This document shows, in pieces, positions 1 to 64,000 of a DNA stretch of 64,000 nucleotides. The stretch lies in NCBI GenBank assembly GCA_026392045.1, contig JAPLCU010000018.1, positions 25,393 to 89,392 of the forward strand, written 5' to 3'. Source of the DNA: Armatimonadota bacterium. Its GTDB lineage: Bacteria > Armatimonadota > UBA5829. Position numbers and translations under genes: made by a program. Every line of letters starts with the position of its first letter. The first letter of the stretch is position 1. Under the pieces are notes generated by a model. It saw only the letters and a program-made list of their open reading frames with translations. It was not told the origin of the DNA and did no database searches.

Positions 1-30
1 ACGGCGCGTGATAAGGCTGTGATTCTCGCC

Positions 31-337
31 AAACGTCAATTCCCGCAGCTATCACCGGCTGATTGTGTAATAGCTGCGGGAACTCTTGAACGCGCAAATC
101 TGGAAGTGAAGTAGACAAAGCCGTTATATGCTTCGGGACTGTTTTTCCGTCCCGAAGCATTTCTTTATACGTAAATTATTGATCGAGTGGATTTTCAGAT
201 GCTGCGGGAATGTCGTTGACCGATAACACAACAAGATTCATCAAACGTCAATTCCCGCAGCTATTACTGGCTGATTGTGCAATAGCTGCGGGAACTCTTG
301 AACGCGCAAATCTGGAAGTGAAGTAGACAAAGCCGTT
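31..337. repeat. Two direct copies (31-125, 243-337) of a 95-bp element containing the inverted repeat TTCCCGCAGCTAT...ATAGCTGCGGGAA
   Basis: Near-identical sequence AAACGTCAATTCCCGCAGCTAT...GAAGTAGACAAAGCCGTT in both copies; followed by tandem GCCGTTCCCGCAGCATCTGAAA. Confidence 0.9.
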
Positions 338-383
338 CCCGCAGCATCTGAAAGCCGTTCCCGCAGCATCTGAAAACCCTTAC

Positions 384-1238
384 CTAGTAACTTGCTTTGT
401 ATGAACTGCGGACCAGCGGCCCGGATTCAACATACCCAAAACCCATATCAATGCATAGCCGTTTTAGCTCAGAAAACTCTTCGGGGGTGTAGTATTTTGC
501 TATTTGAGCGTGGTTTACGGATGGCGCAAGGTATTGGCCAATGGTCAGAATGTCCACATTTGCCTCGCGAAGGTCTTTCAATGTCTGAATGATTTCATCC
601 CAGGTCTCTCCAAGCCCCACCATTATCCCAGACTTGGTGCGTCCTTCGACGGAGCTCAGGATGCTGGGTTTGATGGATTTAGCTTTCGCAAGCAGCTCTA
701 TTGAGCGCCAATAGACTGCTTGCGGGCGCACTTGATCGTAAAGACGGCTTACGGTCTCTATATTATGATTGAGAATTTCCGGGTGGCCGGAGAGCGCCGT
801 TTTCAGAGACAAATCATAACCCTTGAAATCTGGAATCAGCATTTCCACGCTGCAGCCGGGCAGCGCTTTATGGATAAGCCTGGAAGTCTCGGCGAAGACA
901 CCCGCGCCGCCGTCGGAGAGGTCATCGCGGGTGACACTCGTGATCACGGCGTGCTTGAGCTGAAGCTCCGATACAGCCTTCGCGACGCGCATCGGCTCAT
1001 TTTTATCTACCGGCCCGGGCTTGCCGTGCTTAACCGCACAGAACCCGCAATCGCGCGCGCAAGTATCGCCGAGTATCATAAAAGTGGCCGTGCGCTCGTT
1101 CCAGCACTCGCCGATGTTCGGGCAATTCGCGCTCTGGCAGACTGTGTTGAGCCGCAAGCTATTCACCAGCGCCTTGATCTCTTCATAATTGACCCCCTGC
1201 GGGGCTTTAGCTTTGAGCCATTCGGGGCGTTTTTGCAT
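384..1238 (-). CDS. lipA: Lipoyl synthase
   Basis: ORF with CQSANCPNIGECW and CARDCGFCAV cluster motifs, TKSGIMVGLGET. Confidence 0.95.
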   Translation of the reverse strand: MQKRPEWLKAKAPQGVNYEEIKALVNSLRLNTVCQSANCPNIGECWNERTATFMILGDTCARDCGFCAVKHGKPGPVDKNEPMRVAKAVSELQLKHAVITSVTRDDLSDGGAGVFAETSRLIHKALPGCSVEMLIPDFKGYDLSLKTALSGHPEILNHNIETVSRLYDQVRPQAVYWRSIELLAKAKSIKPSILSSVEGRTKSGIMVGLGETWDEIIQTLKDLREANVDILTIGQYLAPSVNHAQIAKYYTPEEFSELKRLCIDMGFGYVESGPLVRSSYKASY

Positions 1239-1317
1239 ATAATTTCTCTGTTCAATAGGATGATTTCTTTGTTCGGGCGGAATCTCTGATCCGCCCGCAA
1301 AAGGTGACCGCGACCCT

Positions 1318-2226
1318 TTAAGCTTTCTTGTGAATGGTAAATAACGGGACTAACTCACTAGCGCGAGCGATGAGCTTGGCGTCTTCGTCGAGTGTTAGGT
1401 CAGCGACATGCTCGGCGGCATCGCACAAGAGCCACAGAAGCTCTTCATGGCTGGGGCTGATCGCGCAGGTCACTCCCAGCGAAAGTGTGAAGTTTAGTGC
1501 GGCGATTGCTTCCTCAAGGGTCTCCACGGGTTTATACCAGCACTTGGGCCATGTGCGCTCTTCGCCATCTTTCCACGGTCTTAAAGCAAGGGTCTTAAGC
1601 GCCAAAATGCCGAGGCCATCGCGCTTTGCCCGCTCGACGATGCGCTTGCCATAATCTCCGGCATGCCAGCAGGCCCAGTTGAGCGGAGTCATCACCGAGT
1701 CAAACGGGAACCGGTCCATCAGCGCCAGCGCGGCCTCTTCTGTGTGAGCGGAAAAGCCAATGTGCTTGAATATACCAGCCTCACGCGCCGCCAGAAATGT
1801 CTCCATGCAGCCGTCGGGCCCGAAAGCCTGCTCGACCTCTTCTACCGTCTGAACTGCATGGATCTGATAGAGGTCGAAATGGTTGGTATGCGCCAGGCGA
1901 AGGGATTCCTCAAGCTCTTCCTGAGACCCCGCGCGATCTCGGCGAGTGGTCTTGCAAGAAAGAAATATCTGATCGCGATAGGGTTTCAGCGCAGGTCCGA
2001 GCATCTTTTGCGCCTCGCCATAGATCGGGGCGACATCAAAATAAGTGATCCCACGCTCCACCGCCTGCGCCACGATGCGCGCAGCCTCCGCAGGCTCGGT
2101 CTTATCCACCACCAGCCCGCCAAAGCCCACCACAGAAAGCGAGCGCCCGGTTTTTCCCAATTCACGATAAATCATGGCTTCCTCCCAAGAAAACATAGAG
2201 CAAAGGGCGGAAAGCCCAGCAATCAC
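1318..2226 (-). CDS. Aldo/keto reductase family protein
   Basis: MIYRELGKTGRSLSVVGFGG..., YFDVAPIYGEAQ, DLYQIHAV motifs; likely start at the internal MIYREL. Confidence 0.85.
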   Translation of the reverse strand: MIAGLSALCSMFSWEEAMIYRELGKTGRSLSVVGFGGLVVDKTEPAEAARIVAQAVERGITYFDVAPIYGEAQKMLGPALKPYRDQIFLSCKTTRRDRAGSQEELEESLRLAHTNHFDLYQIHAVQTVEEVEQAFGPDGCMETFLAAREAGIFKHIGFSAHTEEAALALMDRFPFDSVMTPLNWACWHAGDYGKRIVERAKRDGLGILALKTLALRPWKDGEERTWPKCWYKPVETLEEAIAALNFTLSLGVTCAISPSHEELLWLLCDAAEHVADLTLDEDAKLIARASELVPLFTIHKKA

Positions 2227-2485
2227 TCTATGTTGATGGATTAGTATAACATATCTTGGCGCAGATTCATGCTCTAAATTGTGGAAGTGATCGCTCAGAA
2301 ATAACCAACGATTGTTCGGGCGGATTTTTGGTGTTATTCGGGAAACCCTTTTCCCGAAACCGTATCAGTTTAGTTGTTCAGTTAGCTGTTTCGGGATTTC
2401 CGGGTTGGGTTAAACGCTTGAATTATAGTTTGATGGGCTTGTGGTCCAACCCTCAAATCCCGAAGGACCAAGTAATTTCCGAGCA

Positions 2486-2683
2486 TCAAGCCTGGGCGTC
2501 TATATTGTTTCCAATCCCCATACTCTGCAGAAGCTGAGTGAGCGCGATGGACTGGGTGTCCATCGTTTTCTGCAGCATTGAAACAGCAACTTCCATACCC
2601 ACCGATTGCGGCTGCACGGCTTGAGCAGCGCTTAATGTATACGGTGAGTATATCTGAGAGCTATTCGAGATTCCATTGACCAT
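2486..2683 (-). CDS. YjfB-like putative motility protein
   Basis: Small ORF with VGMEVAVSMLQKTMDTQSIALTQLLQSM pattern. Confidence 0.6.
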   Translation of the reverse strand: MVNGISNSSQIYSPYTLSAAQAVQPQSVGMEVAVSMLQKTMDTQSIALTQLLQSMGIGNNIDAQA

Positions 2684-2773
2684 ATTTTCGCCTCACAAGG
2701 GTTATTCATGGGGCTTTTTCCATAGTTTTCAATGGAAATACTGTAATAATTATCAGGTTTTTGCCTAAGGCGT

Positions 2774-2827
2774 ATTATTCATGATGTGTGGTAAGCTTCG
2801 GCATCAGGATACCGAAGCAACTAAAGA
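2774..2827. repeat. Palindromic element GCTTCGGCATCAGGATACCGAAGC; inverted copy at 6212-6262
   Basis: About 50 bp matches the reverse complement of 6212-6262 (TTTAGTTGCTTCGGTATCCTGATGCCGAAGC...CATCATGAATAA). Confidence 0.85.
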
Positions 2828-2845
2828 CCAAGTGAATAGATCGCC

Positions 2846-4045
2846 TTAGGCGACGAACCCGACGGCGGTGTCGCAGCGTTCCGTTTTCACCAAACTCGCC
2901 CGTTTGATGGTGAATTCGCCATACTTATCATTGATCGAATCCATTGTATCCAGCAGTTTCCTGTCACGCTCATCCGCAAATAGATTGAGCTGTCTGGAGT
3001 CCTTTGCCAGGTTGGACACACAGACGCCCAGCAGGCGGATAGCGCGCTTGTCGCCATACTGCTCGCGAAGAATGGACAGGGCCACCTTGTAGATGGCGTA
3101 GCCATCGTCTAGTCTCTCGCAGATTGTGCGTCGGCGGCTGAAAGTGTGCATGTCCGAATAACGCACCACCAGAGCGACCGTCCTGCCGGACAAGTCCTTT
3201 TCACGCAAACGTCTGCCGACCATCTCCGAGAGCCTCAGCAGATGGCATGAGAGCACATTCCAATCTCGGGTATTCTGCGAAAGCGTATGTGAATGGCCGA
3301 CAGATTTGACGTCGGCTTTATCGTGGTAAGGAACCACCGGGGTCTCGTATATGCCATTGCCCATGTCGTGCAGGGCGTCGCCTAAGACTCCGAACTCACG
3401 CTTGAGCCTGGCTCTCGATGCCCGGCCGAGCGTGCCCGCAGTTGCGATCCCCATTTGCCTCAGGCGGGCCGCTGTCTTTTCCCCGATGCCATGAAGCTTT
3501 TGCACAGGCATATCTTCGAGGACGCAGCGCACTTCTTCCGGTCGGATTTCCGTCAAGCCATCCGGTTTTTGCATACCTGCGGCCAGCTTGGCGAGCACTT
3601 TGTTCGGCCCGATACCCACCGAGCACCTCAGCCCCAATTCCTCAAAGATTCGCCTCTTAACCTCTCTCGCCAAGCTCCACGCGCCGCCAAATCGATCCAT
3701 CGTGGGCGTGACATCCATGAAGCACTCGTCTATGGAGTATATCTCCATGAGGTCTGTATAATCACCACATATCTTGAACACCCTTCGAGAAACATCGACA
3801 TATTTTCTCATACTGCCATGCACAATAATCAGCTCAGGACAGCGAGCAAGCGCCTCCATCATCGGCATTCCAGACTTTACCCCAAACGGCCGCGCTTCAT
3901 AACTGGCCGCCGAAACCACCGAGCGCGTGCCCACAGGCCCCCCGACAACCACAGGCTTGCCCTGCAGACAAGGATTGCAGAGCTGCTCAACGCTCGCAAA
4001 AAAAGAGTTCATATCGACAAGTAAGATTTTGCGGTCTTGGTTCAT
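2846..4045 (-). CDS. dinB: Y-family DNA polymerase (Pol IV/DinB-like)
   Basis: LLVDMNSFFASVEQ, YSIDECFMDVT, CSVGIGPNKVLAKLA motifs; start placed at MNQDRKILLVD. Confidence 0.9.
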   Translation of the reverse strand: MNQDRKILLVDMNSFFASVEQLCNPCLQGKPVVVGGPVGTRSVVSAASYEARPFGVKSGMPMMEALARCPELIIVHGSMRKYVDVSRRVFKICGDYTDLMEIYSIDECFMDVTPTMDRFGGAWSLAREVKRRIFEELGLRCSVGIGPNKVLAKLAAGMQKPDGLTEIRPEEVRCVLEDMPVQKLHGIGEKTAARLRQMGIATAGTLGRASRARLKREFGVLGDALHDMGNGIYETPVVPYHDKADVKSVGHSHTLSQNTRDWNVLSCHLLRLSEMVGRRLREKDLSGRTVALVVRYSDMHTFSRRRTICERLDDGYAIYKVALSILREQYGDKRAIRLLGVCVSNLAKDSRQLNLFADERDRKLLDTMDSINDKYGEFTIKRASLVKTERCDTAVGFVA

Positions 4046-4047
4046 AG

Positions 4048-4299
4048 CTATTGCCCCGCGCATACCTCGCCCAATGTCCACTCCAACGTGGTGGTATTGA
4101 ACCGCAGCTCATACAAATTGGCCCCATCGCTGACGGAGTAATGGTGAAGCGTCGCGATGCCCTGGTTTGTACACCAGGAAAAGGTGACGGTTTTGACCCT
4201 GTAGCGCCGGTCCCGCCATCGAAACCACATTGGAATCACCCTGCGGCCATCGAACGCCGCCCCCACGCGTATACCCTCGTCAATTGAAACAGATTCCAT
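4048..4299 (-). CDS. Small conserved protein encoded immediately upstream of Y-family polymerase (DUF6504-like)
   Basis: MESVSIDEGIRVGAAFDGRRVIPMWFRWRDRRYRV...; GAGGTG RBS before ATG; tight operon with dinB. Confidence 0.55.
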   Translation of the reverse strand: MESVSIDEGIRVGAAFDGRRVIPMWFRWRDRRYRVKTVTFSWCTNQGIATLHHYSVSDGANLYELRFNTTTLEWTLGEVCAGQ

Positions 4300-4338
4300 T
4301 ACATTGCACCTCAATTATTGTTCAAATGGGTGTAAGAT

Positions 4339-4368
4339 ATAATAACCGAACATGTGTTCGTGTGTCAA
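4339..4368 (-). promoter_or_regulatory. LexA (Gram-positive type SOS box) promoter for the small protein-dinB operon
   Basis: Perfect CGAAC-ATGT-GTTCG at 4347-4360, lying between TTGACA (4363-4368, minus strand) and TATTAT (4339-4344, minus strand). Confidence 0.75.
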
Positions 4369-4402
4369 GTAATATTGTTATACCATGTTTTTGGGATTTT
4401 TA

Positions 4403-4521
4403 CAGCCTTGATCGCCCTGGAAATCTGTTCCAGCCTTGATCGCCCTGGAAATCTGTTCCAGCCTTGATCGCCCTGGAAATCTGTTACAGCCTTGATCGCC
4501 CTGGAAATCTGTTCCAGGGCG
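4403..4521. repeat. Tandem repeat, four 28-bp units CAGCCTTGATCGCCCTGGAAATCTGTTC ending in a completed hairpin CGCCCTGGAA-ATCTG-TTCCAGGGCG
   Basis: Units at 4403, 4431, 4459 and 4487 with one substitution noted (GTTA in unit 3). Confidence 0.95.
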
Positions 4522-4731
4522 CAGGTATTGCGGAAATCCATTCCGTTAGTATAGGCCTTGGCAGATGAGTTGTCCTGATTTAATCGGGAGAAACGTGCAT
4601 CCCGAATGGCGCTTCGGGACGATCATCATCGATGCGTTCCAGTGCGTACCCGGTTTGCTATTTTCTGTTTACTATTTGCCAACTCTGTGCTATTATTCAC
4701 AGGGCTTCGGGTGAAAGAACAGGAGATGGAT

Positions 4732-4959
4732 ATGAGCGAGCCTAATTTCAAATGGGCCAAATCACTGGGTTTGATCACCAGCATTCCTTTGCTGATTCTG
4801 ATTTCGGTCGGAATCGGCCTGTTCGCGGGTATATGGCTGGACGGCAAATTTCACTCTAATCCATGGTTTACTATTATTTTGATTATTCTCGGCCTGGCTG
4901 CCGGACTATATGAATCAGCGAAATTGCTAATAGATGTTACACGTGAAGACAGAGATTGA
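4732..4959 (+). CDS. AtpZ/AtpI-like small F0F1 ATPase-associated membrane protein
   Basis: MSEPNFKWAKSLGLITSIPLLILISVGIGLFAGIWLDGKF...; AGGAG RBS; first gene of the atp operon. Confidence 0.75.
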   Translation: MSEPNFKWAKSLGLITSIPLLILISVGIGLFAGIWLDGKFHSNPWFTIILIILGLAAGLYESAKLLIDVTREDRD

Positions 4960-5338
4960 TGATGCATTCATAAAGCGAGTTTACAAGACCAGCGCCTATG
5001 TCTGGGGATTTGTTGCGCTGGTATTGTTGAGTTTCGGCCAATGGTGGGCGATTGCGGGATGGAGCTGGGGCTCGATATTATCGGCAGGGACGCTGTGGAG
5101 CCTTCAATACATCATTCGCAGGGCGTTTGTACCCGAAAACATAAAGGCGAAAACGCAGCTAGGAAAGTTTTCTATACTAAAGATTGCGGCTGTAATACCA
5201 ATACTATTGGTAGCTGTCTGGGCCTGTAAGCATAGCACAGCTTTTATTTTCGCATTTTTTGCTGGGGTATTATTGACTCAGACCGTGATTGTCCTTAAAG
5301 TATTAGGGATAGCGATTTGTCAGTATTCTAACGATTGA
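4934..5338 (+). CDS. atpI: ATP synthase subunit I-like protein
   Basis: Four-TM small protein directly upstream of atpB, overlapping the previous ORF. Confidence 0.6.
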   Translation: MLHVKTEIDDAFIKRVYKTSAYVWGFVALVLLSFGQWWAIAGWSWGSILSAGTLWSLQYIIRRAFVPENIKAKTQLGKFSILKIAAVIPILLVAVWACKHSTAFIFAFFAGVLLTQTVIVLKVLGIAICQYSND

Positions 5339-6198
5339 ACGGAGGCAATTTGTTGGGCAGCGCATTTCCGATGGAGTTCCTATCGAATTTGTGGTCATGG
5401 ATAGCCATGAGTGGGCACGGACTCACAGGGCTGTCCCTTGAGGGCGGAGAGAACCCTCTTGAGCACCCGACATGGCTTCATTTTCTGGTTACCACACCGC
5501 AACACAAGGGACTACTTCCCGGCTGGGTTCCGGAAATAGTACCTGTCACCTGGTTTGTCGCCCTCGCTTTGTGCGCTACCGTAATAATCGCAAGTAGAAC
5601 CCTCAAAGTGCAAAACCCGGGCAAGTTTCAACTCGCCCTGGAGTTTATAGTTACTTCCCTGGAAAACTTTGTGCGCGGGATAGTTGGCGATGCAGAGGCA
5701 AAAATCCTCACTCCGATTATCGGCACAACTTTTATATTCATCTTGTCTTTAAGCCTTATAGGTCTTGTGCCGGGGTTCATCAGCCCAACGGCGAATACCA
5801 ACACAACGGTTGCGCTTGCGCTGATGGCATTTCTGTTTGTTCAATACGTGTCGATATCAAGGCAGGGGTTGTTAACCTACCTGAAGCATTTCCTGGGCGA
5901 ACCATTATGGTTGGCTCCTCTGATGCTGCCGCTGCACATCGTGGGTGAGCTTGCGAGGCCGCTTTCACTCTCAATTCGTCTTTTTGGAAACATATTCGGC
6001 GAAGAGACGGTTGTGGCGGTATTGGTTTTGATTGTTACCAAAATCGCTGTTGTAAACGGCCATGTCATACCGATTCCATTCCAATTCCCGATGATGCTCT
6101 TTGCCATATTCGGCTCATTGGTGCAATCATTAGTCTTTTCGATGCTGGTAAGCATATACATAGCAGTGGCCCTTGCCGGTCACGAAGAACACCGTTAG
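5335..6198 (+). CDS. atpB: ATP synthase subunit a
   Basis: LARPLSLSIRLFGNIFGEE motif and operon context. Confidence 0.93.
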   Translation: MNGGNLLGSAFPMEFLSNLWSWIAMSGHGLTGLSLEGGENPLEHPTWLHFLVTTPQHKGLLPGWVPEIVPVTWFVALALCATVIIASRTLKVQNPGKFQLALEFIVTSLENFVRGIVGDAEAKILTPIIGTTFIFILSLSLIGLVPGFISPTANTNTTVALALMAFLFVQYVSISRQGLLTYLKHFLGEPLWLAPLMLPLHIVGELARPLSLSIRLFGNIFGEETVVAVLVLIVTKIAVVNGHVIPIPFQFPMMLFAIFGSLVQSLVFSMLVSIYIAVALAGHEEHR

Positions 6199-6211
6199 GA
6201 AAGTATCGGTG

Positions 6212-6262
6212 TTTAGTTGCTTCGGTATCCTGATGCCGAAGCCTACCGCACATCATGAATAA
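6212..6262. repeat. Palindromic element, inverted copy of 2774-2827
   Basis: TTTAGTTGCTTCGGTATCCTGATGCCGAAGC...CATCATGAATAA. Confidence 0.85.
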
Positions 6263-6318
6263 TATGGGTTAGGAAAGTATCGTCTCTCATCGCGAGGGGC
6301 AAAGGAGGAACGCGAAAA

Positions 6319-6597
6319 ATGCATGCAGAAGTTGTTGCGTTAATTCTCGCAATAGGTTTCGGAGTTCCAATCGCCGTCATCGGCGGCGCTTTGGGACAGG
6401 GAAAGGCAGCCTGTTCGGCTCTTGAAGGCATTGCACGGCAGCCCGAAGCAGCCGGAAAGATCCAGACAGCTATGATCATTGGTCTGGCGCTGATTGAGTC
6501 TCTCGTAATCTATGCGCTTTTGATCTCTTTGATCCTACTTTTCATGGGCGTCCCGAGCGCAGAAAAGCTGATGGAAGCCGTCAGCAAATTCAAGTAA
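6319..6597 (+). CDS. atpE: ATP synthase subunit c
   Basis: [43 protein letters not shown]. Confidence 0.95.
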
Positions 6598-6708
6598 ATC
6601 GCCTACTAGACCCCGAAAACCTTCGGGGTCTTGTGGCAAAAGTTTTTGAGATTGTAAGGCTCATTGAGTGCTGAGAGCTATGAATTACTCATTTCCGGCG
6701 CCAAAACA

Positions 6709-6742
6709 GCCTTGATCGCCCTGGAAATCTGTTCCAGGGCGA
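6709..6742. repeat. Single copy of the CGCCCTGGAA-ATCTG-TTCCAGGGCG hairpin repeat between atpE and atpF
   Basis: Same 28-bp unit as 4403-4521, completed by CCAGGGCG. Confidence 0.9.
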
Positions 6743-6772
6743 AGGCATGAGCGGTCTCTTAGGAGTTCAACA

Positions 6773-7267
6773 GTGGATATCATACCAAAAGGTCCAGTTC
6801 TGATACTGCAGGCGCTCGGATTTTTGTTAGTGCTTCTGGTTTTCAAGAAATATCTGTTCGGCCCGGTTAGGAGCATACTTGATGCCCGACGAGCAGAGAT
6901 CGAAAATCAGTATGAGAGTGCAGGGGCTCAAAAAAAAGCGGCTGAAGAGCTCAAGACCGATTACGAGAAACGCTTGACAGGCATAGAGGAAGAAATGCGC
7001 GCCAAGATCACCGAGGCCATAAAAGATGGCCAGGCTATACGCGAAGAGATAATTTCGGATTCGCGCACCAAGGCCGACCAGATCCTCGAAAAGGCGCAAG
7101 CAGAAATCAGCCGCGAAAAAGAACTTGCGCTGGCTGAGCTCAAGGGAAAGGTCGCTGACCTGACCGTGGCTGCGGCTGGCAAGCTTATCGATGCTAACTT
7201 GGATGACAAGAAACACCGCGACCTTGTGAACAAATTTATAATTGATCTCGATGAGGTAGCCAGATGA
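6773..7267 (+). CDS. atpF: ATP synthase subunit b
   Basis: N-terminal TM followed by long charged helix; GTG start; operon order. Confidence 0.9.
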   Translation: MDIIPKGPVLILQALGFLLVLLVFKKYLFGPVRSILDARRAEIENQYESAGAQKKAAEELKTDYEKRLTGIEEEMRAKITEAIKDGQAIREEIISDSRTKADQILEKAQAEISREKELALAELKGKVADLTVAAAGKLIDANLDDKKHRDLVNKFIIDLDEVAR

Positions 7268-7800
7268 TAGGGCGCCGCGTGGTTAGAAGATATGCGAGCG
7301 CACTGTTTGGCGCAGCGTCTAAGGCCGGGGTAGTGGACCTGGTCGAGAGCGACCTCGGGCTGATTTCTTACACGGTCGAAGCTTCACCGCGCCTGATGCA
7401 AGCTATCGCATCGCCGCTGGTTCCCACAAAGGCAAAGCGCGAAGTGCTGCAAACAATTTTTAGCGGCAAGATTCAGGAAATCACGCTCAATTACCTCTTC
7501 CTGCTGGTGGACAAGCGCAGGGAAGAGGCTGTTTTGAAGACCGAAGAGGAGTTTGTTATCCTCGCCAATGAAGCTCGCGGGATAGTGAACGCTGAAGTTA
7601 TTACGGCTATCGAGATGACCAAAGAGCAGCAAGCAGCGCTCGCGGCGAAGCTCTCTAAGCTAACCGGCAAGAGCGTAAATTTGCAAGTAACGGTCGATTC
7701 CTGGATCAAAGGCGGCGTGATCGTGCGGATAGGTGACACTGTCATCGACGGCAGCATCAGAGGTCAGCTCGCCGCTCTTAAAGAAACGCTATTGAGTTAA
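7264..7800 (+). CDS. atpH: ATP synthase subunit delta
   Basis: RRYASALFGAA..., C-terminal GGVIVRIGDTVIDGSIRGQL. Confidence 0.93.
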   Translation: MIGRRVVRRYASALFGAASKAGVVDLVESDLGLISYTVEASPRLMQAIASPLVPTKAKREVLQTIFSGKIQEITLNYLFLLVDKRREEAVLKTEEEFVILANEARGIVNAEVITAIEMTKEQQAALAAKLSKLTGKSVNLQVTVDSWIKGGVIVRIGDTVIDGSIRGQLAALKETLLS

Positions 7801-7841
7801 AGTGGCATACTTTTTGACTTCTCTTAGAACGGAGTAATACT

Positions 7842-9356
7842 ATGGCAGTCAATATAAGGCCGGATGAGGTTGCGAAGATTCTTGAGACCCATCTCGCGTC
7901 GTATCAAAAAGAGATAACCGAGGTCGGCGTTGGCACTGTTTTGCAGGTCGGCGACGGTATTGCGCGTATCTATGGGCTTCAGGACGCGATGGCGAGTGAG
8001 TTGGTGGAGTTCCCCAACGGCATTTTGGGCATGATTCTTAACCTGGAAGAGGACAACGTGGGATGCATCATCATGGGTCCCGACACGGAAATCAAAGAAG
8101 GCGACCAGGTCAAGCGAACCGGGCGCATTATTGATGTGCCGGTGGGCGAAGCGCTGCTGGGCAGAGTCGTGAACGCTATCGGCGATCCGATCGACGGCAA
8201 GGGAGCCATTTTGGCAACCGAGCGCAGGTTTGTTGAAAGCCGTGCGCCGGGTGTTGTCGAAAGACAGCCGGTTAAGGAATCGCTTGCGACGGGAATCAAG
8301 GGTATCGACTCTATGATCCCGATCGGAAGAGGTCAGAGAGAGCTTATCATAGGCGACCGTCAAACCGGTAAGACAGCCATTGCGATAGACACAATTTTGA
8401 ATCAGAAGGGCGATGATGTCTACTGCTTCTATGTTGCAATCGGTCAGAAGATGTCTACTGTGTCCAGTATAGTAAATATTTTCGAGAAGTATGGTGCGAT
8501 GGAGTATACCACAGTGGTTGTTGCCTCTGCCAGCGACCCCGCGCCGCTGCAATATATAGCGCCTTACTCGGGCTGCGCTATGGGCGAATATTTTAGAGAT
8601 ACCAAGCGCCATGCGTTGGTGATTTATGATGATCTCTCAAAGCATGCGATTGCCTACAGGCAGGTTTCGCTGCTCTTGAGAAGACCGCCGGGCCGCGAGG
8701 CATATCCTGGAGACATTTTCTACCTCCATGCACGATTGCTGGAGAGAGCCGCCAAGGTGAGCGACGATCTGGGAGGCGGGTCGCTGACGGCGCTTCCGAT
8801 CATTGAGACCCAGGCGGGTGACGTTTCGGCGTATATCCCGACCAACGTCATCTCGATTACAGACGGCCAGATTTACCTTGAGCCGGATTTGTTCTACTCG
8901 GGCATTCGACCGGCGGTCAACGTTGGCGTGTCTGTTTCGAGAGTGGGTTCGAGCGCTCAGAAGAAGGCTATGAAAACCATCGCCAGCCAGCTCAAGCTGG
9001 ACCTTGCGAGGTATTGGGAACTGCAGGCATTCGCGCAGTTTGCAAGTGACCTCGACAAGGCAACCCTTGCGCAGCTTGCGCGCGGTGAGAGAATCGTTGA
9101 GACCCTCAAGCAGCCGCAGTATAAGCCGATGAACCTGGCTGCGGAAGTTTTTATCATCTTCGCCGCAACCAACGGCTATCTGGATGATCTTCCGGTTTCA
9201 AGCGCGGGCAAATTCGAGAAAGAATTCGACGCATTTATGGCTGATAAGTACCCAGACGTGGGTCACACTATCCTAAAGACCGGCGTGCTGGATGATGCGA
9301 CACTCGAAACCCTTAAGAAGGCTATTGAGGAGTTTAAGAAGCAGTTTACTGCGTAG
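7842..9356 (+). CDS. atpA: ATP synthase subunit alpha
   Basis: [34 protein letters not shown]. Confidence 0.97.
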
Positions 9357-9415
9357 TGGAGAGTGGAAAGTGGAGAGTGGAGAGTCCGGAAGGGGCAGCG
9401 TTCCAATCAAAACTC

Positions 9416-9772
9416 ATGTCTAAGGAACACAACTTGGATGGATCGAAGTTACAGCTTGATGATGTTGTTGCTCAGTTCCTCAAAGAGAAACTAGACTTGA
9501 TTAAGAAAGAATATGCGCCTACGCACTTAATAGTGTTTGGCTCGCGAGCAGAAGGCAGAGCACGTGTTGAGAGCGATATTGATATCATAGTGGTTTCGGA
9601 ACGGTTCAAGGAATTACGTTTCGTAAATCGTATGGGGCAGTTTCTGACTAAAGTGCGCCCACATGTTCATGTGGACGCTCTCTGTTATACACCTGAAGAG
9701 TTTGAAATAATGCTGCATAAGCAGTCGCCATTTGTGCGAGATGCTGTGGCGCGTGGCATTCACATTGAGTAG
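9416..9772 (+). CDS. Nucleotidyltransferase-domain protein (MNT/MntA-like), no adjacent HEPN partner
   Basis: FGSRAEGRARVESDID matches GSX10DXD; ATG at 9416 preferred over GTG at 9356, which lies in a low-complexity spacer. Confidence 0.75.
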   Translation: MSKEHNLDGSKLQLDDVVAQFLKEKLDLIKKEYAPTHLIVFGSRAEGRARVESDIDIIVVSERFKELRFVNRMGQFLTKVRPHVHVDALCYTPEEFEIMLHKQSPFVRDAVARGIHIE

Positions 9773-9775
9773 ATT

Positions 9776-10627
9776 ATGGCTAATGCAAAAGACATAAGAC
9801 GGCGTATACGCACCGTCAAAAATATAGAGAAGCTCACCAACGCCATGAAGATGGTTGCGGCGGCTCGGCTGAGAAAGGCGCAGGAGCGCGCATTAGTTGC
9901 ACGCCCCTATGCCGAGAAAATGGCCGAGGTTATGGCTAACCTTGCGGGAAGCGTGGGTGAGATTGATCATCCGCTGCTTGAGGTGCGCGAGGAGAAGAAT
10001 ATCGCGTATGTGGTGATTGGCGCCGAGAGAGGCCTCGCGGGGAGCTTCAATTCAAACGTGATGAACAAAGCCCTGCGCGAGATCGGAACTCGTGACCCTG
10101 CTACAGTGAAGCTGGTTCTGGTTGGCAAGAAGGCTGTTGGGTTCTTCCGCAAGAAGCCGTATGAGATCGCCGCTGATATGGAAGTGGGCTCAAAAATGAA
10201 CTTTGTGGACATCAAAAAGGTCACCACAAAGGTTCGCATGATGTTCGAAAACGGCGATGTGGATGCCGTCTACCTGATCTATGCTAAGTTCATATCAGCT
10301 ATGCGCCAGGTGCCGACCGCCGCAAGGCTGCTGCCGATGGCAAAACCCGAAACGCAAGAGTTTGTGAAGTCTGAATTTGTGTTTGAACCTGATGCCGCCG
10401 CGCTGCTGGGCACGCTGCTGCCCAAGTATGTGGATACCGGTGTATATCAGGCCCTGGTAGAATCGCAAGCGAGCGAGCAGGGTGCGCGGATGTCGGCGAT
10501 GTCCGCTGCTACAAAGAATGCGGGTGAAATGATTAGTAATCTCACCCTGGTATATAACAAAGCGCGTCAAGCCGCGATTACAAAAGAAATCACAGAGATC
10601 GTGGGCGGCGCAGAAGCGCAGAAATAG
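9776..10627 (+). CDS. atpG: ATP synthase subunit gamma
   Basis: KDIRRRIRTVKNIEKLTNAMKMVAAARLRKAQ; C-terminal NAGEMISNLTLVYNKARQAAITKEITEIVGGAEA. Confidence 0.96.
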   Translation: MANAKDIRRRIRTVKNIEKLTNAMKMVAAARLRKAQERALVARPYAEKMAEVMANLAGSVGEIDHPLLEVREEKNIAYVVIGAERGLAGSFNSNVMNKALREIGTRDPATVKLVLVGKKAVGFFRKKPYEIAADMEVGSKMNFVDIKKVTTKVRMMFENGDVDAVYLIYAKFISAMRQVPTAARLLPMAKPETQEFVKSEFVFEPDAAALLGTLLPKYVDTGVYQALVESQASEQGARMSAMSAATKNAGEMISNLTLVYNKARQAAITKEITEIVGGAEAQK

Positions 10628-10680
10628 CAGATGGTTGGCAGTTTACGGTTAACGGTTTACGGTTGGGGACTATTCCCTAA

Positions 10681-12129
<1,449 letters not shown>

Positions 12130-12290
12130 TTTGGTAGGATAGTCTGATGGCCCGATGGTCGGATAGTCCGGAAGGGAATTTGTTCTTTTCCAGAAGTTTG
12201 GCTGCGGGAACTCTTGATTGTGGAGTGTTGATCACTAAGTTTCAGGAGCCATTCATTCAGCATAGAACCAATGAAAACGAAGGAGTGAGA

Positions 12291-12584
12291 GTGACGATGA
12301 CATTTTTCTTAGCGACACTTGCGTTCATGTTCCTTGGAAGAAAGCTCGGTTGGGCACTCTCCCGCAACATTTTGTATACCGCGCCAATTATACTCACTGT
12401 GGCGCTCGCTCTTTCATGGGGAATAGGCGTTGGTTTGGTGATTCATCGCCTTATCATTTGTCAAGAGCCGAATCTGATATTAAGGCTCATCATGGGCTAT
12501 GCACTCGGCGCTTATGTGGCGCAACCAATTATGGTTTGCTTGATGAATCGAGCGTTCCCGATCGTGCTTTGCCGCGCCATGTAG
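12291..12584 (+). CDS. Small membrane protein; reading frame appears to continue in another frame to 12652
   Basis: AAGGAG then GTGACGATG start; hydrophobic segments; a further TM-like segment VLPLLAYITTLLVISFML in the neighbouring frame. Confidence 0.45.
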   Translation: MTMTFFLATLAFMFLGRKLGWALSRNILYTAPIILTVALALSWGIGVGLVIHRLIICQEPNLILRLIMGYALGAYVAQPIMVCLMNRAFPIVLCRAM

Positions 12585-12789
12585 CAATCGGAGTTCTTCC
12601 ATTATTGGCATACATTACGACGCTACTGGTAATCAGCTTCATGCTCAAATGACAGGTTTTTAGTGTCAAAGAATCACACGGCTGACGTTATGCAGTTTCG
12701 CAGCCTGGCATTCGATGTAAAAAATATGGAAGTAATATCGCCAGTAAGTGGTATAGTGAAAAGTAAGAAATGCTCACTGGAGGCTTATT

Positions 12790-12987
12790 ATGGCTGCTGA
12801 TAAGATGATTCGCGTTTCTACAAGAGGTCGAATTACATTGCCAAAATGGCTGAGGGAAAAGGCGGGGATTAACGCTGGTGATTACCTGCTCGTGAGCAAA
12901 CTGAGTGACAACACCTTGTTCATCTCGAAACCATCATCTCAGAATGAAAACGTAGATGGCGTTACTCATACCGAATCTGAAAACTGA
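12790..12987 (+). CDS. AbrB/SpoVT-type DNA-binding domain protein (antitoxin-like)
   Basis: MIRVSTRGRITLPKWLREKAGINAGDYLLV. Confidence 0.8.
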   Translation: MAADKMIRVSTRGRITLPKWLREKAGINAGDYLLVSKLSDNTLFISKPSSQNENVDGVTHTESEN

Positions 12988-13016
12988 CAGCTGAATGCTG
13001 AGAGCTGACAACTATT

Positions 13017-13430
13017 ATGGCAAAAACATTTACATTAGAAGTTATAACCCCGGACCGTAAGGTCCTTTCAGACAGCGAGATCACTTCGGTGGTGCTGCCG
13101 GGTGTTGAGGGATACCTGGGGGCGCTGGCGCACCATGAGCCGCTGATGACCTCGCTCGCCATCGGTGAGCTGGATTACCACCGCACGGACGGCCAAGTCA
13201 ATGCTATGGCGGTCACTGGCGGGTTTGTGGAAATCTTCGATAACAAGATAACCGTCCTTGCGGATACCGCCGAACTGCGAGAAGAAATTGATCTCCCCCG
13301 TGCAGAGGATTCCGTGCGCAGGGCCGAAGAAAGGCTCGCCTCTCGACCGGACGACTTTGATCTGGAGCGAGCCCAAATCTCCTTAAAAAGAGCGCTGAAC
13401 CGTCTAAGCGTGGCCAGAAAGCAGTTCTAG
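13017..13430 (+). CDS. atpC: ATP synthase subunit epsilon
   Basis: FTLEVITPDRKVLSDSEITSVVLPGVEGYLGALAHHEPLMTSL. Confidence 0.94.
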   Translation: MAKTFTLEVITPDRKVLSDSEITSVVLPGVEGYLGALAHHEPLMTSLAIGELDYHRTDGQVNAMAVTGGFVEIFDNKITVLADTAELREEIDLPRAEDSVRRAEERLASRPDDFDLERAQISLKRALNRLSVARKQF

Positions 13431-13453
13431 GAATAACTCAATAAGGAGCTGCC

Positions 13454-14893
13454 ATGAAGCGTTTTGTTAGATTGGTTCTCACCCTGATTCTGCTCACCGT
13501 CGCCGCGTGCGCCCACGCCTACAAAATCCCCTATGAAGCCTGGATGGGCTCGTATATCGGCGAAAAGAAGGTGGGGTATCTCTCTTTTAAGATTGAGAAA
13601 TCAGATGGCAAAGATTCATCGGTATATAAGATTTCGAGCGTAATGAACAACCATCTGACCGTTCTTGGCGCGGAACTTACCCAGCTTGTCGCCACTGTTG
13701 TCTACACCGACGCCCAATACGCTCCTTTGTCTGAGAGCTTTTCCATGTCCAGCGGAGGAAAGACTACTCGCATAGATTCCAAGTTCACCAATAACTCCAT
13801 CAATTGCATAATCTCCGCCGGAAGCGGGTCCTCGAAGCAGTCCATACCTATCCCAAAGGGCGTTTCGCTGGTGGGGGATTCGCTTTTTGCGCTGCCTGGC
13901 GGCAAAATGAAGATAGGCAAGGAATATTCGCTCAGCTATTTCAACCCGCTCACTATCTCCATCGACAGCCTCAAGATTAAGGCGGAGGGCAGGGAAAAGA
14001 TCACTATTGGCAAAAAGCAATATGACGCCCTTGTTGTAATGAACACTAGCGCATTGGGTGATATGAAAACCTGGCAGAGTGATGAAGGCGATATATTAAA
14101 AATCCAGGCGATGATGGGGATCATTATGATTATGGAAGACAGGCGCACAGCCATGTCCGGGATAACCATTGGCGGAGGCGATGATTTCGCCGTGCGCAAC
14201 AGCCTGAAACCCGACAAAGAAATCCTGAATCCGAGGTCGGTTAAGGAGCTGGACATCATCCTAAAAGGATTTAGCGATCCCAAAATGATGATCAACGATA
14301 AGCAGCAGACTTTTGAAGCCATTGATGGTCAAAAGGACAGTGTGCGGGTCAAAACCAAGGCTTCGACCTTCGATGAGTCCAAATCCGTGAGCTTCCCTTT
14401 CAATCCGGTTGACTTTGCTCTCGAATTATTAGCCACCCCTTATGTGGACAGCGATGTTGCCGCGATCAAGACTGCGGCAACGAAAATTATAGGCGACGAA
14501 AAGAATGTTTATCGCGCCTGCTGCAAGATTCGCGAGTGGATTTATGCTAACATGAAGCCTAAGGCCGATATAGGTATTACGCGCTCGGCCTCAGATGTGT
14601 TACAATCTAAGGTAGGTGTGTGCAGGGATTACGCGATTTTGTTCGCCGCGCTCACCCGAGCTGCCGGAATACCCTCGCGAATTGCATCCGGGGTATTGTA
14701 TACCAATGGCAGTTTCTATTATCATGCGTGGGTTGAGTGCTATGTGGGCGAGTGGGTTCCGTTTGATGCCACCCTTTCGCAAAATCAGGTAGATGCCACT
14801 CACATCAAGATGGCCCAGGGGGATGCAACAACCATGTTCGCGCTTTCCAAGGTCATCGGGAGCCTGAAAGCAGAGATTAAAGATTATAAATAA
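13454..14893 (+). CDS. Secreted transglutaminase-like domain protein
   Basis: Signal peptide; ASDVLQSKVGVCRDYAILFAALTRAAGIPSRIASGVLY...YHAWVECYVGEWVPFDATL. Confidence 0.85.
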   Translation: MKRFVRLVLTLILLTVAACAHAYKIPYEAWMGSYIGEKKVGYLSFKIEKSDGKDSSVYKISSVMNNHLTVLGAELTQLVATVVYTDAQYAPLSESFSMSSGGKTTRIDSKFTNNSINCIISAGSGSSKQSIPIPKGVSLVGDSLFALPGGKMKIGKEYSLSYFNPLTISIDSLKIKAEGREKITIGKKQYDALVVMNTSALGDMKTWQSDEGDILKIQAMMGIIMIMEDRRTAMSGITIGGGDDFAVRNSLKPDKEILNPRSVKELDIILKGFSDPKMMINDKQQTFEAIDGQKDSVRVKTKASTFDESKSVSFPFNPVDFALELLATPYVDSDVAAIKTAATKIIGDEKNVYRACCKIREWIYANMKPKADIGITRSASDVLQSKVGVCRDYAILFAALTRAAGIPSRIASGVLYTNGSFYYHAWVECYVGEWVPFDATLSQNQVDATHIKMAQGDATTMFALSKVIGSLKAEIKDYK

Positions 14894-14982
14894 CTGGTTG
14901 GCAGTTTGCAGTTGACGGTTAGCGGTTGATAAACACCGCAAACCGCTAACCGTTAACCGTCAACTCACTTGGAGAGTGAAAT

Positions 14983-15360
14983 TTGCTGGCAAAAGATTTC
15001 TTAACAATTGGCATATTTGCTTTATTCGGAATTGCGTTTATCGTGATAACGCTGATCGCCTCGTGGGCGGTGCGGCCGCACAGGCCGTCAGATGCAAAGC
15101 TGTCCACCTACGAATGCGGCGAGATTCCAATCGGCCCGGCGTGGACTCAGTTCAGGGTGGGCTATTACATATACGCGATTATATTCCTGATCTTCGATGT
15201 TGAAGCGATTTTCCTGTATCCGTGGGCAGCGCAGTTATTGGGTTTCAAAAACAACCACGCGATGATGGTTATGGGATTTGTTGATATGGTAATATTTGTT
15301 GCCGTGCTCTCAGTCGGTTTGGCGTGGGCGTGGAAGAAGGGTGTTTTGGAATGGAAGTAG
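14983..15360 (+). CDS. nuoA: NADH-quinone oxidoreductase subunit A
   Basis: [40 protein letters not shown]. Confidence 0.94.
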
Positions 15361-15860
15361 AACGCCAAATAGATCATCTTGAGCGAATCCCCGGCGGGGC
15401 AATTATAACTACAACGGTCGATAAGGTTCTTGAATGGGGCCGTGAATCGTCGTTGTGGTATTTCGCTTTCGGGCTTGCGTGCTGCGCTATCGAAGTGCTT
15501 ATGGCTGCGGGCGCCGCGAGATTTGATCTGGACAGATTCGGGATGATGTTCCGCGCGACCCCCAGGCAATCCGACCTGATGATAGTTGCTGGCACGGTCA
15601 CAAAGAAAATGGCTCCAAGGGTGAAGCTCCTTTACGAGCAAATGGCTGAGCCGCGCTACGTGATAGCAACCGGCAGCTGTGCCTGCGCGGGTGGGCCGTT
15701 CGCCGATTCTTATGCCGTGCTGAAGGGGGTCGACAAGATCATCCCGGTAGACGTCTACGTCCCAGGCTGCCCGCCCCGCCCCGAAGCTCTGATGTTTGCT
15801 GTGCAGCAGCTAAAGGAGAAGATGCGCGAAGAAGTCAAAGAGAAGCACGCGAAGAAATAG
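15351..15860 (+). CDS. nuoB: NADH-quinone oxidoreductase subunit B
   Basis: [45 protein letters not shown]...[15 protein letters not shown] at 15351 overlaps the nuoA stop. Confidence 0.95.
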
Positions 15861-15901
15861 TTTTGAGTTATGAATTATGAGTTCTGAATTGGGGATCAAC
15901 C

Positions 15902-16063
15902 GTGAAGCTTAAAGTTGTGATACACGAAGAAAAGACCGGCGGGTTCTGGGCTGAAGTTCCGGCTATTCCGGGCTGCGCGACTCAGGGTGATACTTTTGAG
16001 GAACTTCTTCAGAATGTTTACGAGGCGGTCGAAGGTTGTTTGGCGGTAGACGTTGCGGCTTAA
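15902..16063 (+). CDS. HicB-family antitoxin-like protein (53 aa), not in the supplied ORF track
   Basis: [53 protein letters not shown], translated by hand. Confidence 0.75.
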
Positions 16064-16082
16064 ATAGTGGAGTATAGAACTA

Positions 16083-16394
16083 ATGAGCGCCCGAATCCAG
16101 TTTGATAATGAGAAAATAGCGGAGTTTTGCAAGAGACAGGCAATAGTGGAGTTTTCTCTGTTTGGCTCTGTGTTACGAGACGATTTCGGGCCGCAGAGCG
16201 ACGTGGATGTGCTCGTGAAATTCGAGCCCAGCGCTAAGCTTAGCCTTTTTGATATGGTGCGAATGGAAAACGAACTTAGTGAGCTATTGGGCCGCAAGAT
16301 TGATCTTGTTGAGCGAAAGGCTGTTGAGCAAAGCGAAAATTATATTCGGCGAAAGCATATTCTGAGTAATCTGGAGCAAGTTTATGTGGCGTGA
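16083..16394 (+). CDS. mntA: MntA-like nucleotidyltransferase antitoxin
   Basis: FGSVLRDDFGPQSDVDVLV matches GSX10DXD; overlaps the downstream HEPN gene. Confidence 0.88.
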   Translation: MSARIQFDNEKIAEFCKRQAIVEFSLFGSVLRDDFGPQSDVDVLVKFEPSAKLSLFDMVRMENELSELLGRKIDLVERKAVEQSENYIRRKHILSNLEQVYVA

Positions 16395-16725
16395 TGATGC
16401 ATATCTGCTAGATATTATCATCTCATCGCGAAAGGTGTTGAAATATTCTGACGGCCTATCGCAAGCAGAGTTTGACAGTGACGAAATTGTCCAGAATGCT
16501 ATAATGCGAATGCTAGAGATTATTGGCGAAGCGGCGCGTCGAGTTTCACAGGAGACACGCGATGCCCACGCTGATATTCCCTGGGCTGGCATGATCGGTA
16601 TGCGGAACCGTCTAATTCATGAGTATTTTCGAATTGATGCTCAAAAGGTTTGGGAAACAATCCAAGAGGATATTCCGGCTCTTGTAGCATTGATAGAACC
16701 TTTGTTACCACCTGATGCAAAATAG
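16384..16725 (+). CDS. hepT: HepT-like HEPN ribonuclease toxin (DUF86)
   Basis: MRNRLIHEYF matches RX4HXY. Confidence 0.88.
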   Translation: MWRDDAYLLDIIISSRKVLKYSDGLSQAEFDSDEIVQNAIMRMLEIIGEAARRVSQETRDAHADIPWAGMIGMRNRLIHEYFRIDAQKVWETIQEDIPALVALIEPLLPPDAK

Positions 16726-16770
16726 AGGTAATGCCCATGAATGTCCGAATCTGAGAGAGGAATCACATAG

Positions 16771-17016
16771 ATGTTAGCAAACGTAATCTGCGTAGCTTTT
16801 CTATCCCTTGCGTCACTCCTGATATTTCTGAAGAAGGAAGATCGCACTGGCAGGTCTAGTTTCTTTGTGTTTACAGTCGGATTCGCTCTGATGGCGATAG
16901 GATTTGCCACAAAGGGAATGTCAATTACACCCGGTTTGACACTTATCGTAATCGGTTTCGGCTGGATACTTTTGGATGCTTATGGCTGCCTTGAATGGAC
17001 AAAGCGGCGCAGATGA
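16771..17016 (+). CDS. Small membrane protein, unknown function
   Basis: 81-aa ORF with two to three hydrophobic segments, between hepT and nuoC. Confidence 0.5.
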   Translation: MLANVICVAFLSLASLLIFLKKEDRTGRSSFFVFTVGFALMAIGFATKGMSITPGLTLIVIGFGWILLDAYGCLEWTKRRR

Positions 17017-17059
17017 TAATGACTGTTGACTGTCGACCGTCGACTGAGGACTTAAAACA

Positions 17060-17497
17060 ATGTCTGAACTAATAGAAAAAGCAATAAGAGACGCATTCCC
17101 GGAGGCGGTTATAGATAGCCGCGACAATTTCGGGGTGCTCAATATCAAGATCGACGCTGGGGCGCTGTTGGGTGTTTGCGAGATGTTGAAGTCGGCTCAC
17201 GGCTTCGATTATCTTGCGGATGTGACGGCTATCGACTGGAAAGATAGGATTGAAGTCGTTTACCAGCTTACCGCTCTCGTTTCGAATACGAAAATTGCGC
17301 TGCGAGTAGATTTAGACGCCAATAAGCCCGAGGTGGACTCTGTGGTATCCGTCTGGAAGGGCGCAAATTATCAAGAAAGAGAAGTATTCGACCTGATGGG
17401 GGTCGTTTTTAAGGGTCACCCCGACCTGCGGCGCATTCTGCTGCCGGAGGATTGGGAAGGTCACCCATTGAGGAAAGATTATGTCATCCCGGATTAG
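17060..17497 (+). CDS. nuoC: NADH-quinone oxidoreductase subunit C
   Basis: YQEREVFDLMGVVFKGHPDLRRILLPEDWEGHPLRKDY. Confidence 0.95.
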   Translation: MSELIEKAIRDAFPEAVIDSRDNFGVLNIKIDAGALLGVCEMLKSAHGFDYLADVTAIDWKDRIEVVYQLTALVSNTKIALRVDLDANKPEVDSVVSVWKGANYQEREVFDLMGVVFKGHPDLRRILLPEDWEGHPLRKDYVIPD

Positions 17498-18587
17498 AAC
17501 CGATGTTTTAGAACTGAATATGGGCCCGCAGCACCCCAGCACACACGGCGTGCTTCGTCTTGCTCTAAAAATTGATGGCGAGGTGGTTGTAGATTGCGAC
17601 CCGGATATGGGTTATCTGCACCGCGGCATCGAGAAATTGGCTGAGATGAGGACTTATCTGCAGTTTATGCCCATCACGGACAGGCTGGATTACATCGCAT
17701 CTATGCTCCAAAACCAGGCGTATGTCGGCGCTATCGAAAAGCTCGGCAACATTGAAGTGCCTGAGCGCGCTGAGTATATCCGCGTGATAATGGCGGAGTT
17801 ACAGCGAATTGCGAGCCATCTCATCTTCTTTGGGGCATTTGGCTTGGACCTCGGCGCGACCACCCCGTTCCTTTATTGTATCCGCGAACGCGAAGACATC
17901 CTTGATATATTCGAAATGGTCTGCGGCGCAAGGCTTACTTATAACTATTTCAGGCCGGGAGGAGTATCGCGAGACTTGCCCGCCGGTTTTCACGCAAAAG
18001 TGAAAGCTTACATCAAAAAGCAGCGCGAAAAGCTGCCTGAATACGATGATTTGCTCACCGGCAACCAAATATTTATCGCGCGAACCCGCAATGTCGGGTA
18101 TATATCACCCGAAGACGCGGTAAACTATTCGCTCAGCGGCCCGAACTTGCGTGGTTCGGGAACAGCTTATGATGTGCGCAAGGTCGATCCATATTCTGTT
18201 TATGACAAGCTGGATTGGAAAGTGATCACGCGAACCGAGGGCGATGTGCAGGCGCGGTTCCTGTGCAGGTGCGCAGAAATTCGCCAGAGCCTTAACATGG
18301 TTGAGCAGGCGCTGGATATGATGCCTGAGGGTGAGCTCAAATGCAAGCTGCCGGCAAGGCTCAAGTTGCCCGAGGGCGAGGTTTATCATCATATAGAGTC
18401 TGCCAGGGGCGATCTTGGGGTATATCTTGTAAGTGACGGCGCCGACAAACCGTATCGCCTGAAATGGCGCGCGCCGTCATTTATCAACCTGGGTGCGCTC
18501 AATGCGATGTGCGCCAACTGGAAAATAGCAGACATAGTCGCGATTTTGGGAAGTCTGGACATAGTGCTGGGTGAGATAGACCGATAA
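17481..18587 (+). CDS. nuoD: NADH-quinone oxidoreductase subunit D
   Basis: NMGPQHPSTHGVLRLALKIDGE...; C-terminal DIVAILGSLDIVLGEIDR. Confidence 0.96.
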   Translation: MSSRIRTDVLELNMGPQHPSTHGVLRLALKIDGEVVVDCDPDMGYLHRGIEKLAEMRTYLQFMPITDRLDYIASMLQNQAYVGAIEKLGNIEVPERAEYIRVIMAELQRIASHLIFFGAFGLDLGATTPFLYCIREREDILDIFEMVCGARLTYNYFRPGGVSRDLPAGFHAKVKAYIKKQREKLPEYDDLLTGNQIFIARTRNVGYISPEDAVNYSLSGPNLRGSGTAYDVRKVDPYSVYDKLDWKVITRTEGDVQARFLCRCAEIRQSLNMVEQALDMMPEGELKCKLPARLKLPEGEVYHHIESARGDLGVYLVSDGADKPYRLKWRAPSFINLGALNAMCANWKIADIVAILGSLDIVLGEIDR

Positions 18588-18595
18588 TCAGCCTT

Positions 18596-18622
18596 GCTTC
18601 GGGATAAAAAGCATCCCGAAGC
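18596..18622. terminator. Hairpin GCTTCGGGATAAAAAGCATCCCGAAGC downstream of nuoD
   Basis: Perfect stem directly after the nuoD stop; no strong U-tract. Confidence 0.45.
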
Positions 18623-18711
18623 ATCAAATAAAGGAATTTATTGTCTTGTTGCGGAACGCATAATTTATAAATCATTTTTCTTAATTCATAATAGAAAGGG
18701 GGTGATACTAG

Positions 18712-19890
18712 ATGGCTTTTAGTAGCAAAAAGGTAAGGCCGCTATTCACCCTGGTATTCGCGATTCTGGGCGGCGTGGCAGGAAACGCGTATGTTTCGTC
18801 TCTGCTTAATTTAATAAAAGCTAAAGATCATAACCTATTTGGAATAATCCCCATTAATCAAACACCTCTGAACTCAAATGAGCAGGCGACCCTCTACGTC
18901 GGCTTCATTATTCTGGGTGCGCTGTTCGGCTTTATGGCCGAGCGCATTGCGTATGTTCAGGCAGCAAAGACACGTTTGAAATTAGAGAGCATGGCCGCGC
19001 AAGATAAGATCGCAGTGGTTGTGGGGCTTTTGGTAGGTCTGTTGCTTACCGCTCTGATAGTGAGTATTCTCAAGATTCCGCTGTATATGTGGTGGGTGAA
19101 TATAATACTGGCTGTTTTGCTCTGCTACATTTCTGTGGCAGCGGCAGATAGCCTTAAAGAACAGGTGCGCTTTTACTTCCCTGGTTCAATGCCTTCAATG
19201 AAAGGGGACTACAAATCGGCTAGCCGTCCCAAGATCCTCGACACCAACGTTATCATAGATGGCCGCATAGCGGACATTGCTAAGGCCGGTTTTGTTGAGG
19301 GACCAATTTATGTGCCGAAGTTCATATTGGAAGAGCTTCAGCAGATAGCCGATTCCAGCGATTCGCTCAAGCGCGCGCGGGGCAGGCGAGGCCTGGATAT
19401 TCTCAACCAGATGCAGAAAGAAATGGAACTTATTATTCCGGAGTTCGAGGCGGACTCTTCCGACGAAGAAGTGGATGCGCGGCTCGTTAGGGTTGCGCGA
19501 GAGGTCATCGGCATAATCGTTACAAACGACTACAACCTGAACCGCGTGGCGGAGCTGCAGGGAGTGGAAGTGATGAATATAAACGAACTCGCAAACGCCC
19601 TGAAGCCGGTTGTGCTGCCGGGCGAAGAGATGCGGGTTATAATCATTCGCGAAGGCAAAGAAAAAGAACAGGGCATCGGTTACCTGGACGATGGCACGAT
19701 GATCGTTGTAGAGGGCGCCAGACGGCTCATTGGCGAGTCGCTATTGGTCTGCGTAACCAGTGTTTTGCAGACCGTGCAGGGCAAAATGATCTTCGGAAAG
19801 ATCAAAGACGATGCAGAACAGGAAAACGAGAGCTTTGAGGATAGCATCCGCTCTTATTCCGGCGGCAGGCCAAGGAAAAAGATTCGGTAA
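18712..19890 (+). CDS. PIN/TRAM-domain membrane protein (YacL-like)
   Basis: N-terminal TM helices, KILDTNVIIDGRIADI, C-terminal TRAM-like GEEMRVIIIREGKEKEQGIGYLDDGTMIVVEGA. Confidence 0.85.
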   Translation: MAFSSKKVRPLFTLVFAILGGVAGNAYVSSLLNLIKAKDHNLFGIIPINQTPLNSNEQATLYVGFIILGALFGFMAERIAYVQAAKTRLKLESMAAQDKIAVVVGLLVGLLLTALIVSILKIPLYMWWVNIILAVLLCYISVAAADSLKEQVRFYFPGSMPSMKGDYKSASRPKILDTNVIIDGRIADIAKAGFVEGPIYVPKFILEELQQIADSSDSLKRARGRRGLDILNQMQKEMELIIPEFEADSSDEEVDARLVRVAREVIGIIVTNDYNLNRVAELQGVEVMNINELANALKPVVLPGEEMRVIIIREGKEKEQGIGYLDDGTMIVVEGARRLIGESLLVCVTSVLQTVQGKMIFGKIKDDAEQENESFEDSIRSYSGGRPRKKIR

Positions 19891-21046
19891 GGGCTCAAAC
19901 AAAGTCTTCTCCACTATTGCGGGGAAGCCGATTCTTGCCCATACCATATCCGTATTCGAGGCTTGCGAAGCCGTCAACGAAATAGTGCTGGTAATAGGCC
20001 GGCAAGAACTCGAAGCGGCTGGCGATTTGGTTGGCCGCTTCGGTTTTCAAAAGGTGCGCCATATAGTGCCGGGTGGAAACCACCGCCAGGATTCCGTGAG
20101 CCGGGGCCTTGAGATGGTCACCGGAGATGTGGTGGCAATACACGATGCCGTCAGACCGATGGTGACCTGCGAAATCATCGAGCGCTCAATCGATGAAGCA
20201 AGAAATACGGGAGCATGTATAGCTGCGGTGCCGGTCGTCGACACCATCAAATCCGCCGCACCTGATCTACTTGATCGTCGGGGAAATCTCGATCGTCGGG
20301 GAAATCTGTTCCCCGACGCACCTGATTTGATCGTGGAAAGCACTGTCGATAGATCGAACCTCTACGCCGTGCAGACCCCGCAGACATTTCAGACCGACCT
20401 CATTCGCCGTGCATTCCAATTGGCGTTTGCTGATAACTTTTATGCTACTGATGATGCGGCGCTTGTAGAAAGAATGGGGCATAAAGTCAGTATTGTGCCA
20501 GGATCTTATGACAACATCAAAATTACAACCCAAGCCGACCTGGAGCTTGCCATTATGAAGCTCGGCGGCGGTGAGACCAGAACCGGAATGGGCTTCGACG
20601 TGCATACGCTCGTGGAAGGCCGAAGACTCATCTTGGGTGGGGTCGAAATACCTTACGAGCTGGGCTTGTTGGGGCATTCGGACGCGGATGTGATGCTCCA
20701 CGCGATAGCGGACGCATGTTTGGGAGCGGCGGCGATGGGCGACATCGGCAGGCGCTTCCCCGACACCGACCCCAAATATAAAGGCATATCCAGCCTCACA
20801 TTACTCAAACATGTGGCCGATATTCTAGCAACGGACGGCTGGCGGATAGTGAATGTGGACGCCACCCTCGCGGCTGAAAGACCCAAGATCGCTAAATACG
20901 TTCCAGACATGATCAGCGGCATCGCCGCGTGTCTGGGTGTTGACGTGAGCCGAGTCAGCATTAAAGCCACTACGACTGAGAAGCTCGGCTACATAGGTCG
21001 AAGCGAAGGAATGGCATGCTGGGCCGTTGTAACCGTTTCGCGTTGA
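19811..21046 (+). CDS. ispDF: Bifunctional 2-C-methyl-D-erythritol 4-phosphate cytidylyltransferase / 2,4-cyclodiphosphate synthase
   Basis: ALIPAAGQGKRFG, LYAVQTPQTF (IspD); GMGFDVHTL, LLGHSDADVMLHAIADA (IspF); exact start uncertain, overlaps the upstream gene. Confidence 0.92.
   Translation: MQNRKTRALRIASALIPAAGQGKRFGKGSNKVFSTIAGKPILAHTISVFEACEAVNEIVLVIGRQELEAAGDLVGRFGFQKVRHIVPGGNHRQDSVSRGLEMVTGDVVAIHDAVRPMVTCEIIERSIDEARNTGACIAAVPVVDTIKSAAPDLLDRRGNLDRRGNLFPDAPDLIVESTVDRSNLYAVQTPQTFQTDLIRRAFQLAFADNFYATDDAALVERMGHKVSIVPGSYDNIKITTQADLELAIMKLGGGETRTGMGFDVHTLVEGRRLILGGVEIPYELGLLGHSDADVMLHAIADACLGAAAMGDIGRRFPDTDPKYKGISSLTLLKHVADILATDGWRIVNVDATLAAERPKIAKYVPDMISGIAACLGVDVSRVSIKATTTEKLGYIGRSEGMACWAVVTVSR
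20258..20326. repeat. Palindromic repeat inside ispD: CGTCGGGGAA-ATCTG-TTCCCCGACG plus tandem half copy, flanked by GCACCTGAT direct repeats 60 bp apart
   Basis: GCACCTGAT at 20258-20266 and 20318-20326; the element matches 54640-54665. Confidence 0.9.
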
Positions 21047-21049
21047 CAG

Positions 21050-21170
21050 CTCACTCTTGATGAATACAATGTGAGCATGCTGAGCTCCGTCGAAGTATGC
21101 GGCTGCGAAGAAACATGTAACTAAACTTGACCGCGCCCTTCGACGGAGCTCAGGATGCTGGTTTGTACGT
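21050..21170. repeat. About 120-bp element with inverted arms AGCATGCTGAGCTCCGTCGAAG / CTTCGACGGAGCTCAGGATGCT
   Basis: Arms at 21074-21095 and 21137-21160; the full element is repeated in reverse orientation at 28320-28440. Confidence 0.9.
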
Positions 21171-21735
21171 GTATTCTCACGAAGAGAAGGGCAAACATTT
21201 TGAAGTTACTGAGGCCCTTAGCAGCTACGCGGACAAGAAGCTGCAGAAGCTCGAGAAACACTTTCACGATCTGAAAGAAGCAGTCGTTACGCTTAGCGTG
21301 CAGCGTGGGATGCACGTTGTTGAAGTTCAGCTTGAGGGCGACGGCATTACGCTTCGCGCTGAAGAGCGACGCGTTACCGATATGTATGAGTCTATCGACA
21401 AGGTAGTTGAAAAGCTGGAATCGAGAATTACGAAGTTCAAGGGCAAACTTCACGGTAAGACCATCCATGAAGGCCCTAAGGCAAAAACGCTCATCAAAAA
21501 CAGCATCAGAACTGAAGCTTTTGGGGAGGAAGGCGAAGAGGGCGAAATCGATGAAGAGCCTAGCGTGGTGAGAACCAAGCGCTTTGCTATGAAGCCGATG
21601 ACCCCCGAAGAAGCAGCACAAAAAATGGAACTGCTGCATCACACATTCTTCGTGTTCCGAAACTCACAGACCGAGGATGTGAATGTCGTTTACAAGCGAG
21701 ATGACGGAAATTACGGTCTGATCGAGCCAGCGTAG
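21171..21735 (+). CDS. hpf: Long-form ribosome hibernation promoting factor / RaiA family
   Basis: GKHFEVTEALSSYADKKLQKLEKHFHDLKEAVVTL; C-terminal AAQKMELLHHTFFVFRNSQTEDVNVVYKRDDGNYGLI; start uncertain because the 5' end is occupied by a repeat. Confidence 0.85.
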
Positions 21736-21854
21736 CACAAAAATAATATCTGAGATTTGGAAGACCTGAAGGTCAAAAGGCTATGGCTACGCATTTATGC
21801 GGCTTCCAAACTTTTTGGCCTTTTAGTTTAATACTATATAAGGAGCAACACCAA

Positions 21855-22802
21855 ATGATCATCACTACCAATCAACTCTTTGAGCAGGCCTATGGCAAGT
21901 ATGCTATCGGCGCTTACAACATCAACAATGCCGAGCAGACCATGGGCTTGTTCCGCGGCTGTCTGGACTCCAAGGCCCCGTTCATCATTCAGATTTCCAA
22001 GGGCGCACGCAACTATACAAACAAGTTGATGCTTGAGTCTATGATCCGCGCTGCTGACCAGATTTTCCCGGACGCCGTCTTTGCCGTGCATCTTGATCAT
22101 GGCGACGAAGCCGCCTGCTACGACTGCATCAAGTCCGGCTTCTATTCATCGGTTATGATTGATGCCAGCCATGAAGATTTTGAAGGCAACATCGCCACCA
22201 CCAAGCGCGTTGTGGATGCTGCTCATGCCAAGGGCATCAGCGTTGAAGCTGAGCTTGGCCAACTGGGCGGCGTTGAAGAAGATATTCAGGTTTCTGAAGA
22301 TAAGGCTCACTTGACCGATCCAATACAGGCCGCCGAGTTCATTGAGCGCACCGGATGCGACAGCCTAGCTTGCGCAATCGGTACCAGCCATGGCGCTTTC
22401 AAGTTCGCTGGAAGCCAGGGACTGCACTTTGAAGTTGTTGAAGCTATCCAGAAGCTCAAGCCGGGCTACCCGCTGGTTATGCACGGTTCTTCCTCGGTTC
22501 CGCAGGACGAAGTTGAGAGAATCAATGCTGCCGGCGGCGCGCTCAAGGGCGCCAAGGGCGTAGATGCCAATCAATATCTGCCTGCCGCCAAGCTTGGCGT
22601 GTGCAAGATCAATATTGATACAGATGGCCGCTTGGTGTGGACCCGCGTTCATCGCGAGTTCTTCCGCGACAAGCCCGAAGTATTCGACTTCAGACCGATT
22701 GGCATAGTCTTCATGGACGAGTATGCAAAGTTCATCGCCAGCCGAAACGTGCTCTTGGGCTCCGCCGGTCATCTCGATGAAGTGCGCGCCTCCATTAAGT
22801 AA
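21855..22802 (+). CDS. fba: Class II fructose-bisphosphate aldolase family
   Basis: GAYNINNAEQTMGLFRG, VHLDHGDEA, MIDASHEDFEGNIATTKRVVDAAH, MHGSSSVPQDEV. Confidence 0.93.
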   Translation: MIITTNQLFEQAYGKYAIGAYNINNAEQTMGLFRGCLDSKAPFIIQISKGARNYTNKLMLESMIRAADQIFPDAVFAVHLDHGDEAACYDCIKSGFYSSVMIDASHEDFEGNIATTKRVVDAAHAKGISVEAELGQLGGVEEDIQVSEDKAHLTDPIQAAEFIERTGCDSLACAIGTSHGAFKFAGSQGLHFEVVEAIQKLKPGYPLVMHGSSSVPQDEVERINAAGGALKGAKGVDANQYLPAAKLGVCKINIDTDGRLVWTRVHREFFRDKPEVFDFRPIGIVFMDEYAKFIASRNVLLGSAGHLDEVRASIK

Positions 22803-22815
22803 ATCAAAACGACCA

Positions 22816-22847
22816 TTTATCCCTCCAGGCATAATGTCTGGGGGGAT
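22816..22847. terminator. Hairpin ATCCCTCCAGGCATAATGTCTGGGGGGAT after fba
   Basis: Inverted repeat downstream of the fba stop. Confidence 0.45.
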
Positions 22848-22919
22848 TTGGCGTAACTCATCGCTATGTCATCGGCTGCTGCAAAGCTGATGGCTGATTG
22901 CTGAAAGCGCTTTGCCAAT

Positions 22920-23870
22920 ATGATAACTACCGTAACACTCAACCCATCGATTGATAAGACTATCTATATCTCCAAACTGATTCCAAATGACACCAATCGG
23001 GTCACTAATGTAGAGATGGATGCCGGCGGCAAGGGGATCAATTGTGCGCGAATGCTTAGAAGGCTTGGCGTTGAGACCACTGTGGTTGCGATGCTTGGCG
23101 GCAAATCCGGCGACTTTGTGGCAAGCGTGCTTAAAAATGAAGGCATCTGCCTTGAGGCAATTACCACTAAAACAAACACCCGCTCGTGTGTCTGCGTGGA
23201 AGAATCCACCGGAGCGCCGCCTACCACGTTCAATGAGCGCGGCGGTCCAATTGAGCACAAAGAGCTTGTGGACTTGCTTGAACTTGCAAAAAACGTCTCA
23301 CGCGAGAGCAGCTATGTGGTCTTTGGCGGCAGTGTGCCGCCTGGGATTAACGATGACATCTACAGAGTTTTGATAGACATTGCCAGCGCTGGCGGAGCAA
23401 AATCGATATTGGATGCCGACGGGCTGGCGTTGGTTGAAGGCCTTAAGGCTAAGCCATACATGATCAAGCCGAATCGCGAAGAAGTGGAGCGGCTGCTGGG
23501 AGTTGAGTTCGTGTCCAAGTCAGATGTAGCTCGCGCGGCGCTCACCCTGGGGGAACGCGGTATAGAACTGGTTGTTATTTCCCTTGGTAAACAGGGCGCG
23601 ATGGCCTGCCAAGATGGAATAATATATTATGCCCAACCGCCAGAGGTGAAGGTGGTCAGCACGATAGGGTCAGGCGATTCAATGATCGCGGGAGTGCTGT
23701 GCGCCCTGGAAAACGGGGCAGGCGTTGATGAAGCTCTCAAACTTGGCTGCGCTGCCGGCGCTGCAACCGCTATGAGTAATGGCGCGGATATTGGCGCTAA
23801 GGCCGATGTTTATGAGCTTTTATCGCAGATTCGAGTGTCTAAAATAAAGCCTTCTCCAATTACCCATTGA
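22920..23870 (+). CDS. 1-phosphofructokinase family hexose kinase (PfkB)
   Basis: TVTLNPSIDKTIYI, GGKGINCARMLRRLG, TIGSGDSMIAGVL. Confidence 0.9.
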   Translation: MITTVTLNPSIDKTIYISKLIPNDTNRVTNVEMDAGGKGINCARMLRRLGVETTVVAMLGGKSGDFVASVLKNEGICLEAITTKTNTRSCVCVEESTGAPPTTFNERGGPIEHKELVDLLELAKNVSRESSYVVFGGSVPPGINDDIYRVLIDIASAGGAKSILDADGLALVEGLKAKPYMIKPNREEVERLLGVEFVSKSDVARAALTLGERGIELVVISLGKQGAMACQDGIIYYAQPPEVKVVSTIGSGDSMIAGVLCALENGAGVDEALKLGCAAGAATAMSNGADIGAKADVYELLSQIRVSKIKPSPITH

Positions 23871-23932
23871 CATTATCTCGAGTTCCGGTTACATTGATAC
23901 ATGGTGGGAAGAACTCAAGAGGTAAATGAGCT

Positions 23933-24253
23933 ATGAAACTCGCTGCGTTCAGGAAGCTTGTAAATGCAGAGTTTGGCGCGAGGCTTGAGCACGCCACCCC
24001 TGCGAACGTCCGAGAGTTCCTGGATCAAATGGATGGTGATCTTCTGCCGGATGCAATCTCCAGCAGGATCATTTTGGATGAGCCATGTTCTTCTTATGAG
24101 GAAGTAATTCGGGATTTCTTCGCGCAAATTCTGGAAATGCCCTCAGAAGAAGCAATTGTGGCGCTTTGGACGCTGTCGTTCTACCTCGCTTTCTCGGCGA
24201 TCGAGTCTCAATATGCAGACCGATTCGCGCCTCTGTTTCAGGAAATGGATTAG
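23933..24253 (+). CDS. Hypothetical protein
   Basis: 106-aa ORF with codon-like composition, between convergent genes. Confidence 0.5.
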   Translation: MKLAAFRKLVNAEFGARLEHATPANVREFLDQMDGDLLPDAISSRIILDEPCSSYEEVIRDFFAQILEMPSEEAIVALWTLSFYLAFSAIESQYADRFAPLFQEMD

Positions 24254-25599
24254 CACAAGTTTCCAGTTGCCTTTCCCCGCCGCTTTATTGCAGTTTTGAT
24301 GAGTTTGCAGACCATTTCGGCTGTCAAGGAAGAACCCGGTTCCTTAACCTTGCATGCTGCTGCAATTGCAGCTATGCAAAATAGCTGGCTTATGTAGAAA
24401 GTGCAGCGGAGGTCAACGTGGAGGCCGAGTGATTTCAACCAGCCCGGCAAATGGCCGCCCAGCACAGGCATTGGCGCGATTAATAAAGTAATGACCACTG
24501 AATAGATAGCCATTTGCACAGAGCGCCCGGCTTGGGTTGTCACTTTGTAGATGATCGTGCTGATTGCAACCCCTATTCCGCCATTCGCAAAACCGGTTAG
24601 GACATTCACGATGGGTACCCCGATATATGCTGAATGCGGAGTTGAAATCCAGATCCATGCGCTCGCCATTGGCGCTGTGATCAGGGCGCAAAAGATGATA
24701 ACCGGCCGGCAGCCATGTTTGTTGACCATGCGTCCCCAATATGGCGAAGATATCAGTATGATTATCCCTTGAATTGTTCCCAACATGCTAAATGTGGTGT
24801 AGGAGAGCCCGACACCACGCAACAAATAGGGCGCGTAGAATGGCCAGGCGATACTCTGCATATTCCAAAACGCCGCAAACGCCACAAAAGCCATCAGAGA
24901 ACGGTTTCTGAGCGTTTGGCTAACCAGCCCCAGCAGGCTTAGATCGTGCTTTACCGATTTTACATCAGGTTGAGGAATATAAAGAATCGCATTCGCCACG
25001 CCAAACACCATTGCAAATGCGAAAATCCAACCAAAAGCCGAAATCCCCGCGCCTTTCATGTAGTCTAAAAATCGGCCCTGGATGATTGCTAGAATTGCGG
25101 CAATTAACCCGCCATATAGTGCGAGCCTGCCGAAAAACGAGCCCAGCTTATGTGATGGGATGAGGTCGCCTATCCAGCTTGCGCGCGCGTTATTCGCCAA
25201 ATGCCCGAATACGCTGATGAGAGTAAATACAGCTATAAGGCCAGTAACTTTCGTGCTGGCTGACGTGTGTTTGAGGAGAAATGGCAGAGCAATTACAAGC
25301 CCCCAACAGAATACTCCGGAAAGCGAGCCGATAACTGTCATTCTCTTCCGACATGCGCCCTTTTCGACCATCACAGCCGCCAGGAGCTGCACGAATACGG
25401 CATACATCGGCAAGGTGGAGAGCAGGCCTATTTGCTCATCGCTAGCCCCCAGCTTGATCATGTAGGCCATCACTATCCCGCCGCCGATGCCATAGAATGC
25501 GCACAGAATCGACTGCGCATAAGAAAGCTTAATCGCCTTTGCAACGCCTTTTGGGGGGACAGGGTGGTCCCATACTAAAGAATCTTCTTCACCTTGCAC
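24250..25599 (-). CDS. MFS transporter
   Basis: About 12 hydrophobic segments; LGTIQGIIILISSPYWGRMVNKHGCRPVI. Confidence 0.82.
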   Translation of the reverse strand: MQGEEDSLVWDHPVPPKGVAKAIKLSYAQSILCAFYGIGGGIVMAYMIKLGASDEQIGLLSTLPMYAVFVQLLAAVMVEKGACRKRMTVIGSLSGVFCWGLVIALPFLLKHTSASTKVTGLIAVFTLISVFGHLANNARASWIGDLIPSHKLGSFFGRLALYGGLIAAILAIIQGRFLDYMKGAGISAFGWIFAFAMVFGVANAILYIPQPDVKSVKHDLSLLGLVSQTLRNRSLMAFVAFAAFWNMQSIAWPFYAPYLLRGVGLSYTTFSMLGTIQGIIILISSPYWGRMVNKHGCRPVIIFCALITAPMASAWIWISTPHSAYIGVPIVNVLTGFANGGIGVAISTIIYKVTTQAGRSVQMAIYSVVITLLIAPMPVLGGHLPGWLKSLGLHVDLRCTFYISQLFCIAAIAAACKVKEPGSSLTAEMVCKLIKTAIKRRGKATGNLC

Positions 25600-25853
25600 C
25601 TAACTGGCTGCTCCTCGCTCTTTTTACCGCAAATATGTTTTAGCGTTCAGAACTCGCGATTCCTCTGCGAGATACCCAAAAAAGTGGAAAGCGGCTAGTG
25701 GAGAGTCCGGAAGCAATTACGAATTGCAAAAATAATAATGTGCTGACGGAACAAAGCACTCGCCAAAGTCGTATATTTAATAAAGCACTTTATATAACAA
25801 AGCATTATCAGGCAGATTGAACTTTGGTCCTGCCGGACTTGAGGAGGACGACC

Positions 25854-27230
25854 ATGAAAGTAAAGATGATTCTACCCGCGCTCACGGAGGCAAGGAGCCC
25901 CTATTGGAGACCGATCAAGTATTCTCTATTTCCACCTTTGGGTCTGGCAACCCTTGCGGGCTATCTGAGAGACGATGACGAGATTGAAATTCAGGACGAA
26001 CACGTGGAGACGCTGGATCTGAGCGACGAGCCCGATCTTGTCGTGCTGGAGGTGTACATTACATCCGCCTATCGATCTTATGCAATTGCCGATCATTACC
26101 GCGCCAGGGGAGCCTATGTGGTTATGGGCGGGTTGCACGTAACATCTATGCCCGATGAGGCTGCGGCGCATGCGGACAGCATCTGCACAGGCCCCGGTGA
26201 AGACACATGGCCCGTGTTTCTTGCTGATTTTCGCGCCGGTAACCCCCAAAAGGTCTACAATTCAACCGTGCGAACTCTCCAAGGACAGCCGCTCGCCCGC
26301 CGAGACCTTATCAAGCGGCATCTTTATCTGGTGCCGAATTCGCTGGTGGTATCGCGGGGATGCCCACACAGGTGCGATTTCTGCTACAAAGAGGCGTTTT
26401 TCAAGGGAGGGAATTCTTTCTACACCCAGACTGTGGACGACGCCCTGGCGCAGATCGAAAGCCTGCCGGGTAAGCATCTATACTTTCTGGATGACAACAT
26501 ATTCTCCGACACCAATTTCGCCCGAGCGCTCTTCGACGGAATGAAAGGTATGGGACGAGTTTGGCAGGCTGCAGGTACGGTGCAGTCGGCGTTCGATCCG
26601 GGGCTTTTGGAAAGCGCGGCCCAGAGCGGGCTGCGCAGCTTGTTTGTCGGATTCGAAACTCTAAGCACAACCAATCTCAGAGACCAGGGCAAGTACCAGA
26701 ACCTCGACCGCGACTACAACGCCGCCATTAAGCGCCTACATTCGCTTGGGATAATGATCAACGGTAGTTTTGTATTTGGGATGGATGATGACGATGAGCA
26801 TACCCCCGCGCGCACGGTGGATTGGGCGGTGCGCCAGGGTATGGAAACGGCCACTTTTCATATTTTAACCCCTTATCCTGGCACGGCGCTGCACGAGAGG
26901 CTTTCGGGCGAGGGCCGCATAACATCCAACAACTGGGACATCTACGACACCCGCCATGTGGTTTACAGCCCAACGCAAGTAAGCCCTGAAAAGCTGGAAA
27001 AAGGTTATTGGCAGGCTTATCAGGATTTCTACAGATGGAGCTCAATTTTCAAAGGCGCGTTCACAAAGGATACTCTGCCAGATCGCCTCAGACATATTGC
27101 TTATGCAGGCGGTTGGAAAAAGGCCGAGTCCGTTTGGAAATGCGTGGTGCAGGCGCGGAGAGTCTCCAACCTGGTGCCGCTTTTGGAGGCAGTTTTGTCA
27201 GGATCAAAGCAAAAAAGCCCCAAAACCTGA
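25854..27230 (+). CDS. B12-binding-domain radical SAM protein
   Basis: GLATLAGYLR, VMGGLHVTSMPDEA, SRGCPHRCDFCYKE. Confidence 0.88.
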   Translation: MKVKMILPALTEARSPYWRPIKYSLFPPLGLATLAGYLRDDDEIEIQDEHVETLDLSDEPDLVVLEVYITSAYRSYAIADHYRARGAYVVMGGLHVTSMPDEAAAHADSICTGPGEDTWPVFLADFRAGNPQKVYNSTVRTLQGQPLARRDLIKRHLYLVPNSLVVSRGCPHRCDFCYKEAFFKGGNSFYTQTVDDALAQIESLPGKHLYFLDDNIFSDTNFARALFDGMKGMGRVWQAAGTVQSAFDPGLLESAAQSGLRSLFVGFETLSTTNLRDQGKYQNLDRDYNAAIKRLHSLGIMINGSFVFGMDDDDEHTPARTVDWAVRQGMETATFHILTPYPGTALHERLSGEGRITSNNWDIYDTRHVVYSPTQVSPEKLEKGYWQAYQDFYRWSSIFKGAFTKDTLPDRLRHIAYAGGWKKAESVWKCVVQARRVSNLVPLLEAVLSGSKQKSPKT

Positions 27231-27320
27231 CGAAAAGGCCTTAATCACACTCAATAGGAGTAATTCTGCAATCAATTCGCGAAGGAGCATGTGAGGCATG
27301 ACCTCCACGGAGTAAACTAA

Positions 27321-27851
27321 ATGTCCAGAAGCAGATCGAAAAACATCATTCTGCCGATTATCATATTAGTAGTCGCCCTGATTTACAGCAGGGGCGGAAT
27401 TGGGCCGCGAAACGTGCGCCAAAGCGCATCGCCTAAAGGCTCTATTTCAGGTAAGTGTGTGGCTGTTTCCGATGGAGACACCATTCGGGTGCTATACGCT
27501 AACAGCGAAGTTAAGGTGCGTCTGTTTGGCATAGATTGCCCTGAGAAAAAGCAGGCTTTCGGCTCGGCTGCCAAGAAGTTTACCAGTGAGATGGTCTTCG
27601 GCGAAGATGTGAATGTCGATGTTCGCGATACCGACCGCTACGGCCGCAGTGTGGGATGGGTCACCACTTCGGATGGCCGCGCTTTGAACGAAGAACTCGT
27701 GCGCGCGGGGATGGCCTGGTGGTATTCGGAGTATGCGCCTTACGAAACGCAGTTGGCGAGCCTCGAAAAGCAGGCCCGCGCAGCCAGACGCGGACTCTGG
27801 TCTGACAAAAACCCGACTCCGCCTTGGGAATTCAGGAGTATGCAGCGGTAG
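27321..27851 (+). CDS. Thermonuclease (SNase-like) family protein
   Basis: VSDGDTIRVLY...KVRLFGIDCPEKKQAFG...DTDRYGRSVGWV. Confidence 0.9.
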   Translation: MSRSRSKNIILPIIILVVALIYSRGGIGPRNVRQSASPKGSISGKCVAVSDGDTIRVLYANSEVKVRLFGIDCPEKKQAFGSAAKKFTSEMVFGEDVNVDVRDTDRYGRSVGWVTTSDGRALNEELVRAGMAWWYSEYAPYETQLASLEKQARAARRGLWSDKNPTPPWEFRSMQR

Positions 27852-27950
27852 GTTAGTTTCGGGATTTCCGCTGCGCTCAAATCCCGAAAAACCGGCAGCA
27901 TCACCATTCCCTTCCCGCCATCAAACCATCGGACTATCGGACTATCAGCC

Positions 27951-28283
27951 CTACCGCACCTTCTGCCAATCCTCAAAATCCTCTGTTTCAATCTCCATGA
28001 ACGGTTCGCCTTTGGTTTTGTCTTCGCGCTCTACGTGGGCTATGCCATCGCAAACACCCAAGAATGTGAAAAGCTCGCTCTTGGGCGATTTCACCTTATC
28101 CGAGCGCTTGATGCCATAGATGCTGGGGCCTGTGCTGGCCATTATGTCTCTGCGGATTACCGCTATGGGTTTATCGTTCAATCTATATACCTCCAGAATA
28201 ATACCATCATACCATAAATCAGAATTGTCCGGTTTATGTGTTAGATACGTGATTATCGTAGTATAGCGGCGGCAATCTGTCAA
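27951..28283 (-). CDS. Hypothetical protein
   Basis: ORF only; start uncertain. Confidence 0.35.
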   Translation of the reverse strand: MTDCRRYTTIITYLTHKPDNSDLWYDGIILEVYRLNDKPIAVIRRDIMASTGPSIYGIKRSDKVKSPKSELFTFLGVCDGIAHVEREDKTKGEPFMEIETEDFEDWQKVR

Positions 28284-28319
28284 ATACGAATAAAGTAAGA
28301 GTTCACAAATAGTGTGTAC

Positions 28320-28440
28320 AACGTTAGCATCCTGAGCTCCGTCGAAGGGTGCGGATAAGTCTAATCAAATGTAATTTCCCTGCCGCGTGCTTCGACGGAG
28401 CTCAGCATGCTCACATTGTACTCATCAAGAGTGAGCTCTT
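28320..28440. repeat. Reverse-orientation copy of the 21050-21170 element
   Basis: Arms AGCATCCTGAGCTCCGTCGAAGG (28326-28348) and CTTCGACGGAGCTCAGCATGCT (28390-28411); flanks CACATTGTACTCATCAAGAGTGAGCTC also match. Confidence 0.9.
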
Positions 28441-28531
28441 ACCGAATAAACGTTCGATTGACACAGGCATAATGATGGGGTATGATAATCGACACAAGCA
28501 GCTTGATCGCCACATATAATGGAGCAAAGAA

Positions 28532-28951
28532 ATGCGAAAGGAAGCGTACCTCAGTAAGAGCGGTTCTACCTATGAACCTGCAACCCGACCCGAATCACAT
28601 GCAACCACGCGTGAGCGCTTGCGCCCCGTGCGGCGTCGCCGAAAGCGCTCTGTCTGGCGTAAGACGATTCTTCCGTTGTTCTTGTATTCATGTGTGATTG
28701 TGGCTGTTGTGTTTTTAATTGGCAGGATATCGCGGCCTTTCGTATTCTATGATAGAGAGATACAGGCCACGCAGAAGCTCCAGAATCAGGTTGATGCTTA
28801 CCGGGCGGAAAACGCCGCTCTTGAGCGCCGAATCAAGTATCTTCAGACCCCCGAAGGGGCCGCGCAGGCGGCTCGCGAGCTGGGATGGGTCAAGCCCGGC
28901 GAAATTACGCTGGTTATCCCCTCAGAAAAGGACAAAAAACCGAAAAAGTAG
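28532..28951 (+). CDS. Septum formation initiator FtsB/DivIC-like
   Basis: Single TM then coiled coil AYRAENAALERRIKYLQTPEGAAQAARELGWVKPGEI. Confidence 0.8.
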   Translation: MRKEAYLSKSGSTYEPATRPESHATTRERLRPVRRRRKRSVWRKTILPLFLYSCVIVAVVFLIGRISRPFVFYDREIQATQKLQNQVDAYRAENAALERRIKYLQTPEGAAQAARELGWVKPGEITLVIPSEKDKKPKK

Positions 28952-28958
28952 GCGCCAG

Positions 28959-29633
28959 CTATTCGGAAGATACCCGATGCCACCAGGGCTTTCGCACGGA
29001 CGCGGGTTTGCTTTGAGTGTCTGATTCTCCCGCCATTACCGGTTCAAGCTCCTGGATTATCTCTGATTCATGGTTTTCCACCGTGGAATGATATTCGGGC
29101 AATAGTTCGGATTCCACGCTGGACGGCTCATGCGCTTCTTTGCTGCTCCAGATGGAATCTTTTCGCCCGAATGCTTCCTGGCTCTCGCGTGTCATCTCAT
29201 CTGTGTTGAGCGAAGGCGGCTCAGAGCCTTCGAGCCCGAGAACATCCCCGTCCTGGATGCCGCTCTGCTTGAAAAGGTCGTTAATCTTGGAGATTCTATC
29301 AGACCATTCCGCCTTTTTCGGCTCCGGCAGCGCTTTTGCTATCTCGTTGAACTCCACTGAGGTCAGCGCCATGGCTTCATGCGCGCGGTTGAGCATGATA
29401 TTCGAGCGGTTGAGCATCACATTTAGCTCTCGCTGCCGCTCCAAGAGCATCATCACAAGCTCGTTGGAATGTTTTTCGCGTTCGTGTGAATCGACATATT
29501 GAGTCCCCAGAACTGCGCTCTTTTGCTTGAGCCCTTCAGCTCTGCGCAAAGCTCTGATTAGTTTTTCTTTTGTCTTTTCTAACTCTCTAATTAAATCTGC
29601 TTTGATCAAGGCACAATCCTCCAACACGAACAT
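28959..29633 (-). CDS. Hypothetical coiled-coil protein
   Basis: 224-aa ORF, heptad-like N-terminal region. Confidence 0.5.
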   Translation of the reverse strand: MFVLEDCALIKADLIRELEKTKEKLIRALRRAEGLKQKSAVLGTQYVDSHEREKHSNELVMMLLERQRELNVMLNRSNIMLNRAHEAMALTSVEFNEIAKALPEPKKAEWSDRISKINDLFKQSGIQDGDVLGLEGSEPPSLNTDEMTRESQEAFGRKDSIWSSKEAHEPSSVESELLPEYHSTVENHESEIIQELEPVMAGESDTQSKPASVRKPWWHRVSSE

Positions 29634-29892
29634 TATCGGGCAAAATCGCTCTCATAGCAAGCCCTGTTGATTAATACGCATGAGATTTATTATATTGTTC
29701 CGCTTATTATGGACAATAAAACCCCTCCAATGAGAAATTTTAAGTGGATTGGAACGATGAGCTTTTGTGTGGGTAGAGCGTCTGTTCTTCGATATAAAAC
29801 AGGAGCGCGATTACTTGCGAAGCGTCTGAATCCATGTCTGCAGGGCTCGGCTGACAATTCCAACCGAGCCCCTGTATAAGAGAGATAAGCAA

Positions 29893-30798
29893 TTACGCCC
29901 TGCGCCTTCTTATGCCGATAAGTCCTGCCAAGCCGCCAAGCAAAACGATGATTGATGACGGCTCAGGGACGGGAGTCATATCATAAACGAAACCCTGATA
30001 GCCTTCCTCCTCGTTCCAGGAGTAGCCGACAATATTGTTACCGTCGATACCTGTAGCGAAGGTGCTATACGCTCCGGGTGCATCCAGCGTCATCCAGGTA
30101 GCACCGTCATACACAAAACTGTGGTACCCACTGTTATAGTAGTAGCCGACAATATTGTTATCGTCGATGCCTGTGGCGTGGGTGCTCGTCGCTCCAGGTG
30201 CATCCAGCATCATCCAGGTAGCACCGTCATACACAAAACCGTGGCTCACACCACCTCCGGTGACGTAGTTGCCGACAATATTGTTACCGGAAATGTCCAA
30301 GGCATATGTGCTCGTCGCTCCTGGCTTGTCCAGCGTCGTCCAGGTAGCACCGTCATACAAAAAGCCGTGGTACCCGCTGTTGTAATAGGCTCCGACAATA
30401 TTGTTACCATCGATGTCCTCGGCGTATGTGCTCGTCGCTCCAGGCTTGTCCAGCGTCGTCCAGGTAGCACCATCATACAAAAAGCCGTGGGTAGCCATAG
30501 TCCAGTCACGGTATAGTCCGACAATATTGTTACCGTCGATGCCATAGGCGTGGGTAAGGTCCGTCTCTGGCTTGTCCACCGTCTTCCAGGCTAAACCGTT
30601 GCATACGAAGCCGTGGTCGCGACCACTGACGCTGTAGACTCCGACAATATTGTTACCGGAGATGCCTAAGGGCATGGTCTCCGTCGCACCAAGTCCAGCC
30701 ACAGTTCTCCACGTCCCCGCATGAGCAATACCACCCAGGCTCAGCAGCGCGATGGCTGCTGTTACTTGAAATACTTTCTTGATCTTTTCTTCCATTCC
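29893..30798 (-). CDS. PEP-CTERM sorting domain protein with HAF-like repeats
   Basis: Repeated DGNNIVGxY...GFLYDGATWTTLDKPGATSTYA; C-terminal VPEPSSIIVLLGGLAGLIGIRRRRA. Confidence 0.88.
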   Translation of the reverse strand, partial: GMEEKIKKVFQVTAAIALLSLGGIAHAGTWRTVAGLGATETMPLGISGNNIVGVYSVSGRDHGFVCNGLAWKTVDKPETDLTHAYGIDGNNIVGLYRDWTMATHGFLYDGATWTTLDKPGATSTYAEDIDGNNIVGAYYNSGYHGFLYDGATWTTLDKPGATSTYALDISGNNIVGNYVTGGGVSHGFVYDGATWMMLDAPGATSTHATGIDDNNIVGYYYNSGYHSFVYDGATWMTLDAPGAYSTFATGIDGNNIVGYSWNEEEGYQGFVYDMTPVPEPSSIIVLLGGLAGLIGIRRRRA

Positions 30799-31093
30799 GA
30801 CTCTCTTTGGAGTCATTCAAAGTGTTGTGATAGACAAAAAGCCCCTGGCAATCCTGATATTGCTGGGACTTGTACGCAGTATAGCACTGATTTTCGGAAA
30901 GTCAACCAGTTTGCTCTAAAACAGTCGCATTTATTATTTGCGTGCTCGCAAGTTTAGTTTTTTAGAACTGTATATGTGCGTATAAGCAATAGGGTTCATC
31001 CACAAATTTCCCCATTGAGCCAGTGGATTAAGTGGGGTATTTGTGATAAAGTAGAGCATGAAAAGAAAGTCCGCTTGATTCGAGGAAATAATA

Positions 31094-32506
31094 TTGGACG
31101 ATAATCAGGGATCGGCGATGGATTGCGGCAGCCGATCCACATATAAAGCACTGCAAAAGCGCATAAACGCAGCCGGTCTGTGGCGTATCCCAGGCGAGCC
31201 GGATGGTCAGCGCTCGCATCTCTTGGGGGCCGAGCCATTTTGCCTCAGCCAGGCGCAGGCCGAGCAGTTGGATAAGCTGGGCGAGGCGCTGCTGACGTTT
31301 TATAAGGCTTTCAACGACCTCTACCTCAAAGCTCACCAAGCATGGGTGAACAGCTGCCTTGATATTGGCAAAGGCGATGATCTGCTGCGCCATGCCGCTA
31401 TGAAATATCAGCGGCGGGCGCTGCCAGGCATTATTCGCCCTGATATTCTTATGACAAGCGACGGATTTGTGATCACTGAACTAGACAGCGTGCCCGGTGG
31501 GTTCGGTCATTTGGATTGCCTTTCCGCCGCTTATGAAGACGCTGGCTGGGAGTTGATCGGGTCCAAAAGGGGGATTCGGGACGGTTTCGCGGGGATGCTT
31601 AGGAGTTCATCGGCTGCGGATGAGCCCGTTTGCGCGATTGTTGTCTCGGACGAATCCGTGGATTATCTGCCTGAGATGACATATATTGCACGCGAGCTGC
31701 GCGAGGTTGGGCTGCGGGCGTATACTGTTCGGCCCAAAGAAGTGTTGTTCACCGAGGACGGCCTGTTCATCGAACCTGGGGGTGAGCGGCTGCGGGTGGA
31801 CGTTTTATATCGGTTTTTCGAGCTTTTCGATCTGCTCAATATTCCAAAGGCCGAACTATTTGCGTATGCAGCGAAAAAGAAGCAGGTGGTGGTAACCCCG
31901 CCGTATAAGCATTTCCTAGAGGAGAAAATGTTGCTGGCTATGCTTCACAGTGATGTGCTGAGGGCATATTGGCTTCAGGCATTAGGCCAGGAAAACTATG
32001 CGCTGCTGATCTCAACAACCGCGCCGACCTGGATCATGGACAATCGCCCCGTGCCGCCGCATGCCCAGATTTCGGGGTTCCGGTGGCGGGGAAACCCCAT
32101 CAGGGACTGGCGAGAGATTGCATCGGCCACACAAAAAGAGCGCGCGTTGGTATTGAAACCATCGGGGTTTTCGCCGCTCGCCTGGGGCGCGAGGGGGGTC
32201 AAGGTCGGTCACGATATGCCGGAGGTGGAATGGGCGCAGGCGGTGGAAATGGCGTTGGCAAGTTTTGATAATGCGCCGTATGTGCTGCAGCCGTTTCATG
32301 ATACGGCCCTTTTCGGGGTAAATTATTTCGGAGAATCGGCAGACGATATTCGGGAGATGAGCGCGCGCGTGAGGCTTTGCCCTTATTACTTCGTGGAGAA
32401 TGATGGCGCCAAACTTGGCGGGGCGCTCGCCACCGCTTGCCCGAAGAACAAGAAATTGATACATGGCATGGCGGACGCTGTGATGGTCCCCTGCCGTGTC
32501 GGTTAG
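31094..32506 (+). CDS. ATP-grasp-like protein resembling glutathionylspermidine synthase/circularly permuted ATP-grasp family
   Basis: IIRPDILMTSDGFVITELDSVPGGFGHLDCL; ALVLKPSGFSPLAWGARGVKVG. Confidence 0.55.
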   Translation: MDDNQGSAMDCGSRSTYKALQKRINAAGLWRIPGEPDGQRSHLLGAEPFCLSQAQAEQLDKLGEALLTFYKAFNDLYLKAHQAWVNSCLDIGKGDDLLRHAAMKYQRRALPGIIRPDILMTSDGFVITELDSVPGGFGHLDCLSAAYEDAGWELIGSKRGIRDGFAGMLRSSSAADEPVCAIVVSDESVDYLPEMTYIARELREVGLRAYTVRPKEVLFTEDGLFIEPGGERLRVDVLYRFFELFDLLNIPKAELFAYAAKKKQVVVTPPYKHFLEEKMLLAMLHSDVLRAYWLQALGQENYALLISTTAPTWIMDNRPVPPHAQISGFRWRGNPIRDWREIASATQKERALVLKPSGFSPLAWGARGVKVGHDMPEVEWAQAVEMALASFDNAPYVLQPFHDTALFGVNYFGESADDIREMSARVRLCPYYFVENDGAKLGGALATACPKNKKLIHGMADAVMVPCRVG

Positions 32507-32549
32507 CGCCATTCTCTGCACTCTTGCGGAGAGATAAAGTGAGGAAATT

Positions 32550-33476
32550 ATGCTTGAAAAGGTATCCGATCATATTGAATCTCTGATGGTTTATGAAGAA
32601 GCTATCCGCCGCCAGTTTGAGATTAGCAAAGAAGAACTGGCTCAGGATTTGCAGGGCAATTGCGACCCGCTGCATGAAGATGAATATGAAGTTGCGCCGG
32701 GGATGATCAACAAATACGGCAACCGTGTACTTTGTCTGCTCACGGCTGAGTGCGCCGCTTATTGCCGGTTTTGCACCCGTCGGAGGCTCGTTTCAAACAG
32801 CGGGCAGGGGCATGTGGATCGCGCACAAGTCAACATGTGGGCCGAGTATCTTTCGCGGCATCCTGAAGTGAGCGAAGTCATTCTTTCCGGCGGCGACCCG
32901 TTTATTGTGGATAATTGCATGTTCGGTTATGTGCTCAATACTCTGTCGGAAGTCGAGTCCATTAAGGTTTTACGGATTGGCACTCGCGCGCCTGTCAGCG
33001 ACCCTTCGTTGATCAGCTGCTGCAAACTCGGCGCTATTCAGAGGGTGGAGCAGCCGGTATATGTTGGGATTCATTTCGAGCACCCGACGGAGATCACGCA
33101 TCGGACCGTCAAAAGCATCAAGGACCTCATTTCCGCCGGGGCGATACTGTATTCTCAGTCGGTTTTCTTGAAGGGTGTAAATGACGACTACGAGACGCTT
33201 TATGAGCTCTTTTCTCGGCTTGTAGAGATTGGGGTGAGGCCGTATTACATTTACAGATGCGACCCTGTGCCGGGCGCGATGCATTTCATTGTGGAACCGT
33301 ATATTGAGCGACAGATTATGACCCGGTTGCGCCGTAATCTTTCCGGTCTTGCCTGCCCGACCTATGTCATTGATTCGCCCGATGGCATCGGAAAAGTGCC
33401 TGTGCCATTGGATTTTTGGGACGGCGACAAGGCAACCTATACCGATTTTGAGGGTAAGAGACACTATATAGAGTGA
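32550..33476 (+). CDS. KamA/EpmB-family radical SAM protein (lysine 2,3-aminomutase-like, short form)
   Basis: CAAYCRFCTRRR (CxxxCxxC), VILSGGDPFI, RIGTRAPVSDP, YYIYRCDPVPGAMHF. Confidence 0.9.
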   Translation: MLEKVSDHIESLMVYEEAIRRQFEISKEELAQDLQGNCDPLHEDEYEVAPGMINKYGNRVLCLLTAECAAYCRFCTRRRLVSNSGQGHVDRAQVNMWAEYLSRHPEVSEVILSGGDPFIVDNCMFGYVLNTLSEVESIKVLRIGTRAPVSDPSLISCCKLGAIQRVEQPVYVGIHFEHPTEITHRTVKSIKDLISAGAILYSQSVFLKGVNDDYETLYELFSRLVEIGVRPYYIYRCDPVPGAMHFIVEPYIERQIMTRLRRNLSGLACPTYVIDSPDGIGKVPVPLDFWDGDKATYTDFEGKRHYIE

Positions 33477-33520
33477 TGGCGGCCGCATCGGAGATTGCGC
33501 CGAACATAGGAGGAAATGCC

Positions 33521-33763
33521 ATGCTTAAACTTTATCAGGCTGAATGGTGCCCTTATTGCGCTAGTGTGCGCTCTAAAATGACCGCGCTCGGGATCACCTA
33601 TATAAATATCAATGTGCCGCGGGCTAAGGCTGATCGGAAGGAATTGACCGAAATATCCGGTCAGGCTGGGATTCCGACGCTTGTCACGGAGGATGGCACG
33701 GTGATCGCCAATGACGATGAGGCCATTAATAAATATCTTGAGGATAATTACGCCAAAGCCTAG
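33521..33763 (+). CDS. Glutaredoxin-like protein
   Basis: LYQAEWCPYCASVRSKMTALGITY...AGIPTLVTEDG. Confidence 0.88.
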   Translation: MLKLYQAEWCPYCASVRSKMTALGITYININVPRAKADRKELTEISGQAGIPTLVTEDGTVIANDDEAINKYLEDNYAKA

Positions 33764-33954
33764 CAGGGCGCGGATAAAGTCACAGTGATATACTTCGGGA
33801 CTGTTTTTCGTCCCGAAGTGTGAGGTTCTCAAGCGTGCTTCGGGGCGAAAAGGGAGCCCACGAAGCATAGTCCGGCTGATTAGCAGACTTTATCCGGAGG
33901 CTGCTAGCCTGATATATTTCATAGACAACAATCTTTTACAGAGGTAGATGATAG

Positions 33955-36402
33955 GTGATTTTTGCTCAAACTCTCGATGGCGCCTGGAAGCTCAGACGGG
34001 TGGGATCTAAGAGTGCATTCAAGGCTCATGTGCCGGGCAGCGTGCATTTGGACCTGATGCGCGCGAAAAAGATCGAGGACCCGTTTGTCGGTGATAACGA
34101 GTTCGCGGTCTCGTGGGTGCATGAGTGCGATTGGGAATACAGCAGGACGTTTGAGGCTGATCCTGAACTCTTGAAAGGCAACCGCATCTTCCTGGAATGC
34201 GAGGGGTTGGATACGTTCGCCCAGATATCGCTGAATGGCGCACCTCTTGGGGCAACGGATAATATGTATGTCTCGCATCGCTTCGATGTGAGCAAAAAGC
34301 TGATTCCGGGCCAAAACGAGCTGAAAATCACTTTTCAATCGCCTGTGAACTACGTAAAGCCGCTGTTGGAACAGGACCCGCTGCACAGTCCTGGTGATTC
34401 GCTGCCGGGCGCAAGCTACACGCGCAAGTCACCCTCGCAGTGGGGTTGGGATTGGGGACCTAAACTGCCCACCAGCGGCATTTGGAAGCCTATTCGGCTC
34501 GCTGCATATAGCATCGCGAGAATAGATGATATTCGGGTGCAGCAGAAGCATGGGCGCAGCGGAAGCGTGGCGCTGGATGTGCTGGTAACGCTTGAAAGGT
34601 ATAAGCGCACGTCTTGCGGGATAGAAATAACGCTCACACACCCGGATGGCCATGTCGAGGCGAAACACTGCAAGGCCATCGGCGCCAATGCGAAGCGCTC
34701 GATCAATATTGATAAACCCGAGTTGTGGTGGCCAAACGGCTATGGAGATCAGCCGCTTTATACCCTGGAAGCGAGTATAATTTGTGATGACCGGCCGCTT
34801 GGAACTCTCAAACGCCGAATAGGCCTGCGCACCATAAGGCTCGAACAGAGGAAAGACAACCACGGCCGCAGCTTTACTTTCATCGTAAACGGCGTCAAAC
34901 TCTTCTGCAAGGGAGCCGATTGGATTCCGGCAGACCAGTTCCCCGCGCGAGTCACAGAAGAGCATTATCGGCACCTCATCTCCAGCGCCGCAAAGGCAAA
35001 CATGAACATGCTCCGCGTTTGGGGCGGAGGTATTTATGAGAACGACGTTTTCTATGATCTCTGCGACGAATACGGCGTGCTGATCTGGCAGGATTTTATG
35101 TTCGCCTGCTCGATGTATCCCGTCAATAAAGAGTTTCTGGCTAATGTCGAACGCGATGTGGGGCATAACATAGTTCGCCTGCGTGATCATGCGTGCCTTG
35201 CGCTGTGGTGCGGGAACAACGAAATGGAATGGTTCCTGGCGGATCGCTGGGGAGGCGACAAGAACGCTCTGCGGCGAAAGCAGTATTCCAAGATTTTCCA
35301 TGAGCTGATACCCTCGATTGTGAACAAACTTGATCCCGCAACTGCGTATTGGCCAAGCTCTCCTGCATCGCATCAGCCTTTCGATAAGCCGAACGACCAG
35401 AGCAGCGGCGATGGACACTATTGGGACGTCTGGCACGGTCGGTTGCCATTCACCGCCTACCGAACCCAGTATCACAGGTTTATGAGCGAGTTCGGGTTTG
35501 AATCATTGCCATCGTATGAGACTTGCAAAGCCTTTGCCGGCGGCGATGATTTGAATATTACCAGCTATGTCATGGAGCGCCATCAGAAAAACAGCGCCGG
35601 AAATGGTCTGATTTTGCATTATCTGGCGCAGACATTTAGAATGCCCAAGAACTTTGAGATGATGTGCTATGTCAGCCAATTATTGCAGGCTGAGGCGATG
35701 CGTTATGGCGTGGAACACTGGCGACGCCACCGCGGCAGGTGCATGGGCGCGTTGTATTGGCAGTTTAACGATTGCTGGCCCGTTTGCAGTTGGTCCAGCA
35801 TAGATTATTACGGCAGATGGAAAGCGCTGAACTACGCGGCAAAGCGTTTCTACTCGCCGATAATGCTCTCCGTCTGCGAAGAAGGCGCTCACGCGCAGAT
35901 TCATGTGACCAACGACACGACCGAAGCTGCGAAGATAGAAGTGCGATGGTCGCTGGAACGCCTGGACGGCAAAGTGATCAGAAAGAGCAAGATAAAAACT
36001 ATCATTGACGCCGAGCAAAGCAAGAATTTAGCCGATCTTGATTTCAGCGACGACCTCATCGACGATGACATCAGGCAGGCGGTATTGGTTCATGAACTGC
36101 TCGTAAATGGCAAGCACGCCAGCATCGGCATGACATCGTTTGTGCCCAGCAAGCACCTCGATCTGCCTGCAACTAAGATTATGGTGAAACCCAAAACAGA
36201 CGAAAACGGCGCTTATCTTGAAGTAACTTCGGAAAAGACAGCGCGGTTTGTGTGGTTGGCGATACCCAGGCACGACGTTATCTTCTCGGATAATTACTTC
36301 GATCTTCCTGCGGGAAGAAAGGTGATAGTGCGAATAGACGGGGCCGTCAGCCCATCGGCTTTGTCTAAGGTGAAGGCTTTTTCATTGAGGGATTCTTATT
36401 AA
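33955..36402 (+). CDS. Beta-mannosidase-like glycoside hydrolase family 2
   Basis: VPGSVHLDLMRAKKIEDPF, SQWGWDWGPKLPTSGIWKPI, LRVWGGGIYENDVFYDLCDEYGVLIWQDFMFACSMYP, WCGNNEMEW. Confidence 0.94.
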   Translation: MIFAQTLDGAWKLRRVGSKSAFKAHVPGSVHLDLMRAKKIEDPFVGDNEFAVSWVHECDWEYSRTFEADPELLKGNRIFLECEGLDTFAQISLNGAPLGATDNMYVSHRFDVSKKLIPGQNELKITFQSPVNYVKPLLEQDPLHSPGDSLPGASYTRKSPSQWGWDWGPKLPTSGIWKPIRLAAYSIARIDDIRVQQKHGRSGSVALDVLVTLERYKRTSCGIEITLTHPDGHVEAKHCKAIGANAKRSINIDKPELWWPNGYGDQPLYTLEASIICDDRPLGTLKRRIGLRTIRLEQRKDNHGRSFTFIVNGVKLFCKGADWIPADQFPARVTEEHYRHLISSAAKANMNMLRVWGGGIYENDVFYDLCDEYGVLIWQDFMFACSMYPVNKEFLANVERDVGHNIVRLRDHACLALWCGNNEMEWFLADRWGGDKNALRRKQYSKIFHELIPSIVNKLDPATAYWPSSPASHQPFDKPNDQSSGDGHYWDVWHGRLPFTAYRTQYHRFMSEFGFESLPSYETCKAFAGGDDLNITSYVMERHQKNSAGNGLILHYLAQTFRMPKNFEMMCYVSQLLQAEAMRYGVEHWRRHRGRCMGALYWQFNDCWPVCSWSSIDYYGRWKALNYAAKRFYSPIMLSVCEEGAHAQIHVTNDTTEAAKIEVRWSLERLDGKVIRKSKIKTIIDAEQSKNLADLDFSDDLIDDDIRQAVLVHELLVNGKHASIGMTSFVPSKHLDLPATKIMVKPKTDENGAYLEVTSEKTARFVWLAIPRHDVIFSDNYFDLPAGRKVIVRIDGAVSPSALSKVKAFSLRDSY

Positions 36403-36470
36403 ATAGGGGGCAGTATCGGGAAAGGGGTTTCCCGATACAACGAACCATCCCATAAGCTCAATGCACCAAG

Positions 36471-36540
36471 GCCACACTTCGCCATCCTGAGGCCACACTT
36501 CGCCATCCTGAGGCCACACTTCGCCATCCTGAGGCCACTC
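36471..36540. repeat. Tandem 21-bp repeat GCCACACTTCGCCATCCTGAG (3+ copies)
   Basis: Units at 36471, 36492, 36513 followed by GCCACTCGAAGGATGAGCAGCATGATAAG. Confidence 0.93.
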
Positions 36541-36975
36541 GAAGGATGAGCAGCATGATAAGCCATCAAACTTAGTCTTTTTGTGTGCAAATAGTTTTAT
36601 CCCACAAAACGAAATGGTCGCTGAGCGTGAATTGAGCTGATTTCGTTCCTTCCAAAACAGCGAAATTCGGGTCTAAAAAGTGCAAAACAAAATGCCTTGA
36701 GCACCCCCTTTATTTGCGCCAAAATAATTTGCCTCTCATGTACTAGACAACGAGAATGCCCATATTTGGCCTAATTTCCGGTATATTTCAGTTAAATCTC
36801 GTTCACATGTTGTGGGCGGCGAGATTTTAAGCTCCTGAACCACTGAGACACTGAGGGGAATGAATGGGATGAAACTTGGATTGGGGGGTTTATCTGTGTA
36901 GTGAGGGGTTTCGGGAAAAGGGTTTCCCGAAACAATTAACAATTAACAGTATAAAAAAAGGGACATCTATTTTAC

Positions 36976-38505
36976 CTAATCAAAAAGAGCTGGCTGAACC
37001 GCACGGCGTTTTGCACCATACCTACCACTTACTTCTCTAAGGTATACAAACTCAGCAAGGCGTTCCTCACAACCCAGTTCTTGAGCCAGAGCTCTGATAT
37101 CCAAGCGACGCAAGAGATCAACAGTAATAGGACGTTTTGAATCACGGAAAAGAAGTGAGCTATAAAACTCCTGTGAAGGTTCTGAAGATAACAGATGCAA
37201 AAGCAAGTTTGCCTCCTCCTCAGTATCGCATGCCAAGAAATAGCAGGTATCATCCATAACAGACGGCTTGCTCTCAAATGATGGTACTATACGGAATGCC
37301 AATCTCTTATAGAGACCGGAGACGGCGACCTTCCACGGACCAAAGGTATAATCACCTACACCAAATACGGCAAACCGCGGCTGATGCTTGTATATGGTAC
37401 TTCGCCGGTTCTCCATTTGGACCCCGTGGCTTTCAAGGTAGGCCCACGTCTTCGGAGCTAGCTGTCTGATAACATGCGTATCATCGCCAACTCTTCTTTG
37501 CGGCACCAGTAGATAACGCTTCGGTGCGTCGATTCGGTCATTGGCAATATCGGAGCTCTTAAACAAAGGAAACAAGTAGGTGTCCTCTATTTCTACACGC
37601 TCATGCATTCCGTTAATGTAGCCCGTTGATGTAGGTTTAAGCTCCATAACTGCCGAACAATCATGCTTTATGCCAGACCGCCAGCGAAATGGGCTGTGAC
37701 CTGACAAGCTACGCCAATGAAGATACCTGTCCACATCTGCGACTATTTGACCATCAATGTAGCCAATCTTGCTTCCACTATTGTGTTTAGACAAATTTGG
37801 ATAGACGACACATGTATCACAATTACTGGCAGGAGCAAGAACACAGACTAGCAGGCATGCATCAACGGAAACACCAAAACTAGCTTGCGCATCAATCAGA
37901 TGCATGCTGGCTGACTGAATCTGAATACCAGAACGCCAAGCGTAAGCGAGAACCTTTCTGGCCACGGAAGTTTTGCACAACATGGCGAGAACAGCATTAT
38001 GCTCTGAGAGCCAATCAAGAAGGCGAATCAGCATCCACTCAGAAATGTCAAAGTTGCTCTTTCCAGATATTGCTTCGTAACCAGATACCCCATCCGCATT
38101 GGATTTGTCTGGCGAGTTCAGGCTGCCAAGTTTACTCAGGTGTGTGTTAGTGACCCAAGGCGGATTACCAACTACCAAAATAGGAGTAGCACAATCCATT
38201 AGAAACTGCTTCCAGTTGGTGGAAAAGAAATCGCCTTGTGTCAGATCAGCAGTCGGGCATTCCAGTTCAACACGTTGCTGAGCCTTCGCTACATATTCCG
38301 GGTTAATATCCACACCAAAAGCCTGCTTAGTGGTGGGAAACGCCTTGAGGGCGGCAACAAGGAGATTGCCAACACCACATGTCGGCTCAACAATTGTGGC
38401 CGGGCATGGAATGGATTCTGCAAGTAACCGGCATACGGCCTCCGCAAGCTGTGGCGGCGTCTGAAAGTCACCGAATTCTGCGATCTGTTTTCTGTCATTC
38501 AGCAT
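36976..38505 (-). CDS. N6-adenine DNA methyltransferase (Type II-like)
   Basis: FGDFQTPPQLAEAV, VEPTCGVGNLLVAAL, VVGNPPWVTN. Confidence 0.88.
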   Translation of the reverse strand: MLNDRKQIAEFGDFQTPPQLAEAVCRLLAESIPCPATIVEPTCGVGNLLVAALKAFPTTKQAFGVDINPEYVAKAQQRVELECPTADLTQGDFFSTNWKQFLMDCATPILVVGNPPWVTNTHLSKLGSLNSPDKSNADGVSGYEAISGKSNFDISEWMLIRLLDWLSEHNAVLAMLCKTSVARKVLAYAWRSGIQIQSASMHLIDAQASFGVSVDACLLVCVLAPASNCDTCVVYPNLSKHNSGSKIGYIDGQIVADVDRYLHWRSLSGHSPFRWRSGIKHDCSAVMELKPTSTGYINGMHERVEIEDTYLFPLFKSSDIANDRIDAPKRYLLVPQRRVGDDTHVIRQLAPKTWAYLESHGVQMENRRSTIYKHQPRFAVFGVGDYTFGPWKVAVSGLYKRLAFRIVPSFESKPSVMDDTCYFLACDTEEEANLLLHLLSSEPSQEFYSSLLFRDSKRPITVDLLRRLDIRALAQELGCEERLAEFVYLREVSGRYGAKRRAVQPALFD

Positions 38506-38509
38506 AATC

Positions 38510-39166
38510 TTAGAGCAACCTCGAAATTCCTTCGATAGCCCCTGCTTCTCTGATCACTCTCCCATATTGCAGCCGCCACTGCAACGCATTGGATATCGTG
38601 AGATATCCTTGTACAGGTGGCCCTTGGATTAGCAGGTCTGCGGCGATATTGTGCGCCTCGATATCATCCACTAGCAGGAAACGATCATTCAGAAACGCCA
38701 CAATATCCGCTTCATCCGCGCCGTTCGCTAGAATCTGCCTCAACCCCAGCGTCATCTGATAATCGGCGGTTCTAGTTGCATCAACAAAAATCGTGTGCTG
38801 GATGTTTAGGATGCCGGTTTGTGTTTGTGCATCGTCTGTCTTCTCATAGACGAATACAAGAAGTGAGTATCCTAGTCCAAAGATCTTCTGGCGCGCAGAC
38901 TTGTATGGACAGGATGATTGAGGCTGTGTAATGCTTGTGGTTTTAACATCAATTTGCAGGTCCGGAAAATCGATGCCCTTGGCGGCGTTACTTACAACAA
39001 AGTCATATTTTTGGCTCAGATACATCCTAAACTTAGCCTCAAAATACGTTCCCACTGCTTTTCCATCCGTGACACCATATAGGGCCGGCTCGGGATGTGC
39101 AGATTCGAGTTTGGCAAATTTCGCTGCGTGATCGAGCAACAGGTCAATGGTCAACGAAGGTAGCAT
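38510..39166 (-). CDS. Putative restriction endonuclease, PD-(D/E)xK-like
   Basis: FPDLQIDVKTTS motif; four bases from the methyltransferase gene. Confidence 0.7.
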   Translation of the reverse strand: MLPSLTIDLLLDHAAKFAKLESAHPEPALYGVTDGKAVGTYFEAKFRMYLSQKYDFVVSNAAKGIDFPDLQIDVKTTSITQPQSSCPYKSARQKIFGLGYSLLVFVYEKTDDAQTQTGILNIQHTIFVDATRTADYQMTLGLRQILANGADEADIVAFLNDRFLLVDDIEAHNIAADLLIQGPPVQGYLTISNALQWRLQYGRVIREAGAIEGISRLL

Positions 39167-39240
39167 TATTTTAAGTCTCCAGTTATTCGTATGAGTTTCT
39201 TTATTATTATATCAGGCAACCGGTCATTCTTACTAATTCG

Positions 39241-39578
39241 GGCAAATTGCAGGTGAGCAAGGTCGCGAAACCGATACTCACGCCCATTTCGCCCGATAAA
39301 GAATCCGAAATCCGCTCGGAGATTTCAGACAAACCGGCTATGATCATCTTCGACAACCCGACGGAAACCGATTTCCATATCTTCAAGCTGGACGAAAACG
39401 GCGAGCGCCAAAACCCGCACCACCGAGCACGAAGGCAGCGCCACACTGCACGCAGGCAACCGAGACGGCCACGAAAACCTTCGTAGGCAGCGCCTGGCTG
39501 GTAGCCGACATGCAGGGCAAAGCCCTCAGCATCTACATAACGCAAGAGCAGCCGGGTAAGGTAATTTTGGGGAGCTGA
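39241..39578 (+). pseudogene. Frameshifted fragment of a protein-coding gene
   Basis: KVAKPILTPISPDKESEIRSEISDKPAMIIFDNPTETDFHIFKLDENGER then TFVGSAWLVADMQGKALSIYITQEQPGKVILGS in another frame. Confidence 0.45.
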
Positions 39579-39779
39579 AAGTGGAGAGTGGAGAGCTTGT
39601 TCTTGGGAGGGCGAAGGTCCCCCTGAGCCATTTCTCTTCGCAGCTACAAGGCTCGGAGGGAGCCTCGCCCTCCCGTTTTTGCCAAAAAAATTGAATGCTG
39701 CGGGAACTTTTTATTGTGCTAAATTGGAAATTCTGAGATTTCGGTGTGTCGGGAAACTTGTTCCTGACACCGTATCAGC

Positions 39780-40529
39780 CTAGTTGTTCAGTAAATCAGT
39801 TAATGGCCGATATTTACCATCGCTGGGCAACTCTTCCTCTACCACTGTTCCTTTAGCACGATACACCCGGTAACCATGTGCATTCTCCCGTGAGCAAATT
39901 ACTCGAAATGACAAGTCTACTATCTCCACTGCGCAGCAGTTATCGAGCGCTATGGCGACGCCGGGTGTTTTCTTCATCATCTCGTGCAGCTTAGGCCTTC
40001 TGTCCAACTCGACATCGTAATGAGGACAAAGGCCAGCGTTGTGTAGATTCATGCCTCCAACGCGTATCAAGCTCGCATTAGGGTCAGAAAACTTATGGGA
40101 ATCTGAACACCCGAATCGGAACCAACATATAGCGCCTGAGCTAAGACCTGACAAAACAATCCCCTTGTCCCACGCATTGCGAAGAACCTCATCTACACCC
40201 AAGCGGCGCCAGATACGCATCATCCGCGCTGTATTACCCCCACCGACATAAACTATATCCGACCCAAGAATCTTCTCTTCTATTTCCTGCTTGCCAGGTT
40301 TTGCATTAATCAGATGCAGTACGTCTGTATTGCAGCCCAGGCCCTCACCAAAATGCTTTCGAAAACAGTCAAAATACATATCGGAGTCCCCACTAGCCGT
40401 AGGTAGTAACATTGCTTTCGGTTTAGATTTGCCAGTAAGTGCAATGATTTTTCGGTCGATCTCAGTTGTCTCTATTGGGTAGCCGGGTCTGCCTATCTCA
40501 CCCCCGCCAATAGCAACCAGCTTTCGCAT
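39780..40529 (-). CDS. Peptidase E (S51)-like / type 1 glutamine amidotransferase-like protein
   Basis: MRKLVAIGGGEIG, VYVGGGNTARMMRIW, GLSSGAICWF. Confidence 0.85.
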   Translation of the reverse strand: MRKLVAIGGGEIGRPGYPIETTEIDRKIIALTGKSKPKAMLLPTASGDSDMYFDCFRKHFGEGLGCNTDVLHLINAKPGKQEIEEKILGSDIVYVGGGNTARMMRIWRRLGVDEVLRNAWDKGIVLSGLSSGAICWFRFGCSDSHKFSDPNASLIRVGGMNLHNAGLCPHYDVELDRRPKLHEMMKKTPGVAIALDNCCAVEIVDLSFRVICSRENAHGYRVYRAKGTVVEEELPSDGKYRPLTDLLNN

Positions 40530-40732
40530 TTGATGATCCTCCAAAATGTGGCATATCCTTTGACTTCGCAATTGAATGCTGCGGGAACTCTTGATTGTGC
40601 TAAATTTAAAACTCTGAGATTTCAGCCGTTTCCGCAGCATACAAGGACTCGCCACCTTCGGTGGCGGCATCGGCAGCAGGCTACCGATGCAACCAAGCCC
40701 TCCATTCCGGGCTTTCCGCTTTCAGCTTTCAG

Positions 40733-42457
40733 CTACTCTCTATACTTATTCGTGATCGGTAGTCTTCTATCTCTTCCAAAAGCCTTCGGGGTGATTTTGA
40801 TGCCTGGCGCAGCTTGGCGGCGTTTGTATTCATTTCGGTCGATCATACGGACTATGCGGCGGACGGTTTCTTCATCGAAGCCGAGGGCAACGATTTCGCG
40901 CACGCTGCGGTCTTCCTGCACGTAGGCCTCTATGATTGGGTCAAGTATATCATACGGCGGCAGGGTGTCTTGGTCGGTTTGGTCGGGTTTCAGCTCGGCG
41001 GAGGGCGGGCGAGTGATGATGCTTTCAGGGATCACCGGGCTGATCGAATTGCGATAATTCGACAGCCTGTAGACAAGCGTTTTCGGCACATCTTTGATCA
41101 CTGCAAAACCGCCCGCCATATCGCCGTAAAGGGTCGAGTATCCGCAGGCTATTTCGCTCTTATTTCCCGTGGTGAGGACCAGCGAGCCGAATTTGTTCGA
41201 GAGCGCCATCAGGAAGTTGCCGCGAATCCTTGCCTGTAGATTTTCCTCGGCCACCCCTGGCTCTGTCCCTTGAAAGACTTCGGCCAGCGATATGTTATAC
41301 GCATCAAATACATCAGAAATCGGGATGAAGCCGCAGCGAATTCCCAGATTTTTGGATATAACTTCGGCATCTGATTGCGTTGCTTCCGATGAATAAATGG
41401 ACGGCATAATGAGCGCTCTGACGCGCTCGGCTCCGAGCGCGTCGCACGCAATGCATGCCGTGAGAGCGGAATCTATACCGCCGCTCATACCCAGAACCAC
41501 TTCCTTGAAGCCGTTTTTCTCGACATAGTCCCGTGCGCCCGTTACCAGGGCTGCGTAAATCTCTTCAAGTTCACCTGGAGGCTCGGACGATATGGAAAGA
41601 TCGCCTTTTTTGGCCGTGGTTTCTACCGGATCGAGCTTTATCTGAGGAACTTCGACCATCCCAGCGATCTCCCGCCTGACCTTTCTTCGCCTCGGGTCAA
41701 CAAGCCTCTGGTGGCCAACCAGCGAGAGGTCTACATCCACAATTGCGAGCTGCTCCTCAAATGCCTTGCATCGAAAGATCACGTCGCCCGTGGGGCTAAA
41801 AATCAGCGATTGACCGTCGAAAACCAACTCGTCCTGGCCGCCGACCGCATTCACATACGCAATCGCGCAGGAGTTGTCGCTTGCGCGGGTTCCCAGCATG
41901 CGTTCGCGATAACGCCATTTGCCCGCATGGAACGGCGAGGCATTGATATCAATAATCAGCTCCGCGCCGCCCATAAGCGCCTGCATAGTGTGCGGCCCGG
42001 CAGCATACCATGCGTCTTCGCACACTTCAACGCCGAAAGTCGTATGACCGAGAGTATAGACCTGCGCCTTGGTACCCGCCTGGAAGTAGCGGTTTTCATC
42101 AAAAACGCCATAATTCGGCAGGAAGAACTTGTGCTGCACCCCTACCATGCGGCCGTTGTGGAGAACCCCAGCGGCGTTGTAGATATCTTTATCGATATCC
42201 ACGAAACCCACTATTGCAGTGATGCCGCTCGTCGCGGCGGCGATCTGGTTGATGGCATCCAGGTTAGATTCCACGAAGCCTTGTTTCAGGAGAAGGTCTT
42301 CGGGCGGATATCCGGTCACCGCCAGCTCTGGAAACGCGACAATATCAGCGCCCCGCTCTCTAGCGCTGGAAATACTCTCGATAATCTTTTTCGTATTCCC
42401 CTCGATATCCCCTACCGCAAGATTTAGCTGCGCCAGAGCCAGGCGCAGAGTATGCAT
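40733..42457 (-). CDS. nadE: Glutamine-dependent NAD+ synthetase
   Basis: Nitrilase domain (FPELAVTGYPPEDLL, GVEVCEDAWY) plus synthetase (LGMSGGIDSALTACIA); start placed at MHTLRLALAQ. Confidence 0.95.
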   Translation of the reverse strand: MHTLRLALAQLNLAVGDIEGNTKKIIESISSARERGADIVAFPELAVTGYPPEDLLLKQGFVESNLDAINQIAAATSGITAIVGFVDIDKDIYNAAGVLHNGRMVGVQHKFFLPNYGVFDENRYFQAGTKAQVYTLGHTTFGVEVCEDAWYAAGPHTMQALMGGAELIIDINASPFHAGKWRYRERMLGTRASDNSCAIAYVNAVGGQDELVFDGQSLIFSPTGDVIFRCKAFEEQLAIVDVDLSLVGHQRLVDPRRRKVRREIAGMVEVPQIKLDPVETTAKKGDLSISSEPPGELEEIYAALVTGARDYVEKNGFKEVVLGMSGGIDSALTACIACDALGAERVRALIMPSIYSSEATQSDAEVISKNLGIRCGFIPISDVFDAYNISLAEVFQGTEPGVAEENLQARIRGNFLMALSNKFGSLVLTTGNKSEIACGYSTLYGDMAGGFAVIKDVPKTLVYRLSNYRNSISPVIPESIITRPPSAELKPDQTDQDTLPPYDILDPIIEAYVQEDRSVREIVALGFDEETVRRIVRMIDRNEYKRRQAAPGIKITPKAFGRDRRLPITNKYRE

Positions 42458-42566
42458 AGACCGAATTCGCACAACATGCCTCCAAATATTACTTAAGTAT
42501 CCAGAATGCCAAGCCGATAATATAAACAGGAACAGGTTAATAATTCACTCTAGGAAGGTGACAACC

Positions 42567-43052
42567 GTGCCACAAGTAAAAACAAGAAGCCAAGTCAAGA
42601 CTAACAAAAGCGCTGCGGCAAGTCCGGTAATCCAAAGACCGAGCCATCTGGACGCATATGAACTCATTGCAAAAATGCTCGAGCACGAATCCGCCGCGCA
42701 ACATGAAGGTATCGACCTTACATCGGGTCGATTCGAAATGCTCACCGCTTCGGAACAACAATATTACCGCGCCGAGCTCATTGCTGATTATATCAGACTC
42801 AGCGCAGGCAATATGGGCAACAGCCAGGGTTACTTCGACGCCTCTTTAAGCGTATTCTGCAGCAAGGTCTGCGATATGAAGATCCCTTCTCAAGAACTCA
42901 TCGGCACTTATCTTGCGGCCGTTGATATGGCTGACAAAGAAGAAAATTTACATGATGTTCTAGGCCTCAAGGATGCAATCAAACGCACAATGATATTCGT
43001 GTTGCAATCTTGCGTGGCCGAAATGGCGCATCGTGCGAAAATGGCCGCTTAA
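42567..43052 (+). CDS. Hypothetical protein
   Basis: ORF from GTG at 42567 with AGGAAGG upstream; helical composition. Confidence 0.5.
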   Translation: MPQVKTRSQVKTNKSAAASPVIQRPSHLDAYELIAKMLEHESAAQHEGIDLTSGRFEMLTASEQQYYRAELIADYIRLSAGNMGNSQGYFDASLSVFCSKVCDMKIPSQELIGTYLAAVDMADKEENLHDVLGLKDAIKRTMIFVLQSCVAEMAHRAKMAA

Positions 43053-43124
43053 GAGTTATCTGTCATAATAAGTAGAAGTAAGTGTCGATGGTCACTTACG
43101 TCTTTGGTGACATAGCGCTAACCT

Positions 43125-43700
43125 CTATAGCGCCGGAATGAGCACAATAATCTGCTGTTGTTGGGGCAGATTATCCTTTATTACTTCTATTTCTGACACA
43201 TCCGCGATGTTAACATTAGCTTTGCCTCGCAAGAACTCGTCAACATCCGATATCGGAAAGAGACACTTCTCATTGCGATAATGCATGGGGATGATAATTT
43301 TCGCTCCCAACTGCTCTGCAACTTTCTGGGCCTGTTTGGCGTCGATAGTGTAATATCCGCCGACAGGCAGCATTATGACATCCACCGCCCCGATCTCCGT
43401 GTTCTTGCCACGCTCAGCGCCGTGAGCGGCATCGTGGAAAGTCTCAACTCCCAAAAATTCCACCTCATCAGCGCCAAACTTACCATTGCCTTTTATGATC
43501 ATGGGGTTTCCGGGCAGCGTTGAGGTATCACCGTGGTCTCCATGCCCATGGCTGATGGTCACGATATCGACCATCTCTGTGATTTTGCCATAGAAAAGCT
43601 TATCTGGATATTGATCAGGATTAAACGGATCAGTGAGAATTTTAGTTCCCGCAGCCGTGGTGATCAGAAATGACGCATGTCCCATAAATTTTATCTTCAT
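43125..43700 (-). CDS. MBL-fold metal-dependent hydrolase
   Basis: MKIKFMGHASFLITTAAGTKILTDPF, TISHGHGDHGD. Confidence 0.9.
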   Translation of the reverse strand: MKIKFMGHASFLITTAAGTKILTDPFNPDQYPDKLFYGKITEMVDIVTISHGHGDHGDTSTLPGNPMIIKGNGKFGADEVEFLGVETFHDAAHGAERGKNTEIGAVDVIMLPVGGYYTIDAKQAQKVAEQLGAKIIIPMHYRNEKCLFPISDVDEFLRGKANVNIADVSEIEVIKDNLPQQQQIIVLIPAL

Positions 43701-44176
43701 ATCGGCTTCCTTGAGACAGATTTTTTTACAGACGCATTATAGGTCGGATTTCGGTCGGCAGTCAATAGGGCTGCCAAGGAAGGGAGGGAACAGGTTACAG
43801 GGAACAGGGAATAGAAGGGAAGGGAGGAGATGAAGGGAAGGGAGTAGGTATTTCGGGATTTGAGCGCAGCGGAAATCCCGAAACTCTTGTTCGGGGGGAT
43901 TTGCAATCCCGCCCGTAAGTGGCCATCTGGGATCTGTGATCCCCTGCCAACGAAACGCCGCAATAGACCAATAATCCTGTCGAATGATGGCTGGGGCAAT
44001 GGCACAGCATAACCTGGTATAATTACCAGTTTTTCAATAATATTTTCAAATACCCCTTGACAAACCCTCAGAATTAATGAATTATGATAGTGATTGCTTG
44101 ATTGCAATATATTTTGGCTAAAAAGTGGGCGATAGAAACCGCTGGAGCCAAACCACAAAAAAGGAAGGTAGAAAAC

Positions 44177-45169
44177 ATGAAGAAAGTAATGCTTTGCACA
44201 GCAGCCATCGCGCTGCTGGGCTTGGGCGGAATCGCTCAAGCGAACATCACCATCGAAACAGTTGCCATAGGCGATGCCGGGAACGCAGGCGAGCTTTCAG
44301 GCGCGGGTGTGTGCGGCGGTTACGGCCCTGATCGCATATGCGGCTCTGTGGGATACAACTACAACATAGGCAAGTATGAAGTCACCGCTGGGCAATACAC
44401 AGCTTTCCTTAACGCCAAGGCAAATGTATCAGACACCTACGGCCTCTACAATACCTACATGTTCAGCGATACCTACGGCTGCAAAATTGAGCGAACCAGT
44501 GTTACAGGCGGCTACAGCTACACAGTAGATAGCGTCTATGCTAACAGGCCTGTGAACTATGTGAGCTATTGGGATTCCCTGCGATTCGCCAACTGGCTCG
44601 GTAACGGTCAGGGTAATAGCTCCACTGAGACCGGCGCATATACAATTCCCGACGGCTACAATGGAACTGATGGCCGCCTCATCCAGCGCAACACCGGAGC
44701 AACCTGGGCTGTGACAAGCGAAGATGAGTGGTATAAGGCTGCCTACTATAAAAACGGCACATATTCACTATTTGCTAATGGCACAAGCGTTGCGCCGGTT
44801 GCTGGAACAGATGCTAACTGCAATTGGGCTATTGATTCTACCTGGGATGGAACTATCAATGGCGCTCTGGAGCAAAATGGCACTAAAGATATGATGGGCA
44901 ACGTCGAGGAGTGGAACGAGTCTATTGTATACCAGGATGTGAATTACGCTTATCGCGGCCTGCGGGGCGGTTCGTTCGACAACATCTTCTACCTCTTCGA
45001 CGAAAACATCTTCTGCTCCCTCCACTCGTCCACCCGCGGCAACTACAACCGGTATTACGAGAACTACTATATCGGGTTCCGTGTGTCTGAGGTTCCTGAG
45101 CCGTCATCAATCATCGCTTTGTTTGGCGGCTTGACAGGACTTATAGGTTTAAGACGGCGTTACGTATAG
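44177..45169 (+). CDS. PEP-CTERM protein with formylglycine-generating-enzyme/sulfatase-modifying-factor-like domain
   Basis: Signal peptide; YNIGKYEVTAGQYTAFLNA, RLPTE-like EDEWYKAAYY, MMGNVEEWNE, RGLRGGSFDN; C-terminal VPEPSSIIALFGGLTGLIGLRRRYV. Confidence 0.88.
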   Translation: MKKVMLCTAAIALLGLGGIAQANITIETVAIGDAGNAGELSGAGVCGGYGPDRICGSVGYNYNIGKYEVTAGQYTAFLNAKANVSDTYGLYNTYMFSDTYGCKIERTSVTGGYSYTVDSVYANRPVNYVSYWDSLRFANWLGNGQGNSSTETGAYTIPDGYNGTDGRLIQRNTGATWAVTSEDEWYKAAYYKNGTYSLFANGTSVAPVAGTDANCNWAIDSTWDGTINGALEQNGTKDMMGNVEEWNESIVYQDVNYAYRGLRGGSFDNIFYLFDENIFCSLHSSTRGNYNRYYENYYIGFRVSEVPEPSSIIALFGGLTGLIGLRRRYV

Positions 45170-45395
45170 CTTTTGAATCGCGGATGGCGCGAATGTGCGC
45201 GGATTTCGCGAAAGGGGAAGACATTTCGGCGCCAGGGTGTTGTTTCACGCTGACGCCGCGTTCCGCCATCCTGAGGGTCTCGAAGGATGAGCGGTTGATA
45301 ACGCCCCAATTAAGCTATCTCAAAACCCATATCAATAAGCGCGAGGTAGTAAGATTAAAGATGGCAACTTATCATGCTGCTCATCCTTCGAGCGA

Positions 45396-45549
45396 CCTCA
45401 GGATGGCGATGTGTAAGCCTCAGAGTGGCGATGTGTAAGCCTCAGGATGGCGAAGTGTAAGCCTCAGGATGGCGAAGTGTGAGCCTCAGGGTGGCGATGT
45501 GTAAGCCTCAGAGTGGCGATGTGTAAGCCTCAGGGTGGCGAAGTGTGAG
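45396..45549. repeat. Tandem 22-bp repeat, seven units CCTCAGGATGGCGAAGTGTAAG (variants GG/AG, A/T)
   Basis: Seven consecutive units read directly; related to the reverse complement of the 36471 array. Confidence 0.95.
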
Positions 45550-45856
45550 CATTCCCCGTTCGTAAACACACCGGGTTAGAGAATCTCATACTGTTGCTTC
45601 TCGGAAAACCGGTGGGTCTATCCACACAAAAGCGCATAGCCCAAATAGTATATATAAATATCAGGCTGGATTTGTAATCCAGCCTTGTCGTTACCTCTTG
45701 TTTTGATGCATTTTGTCCTGAATTCCAAGCCTATCTCTTGACTGTAGCGAGTAAGCGGGATATACTACAGAGTTAGTAACGTTTGGCTGTGGGTATAATC
45801 ATTTAATGTTTATCTTCCATCCATACTGGCTGGGCCGTGGCACGGAGGACTCTTAT

Positions 45857-46801
45857 ATGGCTTTACGAATTGGTTTCGATATTGGATCAGATACTGTTAA
45901 AACTGTAGCTCTTCAAAGTGATGGGCGAATAGAGGAACTTGGCGTGATATCTGTAAATGGCCAACCTATTCGCAGGGTTATGGAGGGGCTGAAAAAGGTC
46001 CTTGAGCTGCATGGTTCACAGATTGTGGTGTGCGGTGTGACGGGAGCTGGAGCTGCCGCCCTACGCGACCTCATCGGAGCTGACGCCATTCACGAACCAA
46101 ACGCGCTCGCCGCCGCCATAGATAGGCTCTATCCTGAAGTGCGGACAGTAATTGAGATGGGTCGAGAGGCCCAGAAATATCTGCTGTTCGAGCGCGACCC
46201 GCTGAGTGGTCGACTCTTGGTGGAAGACTCGAATCTCGGCAACAAATGCGCCTCGGGCAGCGGTTCGTTTCTGGACCACATGGTCAAGCGGCTCAATTAC
46301 CCGAGCATAGAGGACTTCGCGCAGGTCGCCCTGGAAACGCAGAGCCCCGCGAGCCTTTCCGGGCGATGCGCCGTTTTCACCGAGTCCGACATCACCCACC
46401 TTTATCAAAAAGGCACCCCCCGAGACCGCATTGCTGCAGGCATTCATCAGGCAATCAGCCGCAACTACCGCTCCGCAATTGCGCGCGGCAAGGAGTTTCG
46501 GGACAAGGTCGCGTTCATCGGCGGTGTATCCGAGAACCCGGCCGTGGTGAAATATCTATCAGCAGAATTGGGAATTGGCGCCAGAATGTTTGTGCCGGAG
46601 CATAACCGCACCATGGGCGCAATAGGCGCGGCAATACGCGCAGAGGCGGCAATCGACCTCCAAACTGCTATCGAAAGCCTGGAAGAATATCTAAAGAAGC
46701 CCCTCGAATACCCCGGCTGCAAGCCCATAAAGATGGAACTCTCTGTCATCATGCCGAGGCTTGAGGAGCAGTCTGCCCAACCCCCAACCCCCAACCCCTG
46801 A
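45857..46801 (+). CDS. BadF/BadG/BcrA/BcrD ATPase family (2-hydroxyacyl-CoA dehydratase activase-like), N-terminal half
   Basis: MALRIGFDIGSDTVKTVALQSDG, NKCASGSGSFLDHMVKRL. Confidence 0.88.
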   Translation: MALRIGFDIGSDTVKTVALQSDGRIEELGVISVNGQPIRRVMEGLKKVLELHGSQIVVCGVTGAGAAALRDLIGADAIHEPNALAAAIDRLYPEVRTVIEMGREAQKYLLFERDPLSGRLLVEDSNLGNKCASGSGSFLDHMVKRLNYPSIEDFAQVALETQSPASLSGRCAVFTESDITHLYQKGTPRDRIAAGIHQAISRNYRSAIARGKEFRDKVAFIGGVSENPAVVKYLSAELGIGARMFVPEHNRTMGAIGAAIRAEAAIDLQTAIESLEEYLKKPLEYPGCKPIKMELSVIMPRLEEQSAQPPTPNP

Positions 46802-46815
46802 TCCCCCGCGCAGCG

Positions 46816-49800
46816 TTGGGTGTGGATATAGGCTCCGTGAGCACGAAAGCAGCATTGGTGACGGAAATTGAGGGAAAGTTCGTTGTGCTGGCGCATTATT
46901 ACAGGCGCACCGATGGCGACCCGCTCGCCGCCGTGCGCGATACTTTGGCGAATATCCACTCTCAAATTAAAGCCCAGGGCCTCGAAATTGGCAAGATTTC
47001 GGCGTCAACTACCGGCAGCGGCCGCTATCTGACCGGCGACTATATCGGCGCAGACCTCATCCGAAACGAAATCACGACGCAGGCATCGGGCGCGCTTTCT
47101 TATGCCGACGATGTGGATAGCATTTTTGAAATCGGCGGGCAGGATAGTAAATACATCCGTTTGGATGGCGAGGTAATTATAGATTTCGAGATGAATAAGG
47201 CCTGCGCAGCCGGCACCGGGGCATTTCTTGAGAAGCAGGCGAGCAGGCTTGGGATACCATTGGAAGAGTTCGGTGATGTAGCGCTCAAAAACACCCGTCC
47301 GCCTGATCTCGACTGGACATGCACTGTATTTTCGGAATCTGCGATGGTGTATTACCAGCAAAATAATGTGCCCGTCGAGGACCTCGCCGCAGGTATCTGC
47401 CTTGCGAGCGTAAAAAACTATTTCAACAAGAATATCGGCAGCCGCGAGATAGGCGGCAAAATCGTTTTCCAGGGGGCTGTGGCATTCAACAAGGGCATGG
47501 TTGCCGCTTACGAAACTGTGCTTGGGCGAAAGATAGTTGTGCCGCCGTATCCGCACATCACAGGCGCGGTGGGCGCCGCTCGGCTTGCGTATCTCGCGAA
47601 CCCGGAAGTGAGCACATTCAAAGGCTTCGATCAGATCGCAGAAGCCAATTATGAGATTACTTCGTTTGAATGCAAGGCCTGCGCGAACCGCTGCGATGTG
47701 AACACATTCCAGATGGACAACGGCCCCAAATATTTCTATAACGACCGCTGCGAAAAGTTCAGCGCTGTCCACAAGAAGCGATTGGGCGACCATTTGCCGG
47801 ACCTTTTTGCCGAGCGCGAGCAGATGATGATGGATTCTTATACCAAGAAGGCTCCTGAGGGCGCACCCCGTATCGGCGTGCCGCGCGGCCTAATGTTCTC
47901 GGAGCTTTACCCGCTCTACAATGCGTTTTTGACTGAGCTTGGCTTTGAAGTGGTGCCATCTGACCAGACCAACAAGCGCATCATTGAGATGGGCCTTGAA
48001 GTGGCGATTGGTGAGCCGTGCTTCCCGTTTAAGGTTGCACACGGGCATTATATGGATTTGATCGAGAAGGGCGTGGATATCATATTTGCGCCGCGAATCA
48101 TCTCCACCGAGCAGCCGAATGCCAACCTGAATAAGGCTCAAACCTGTCCATATCTGCAGGCTGCGCCGGATGTCATATCATCTTGCATAGGAGTTACGGA
48201 GCGCGGGATCAGGCATATAGCGCCAAGCTTGCACTTCCAGCGCGGGCGCAAGCATCTGAAGAAAGTGTTTGTGGAGGTTGGCAAGGAACTCGGAAAGAGC
48301 GCGGCGCAGTCTAAGGCGGCGCTTGAGGTTGGTCTTCAGGCATTGAATGACCTCAAGACTCAAGTGGAAAAGCGCGGGGCCGAGGTTCTGCAAAGCATTC
48401 CGCAGGGGCAGATGGCTTTTGTTGTGGTCGGCAGGCCTTACACATTGTGGGACTCTGCGCTGAATATGGACATCGGCAAAAAGATTCAGGATTTGGGCAT
48501 TTTGGCGATTCCGCAGGACTTTTTGCCGCTGGAGACCGCCGACATCTCTGATGTTTGGCCCAACGCCTATTCACGCCAGATTCAGAAAAAGCTCATGGCT
48601 GCGCGTCTGATTCGGCATGATGTCCGCCTGAAGGCGATTGTGTTGACTTACTTCGCGTGTGGGCCGGATTCGTTCGGTAATCAGTTCTTTAAGGACGAGA
48701 TTGGCGAGCCGTGCTACATGATGCAGATAGACGAGCACACCGCCGACGCAGGTGTCATCACTCGCATAGAGGCGTTTTCAGACACGGCAGGCAGGGGGAC
48801 AAATAAGCAGGCCGAGATTATTCGCTCCACAGATGCATCCATTATGGGGCTTAAAGATCGTAAACTTTGGATTCCTTACGCGAATGAGTCCTCCCGAATG
48901 CTCGCGGCCGCGATGCAAGCCTATGGGATTAATGCCGAGGCGCTGCCGCGCTCACCCGACGCCGGTCTCAACCTTGCGCGCAAGGCGATAACCGAAGACG
49001 TCTGCCTGCCCGCGCTCATGACCACCGAGGATATGCTTTATCGGATTGAGCAGCCGGATTTCGACCCTGCCAGGGAAGCATTCTTCCAGGGTAATGCCGA
49101 GGGGCCGTGCAGGTTCGGTATGTATAGTATGCTCCAGCGCCGTATTTTGGACAAGTTTGGGCATCAGAACGCAGATATAGTTACGCTCGGCAGCATCAAC
49201 GTGCATGGCGGCCTCGGGACTATGTTCGCTCTGATCGTGTGGGATGCGATTATGACCCATGATCTGCTTTTCAAGATGCTCCAGCGCACCCGCCCATATC
49301 AAATTCACAAGGGCGACGCGGAGGCTGTATTTGAGAATTGCATGCAAATGCTGATTGCGATGATGCCCGATCACAAGAAGAGGGTCGAAGCCAATAAACT
49401 CTCTGTGCTTTTGAACACGAAGCACCTTGAGGAGTTCGAAGAGCTTCTGCGCCGCGCTCAGGAAGACTTCGAGCGAATTCCCAAGAGGCGCGAAGAGAGA
49501 CCGCTGGTGGGTGTGGTCGGTGAGTTCTATGTGAGGCTTCACAATGGCGCCAATCAAGATATTATCAAGAAACTTGAAGCCGACGGAGCCGAAACTTGGC
49601 TCGCCCCGATGACGGAGTTCTTCGCCTACGCGAACTTCATAGGCAAGACTCTATCCGCAGACCGCCTCAAAGACTGCCCAATCACCATTGATGAGCTCAA
49701 AACATACGGCGCCGGTTGGATGAACACCAGGCTCGCGGCCAAGGACGAACACGCGCTATATCACGCCGCGAAGCCGTTCCTGGATGGCTATGATGATATC

Positions 49801-50154
49801 GGCCCGGCTGAAGTTATCCAGAAAGGCTCGAAATACGTGAACTATAACTTCGGCGGCGAGTGTATATGCTCTATGGGCAAGAGCGAGGATTTCGCCAACA
49901 GAGGCCTCGCGGGCATCGTGAGCGTTATTCCGTTCAACTGCATGCCTGGCAATACCGTGACAGCTCTCAGCCACGAGCTGCGCCGCCGCCACAGCAATAT
50001 ACCGTTCCTGAACCTCGACTACGATGGCTTCATAGACTCCAGCCGCGACGCGAAGATAGTCAACTTCATGTGGCAGGTCAAGGAGCGTTATGAGGGCCAG
50101 AAATCAGCCGAGCGCGAAGCTGCTGATTTGGCTGTGGTCAGTTCTGAATTATGA
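46816..50154 (+). CDS. Acyl-CoA dehydratase activase + DUF2229 + HgdB-like dehydratase domains
   Basis: LGVDIGSVSTKAALV, FEIGGQDSKYI, NKACAAGTGAFLEKQASRL, PRGLMFSELYPLYNAFLTELGFEV; TTG start inferred. Confidence 0.9.
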   Translation: MGVDIGSVSTKAALVTEIEGKFVVLAHYYRRTDGDPLAAVRDTLANIHSQIKAQGLEIGKISASTTGSGRYLTGDYIGADLIRNEITTQASGALSYADDVDSIFEIGGQDSKYIRLDGEVIIDFEMNKACAAGTGAFLEKQASRLGIPLEEFGDVALKNTRPPDLDWTCTVFSESAMVYYQQNNVPVEDLAAGICLASVKNYFNKNIGSREIGGKIVFQGAVAFNKGMVAAYETVLGRKIVVPPYPHITGAVGAARLAYLANPEVSTFKGFDQIAEANYEITSFECKACANRCDVNTFQMDNGPKYFYNDRCEKFSAVHKKRLGDHLPDLFAEREQMMMDSYTKKAPEGAPRIGVPRGLMFSELYPLYNAFLTELGFEVVPSDQTNKRIIEMGLEVAIGEPCFPFKVAHGHYMDLIEKGVDIIFAPRIISTEQPNANLNKAQTCPYLQAAPDVISSCIGVTERGIRHIAPSLHFQRGRKHLKKVFVEVGKELGKSAAQSKAALEVGLQALNDLKTQVEKRGAEVLQSIPQGQMAFVVVGRPYTLWDSALNMDIGKKIQDLGILAIPQDFLPLETADISDVWPNAYSRQIQKKLMAARLIRHDVRLKAIVLTYFACGPDSFGNQFFKDEIGEPCYMMQIDEHTADAGVITRIEAFSDTAGRGTNKQAEIIRSTDASIMGLKDRKLWIPYANESSRMLAAAMQAYGINAEALPRSPDAGLNLARKAITEDVCLPALMTTEDMLYRIEQPDFDPAREAFFQGNAEGPCRFGMYSMLQRRILDKFGHQNADIVTLGSINVHGGLGTMFALIVWDAIMTHDLLFKMLQRTRPYQIHKGDAEAVFENCMQMLIAMMPDHKKRVEANKLSVLLNTKHLEEFEELLRRAQEDFERIPKRREERPLVGVVGEFYVRLHNGANQDIIKKLEADGAETWLAPMTEFFAYANFIGKTLSADRLKDCPITIDELKTYGAGWMNTRLAAKDEHALYHAAKPFLDGYDDIGPAEVIQKGSKYVNYNFGGECICSMGKSEDFANRGLAGIVSVIPFNCMPGNTVTALSHELRRRHSNIPFLNLDYDGFIDSSRDAKIVNFMWQVKERYEGQKSAEREAADLAVVSSEL

Positions 50155-50327
50155 ATTATGAATTATGAATTGGGGAAGGGCGCTTCTGCATCGTCCGAAT
50201 GCGACGTGTAAGCAGCTACAAGGCTCGGCGGGAGCCTCGCCCTCCCCGTCACTTACCGGCAGTGAGCTCTATTGGCCCAAGGCCTTTATCAGGCCCTGGG
50301 CGATGCATATATGTACGCCTAAGCGCA

Positions 50328-50702
50328 CTAGTCTTCTTCGTCGTCTGGGCCGAGGTTGTCCATGTCTGTGGAGTAGCTGAACGAGCTGATCTCCTCAGCA
50401 CGGAATACTGTCACCAACAGGTCTTCTCTCTCAAAGCTGGGCATATATGAGGAAACGATATCCTCATCTATCGCTTCAAGCAGATCCTCTTCTTCAGTCA
50501 CCGCCAAATCGACCTCAAGAAGCAGGGCCGCATGAATGGTGTCGTGGGCGTAATGAAGGTGGACTTGCCCCACGCGGGTGTCACCTTCCCATATTACATA
50601 AATTTCCGAGGCCGCCGTGCGCACCAGGCGCGATAATTTGAACTGCGTTTTGCCGTTGTTCTCCAAGGAAAGCCTCCTGTGTGATGGCGATATTTGGGTC
50701 AA
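50328..50702 (-). CDS. Hypothetical protein
   Basis: 124-aa acidic ORF. Confidence 0.5.
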   Translation of the reverse strand: MTQISPSHRRLSLENNGKTQFKLSRLVRTAASEIYVIWEGDTRVGQVHLHYAHDTIHAALLLEVDLAVTEEEDLLEAIDEDIVSSYMPSFEREDLLVTVFRAEEISSFSYSTDMDNLGPDDEED

Positions 50703-50918
50703 TCTCTAATCTATAATGCGATAGTATCCCACTTTTAGGGCGCCAAGGTCAAGCTCAAGGCTAGCTTCCATGAAGTTTTCTATGAAAATACCTCAGTAAT
50801 CAAGGAACTTTTGCCCCCGATGTAGAAGTAATAAATGGTGGCGCTCCCGAGACGGCGCCTTATCTTATGCGCCAGGTGAACGTAAAACCCAAACCAAGCT
50901 GGAGGATGATTAGAGTTT

Positions 50919-51092
50919 ATGGTAGCAAAAGTTGAAGCAGATAAGTGCGCAGGGTGCGGCCCGTGCGTGGAATCTTGCCCTGTTGAGGCAATCAAGATCG
51001 AAGACAATCTTGCAATCGTTGACGCAGATACGTGCATTGATTGCGGCGTATGTGTAGACGAATGCCCGAACGCAGCCATTACGGTTGACTAA
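50919..51092 (+). CDS. 2[4Fe-4S] ferredoxin (57 aa), not in the supplied ORF track
   Basis: MVAKVEADKCAGCGPCVESCPVEAIKIEDNLAIVDADTCIDCGVCVDECPNAAITVD; GGAGG upstream. Confidence 0.93.
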   Translation: MVAKVEADKCAGCGPCVESCPVEAIKIEDNLAIVDADTCIDCGVCVDECPNAAITVD

Positions 51093-51445
51093 GCCAGAGC
51101 CGCTTGCTGGCGGTTTGTAGCTTTGTATTTCAGAATGTGGCCTTGGAATATTGAGGCCACTTTCCTCTTATTCAAACCAGGTATATGCAAATATACTGGC
51201 ATGTTGAGCTTGACAAATCGCAAACAAATGGCTATACTTAGAACATTGGGCTCCGAGTCAAGCAACACTTTTCATTCGTCATGGGTTGTCCTGACGGATG
51301 AGTATTGGTGGCAGTCTGAGACTTTGGCATTCCAGGTAACAGCCAACCGTCAACCCTGGCTCGAGGACCTGTGCTGGGCAGTAATTCGCAGGTTTCCAGA
51401 CCGCCTAACTATGTTCAGGGATTGTGAAAGGGGACTGTTTTCCAA

Positions 51446-51931
51446 ATGGATATCGGCGATAAAGTTATCCACCCAAGATACGGCGTCGGCACTATCGGCG
51501 CTATTGAAGAACGTATACAGGACGGCGAATGCCGCTACTACTACGTTATCCCGAAACCTTCTATATGCTCCACCATTTTCGTTCCCGTTGACGCTGCCGA
51601 CGAGCTCGGCCTAAGACTGCTGTCTTCCCCAGACCTGCTTAGAGAGGCTCTGAGAATCCTTACAGGTGAAGATGAATCAATCGCCGAGGCTTGCGGGCTG
51701 AGAAACCTCGTGTGGTCTGATCCTCTGGCGCTGGCAGGAGCAATAAGACGCGTGGCGATGGAACCTAAGTCGCGTTACCCGAAAGTGAGCGAGCAGCACC
51801 AGCTCAAGCGAGCCAAGAAACTTCTTGCAGAAGAATTGGCGGTTGTTTTGGGGCTTACCGAGGAGAATGTCACATCTCTCATTGATGGCTCCATTTCTAT
51901 CGAAAAGCAAATGGCCGCTCAAAGCGCATAA
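51446..51931 (+). CDS. CarD-like transcriptional regulator
   Basis: MDIGDKVIHPRYGVGTIGAIEER...YYYVIPKP, helical C-terminal domain. Confidence 0.7.
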   Translation: MDIGDKVIHPRYGVGTIGAIEERIQDGECRYYYVIPKPSICSTIFVPVDAADELGLRLLSSPDLLREALRILTGEDESIAEACGLRNLVWSDPLALAGAIRRVAMEPKSRYPKVSEQHQLKRAKKLLAEELAVVLGLTEENVTSLIDGSISIEKQMAAQSA

Positions 51932-52056
51932 CCCGTTGCGAAAGAGTATTCGTTGTATCGAGACACCATTGTCCCGATACAACGAGCCGTTAACTGCAAA
52001 CCGCCAACCGTCCCTACCTTCCCTTCCTTGTCCCGTCGTGTTATGCTAGAGCTGTT

Positions 52057-52794
52057 ATGGGCAAAAAATGGAGATCCGATGCGGAACGCCATGCTTTTTT
52101 CTTGAGCAAGGGTGTGGACAAAGCGGTCCGCGAGCACAATATGATAGAACCAGGGGATCGAATCCTGGTTGGGGTTTCGGGCGGCAAAGATAGCATGTCG
52201 CTCCTGAGGCTGCTTATCTATCGGTTGAAGCAGTCGCCGATTAAATACGAGCTTGTGGCTGCGCACGTCAACGGCGATGCGCGCGGCGTTCACCTCGATC
52301 TGCCGGAAACGTTCGTAAAATGGCTCGAAGACGAGGGCGTGGAGTTTCATATACAAGATAGCATTCTTACTCCTGATGAAGCGCTGCCAATGAACTGCGA
52401 GCGCTGCTCAAGAAACCGACGACGCACGCTATTCGAGATCGCCGAGCAATACAATTGCAATAAACTGGCGCTGGGGCACCATCTGGAAGACTTCGCGCAT
52501 ACTGCCCTTATGAATCTTTTTCAGCACGGACGCCTGGAAAGCATGGCCTTCAGGCGAGATTACTTCGGCGGCAAGTTCGGTGTTATCAGGCCGCTCGCCT
52601 ATATTCGAGAGAACGATCTTGTGCGTTTTGCGAGGGTGTGCGAGTTTCCAATAGTCCAGGCAGATTGCCCGATGGCGGCCATTTCCAAACGCCAATCATC
52701 CAGAGATTTAATGCAGCATGTTTCCAAAGATTTTCGGCAGGCGAATGCAAACATAGTGCGCGCAACCTGCGGGAAAGGTCTGTCGCCGGATTAG
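52057..52794 (+). CDS. TtcA-like tRNA 2-thiolation PP-loop ATPase
   Basis: ILVGVSGGKDSMSLLRLL (PP-loop), CERCSRNRR, LALGHHLEDFAHTALMNLF. Confidence 0.88.
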   Translation: MGKKWRSDAERHAFFLSKGVDKAVREHNMIEPGDRILVGVSGGKDSMSLLRLLIYRLKQSPIKYELVAAHVNGDARGVHLDLPETFVKWLEDEGVEFHIQDSILTPDEALPMNCERCSRNRRRTLFEIAEQYNCNKLALGHHLEDFAHTALMNLFQHGRLESMAFRRDYFGGKFGVIRPLAYIRENDLVRFARVCEFPIVQADCPMAAISKRQSSRDLMQHVSKDFRQANANIVRATCGKGLSPD

Positions 52795-52872
52795 GTAACA
52801 GAGCATGTTAGCGAGTTATTCCGGGAAACCCTTTTCCAGAAACAAAATATCTCTCGGAGTGGTGAATTTATA

Positions 52873-53979
52873 ATGAAGACTACAAATATTATTTTGACAT
52901 TATGTCTGAGTTTCTCTTTGACACCGGCCTTTGCTTTATCACCTGATTTCTATGTGCAATGGCTGGCTAAAGAGATCACTCCAGAGAGTTATCAGGCAAT
53001 CATGAACCCCTCGAATGAAACATTGCTCTACAATCGAACCGGTGACAGCCGAATGTTTGATCAGACCACATTCGGCCCGACGCAGGCAAAACTCGCTTCT
53101 AGGGCAAATATCGAACGGATATTGCGCAATTATCTCACAAATGCAAATGACTCTGTATATTTGACCAGTTTATACGATTGGAACAAATGCAAGGGCTTGC
53201 GCAACATCATTGGAATCAAACGTGGAACTGATGAGGCGCACGCCGGAATATACATCCTAACAGCTCATTATGATTCTATGGATAGAAACAATGTCTGCGC
53301 GCCAGGGGCCGATGACAATTCCTCTGGGGTTACAGCAATCCTCGAAGTGGCGCGTGTCATTGGACTGACCTCCACGAAAGCAACAGTTGTGTTTATCATA
53401 GCCGATTGCGAAGAAACTGGCTATAAGATGCCCGATGGTGCATATATGGCTTATGGTGATGATTTTTTTATAACTAACTTCCTAGTTGCAATCCCTGCCA
53501 ATCAGCAGCAGCTCAATCCTAAGCTAGTGCGAGCAGCGATAGGTGTGGATATGATTTCATACAACTCGCCTGCTGAGCGTGATTGCGTCTATCTATATGA
53601 CGCTGGGCAAGGTTTTGATGCACTTATGACCGATATCAGGCAAGAAATGCGCAGGTGGAGCGGTTTTGCGGCAGAGAATATACTCCTAGCCGGGTCCAAC
53701 AATAAATCAGACCATTATCCATATTTCAGGCAAAAAGGCATACCTTCTGCTTTGATTATTGAGAAAGGCTTCCTTACAAACCCCAACTACCATACTGCGA
53801 ATGATAGTGTGAGCATTGCTGGCTACATCGACTACGAGTATGCAGCAAAGATAACCAAAGGGGTTTTGGGCTATATTGCAAGACATGCAGATGTAACATC
53901 CATTGAGCCAGGAATATGGCGTTTAGAGAACTTAATTAATCGAAACCCATTGCCAGTTTTCCAGATGATGCATGAATGA
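52873..53979 (+). CDS. M28-family peptidase, secreted
   Basis: Signal peptide; ILTAHYDSMD, APGADDNSSGVTAILEVAR, DCEETGY. Confidence 0.9.
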   Translation: MKTTNIILTLCLSFSLTPAFALSPDFYVQWLAKEITPESYQAIMNPSNETLLYNRTGDSRMFDQTTFGPTQAKLASRANIERILRNYLTNANDSVYLTSLYDWNKCKGLRNIIGIKRGTDEAHAGIYILTAHYDSMDRNNVCAPGADDNSSGVTAILEVARVIGLTSTKATVVFIIADCEETGYKMPDGAYMAYGDDFFITNFLVAIPANQQQLNPKLVRAAIGVDMISYNSPAERDCVYLYDAGQGFDALMTDIRQEMRRWSGFAAENILLAGSNNKSDHYPYFRQKGIPSALIIEKGFLTNPNYHTANDSVSIAGYIDYEYAAKITKGVLGYIARHADVTSIEPGIWRLENLINRNPLPVFQMMHE

Positions 53980-54009
53980 AAATATAGTAGGTGTTTTGGG
54001 ATTTATATT

Positions 54010-54035
54010 CTTCAGGACTGTTTTTCGTCCCGAAG
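54010..54035. terminator. Hairpin CTTCAGGACTGTTTTTCGTCCCGAAG between convergent genes
   Basis: Same family as 130-158, 33792-33819 and 62073-62100; sits between M28 peptidase and smpB 3' ends. Confidence 0.55.
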
Positions 54036-54073
54036 TCTACTCTGTCTGATTCGCGGTCTTTATCAGGCGGCAG

Positions 54074-54541
54074 CTAGTATTTCCCGGATTCTTCGCGGCG
54101 GCGGTCGCGTTCAATGTCGCGTTCGGCTATGGCGTCGCGTTTGTCCCAGAGCTTTTTGCCCTTCGCCAAGCCGATGTTCATCTTCGCGAAGCCTCTGGTG
54201 AAGTATAGTTTAAGGGGAACCAGCGTGAGGCCTTTTTCTTTAAGACCCTTGTTTATCTTGTCCAGCTCGGCGTTATGAAGCAGAAGCTTTCGGGATCGAG
54301 TGGGGTCCACATTTGCGCGGTTTCCCTGCTCGTAAGGCGCTACATACATACCCTGAATCCAAAGCTCGCCGTTTTCGAACTTGCAGTAAGATTCCTGAAG
54401 ACTGGCCTTGCCCAGCCGAATCGATTTAACCTCGGTCCCAACCAGCACAAGCCCAGCCTCAAATGTATCGCCAATATGGTATTCATGCCAAGCCTTGCGG
54501 TTTTGGATGGATGCGGTTTTAGGCTTCGTTTCCTTTTTCAT
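54074..54541 (-). CDS. smpB: SsrA-binding protein
   Basis: NRKAWHEYHIGDTFEAGLVLVGTEVKSIRLGKASLQESYCKFENGELWIQGMYVAPYEQG. Confidence 0.96.
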   Translation of the reverse strand: MKKETKPKTASIQNRKAWHEYHIGDTFEAGLVLVGTEVKSIRLGKASLQESYCKFENGELWIQGMYVAPYEQGNRANVDPTRSRKLLLHNAELDKINKGLKEKGLTLVPLKLYFTRGFAKMNIGLAKGKKLWDKRDAIAERDIERDRRREESGKY

Positions 54542-54634
54542 AACGCTATATTATAGCATGGAATAGGTTACAGGGAATAGGGAACAGGTTACAGAAGGGA
54601 TAGATTCCCGCCTTCGCGGGAATGACAAAAACGA

Positions 54635-54795
54635 GATCGTCGGGGAAATCTGTTCCCCGACGCACGTTCCTCCCGATTAAATCGGGACGGTTCACCTACC
54701 AAGGCTATACTGGCGGAATAGATTTCCGCAATACCAGCGCCCTGGAACAGATTTCCAGGGCGATCATAGGCGCAACAGATTTCCAGAGCGATCAC
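54635..54795. repeat. Composite hairpin repeat: CGTCGGGGAA-ATCTG-TTCCCCGACG, TCCCGATTAAATCGGGA, GCGGAA..TTCCGC, CGCCCTGGAA..TTCCAGGGCG
   Basis: Reverse complement matches 4487-4615 over about 120 bp with scattered substitutions. Confidence 0.88.
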
Positions 54796-54802
54796 GATTT
54801 GA

Positions 54803-55798
54803 TTACTTGCTGAATGCTTCGTCAAATACTCTGTCTGATTTGCTGAAGTCTAAATCCTTGACGAATTGGCAGGATTCTGCTGCGCCGAATTCGCGGTTCA
54901 TGGCGGCGTCTTCCCATTCCACTGAGAGCGGGCCGGTGTAGTTGATATCATTCAAGGCGCGAATAATGGCCTCGAAATCAACATCTCCGCGGCCCACGCT
55001 GCGGAAATCCCATCCTCGGCCGTAGCTGCCGAAGTTGAGGTATGAAGCAAGGATACCAGACTCGCCATCGAGGGTGAGTGCGGCGTCTTTCATATGAACA
55101 TGATAGATTCGGTCAGCAAACGTGCGCACGAACTTGGCCGGGTCCACCATCTGCCAGAGCAAATGGCTGGGGTCGAAGTTGAAACCGAAGGCCTTGCGGT
55201 TATCGAGAGCCGCGAGGGCGCGCTTGGCAGTTATGGTATCGAAGGCAATCTCGGTCGGGTGAACTTCCAATGCAAACTTCACTCCGCACTCATCGAAAAC
55301 GTCCAAAATCGGGTTCCAGGTGTCTGCAAAGAACTGGAATCCCTCGTCGATCATTTCGGGCGAAACCGGCGGGAAGCTATAGATCAAATGCCATATCGAT
55401 GAACCTGTGAAGCCATTGACCACATCAATTCCCATGTTTGCGGCAGTGCGGGCGGCGTTTTTCATAGTCTCAATCGCCCATTTGCGCTTGGCCTCGGCAT
55501 TGCCCGCGTATTGCGGCGGCGCGAAGCCATCGGAGCGCGAATCGTTGTTCAAATCGCACACGAGCTGCCCCGCGAGGTGGTGGCTGATGGCCTTCACCTT
55601 TAGGCCGTTGTCGGCCAGCAGCTTGACGCGTCCCTGGGCGTAGGCTTTATCATTCGCGCCTTTATCCACGTCCACATGGTCTCCCCAGCAAGCCAGCTCA
55701 AGGCCATCGAAACCCCAGCCCTTGGCTTTCTTTGCCAATTCCTCAAGAGGCAAATCGGCGAATTGCCCCGTAAACAGCATAACAAGTCTATTGCTCAT
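54803..55798 (-). CDS. Sugar phosphate isomerase/epimerase (xylose isomerase-like TIM barrel)
   Basis: GFDGLELACWGDHVDV, GFNFDPSHLLWQMVDPAKFVRTFADRIYHVHMKDA. Confidence 0.88.
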   Translation of the reverse strand: MSNRLVMLFTGQFADLPLEELAKKAKGWGFDGLELACWGDHVDVDKGANDKAYAQGRVKLLADNGLKVKAISHHLAGQLVCDLNNDSRSDGFAPPQYAGNAEAKRKWAIETMKNAARTAANMGIDVVNGFTGSSIWHLIYSFPPVSPEMIDEGFQFFADTWNPILDVFDECGVKFALEVHPTEIAFDTITAKRALAALDNRKAFGFNFDPSHLLWQMVDPAKFVRTFADRIYHVHMKDAALTLDGESGILASYLNFGSYGRGWDFRSVGRGDVDFEAIIRALNDINYTGPLSVEWEDAAMNREFGAAESCQFVKDLDFSKSDRVFDEAFSK

Positions 55799-56020
55799 GG
55801 TGTAACCTCCTAAAACTCTTCATACAGGTATTCACCGCCTGCCTGCAAATTTCCTTTGTGGAATTTCCTAAAGAGAACACAAAAGGCCAGCTTGAGAAAT
55901 CTATAATGCGACTGAAGGAGATCTGATAGATTCTGAAGAATATGCATATAACAGCTACAAGAGGCTGGACACAAAGACAGAAATCGCATTGGCCGTGTTG
56001 CGAAGTATCAGTGTGACAGT

Positions 56021-56958
56021 TCCGGTGGCTTCGGCAGTGGCGTTGGCATGATGCTGAAAGAATGACTAGCGTTCACTGCTACCGAAGCAACGAACAGCCC
56101 GGGCAGCCGTCTTTCGCTTTATGCTCGCAAGAGCTGCATTCGTCGCCGCAACGGCTTATGAGTTGTTCTGCCATATTTTCTCCTTGTAGCCTTGTTTCTC
56201 GGCACGGATCTCGGCTAGCTTTTCTTTTGGCTCGGGACACACCTCTAGAAACTCGGTGATGGTTTCGCAGCCGTAGTTGTCGCACTCAGCACAATTGGCA
56301 AGCCCTCGTCCAACAACACACCTTCGGACGCTGCACCCTGCGCAATTACCGCACTTGCGATCAGAATCAGACAGGCAGCCGTCGCACCAAACGGACTCCG
56401 GCTTGACTTCTGCGTTGAAAATCTGGCCCCATTCCTGGGCGACTTTCTCGATGGCGGCAGGATCATTGGACTGAGTGGCTTTATAGGCACTGCACTCGCT
56501 GCAAACGATCCCGCATGCTGCAATTAGTTCCATAGTATTTCCTCCTTGATTGGTTTGTTCAACATGCTTACGAACCCGTGTACACGGCGCAACCAACAAG
56601 TCTATTGCTCATTGCGTAACCTCCTAAAACTCTTCATACAGGTATTCACCGCTTGCTTACAAATTCCCTTTGCGGATTTTGCCCTATATACGTTGTGTTG
56701 CGTTGCCCGTTGCTTCGGTAGCAGTGAATTCTGCACTATCTCTCGATTATCGGTCCGGCTCGCTGCCGAAGCCGCCGGACCGCGTGACCTGTCGAGCTGT
56801 AGCTCTAAGATCATCGGCAAAGGCGGCAAGTTGCTTGATCCCTGGCCGGAGGGTCTTGGTATCTCTTGACCGGAGCATGAGTGCATCCGGTGGCTTCGGC
56901 AGCGGCGTTGGCATGATGCTGGAAGAATGACTAGCGTTCACTGCTGCCGAAGCAACGA
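56021..56958. repeat. Three copies of a TCCGGTGGCTTCGGCAG...TTCACTGCTACCGAAGCAACG palindromic element (56021-56093, 56886-56958, inverted 56708-56780)
   Basis: Direct sequence comparison. Confidence 0.88.
56156..56533 (-). CDS. DUF3795-like cysteine-rich protein
   Basis: MELIAACGIVCSECSAYKATQ...CDGCLSD..KCGNCAGCSVRRC, CAECDNYGC. Confidence 0.75.
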   Translation of the reverse strand: MELIAACGIVCSECSAYKATQSNDPAAIEKVAQEWGQIFNAEVKPESVWCDGCLSDSDRKCGNCAGCSVRRCVVGRGLANCAECDNYGCETITEFLEVCPEPKEKLAEIRAEKQGYKEKIWQNNS

Positions 56959-57123
56959 AACAGCGTAACAAGTCTATTGCTCATGGTGTAACCTCCTAAA
57001 ACTCTTCATACAGGTATTCACCGCCTGCCTGCAAATTTCCTTTGCGGATTTTGACCAATGTACATTAAATGGCGCCCCGCAAATTGCGGAGCGCCTTATT
57101 TTTGTCATGTCTAACGAGAATCA

Positions 57124-57348
57124 TCAGCCTCTGATTATCTCGAGTTCTTTCTTTCTGAAATAGTGAAGAGTTGTTTCCCTGCGGTGTGGGAATGTTATCG
57201 GTCTATGCTTAACTGCAAGCATATCTCCATCATCTTCCGCTCCGCAGACCTTACCGAGCATACCGTCATACTCGTCTCCAGTCCTCATCCTCACTATAGC
57301 TCCCGAGAGTTCCGTCTGTGTCATCATCGACACCTCCCTACCAAACAA
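57124..57348 (-). CDS. Hypothetical small protein
   Basis: 74-aa ORF with upstream GGGAGGTG-like RBS. Confidence 0.4.
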   Translation of the reverse strand: MFGREVSMMTQTELSGAIVRMRTGDEYDGMLGKVCGAEDDGDMLAVKHRPITFPHRRETTLHYFRKKELEIIRG

Positions 57349-57798
57349 TGCTCGTCCCGGTTGCTTAGTTAATTAAAAAGTCCCGCATGTGCCGTGTGTC
57401 TACCGAGTTGTTGAACCCTTCATACCAGGGCGGCGCCAACTGCTGCCAATTCGCGATTTCTCGATTTCTCGGGACTGCCACTCATGGTCACCAAGATAAG
57501 CGCCTACAATTTTGAGTGTAGGCTCAAAACTTTCTCGACTAATCACGTACACCGCAGGACCCTTAAACCTACTGTTTACTGACAAAATTATATTACCACA
57601 ATATATGCCTCTATACAACCTGAAAAAATTGCGATTACGTAAAAATGTTGGGTTGGGGAGGGAAGTGTCCGGGGGAAATATGGCTCTGTCCCCAATACTG
57701 TGCAATACTGTGTTACAATAGAATGCACCAGAACCGGTTTCCCGTGCGGTAGCGATTAAGCTGGTTGGGAGACCGAGAAATAACGGATATAACATCAA

Positions 57799-59565
57799 AT
57801 GAAAAAAGCAGTTTCTTGGAGCTGTCTGCTTGCGCAGGCAGCCAGTGTGGTTGGCTCTGGATCAATGGCTGTTGGCGCAACATCGCCGCTCTCACGTGAA
57901 CTGGATTTGATCGGCAAATCGCCGACCGCGGCAAATCCGCAGTCGTTGGAAAATCTACAGTCGACCAAAAAGGCTAAGCGTCCCAATATTATCCTGATAC
58001 TTGCGGACGATATGGGCTATTCGGATATCGGCTGCTATGGAGGGGAAATCGATACCCCCAACTTGAACAAGTTAGCGCAGAACGGAATCAGGTTCACCCA
58101 GTTCTACAACACCGCCAGATGCTGCCCCTCGCGGGCAAGCCTGCTAACAGGTCTGCACCCTCATCAGGCAGGTATGGGCGGGATGACTGGCGGCGATACG
58201 GGTCTTGATGGATACCGTGGCGATCTGAACTCGAACTGCGTGACCATAGCTGAGGTTCTGCGGCAAGCGGGTTATGGGACGTATATGACGGGCAAGTGGC
58301 ACCTGTCCAGAAACACTAAAGCAAAAGGGCCGAAGACCAGTTGGCCGTGCCAGAGAGGGTTTGACCGTTATTATGGCTTCCTTGGAGGTGCGTCAAGCTA
58401 CTTCGATCCCGTGTCGCTCGCCCGCGATAACGAGATCATCGAAACGCCCAAGGAAGACTATTACACCACAGATGCCTTCTCTGATAACGCCAGCCAGTTC
58501 ATCAAGGACCACCAGGCGAAGAGCCCCGATAAGCCGTTTTTTGTCTATGTCGCATATAACGCCTCACATTGGCCGCTGCACGCCAGGGAGAAAGATATTG
58601 CTAAGTATAAAGGCAAATTCGATGCCGGCTGTGATAAGCTCAGGGAAGCACGGCTCCAGCGTATGGTCAAGATGGGAATTATAGACAAGAACTGGGCGCT
58701 CAGCCCTCGCGATCCGCAAAAGACAGACTGGGAAAGCGTCAAGAACAAGGCATGGGAGACTCGCAGAATGGAAACTTATGCTGCGATGATTGATAGTATG
58801 GATCAGGGCATTGGCAGGATCGTCAAGACCCTCAAGGATGCGAAGCAACTCGACAACACAATGATAGTCTTTCTTGCTGATAATGGAGGCTGCCACGAAG
58901 GTTTGGGGCCGGGGACGGATTCCGCGCACTACTGGCTTGACATACTCGGCGTTGGTAAGCAGACCACTAAGGACGGCAGGCCAATTCGATTCGGCAATGA
59001 TCCTTCTATCATGCCCGGACCCGATGACACCTATTCCAGTTATGGACGCTCATGGGCGAACCTCTCCAACACCCCGTTCAGGCGGTTCAAGTGTTGGATC
59101 CAGGAGGGCGGCATATCGACGCCGCTGATAATGCAGTGGCCAAACGGTATCAAGTCACGCAATGCGCTGCGCAATCAGACCGGGCAATTGCCTGACATAA
59201 TGGCGACAATTCTGGAAGTGTCCGGAGCTGCGTACCCGTCTGAATACGCCGGCAACAAGATCACTCCCCTGGAAGGTGTGAGCCTGGCGCCCGCTTTCGA
59301 TAACAAACCCATCGTTCATGAGGCCCTTTACTGGGAGCACATAGGCAATCGCGGCATCCGGGTTGGCGATTGGAAGATGGTTGCTGAGAAGGACAAGCCG
59401 TGGGAACTCTATGAAATGAAGGCAGACCGGACTGAGCTGCACGATCTTGCTGCGCAGATGCCTGAAAGAATCAAGGAAATGGAAGCGAAATGGACTGCAT
59501 GGGCTAACCGCGCTCACGTGCTTCCAAACAAAGTGGAGAAGAAGCCTGCAAAAGCAACGAAATAG
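57799..59565 (+). CDS. Arylsulfatase-type sulfatase
   Basis: RPNIILILADDMGYSDIGCYGGEIDTPNLNKLAQNG...CCPSRASLLTG (CxPSR), MTGKWHL. Confidence 0.94.
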   Translation: MKKAVSWSCLLAQAASVVGSGSMAVGATSPLSRELDLIGKSPTAANPQSLENLQSTKKAKRPNIILILADDMGYSDIGCYGGEIDTPNLNKLAQNGIRFTQFYNTARCCPSRASLLTGLHPHQAGMGGMTGGDTGLDGYRGDLNSNCVTIAEVLRQAGYGTYMTGKWHLSRNTKAKGPKTSWPCQRGFDRYYGFLGGASSYFDPVSLARDNEIIETPKEDYYTTDAFSDNASQFIKDHQAKSPDKPFFVYVAYNASHWPLHAREKDIAKYKGKFDAGCDKLREARLQRMVKMGIIDKNWALSPRDPQKTDWESVKNKAWETRRMETYAAMIDSMDQGIGRIVKTLKDAKQLDNTMIVFLADNGGCHEGLGPGTDSAHYWLDILGVGKQTTKDGRPIRFGNDPSIMPGPDDTYSSYGRSWANLSNTPFRRFKCWIQEGGISTPLIMQWPNGIKSRNALRNQTGQLPDIMATILEVSGAAYPSEYAGNKITPLEGVSLAPAFDNKPIVHEALYWEHIGNRGIRVGDWKMVAEKDKPWELYEMKADRTELHDLAAQMPERIKEMEAKWTAWANRAHVLPNKVEKKPAKATK

Positions 59566-59716
59566 GGCTTCGTTTCCTGTTATCCCGCAGGTTCGTTTCG
59601 GGATTTCCGGAGCGGTTGATCACCCGATTTCAAAGTATACAAGCATATAAGTCATACGCGTTTCAGCATAACAACAGGCTATGTGTTATAATAACGGGAA
59701 GCAAGGAGCTGTATAC

Positions 59717-62038
59717 ATGAAAAAGAACAGGGCTGAAGCACGAGCGAGATACTACTGTCGCGAGGAAGGGAGACGGCTTGGGTGGAATACATCTCATCCG
59801 TCTCGTGGAGGGGATTTTCTTGAAGAGCAGGAAATAATCAGCTTCTTTCCTGAACTAAAGCAATGCCTTGGCCAAGAACGACCTGACTTCGTTGTTTGCC
59901 ACAATTCTGAGCCGATAATCGTGATTGAGACCAAAAATGAATTCAGCAAGATTCACGAAGCGATTTCTGAGGCTATCAATTATGCAGAGAAGATCAGCCA
60001 AGTGTACCCTATCGCGCTTGTTGTGGGTATCGCGGGTACCCCGGACACAGCAGTTCAGGCCCGCACGCGATATAGAATTGGAACCAACTGGACGGAGCTT
60101 ACATCTAATGGACATGAATTAACCCAGATACCAACGCCAGAGGAATTTGAAATTGCTAGACAAAATGATAATGCCACCACGGATGTACGTCTGCCTGCCG
60201 AAGCGGAATTCTATGAAGCTGCAATTGCTATCAGTCGCATGCTCAGAACAGCGAAGATCGAAGAAATGGTCCGCCCTAAAGTGATCGGTGCTATAATCCT
60301 TGCGCTGTATCAGGGTGATTTTTCGCTTGATCCAGCTGTCGTACTTCAACATATAAATTCGAATGTTGCGGCCGCTATAAGCGCTTGCGGAGACGTTCCG
60401 CCTGAACGTCGTCAATATCTGAAGGATACTTTACAGTTATCAACAGAGGCAATATTGCTACCTGGTGTGATACGCCGCATTGTGCTTCAACTAGAGAGAC
60501 TAAACGTGCGCTCAATTGTTCGTAGTGGAGTCGATTTTCTGGGCAAGTTTTATGAAGCATTTCTTAGATATGGCGGCGACAGCCGTAAACTAGGCATAGT
60601 GTTCACACCAAGACACATCACGGCATTCTGCGCTGATCTCATAGAAGTCAATGTAGGGCATAGAGTTTATGACCCGGCTTGCGGAACGGGCGGTTTTTTG
60701 GTAGCAGCCTATGATCGCATGATGAGATCCGCAACAACACCAATGGCGATCCAGAGTGTCAAAGATGCATTGTATGGTTACGACACCAATAGTACAGTCT
60801 GGGCCTTATCTGTACTGAATATGATATTCAGAGGAGACGGCAAGAGTCATATTGCACTGGGTAGTTGCTTTGATCATATTGATAGCACGCGTGGCCAATT
60901 TGACAGGGCAATGCTAAACCCCCCATTCTCACAAGAGGAAGAGCCAGAGATAGATTTCATCGACCACGCCCTTAGGAGTCTGAAGCCCGGTGGCCAACTC
61001 GCAGTTGTGCTTCCATCTGGAATACTTGCAGATGAAGAACATAAAGAATGGCGCAGTGAAATAATCAGAAACCACCAAGTGCTGGCGTCGGTAACAATGC
61101 CACCTGATCTTTTCTATCCGACAGCCGCCGCCACTTCTATACTGGTTGTTCAAGCCAATACCCCTAGTAAGCAAGTCGGAGTGCTCATGGCTAGAATTGA
61201 GAATGATGGATACACGATCAGCAAAAACAAACGTGTACAGGTGCAGGGATCACAAATTCCTAGTGTATTACAAACTTTTGCTGACTTTCAAGATAGCAAT
61301 TCTATTTCTGATGTTCCTGGGATAATATGCACAGTCAGCACTGATGAATTAGTATCAGGCGCTGAGCTCTGCACGGAGAACTGGCTACCTAGTGCCACGC
61401 TCGATACTGATTCTTTTGGGCACCTAGTCACAGTTTCATTGCGTCAAATGTGCTTAGCAGCAATACATTATCCGGTGTCCGTTGACTCTGTTTTGTCTGA
61501 CTTTTCCGAGCAATTAACAGCTATTGAAGCCGATATTGACAAACCGGCGGTAGATGTGCCACTAAATCAAGTGTTCAAGGTGAGTATGGGTAAGTCGGCA
61601 GGTATATCAAACTACCCGGAAGGACCGGTCCCTTACGTGTCAAGCGGTGATGCCTATAATAGCATTGTAGGGCTCATAGAATGTCCACCTGAAGAATTGA
61701 TCGACTACCCTTGCATAACAGTTACGGCATTTGGTCAAGCCTGCATACAGCCTTGGCGGTTTGCTGCAAGAGGCAATGGGGGAAGTGCAGTGCGGGTGCT
61801 GGAGCCACGTTTCCCAATGAGCAATTCAGAATTGCTGTGGTACATTGCACAGATAAATTCGCAGAGATGGCGCTTTCATTATGGAAGAATGGCAATCATT
61901 TCCCGACTCCAGCGTCTTATTATTGCGCCCTTTATGCCTCAATATGAATGTGCAATTGATCTAACAGGAATGATCGCGCGTTTTGCCGCCGACATGGAAG
62001 ATAATCTGCCCAAGGTTAGCTTTGGTCGAAAAGCGTAG
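59717..62038 (+). CDS. Single-chain restriction-modification protein: HsdR_N-like nuclease + HsdM methyltransferase + S-like C-terminal region
   Basis: RPDFVVCHNSEPIIVIETKNEF; VFTPRHITAFCADLI, DPACGTGGFLVAAYD, MLNPPFSQ; VSMGKSAGISNYPEGPVPYVSSGDAYNSI. Confidence 0.85.
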   Translation: MKKNRAEARARYYCREEGRRLGWNTSHPSRGGDFLEEQEIISFFPELKQCLGQERPDFVVCHNSEPIIVIETKNEFSKIHEAISEAINYAEKISQVYPIALVVGIAGTPDTAVQARTRYRIGTNWTELTSNGHELTQIPTPEEFEIARQNDNATTDVRLPAEAEFYEAAIAISRMLRTAKIEEMVRPKVIGAIILALYQGDFSLDPAVVLQHINSNVAAAISACGDVPPERRQYLKDTLQLSTEAILLPGVIRRIVLQLERLNVRSIVRSGVDFLGKFYEAFLRYGGDSRKLGIVFTPRHITAFCADLIEVNVGHRVYDPACGTGGFLVAAYDRMMRSATTPMAIQSVKDALYGYDTNSTVWALSVLNMIFRGDGKSHIALGSCFDHIDSTRGQFDRAMLNPPFSQEEEPEIDFIDHALRSLKPGGQLAVVLPSGILADEEHKEWRSEIIRNHQVLASVTMPPDLFYPTAAATSILVVQANTPSKQVGVLMARIENDGYTISKNKRVQVQGSQIPSVLQTFADFQDSNSISDVPGIICTVSTDELVSGAELCTENWLPSATLDTDSFGHLVTVSLRQMCLAAIHYPVSVDSVLSDFSEQLTAIEADIDKPAVDVPLNQVFKVSMGKSAGISNYPEGPVPYVSSGDAYNSIVGLIECPPEELIDYPCITVTAFGQACIQPWRFAARGNGGSAVRVLEPRFPMSNSELLWYIAQINSQRWRFHYGRMAIISRLQRLIIAPFMPQYECAIDLTGMIARFAADMEDNLPKVSFGRKA

Positions 62039-62072
62039 CGCCTTGGATGTCCGGTACTTATATGCTTTCTTT

Positions 62073-62100
62073 GCTTCGGGACTGTTTTTCGTCCCGAAGC
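62073..62100. terminator. Hairpin GCTTCGGGACTGTTTTTCGTCCCGAAGC between convergent genes
   Basis: Perfect stem between the R-M gene and dxs 3' ends. Confidence 0.6.
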
Positions 62101-62107
62101 ATAGCAA

Positions 62108-64000
62108 TCAGCGCTCAGGGTATACACGCCGCTTTGCCCCCGACATCAGCGCGGCTGCGATGCCCTCGGCGGTCAGGCCTAGTTTTTCTCGGAGGGCTTC
62201 GGGGGTGTCGTGCTCTACGAATGCGTCCGGCACGCCTATTATTTTGATGTTTTCGGTGGAGAGGCCTTTTCTTGAGGCGAGTTCCAGGATGGCTGAGCCG
62301 AAGCCGCCTGCTATGGTGTTGTCTTCTGCTATCACGCAGGGGATTTTTCGATTAAGCACGCCCAGGATTAGCTGCTCATCCAGCGGTTTTGCGAATCTGG
62401 CGTTTATTACTTCCACGCTGATGCCTTGAGCTGCGAGAATATTTGCGGCCTCGACGGATGGGTAGACCGTGGAGCCGAGCGCTATGATTGCGGCGTCCTT
62501 GCCCTCGGTTAGCCGCTCGCCCTTGCCTATGGCGAAAATATGGAATTCGCCGGGTTCATGAGGGATGGGGCCGCCTCCGCGTGGGTAGCGGATAGCCATT
62601 GGGCCGTCGTGCCTGAGCGCTGTTGCAAGAAGGTCTCGCAGCTCACAGGTGTCTTTCGGCGCTGCTATTACCAGGCCTGGGATGTGGCGCAGGTAGGATA
62701 TGTCGAAAACTCCATGGTGGGTTGGGCCGTCCTCGCCTACGATTCCCGCGCGATCTATGGCGAACACCACCGGCAGGTTCTGCAGGCACACATCATGCAC
62801 TATTTGGTCGTAAGCCCGCTGCAGGAATGTGGAATACAATGCAACTACGGGCTTTAGCCCGCCAGCAGCCAAACCCGCCGCGAATGTGACGGCGTGCTCT
62901 TCGGCTATACCTACATCGAAAAATCTGTCTGGATAGGTTTCGGCGAATTTAGCGAGGCCGGTGCCGTCGGGCATGGCGGCTGTGATCGCCACCACGCGGT
63001 CGTCCTGGGCGGCCAGTTCGACCAGAGCTTCGGAAAAAGCCCTGGTGTAGCTGGTGTTGCCGCCTGCGCGCTCGATATTTCCATCAGAGACGTCAAAGCC
63101 CGATATGCCGTGGAACCCACGAGCGTTATTCTCGGCAAATTCATAACCTTTGCCCTTTTGGGTTAGCACATGTATCAGCAGCGGCCCTTTGAGGTCTTTT
63201 GCATGCTCGAGAAGGTCTATCATCAGCTCGGTGTTATGACCATCGATGGGGCCGAGGTAGGTGAAGCCGAGTTCCTCGAAGATAACGCCTGTTCTTGAGC
63301 CGCCCAGAAGTCGGGTGACACCGTGGCTGAGGCCCTCTACGGTCCAATTCATCATTTTGCCCATCGGTATTTTTTCCAGCGCTTCCTTGGTGCGGGTTTC
63401 CATTCTTTTGTAGAGCGGAGCCATGCGCAGTTTGCTCAGGTGCAGGGACATCGCGCCGACGTTTTCCGAGATGGACATGGTGTTGTCGTTGAGGATTACC
63501 ATAATGTCGGTTTTGAGGTGCTCGGCGTTGTTCATACCCTCCAATGCGAGGCCGCCGGTGAGAGCGCCATCGCCTATGACCGCAATTACACGCTCGCTTC
63601 CCCCGCGAAGATCGCGCGCTTTCGCAAGACCCAGCGCGGCTGAAATTGATGTGCTGGCGTGACCGGCCCCGATGGGGTCGTGCTTGCTTTCTTCGCGCTT
63701 GGTGAAACCGGATATGCCGCCGCCCTGCCGCAGGGTCGAAAACTGCTCGTGCCTGCCCGTGAGGAGCTTGTGGGCGTAGCATTGGTGGCTGACATCCCAG
63801 ACGAATTTGTCCCTGGGTGAGTCGAAAACCGTGTGCAGCGCGATGGTCAGTTCAACCGCGCCCAGATTTGAAGCCAAGTGCCCGCCGGTGTGCGAGACGG
63901 TGTCTATAATCATCGCCCGCATATCATCCGCCAACTGCTTTCGCTCGATCTCCGAAAGGCCTTTCAAGTCGGCTGGGGAGTTTATTTTATTGAGAATGCT
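62108..64000 (-). CDS. dxs: 1-deoxy-D-xylulose-5-phosphate synthase (5' end beyond window)
   Basis: KGLSEIERKQLADDMR, GHASTSISAALGLAKARDL, GDGALTGG; frame stays open to the edge as SILNKINSPADLKGLSE. Confidence 0.96.
   Translation of the reverse strand, partial: SILNKINSPADLKGLSEIERKQLADDMRAMIIDTVSHTGGHLASNLGAVELTIALHTVFDSPRDKFVWDVSHQCYAHKLLTGRHEQFSTLRQGGGISGFTKREESKHDPIGAGHASTSISAALGLAKARDLRGGSERVIAVIGDGALTGGLALEGMNNAEHLKTDIMVILNDNTMSISENVGAMSLHLSKLRMAPLYKRMETRTKEALEKIPMGKMMNWTVEGLSHGVTRLLGGSRTGVIFEELGFTYLGPIDGHNTELMIDLLEHAKDLKGPLLIHVLTQKGKGYEFAENNARGFHGISGFDVSDGNIERAGGNTSYTRAFSEALVELAAQDDRVVAITAAMPDGTGLAKFAETYPDRFFDVGIAEEHAVTFAAGLAAGGLKPVVALYSTFLQRAYDQIVHDVCLQNLPVVFAIDRAGIVGEDGPTHHGVFDISYLRHIPGLVIAAPKDTCELRDLLATALRHDGPMAIRYPRGGGPIPHEPGEFHIFAIGKGERLTEGKDAAIIALGSTVYPSVEAANILAAQGISVEVINARFAKPLDEQLILGVLNRKIPCVIAEDNTIAGGFGSAILELASRKGLSTENIKIIGVPDAFVEHDTPEALREKLGLTAEGIAAALMSGAKRRVYPER

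Follow-up and report, generated by a model that had tools for sequence, protein, structure and literature searches.

Hairpin units and doublets in the window

The window analyzed here, a 64,000-nucleotide stretch of an Armatimonadota genome (G000; 3.55 Mb in 206 contigs), carries a family of short hairpins at several loci (Table 1). The 28-nt unit consists of a GAT foot, a 10-bp stem, and a 5-nt loop, ATC(T/C)(G/A), of which the forms ATCTG, ATCCG, ATCTA, and ATCCA cover nearly all units. Foot, loop, and the apical A-A/T-T are constant across units; in all of them (e.g., window 4494-4521), the foot GAT is complementary to the ATC of the loop. The hairpins named in a preliminary description of this DNA are all present (4497-4521, 6717-6741, 20294-20318, 54638-54662, and 54738-54762 [minus strand]), as are its small hairpins, GCGGAAATCYATTCCG. 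The shared prefix TTGATCG that it reported is reduced to GAT, as the TT is variable and the C/G belongs to the stem. The copy that it placed at 20277 is itself a 5' half, and the full hairpin follows it at 20291.

Table 1. Units, half units, and doublets of the hairpin family in the window
Feature	Coordinates	Strand	Remark
Tandem 28-bp array of 5' halves (GAT + 5' arm + loop)	4403..4493	+	No complete 3' arm in its 5' halves
Full REPIN-like doublet, GAT+HP1+HP2-linker-HP3+HP4+ATC, 131 bp	4494..4624	+	Aligned with 22 other copies, same layout
HP1, CGCCCTGGAA-ATCTG-TTCCAGGGCG	4497..4521	+	Foot GAT at 4494-4496
HP2, GCGGAAATCCATTCCGT, accessory hairpin beside the unit	4530..4546	+	Read directly; alignment
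HP3, CCTGATTTAATCGGG, accessory hairpin of the inverted half	4574..4588	+	Read directly; alignment; GCGGATCAGATATCCGC at this position in other copies
HP4, minus strand GAT-CGTCCCGAA-GCGCCA-TTCGGGATG, unit with a different apex	4598..4624	-	
Solo unit GATCGCCCTGGAAATCTGTTCCAGGGCG	6714..6741	+	
5' half unit	20273..20288	+	Directly upstream of full unit
Full unit GATCGTCGGGGAAATCTGTTCCCCGACG	20291..20318	+	In frame within ispDF (ORF 19811-21046)
Full REPIN-like doublet, 131 bp	54635..54765	+	Opposite orientation to 4494..4624
5' half unit GATCGCTCTGGAAATCTGTTGC	54772..54793	-	Outside doublet

Two of these loci are doublets of ~131 bp, in which two outward-facing units are each followed by a second small hairpin, with a linker between the two inverted halves; an alignment brings together about 24 genomic elements of this layout. 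Among 83 separate clusters of copies sampled from the source genome, GAT-outward inverted pairs number 24, with an inner gap of 72 to 76 nt in 23 of them, whereas the opposite order occurs three times, with gaps of 5 to 16 nt.

The window also holds a 6S RNA at 57376-57563 on the minus strand (Rfam RF00013, 64.9 bits), a tandem repeat of about 120 bp within an ORF (30021-30590, 4.4 copies), and seven copies of a 22-bp tandem repeat, CCTCAGGGTGGCGATGTGTAAG (45396-45550).

Copy number and paired change of the stem arms

Allowing at most two mismatches, the 13-base core of the hairpin has 13 matches in the window against 1.7 expected, and the exact core has 82 matches in the whole source genome against none for the reversed control. 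When 44 distinct units are used to build a covariance model, it recovers at least 150 copies of the unit in that genome. Stretches fetched around the copies sampled the 83 separate clusters, and the family is not the product of one clonal duplication. In DNA sampled around the GAT family itself, 87 of 290 perfect hairpins have a GAT foot, making it by far the commonest triplet.

The stems vary, and they vary in pairs. Six of the 10 stem pairs change on both sides, yielding about a dozen fully paired arm types, and G-U pairs are present. With four outer-arm bases left free on each side, a genome-wide pattern search gives 52 matches, 48 of which are fully complementary and represent seven different arm pairs (hand count). 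Among the 44 distinct units, all preselected to have no fewer than 8 of the 10 stem positions paired, pairing holds in 96% of cells; covariation scores 0.45, compared to 0.13 for shuffled units and at most 0.17 for slid partners. Since two arm types, inherited by descent, account for most copies, the number of independent paired changes is perhaps ten rather than a hundred. The central claim of the preliminary description, a constant core with arms that change together, thus holds, as does selection on the structure of an ssDNA or RNA hairpin; the arms of the other copies covary.

Alternatively, replication or repair may use one arm as the template for the other, and pairing would then be under no selection; this would be quasi-palindrome correction, through template switching or snap-back priming at the AA...TT apex. 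Imperfect palindromes mended by templated repair would show the same pattern, so rewriting of the arms by copying retains some probability, and it is favored by arm changes that reach near the apex (GGCAA/TTGCC) while AA...TT stays constant, as a primer would. However, it leaves unexplained why the GAT foot is unpaired and fixed, why the doublet spacing is constant, and why GAT hairpins surround transposase genes (see below). Copying would moreover be expected to continue into the foot and place ATC after solo hairpins, where CA is usually found. On balance, we regard this explanation as rather unlikely.

Polar half copies

Partial copies are frequent; they keep only the 5' half of the unit, lack the 3' arm, and are located 5' of a full hairpin. 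An automatic count gives 40 half copies on the 5' side and 1 on the 3' side; with near-full hairpins excluded (L076, L141, and the single 3' case, in L065), there are 24 loci against 0 (sign test, about 1e-7). The breaks lie 13 to 23 nt into the unit, that is, within the loop or just past it, in a search that is blind to breaks inside the 5' arm. When the breakpoints were inspected by eye for microhomology or C|T cleavage, no consistent motif emerged. Halves that end in the loop or just past TT(C) are common, and these are the intermediate that arm copying needs.

Since a palindrome alone offers replication no side to prefer, something reads strand polarity. Strand-specific cleavage has been reported for the REP-associated tyrosine transposase, or RAYT (PMC8266576), which by analogy would be a natural candidate for this reader. 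The half copies might then record a copying step, in which one particular strand is nicked within the loop or directly behind it and the arms are rewritten by the element's own replication. Such a nick would leave a 3' end carrying the foot, the 5' arm, and the loop; this end could restart synthesis upstream or fold back, so that the 3' arm would be rebuilt from the 5' arm. As a specific account of the half copies, we consider this step quite improbable.

Genomic placement

By crude ORF calling, 114 of 145 units (79%) lie outside ORFs, which cover 81% of the sequence, and 31 lie within them. The intergenic copies occupy 39 co-directional, 13 convergent, and 6 divergent gaps. Such placement, together with the strong stems and their G-U pairs, would suit an RNA role, in which the hairpins are selected as terminators, mRNA 3' stabilizers, or a small RNA family. 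Nevertheless, divergent gaps hold copies, with the window copy at 4494 itself lying between divergent genes, and the window copies are not followed by a T-tract. Among Rfam covariance models, none matches the hairpins, the 6S RNA being the only match in the window. As an RNA role would also leave the fixed unpaired GAT and the inverted doublets unexplained, we consider it very unlikely to account for the family, although a secondary role of this kind, by analogy with E. coli REPs, is possible.

In-frame copies with no stops occur in at least nine genes, one of which is ispDF in the window. The other carriers encode an HlyD-type adaptor, an outer-membrane efflux protein, a secretin, a FliK-like protein, a FliI-like protein, a TPR-glycosyltransferase, a MOSC-MoCF protein, and a Big_7/Cu-amine-oxidase-N protein. 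In an alignment of ispDF, the copy corresponds to about 20 extra residues that are absent from four relatives. In-frame units in flagellar, efflux, secretin, and other genes (L141, L093, L127, L128, L067, L092, and L100) encode short peptides, such as SGDGFPGRS and GEQISPTIS. Palindromes within genes are also known from Rickettsia. RAYT genes of subclass 2.4 carry in-frame REPs (PMC6006769).

RAYT genes of related genomes

The exact pattern has no match outside the source genome, either among 60 relatives or among the 85,462 species genomes of GTDB 220. Units of relatives are visible to the covariance model, which finds isolated ones in G002, G007, G016, and G017, plus one doubtful match in G023; at the scale of the phylum, only G000, G016, and G017 pass strict filters. 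Both the unit and a full inverted doublet (L114:1501-1627) are found in other genomes of the same order.

The preliminary description had hinted at a REP-type transposase, and in five related genomes, six RAYT genes do sit between inverted GAT-type hairpins (two in G007 and one each in G002, G011, G015, and G017). In five of the six, the hairpin arms differ between the two ends, and two depart from GAT on one side (GTT in G002 and GCT in G007:C19). At the locus with foot GTT (L174), one side reads GAT-CGGGTGCGAT-ATCTG-ATCGCACCCG, with a 10-bp stem and a loop identical to that of the unit, while the GTT side has the loop ATCCG. The second G007 gene (G007:C3; L147) has hairpin 1 and hairpin 2 at each end, such that the gene takes the place of the doublet linker.

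All four GAT-flanked RAYTs that were tested score above the cutoff of NCBIfam REP_Tyr_transpos (NF047646), and their profile matches TnpA-REP 4er8 (5e-10). Alignment of the GAT-flanked proteins shows the HUH, WQ, YIH[QN]NP, and SS-tail motifs, apart from small departures, among them PxHxH and YIHDNP. A tree of 24 RAYTs places the six together in one clade with 98/98 support, which excludes every source-genome RAYT in the tree. The GAT label does not extend to the whole clade: beside five further members, other hairpins or none were found, and the tree gives no resolved split inside the clade. RAYTs of the wider group of relatives are also often bracketed by hairpins, but with other feet; in two Anaerolineae records (L217 and L266), the arms differ between the RAYT ends and the apex is kept.

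The doublets have inverted and similar ends, and flanking direct repeats of 7 nt or more are shared across 9 of 46 solo sites, against 2.4 when shuffled. Even so, it is extremely unlikely that the doublets are MITEs of a double-strand (DDE) transposon with the hairpins as terminal inverted repeats: no constant-length or clean target duplication was found, each end is itself a hairpin with arms unlike those of the other end, and the gene flanked in relatives is a Y1 transposase.

A RAYT of the GAT clade was not found in the source genome assembly, and none of the RAYT matches in that genome has adjacent GAT hairpins; they have other hairpins or none. The GAT elements of the source genome thus look orphaned; for REP families, a flanked RAYT in the same genome is usual but not a requirement, and orphan families have been described. 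Its own RAYTs were considered as direct mobilizers and rejected, as their flanks carry other hairpins, e.g., GCTTCGGGACTGTTTTTCGTCCCGAAGC. This hairpin belongs to a second REP family with 62 genomic copies (window 33796, 62077, and 54013) and is found at both ends of the RAYT gene on contig C179 (L113). A third hairpin family, TTTCGGGATTTGAGCGCAGCGGAAATCCCGAAA, occurs in the window at 27878 (minus strand) and 43862 (plus strand), in L110 and L111, and upstream of RAYT fragments on C143 and C65.

A probable REP/REPIN family in Armatimonadota

Taking together the anatomy observed, the number of copies, the covariation of the arms, the spacing of the doublets, and the GAT-type hairpins around six RAYTs of relatives, we conclude that the hairpins very probably constitute a REP/REPIN (BIME-type) family, a nonautonomous element spread as ssDNA by a REP-associated tyrosine (HUH, Y1) transposase. 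The preliminary description could match them to no named family, a position that can now be abandoned. The transposase would read a strand-specific hairpin through the 5' foot GAT and the apex AA-ATC(T/C)(G/A)-TT, and the stem between them would only have to pair. As foot and apex would be read and the stem would need nothing but pairing, the arms would be expected to drift by paired changes. The mobile doublet would consist of two units pointing outward, with solo units as remnants or partial insertions. We infer that a RAYT of the GAT clade once moved the elements of the source genome, recognizing them by foot and apex, and that this cognate enzyme has since been lost or lies within an assembly gap. 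Several points count against the REPIN reading: no RAYT of the GAT clade was found in the source genome, the GAT label covers only part of that clade, the canonical GTAG foot is absent, and neither a transposition event nor an exact empty site was seen.

In the two REP/RAYT surveys that were searched for the name of the phylum, Armatimonadota are not mentioned. The family described here defines a REP family in this phylum, with a foot other than GTAG and a clade of transposases that is likely cognate. The natural differences in foot, apex, and arms around a single clade of enzymes show what has to be recognized. Polar half copies and in-frame insertions in genes are concrete traces of the movement of RAYT elements, which is still poorly understood.

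Comparison with known systems

The elements share with REPINs and BIMEs (PMC3116915, PMC2817692) a high copy number of mainly extragenic hairpins, a conserved short guide 5' of the hairpin (here GAT), inverted doublets of characteristic, fixed spacing, and linked RAYTs, which lie between units in the related genomes. Compensatory changes across the doublet hairpin have likewise been described for REPINs and BIMEs of Pseudomonas and E. coli (PMC3116915, PMC2817692). In contrast to these, the canonical GT[AG]G guide is absent from the source-genome units, whose foot is GAT, the apical loop is fixed and the arms are variable, each half has an accessory hairpin, and the source genome has no cognate RAYT found.

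The TnpA-REP proteins of subclass 2.6 (Bertels group 5) are mostly from Bacteroidetes and have atypical flanking structures without GT[AG]G (PMC6006769); for RAYT class 3, like subclass 2.6, GT[AG]G is described as missing. The six GAT-flanked RAYTs resemble subclass 2.6 in length, the WQ motif, a YIHxNP-like tyrosine motif, and the SS tail, a likeness that places them by motifs and not by a tree with reference members. They also share flanking hairpins that lack GTAG and have genomic copies. Unlike subclass 2.6, they are found in Armatimonadota and have a consistent GAT foot.

Like the Rickettsia palindromic elements and CGTC REPs (PMC3733652), the units are palindromic, lie in frame in some genes, and have no flanking transposase of their own; unlike both, they have a linked RAYT in relatives. 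Membership of the CGTC REPs, which have an unpaired terminal CGTC and A-T first stem pairs, was considered and rejected: here CGTC, where present, lies in the variable stem, and the foot is GAT. IS200/IS605 ends and their nonautonomous derivatives are likewise ssDNA hairpins that a Y1 transposase recognizes by a 5' guide, but the ends of the GAT family are inverted rather than in one orientation, and the linked enzyme is REP type. The REP/REPIN kind is thus already known; what is new is the GAT foot, the fixed apex with free arms, the accessory hairpins, and the orphan state in the source assembly.
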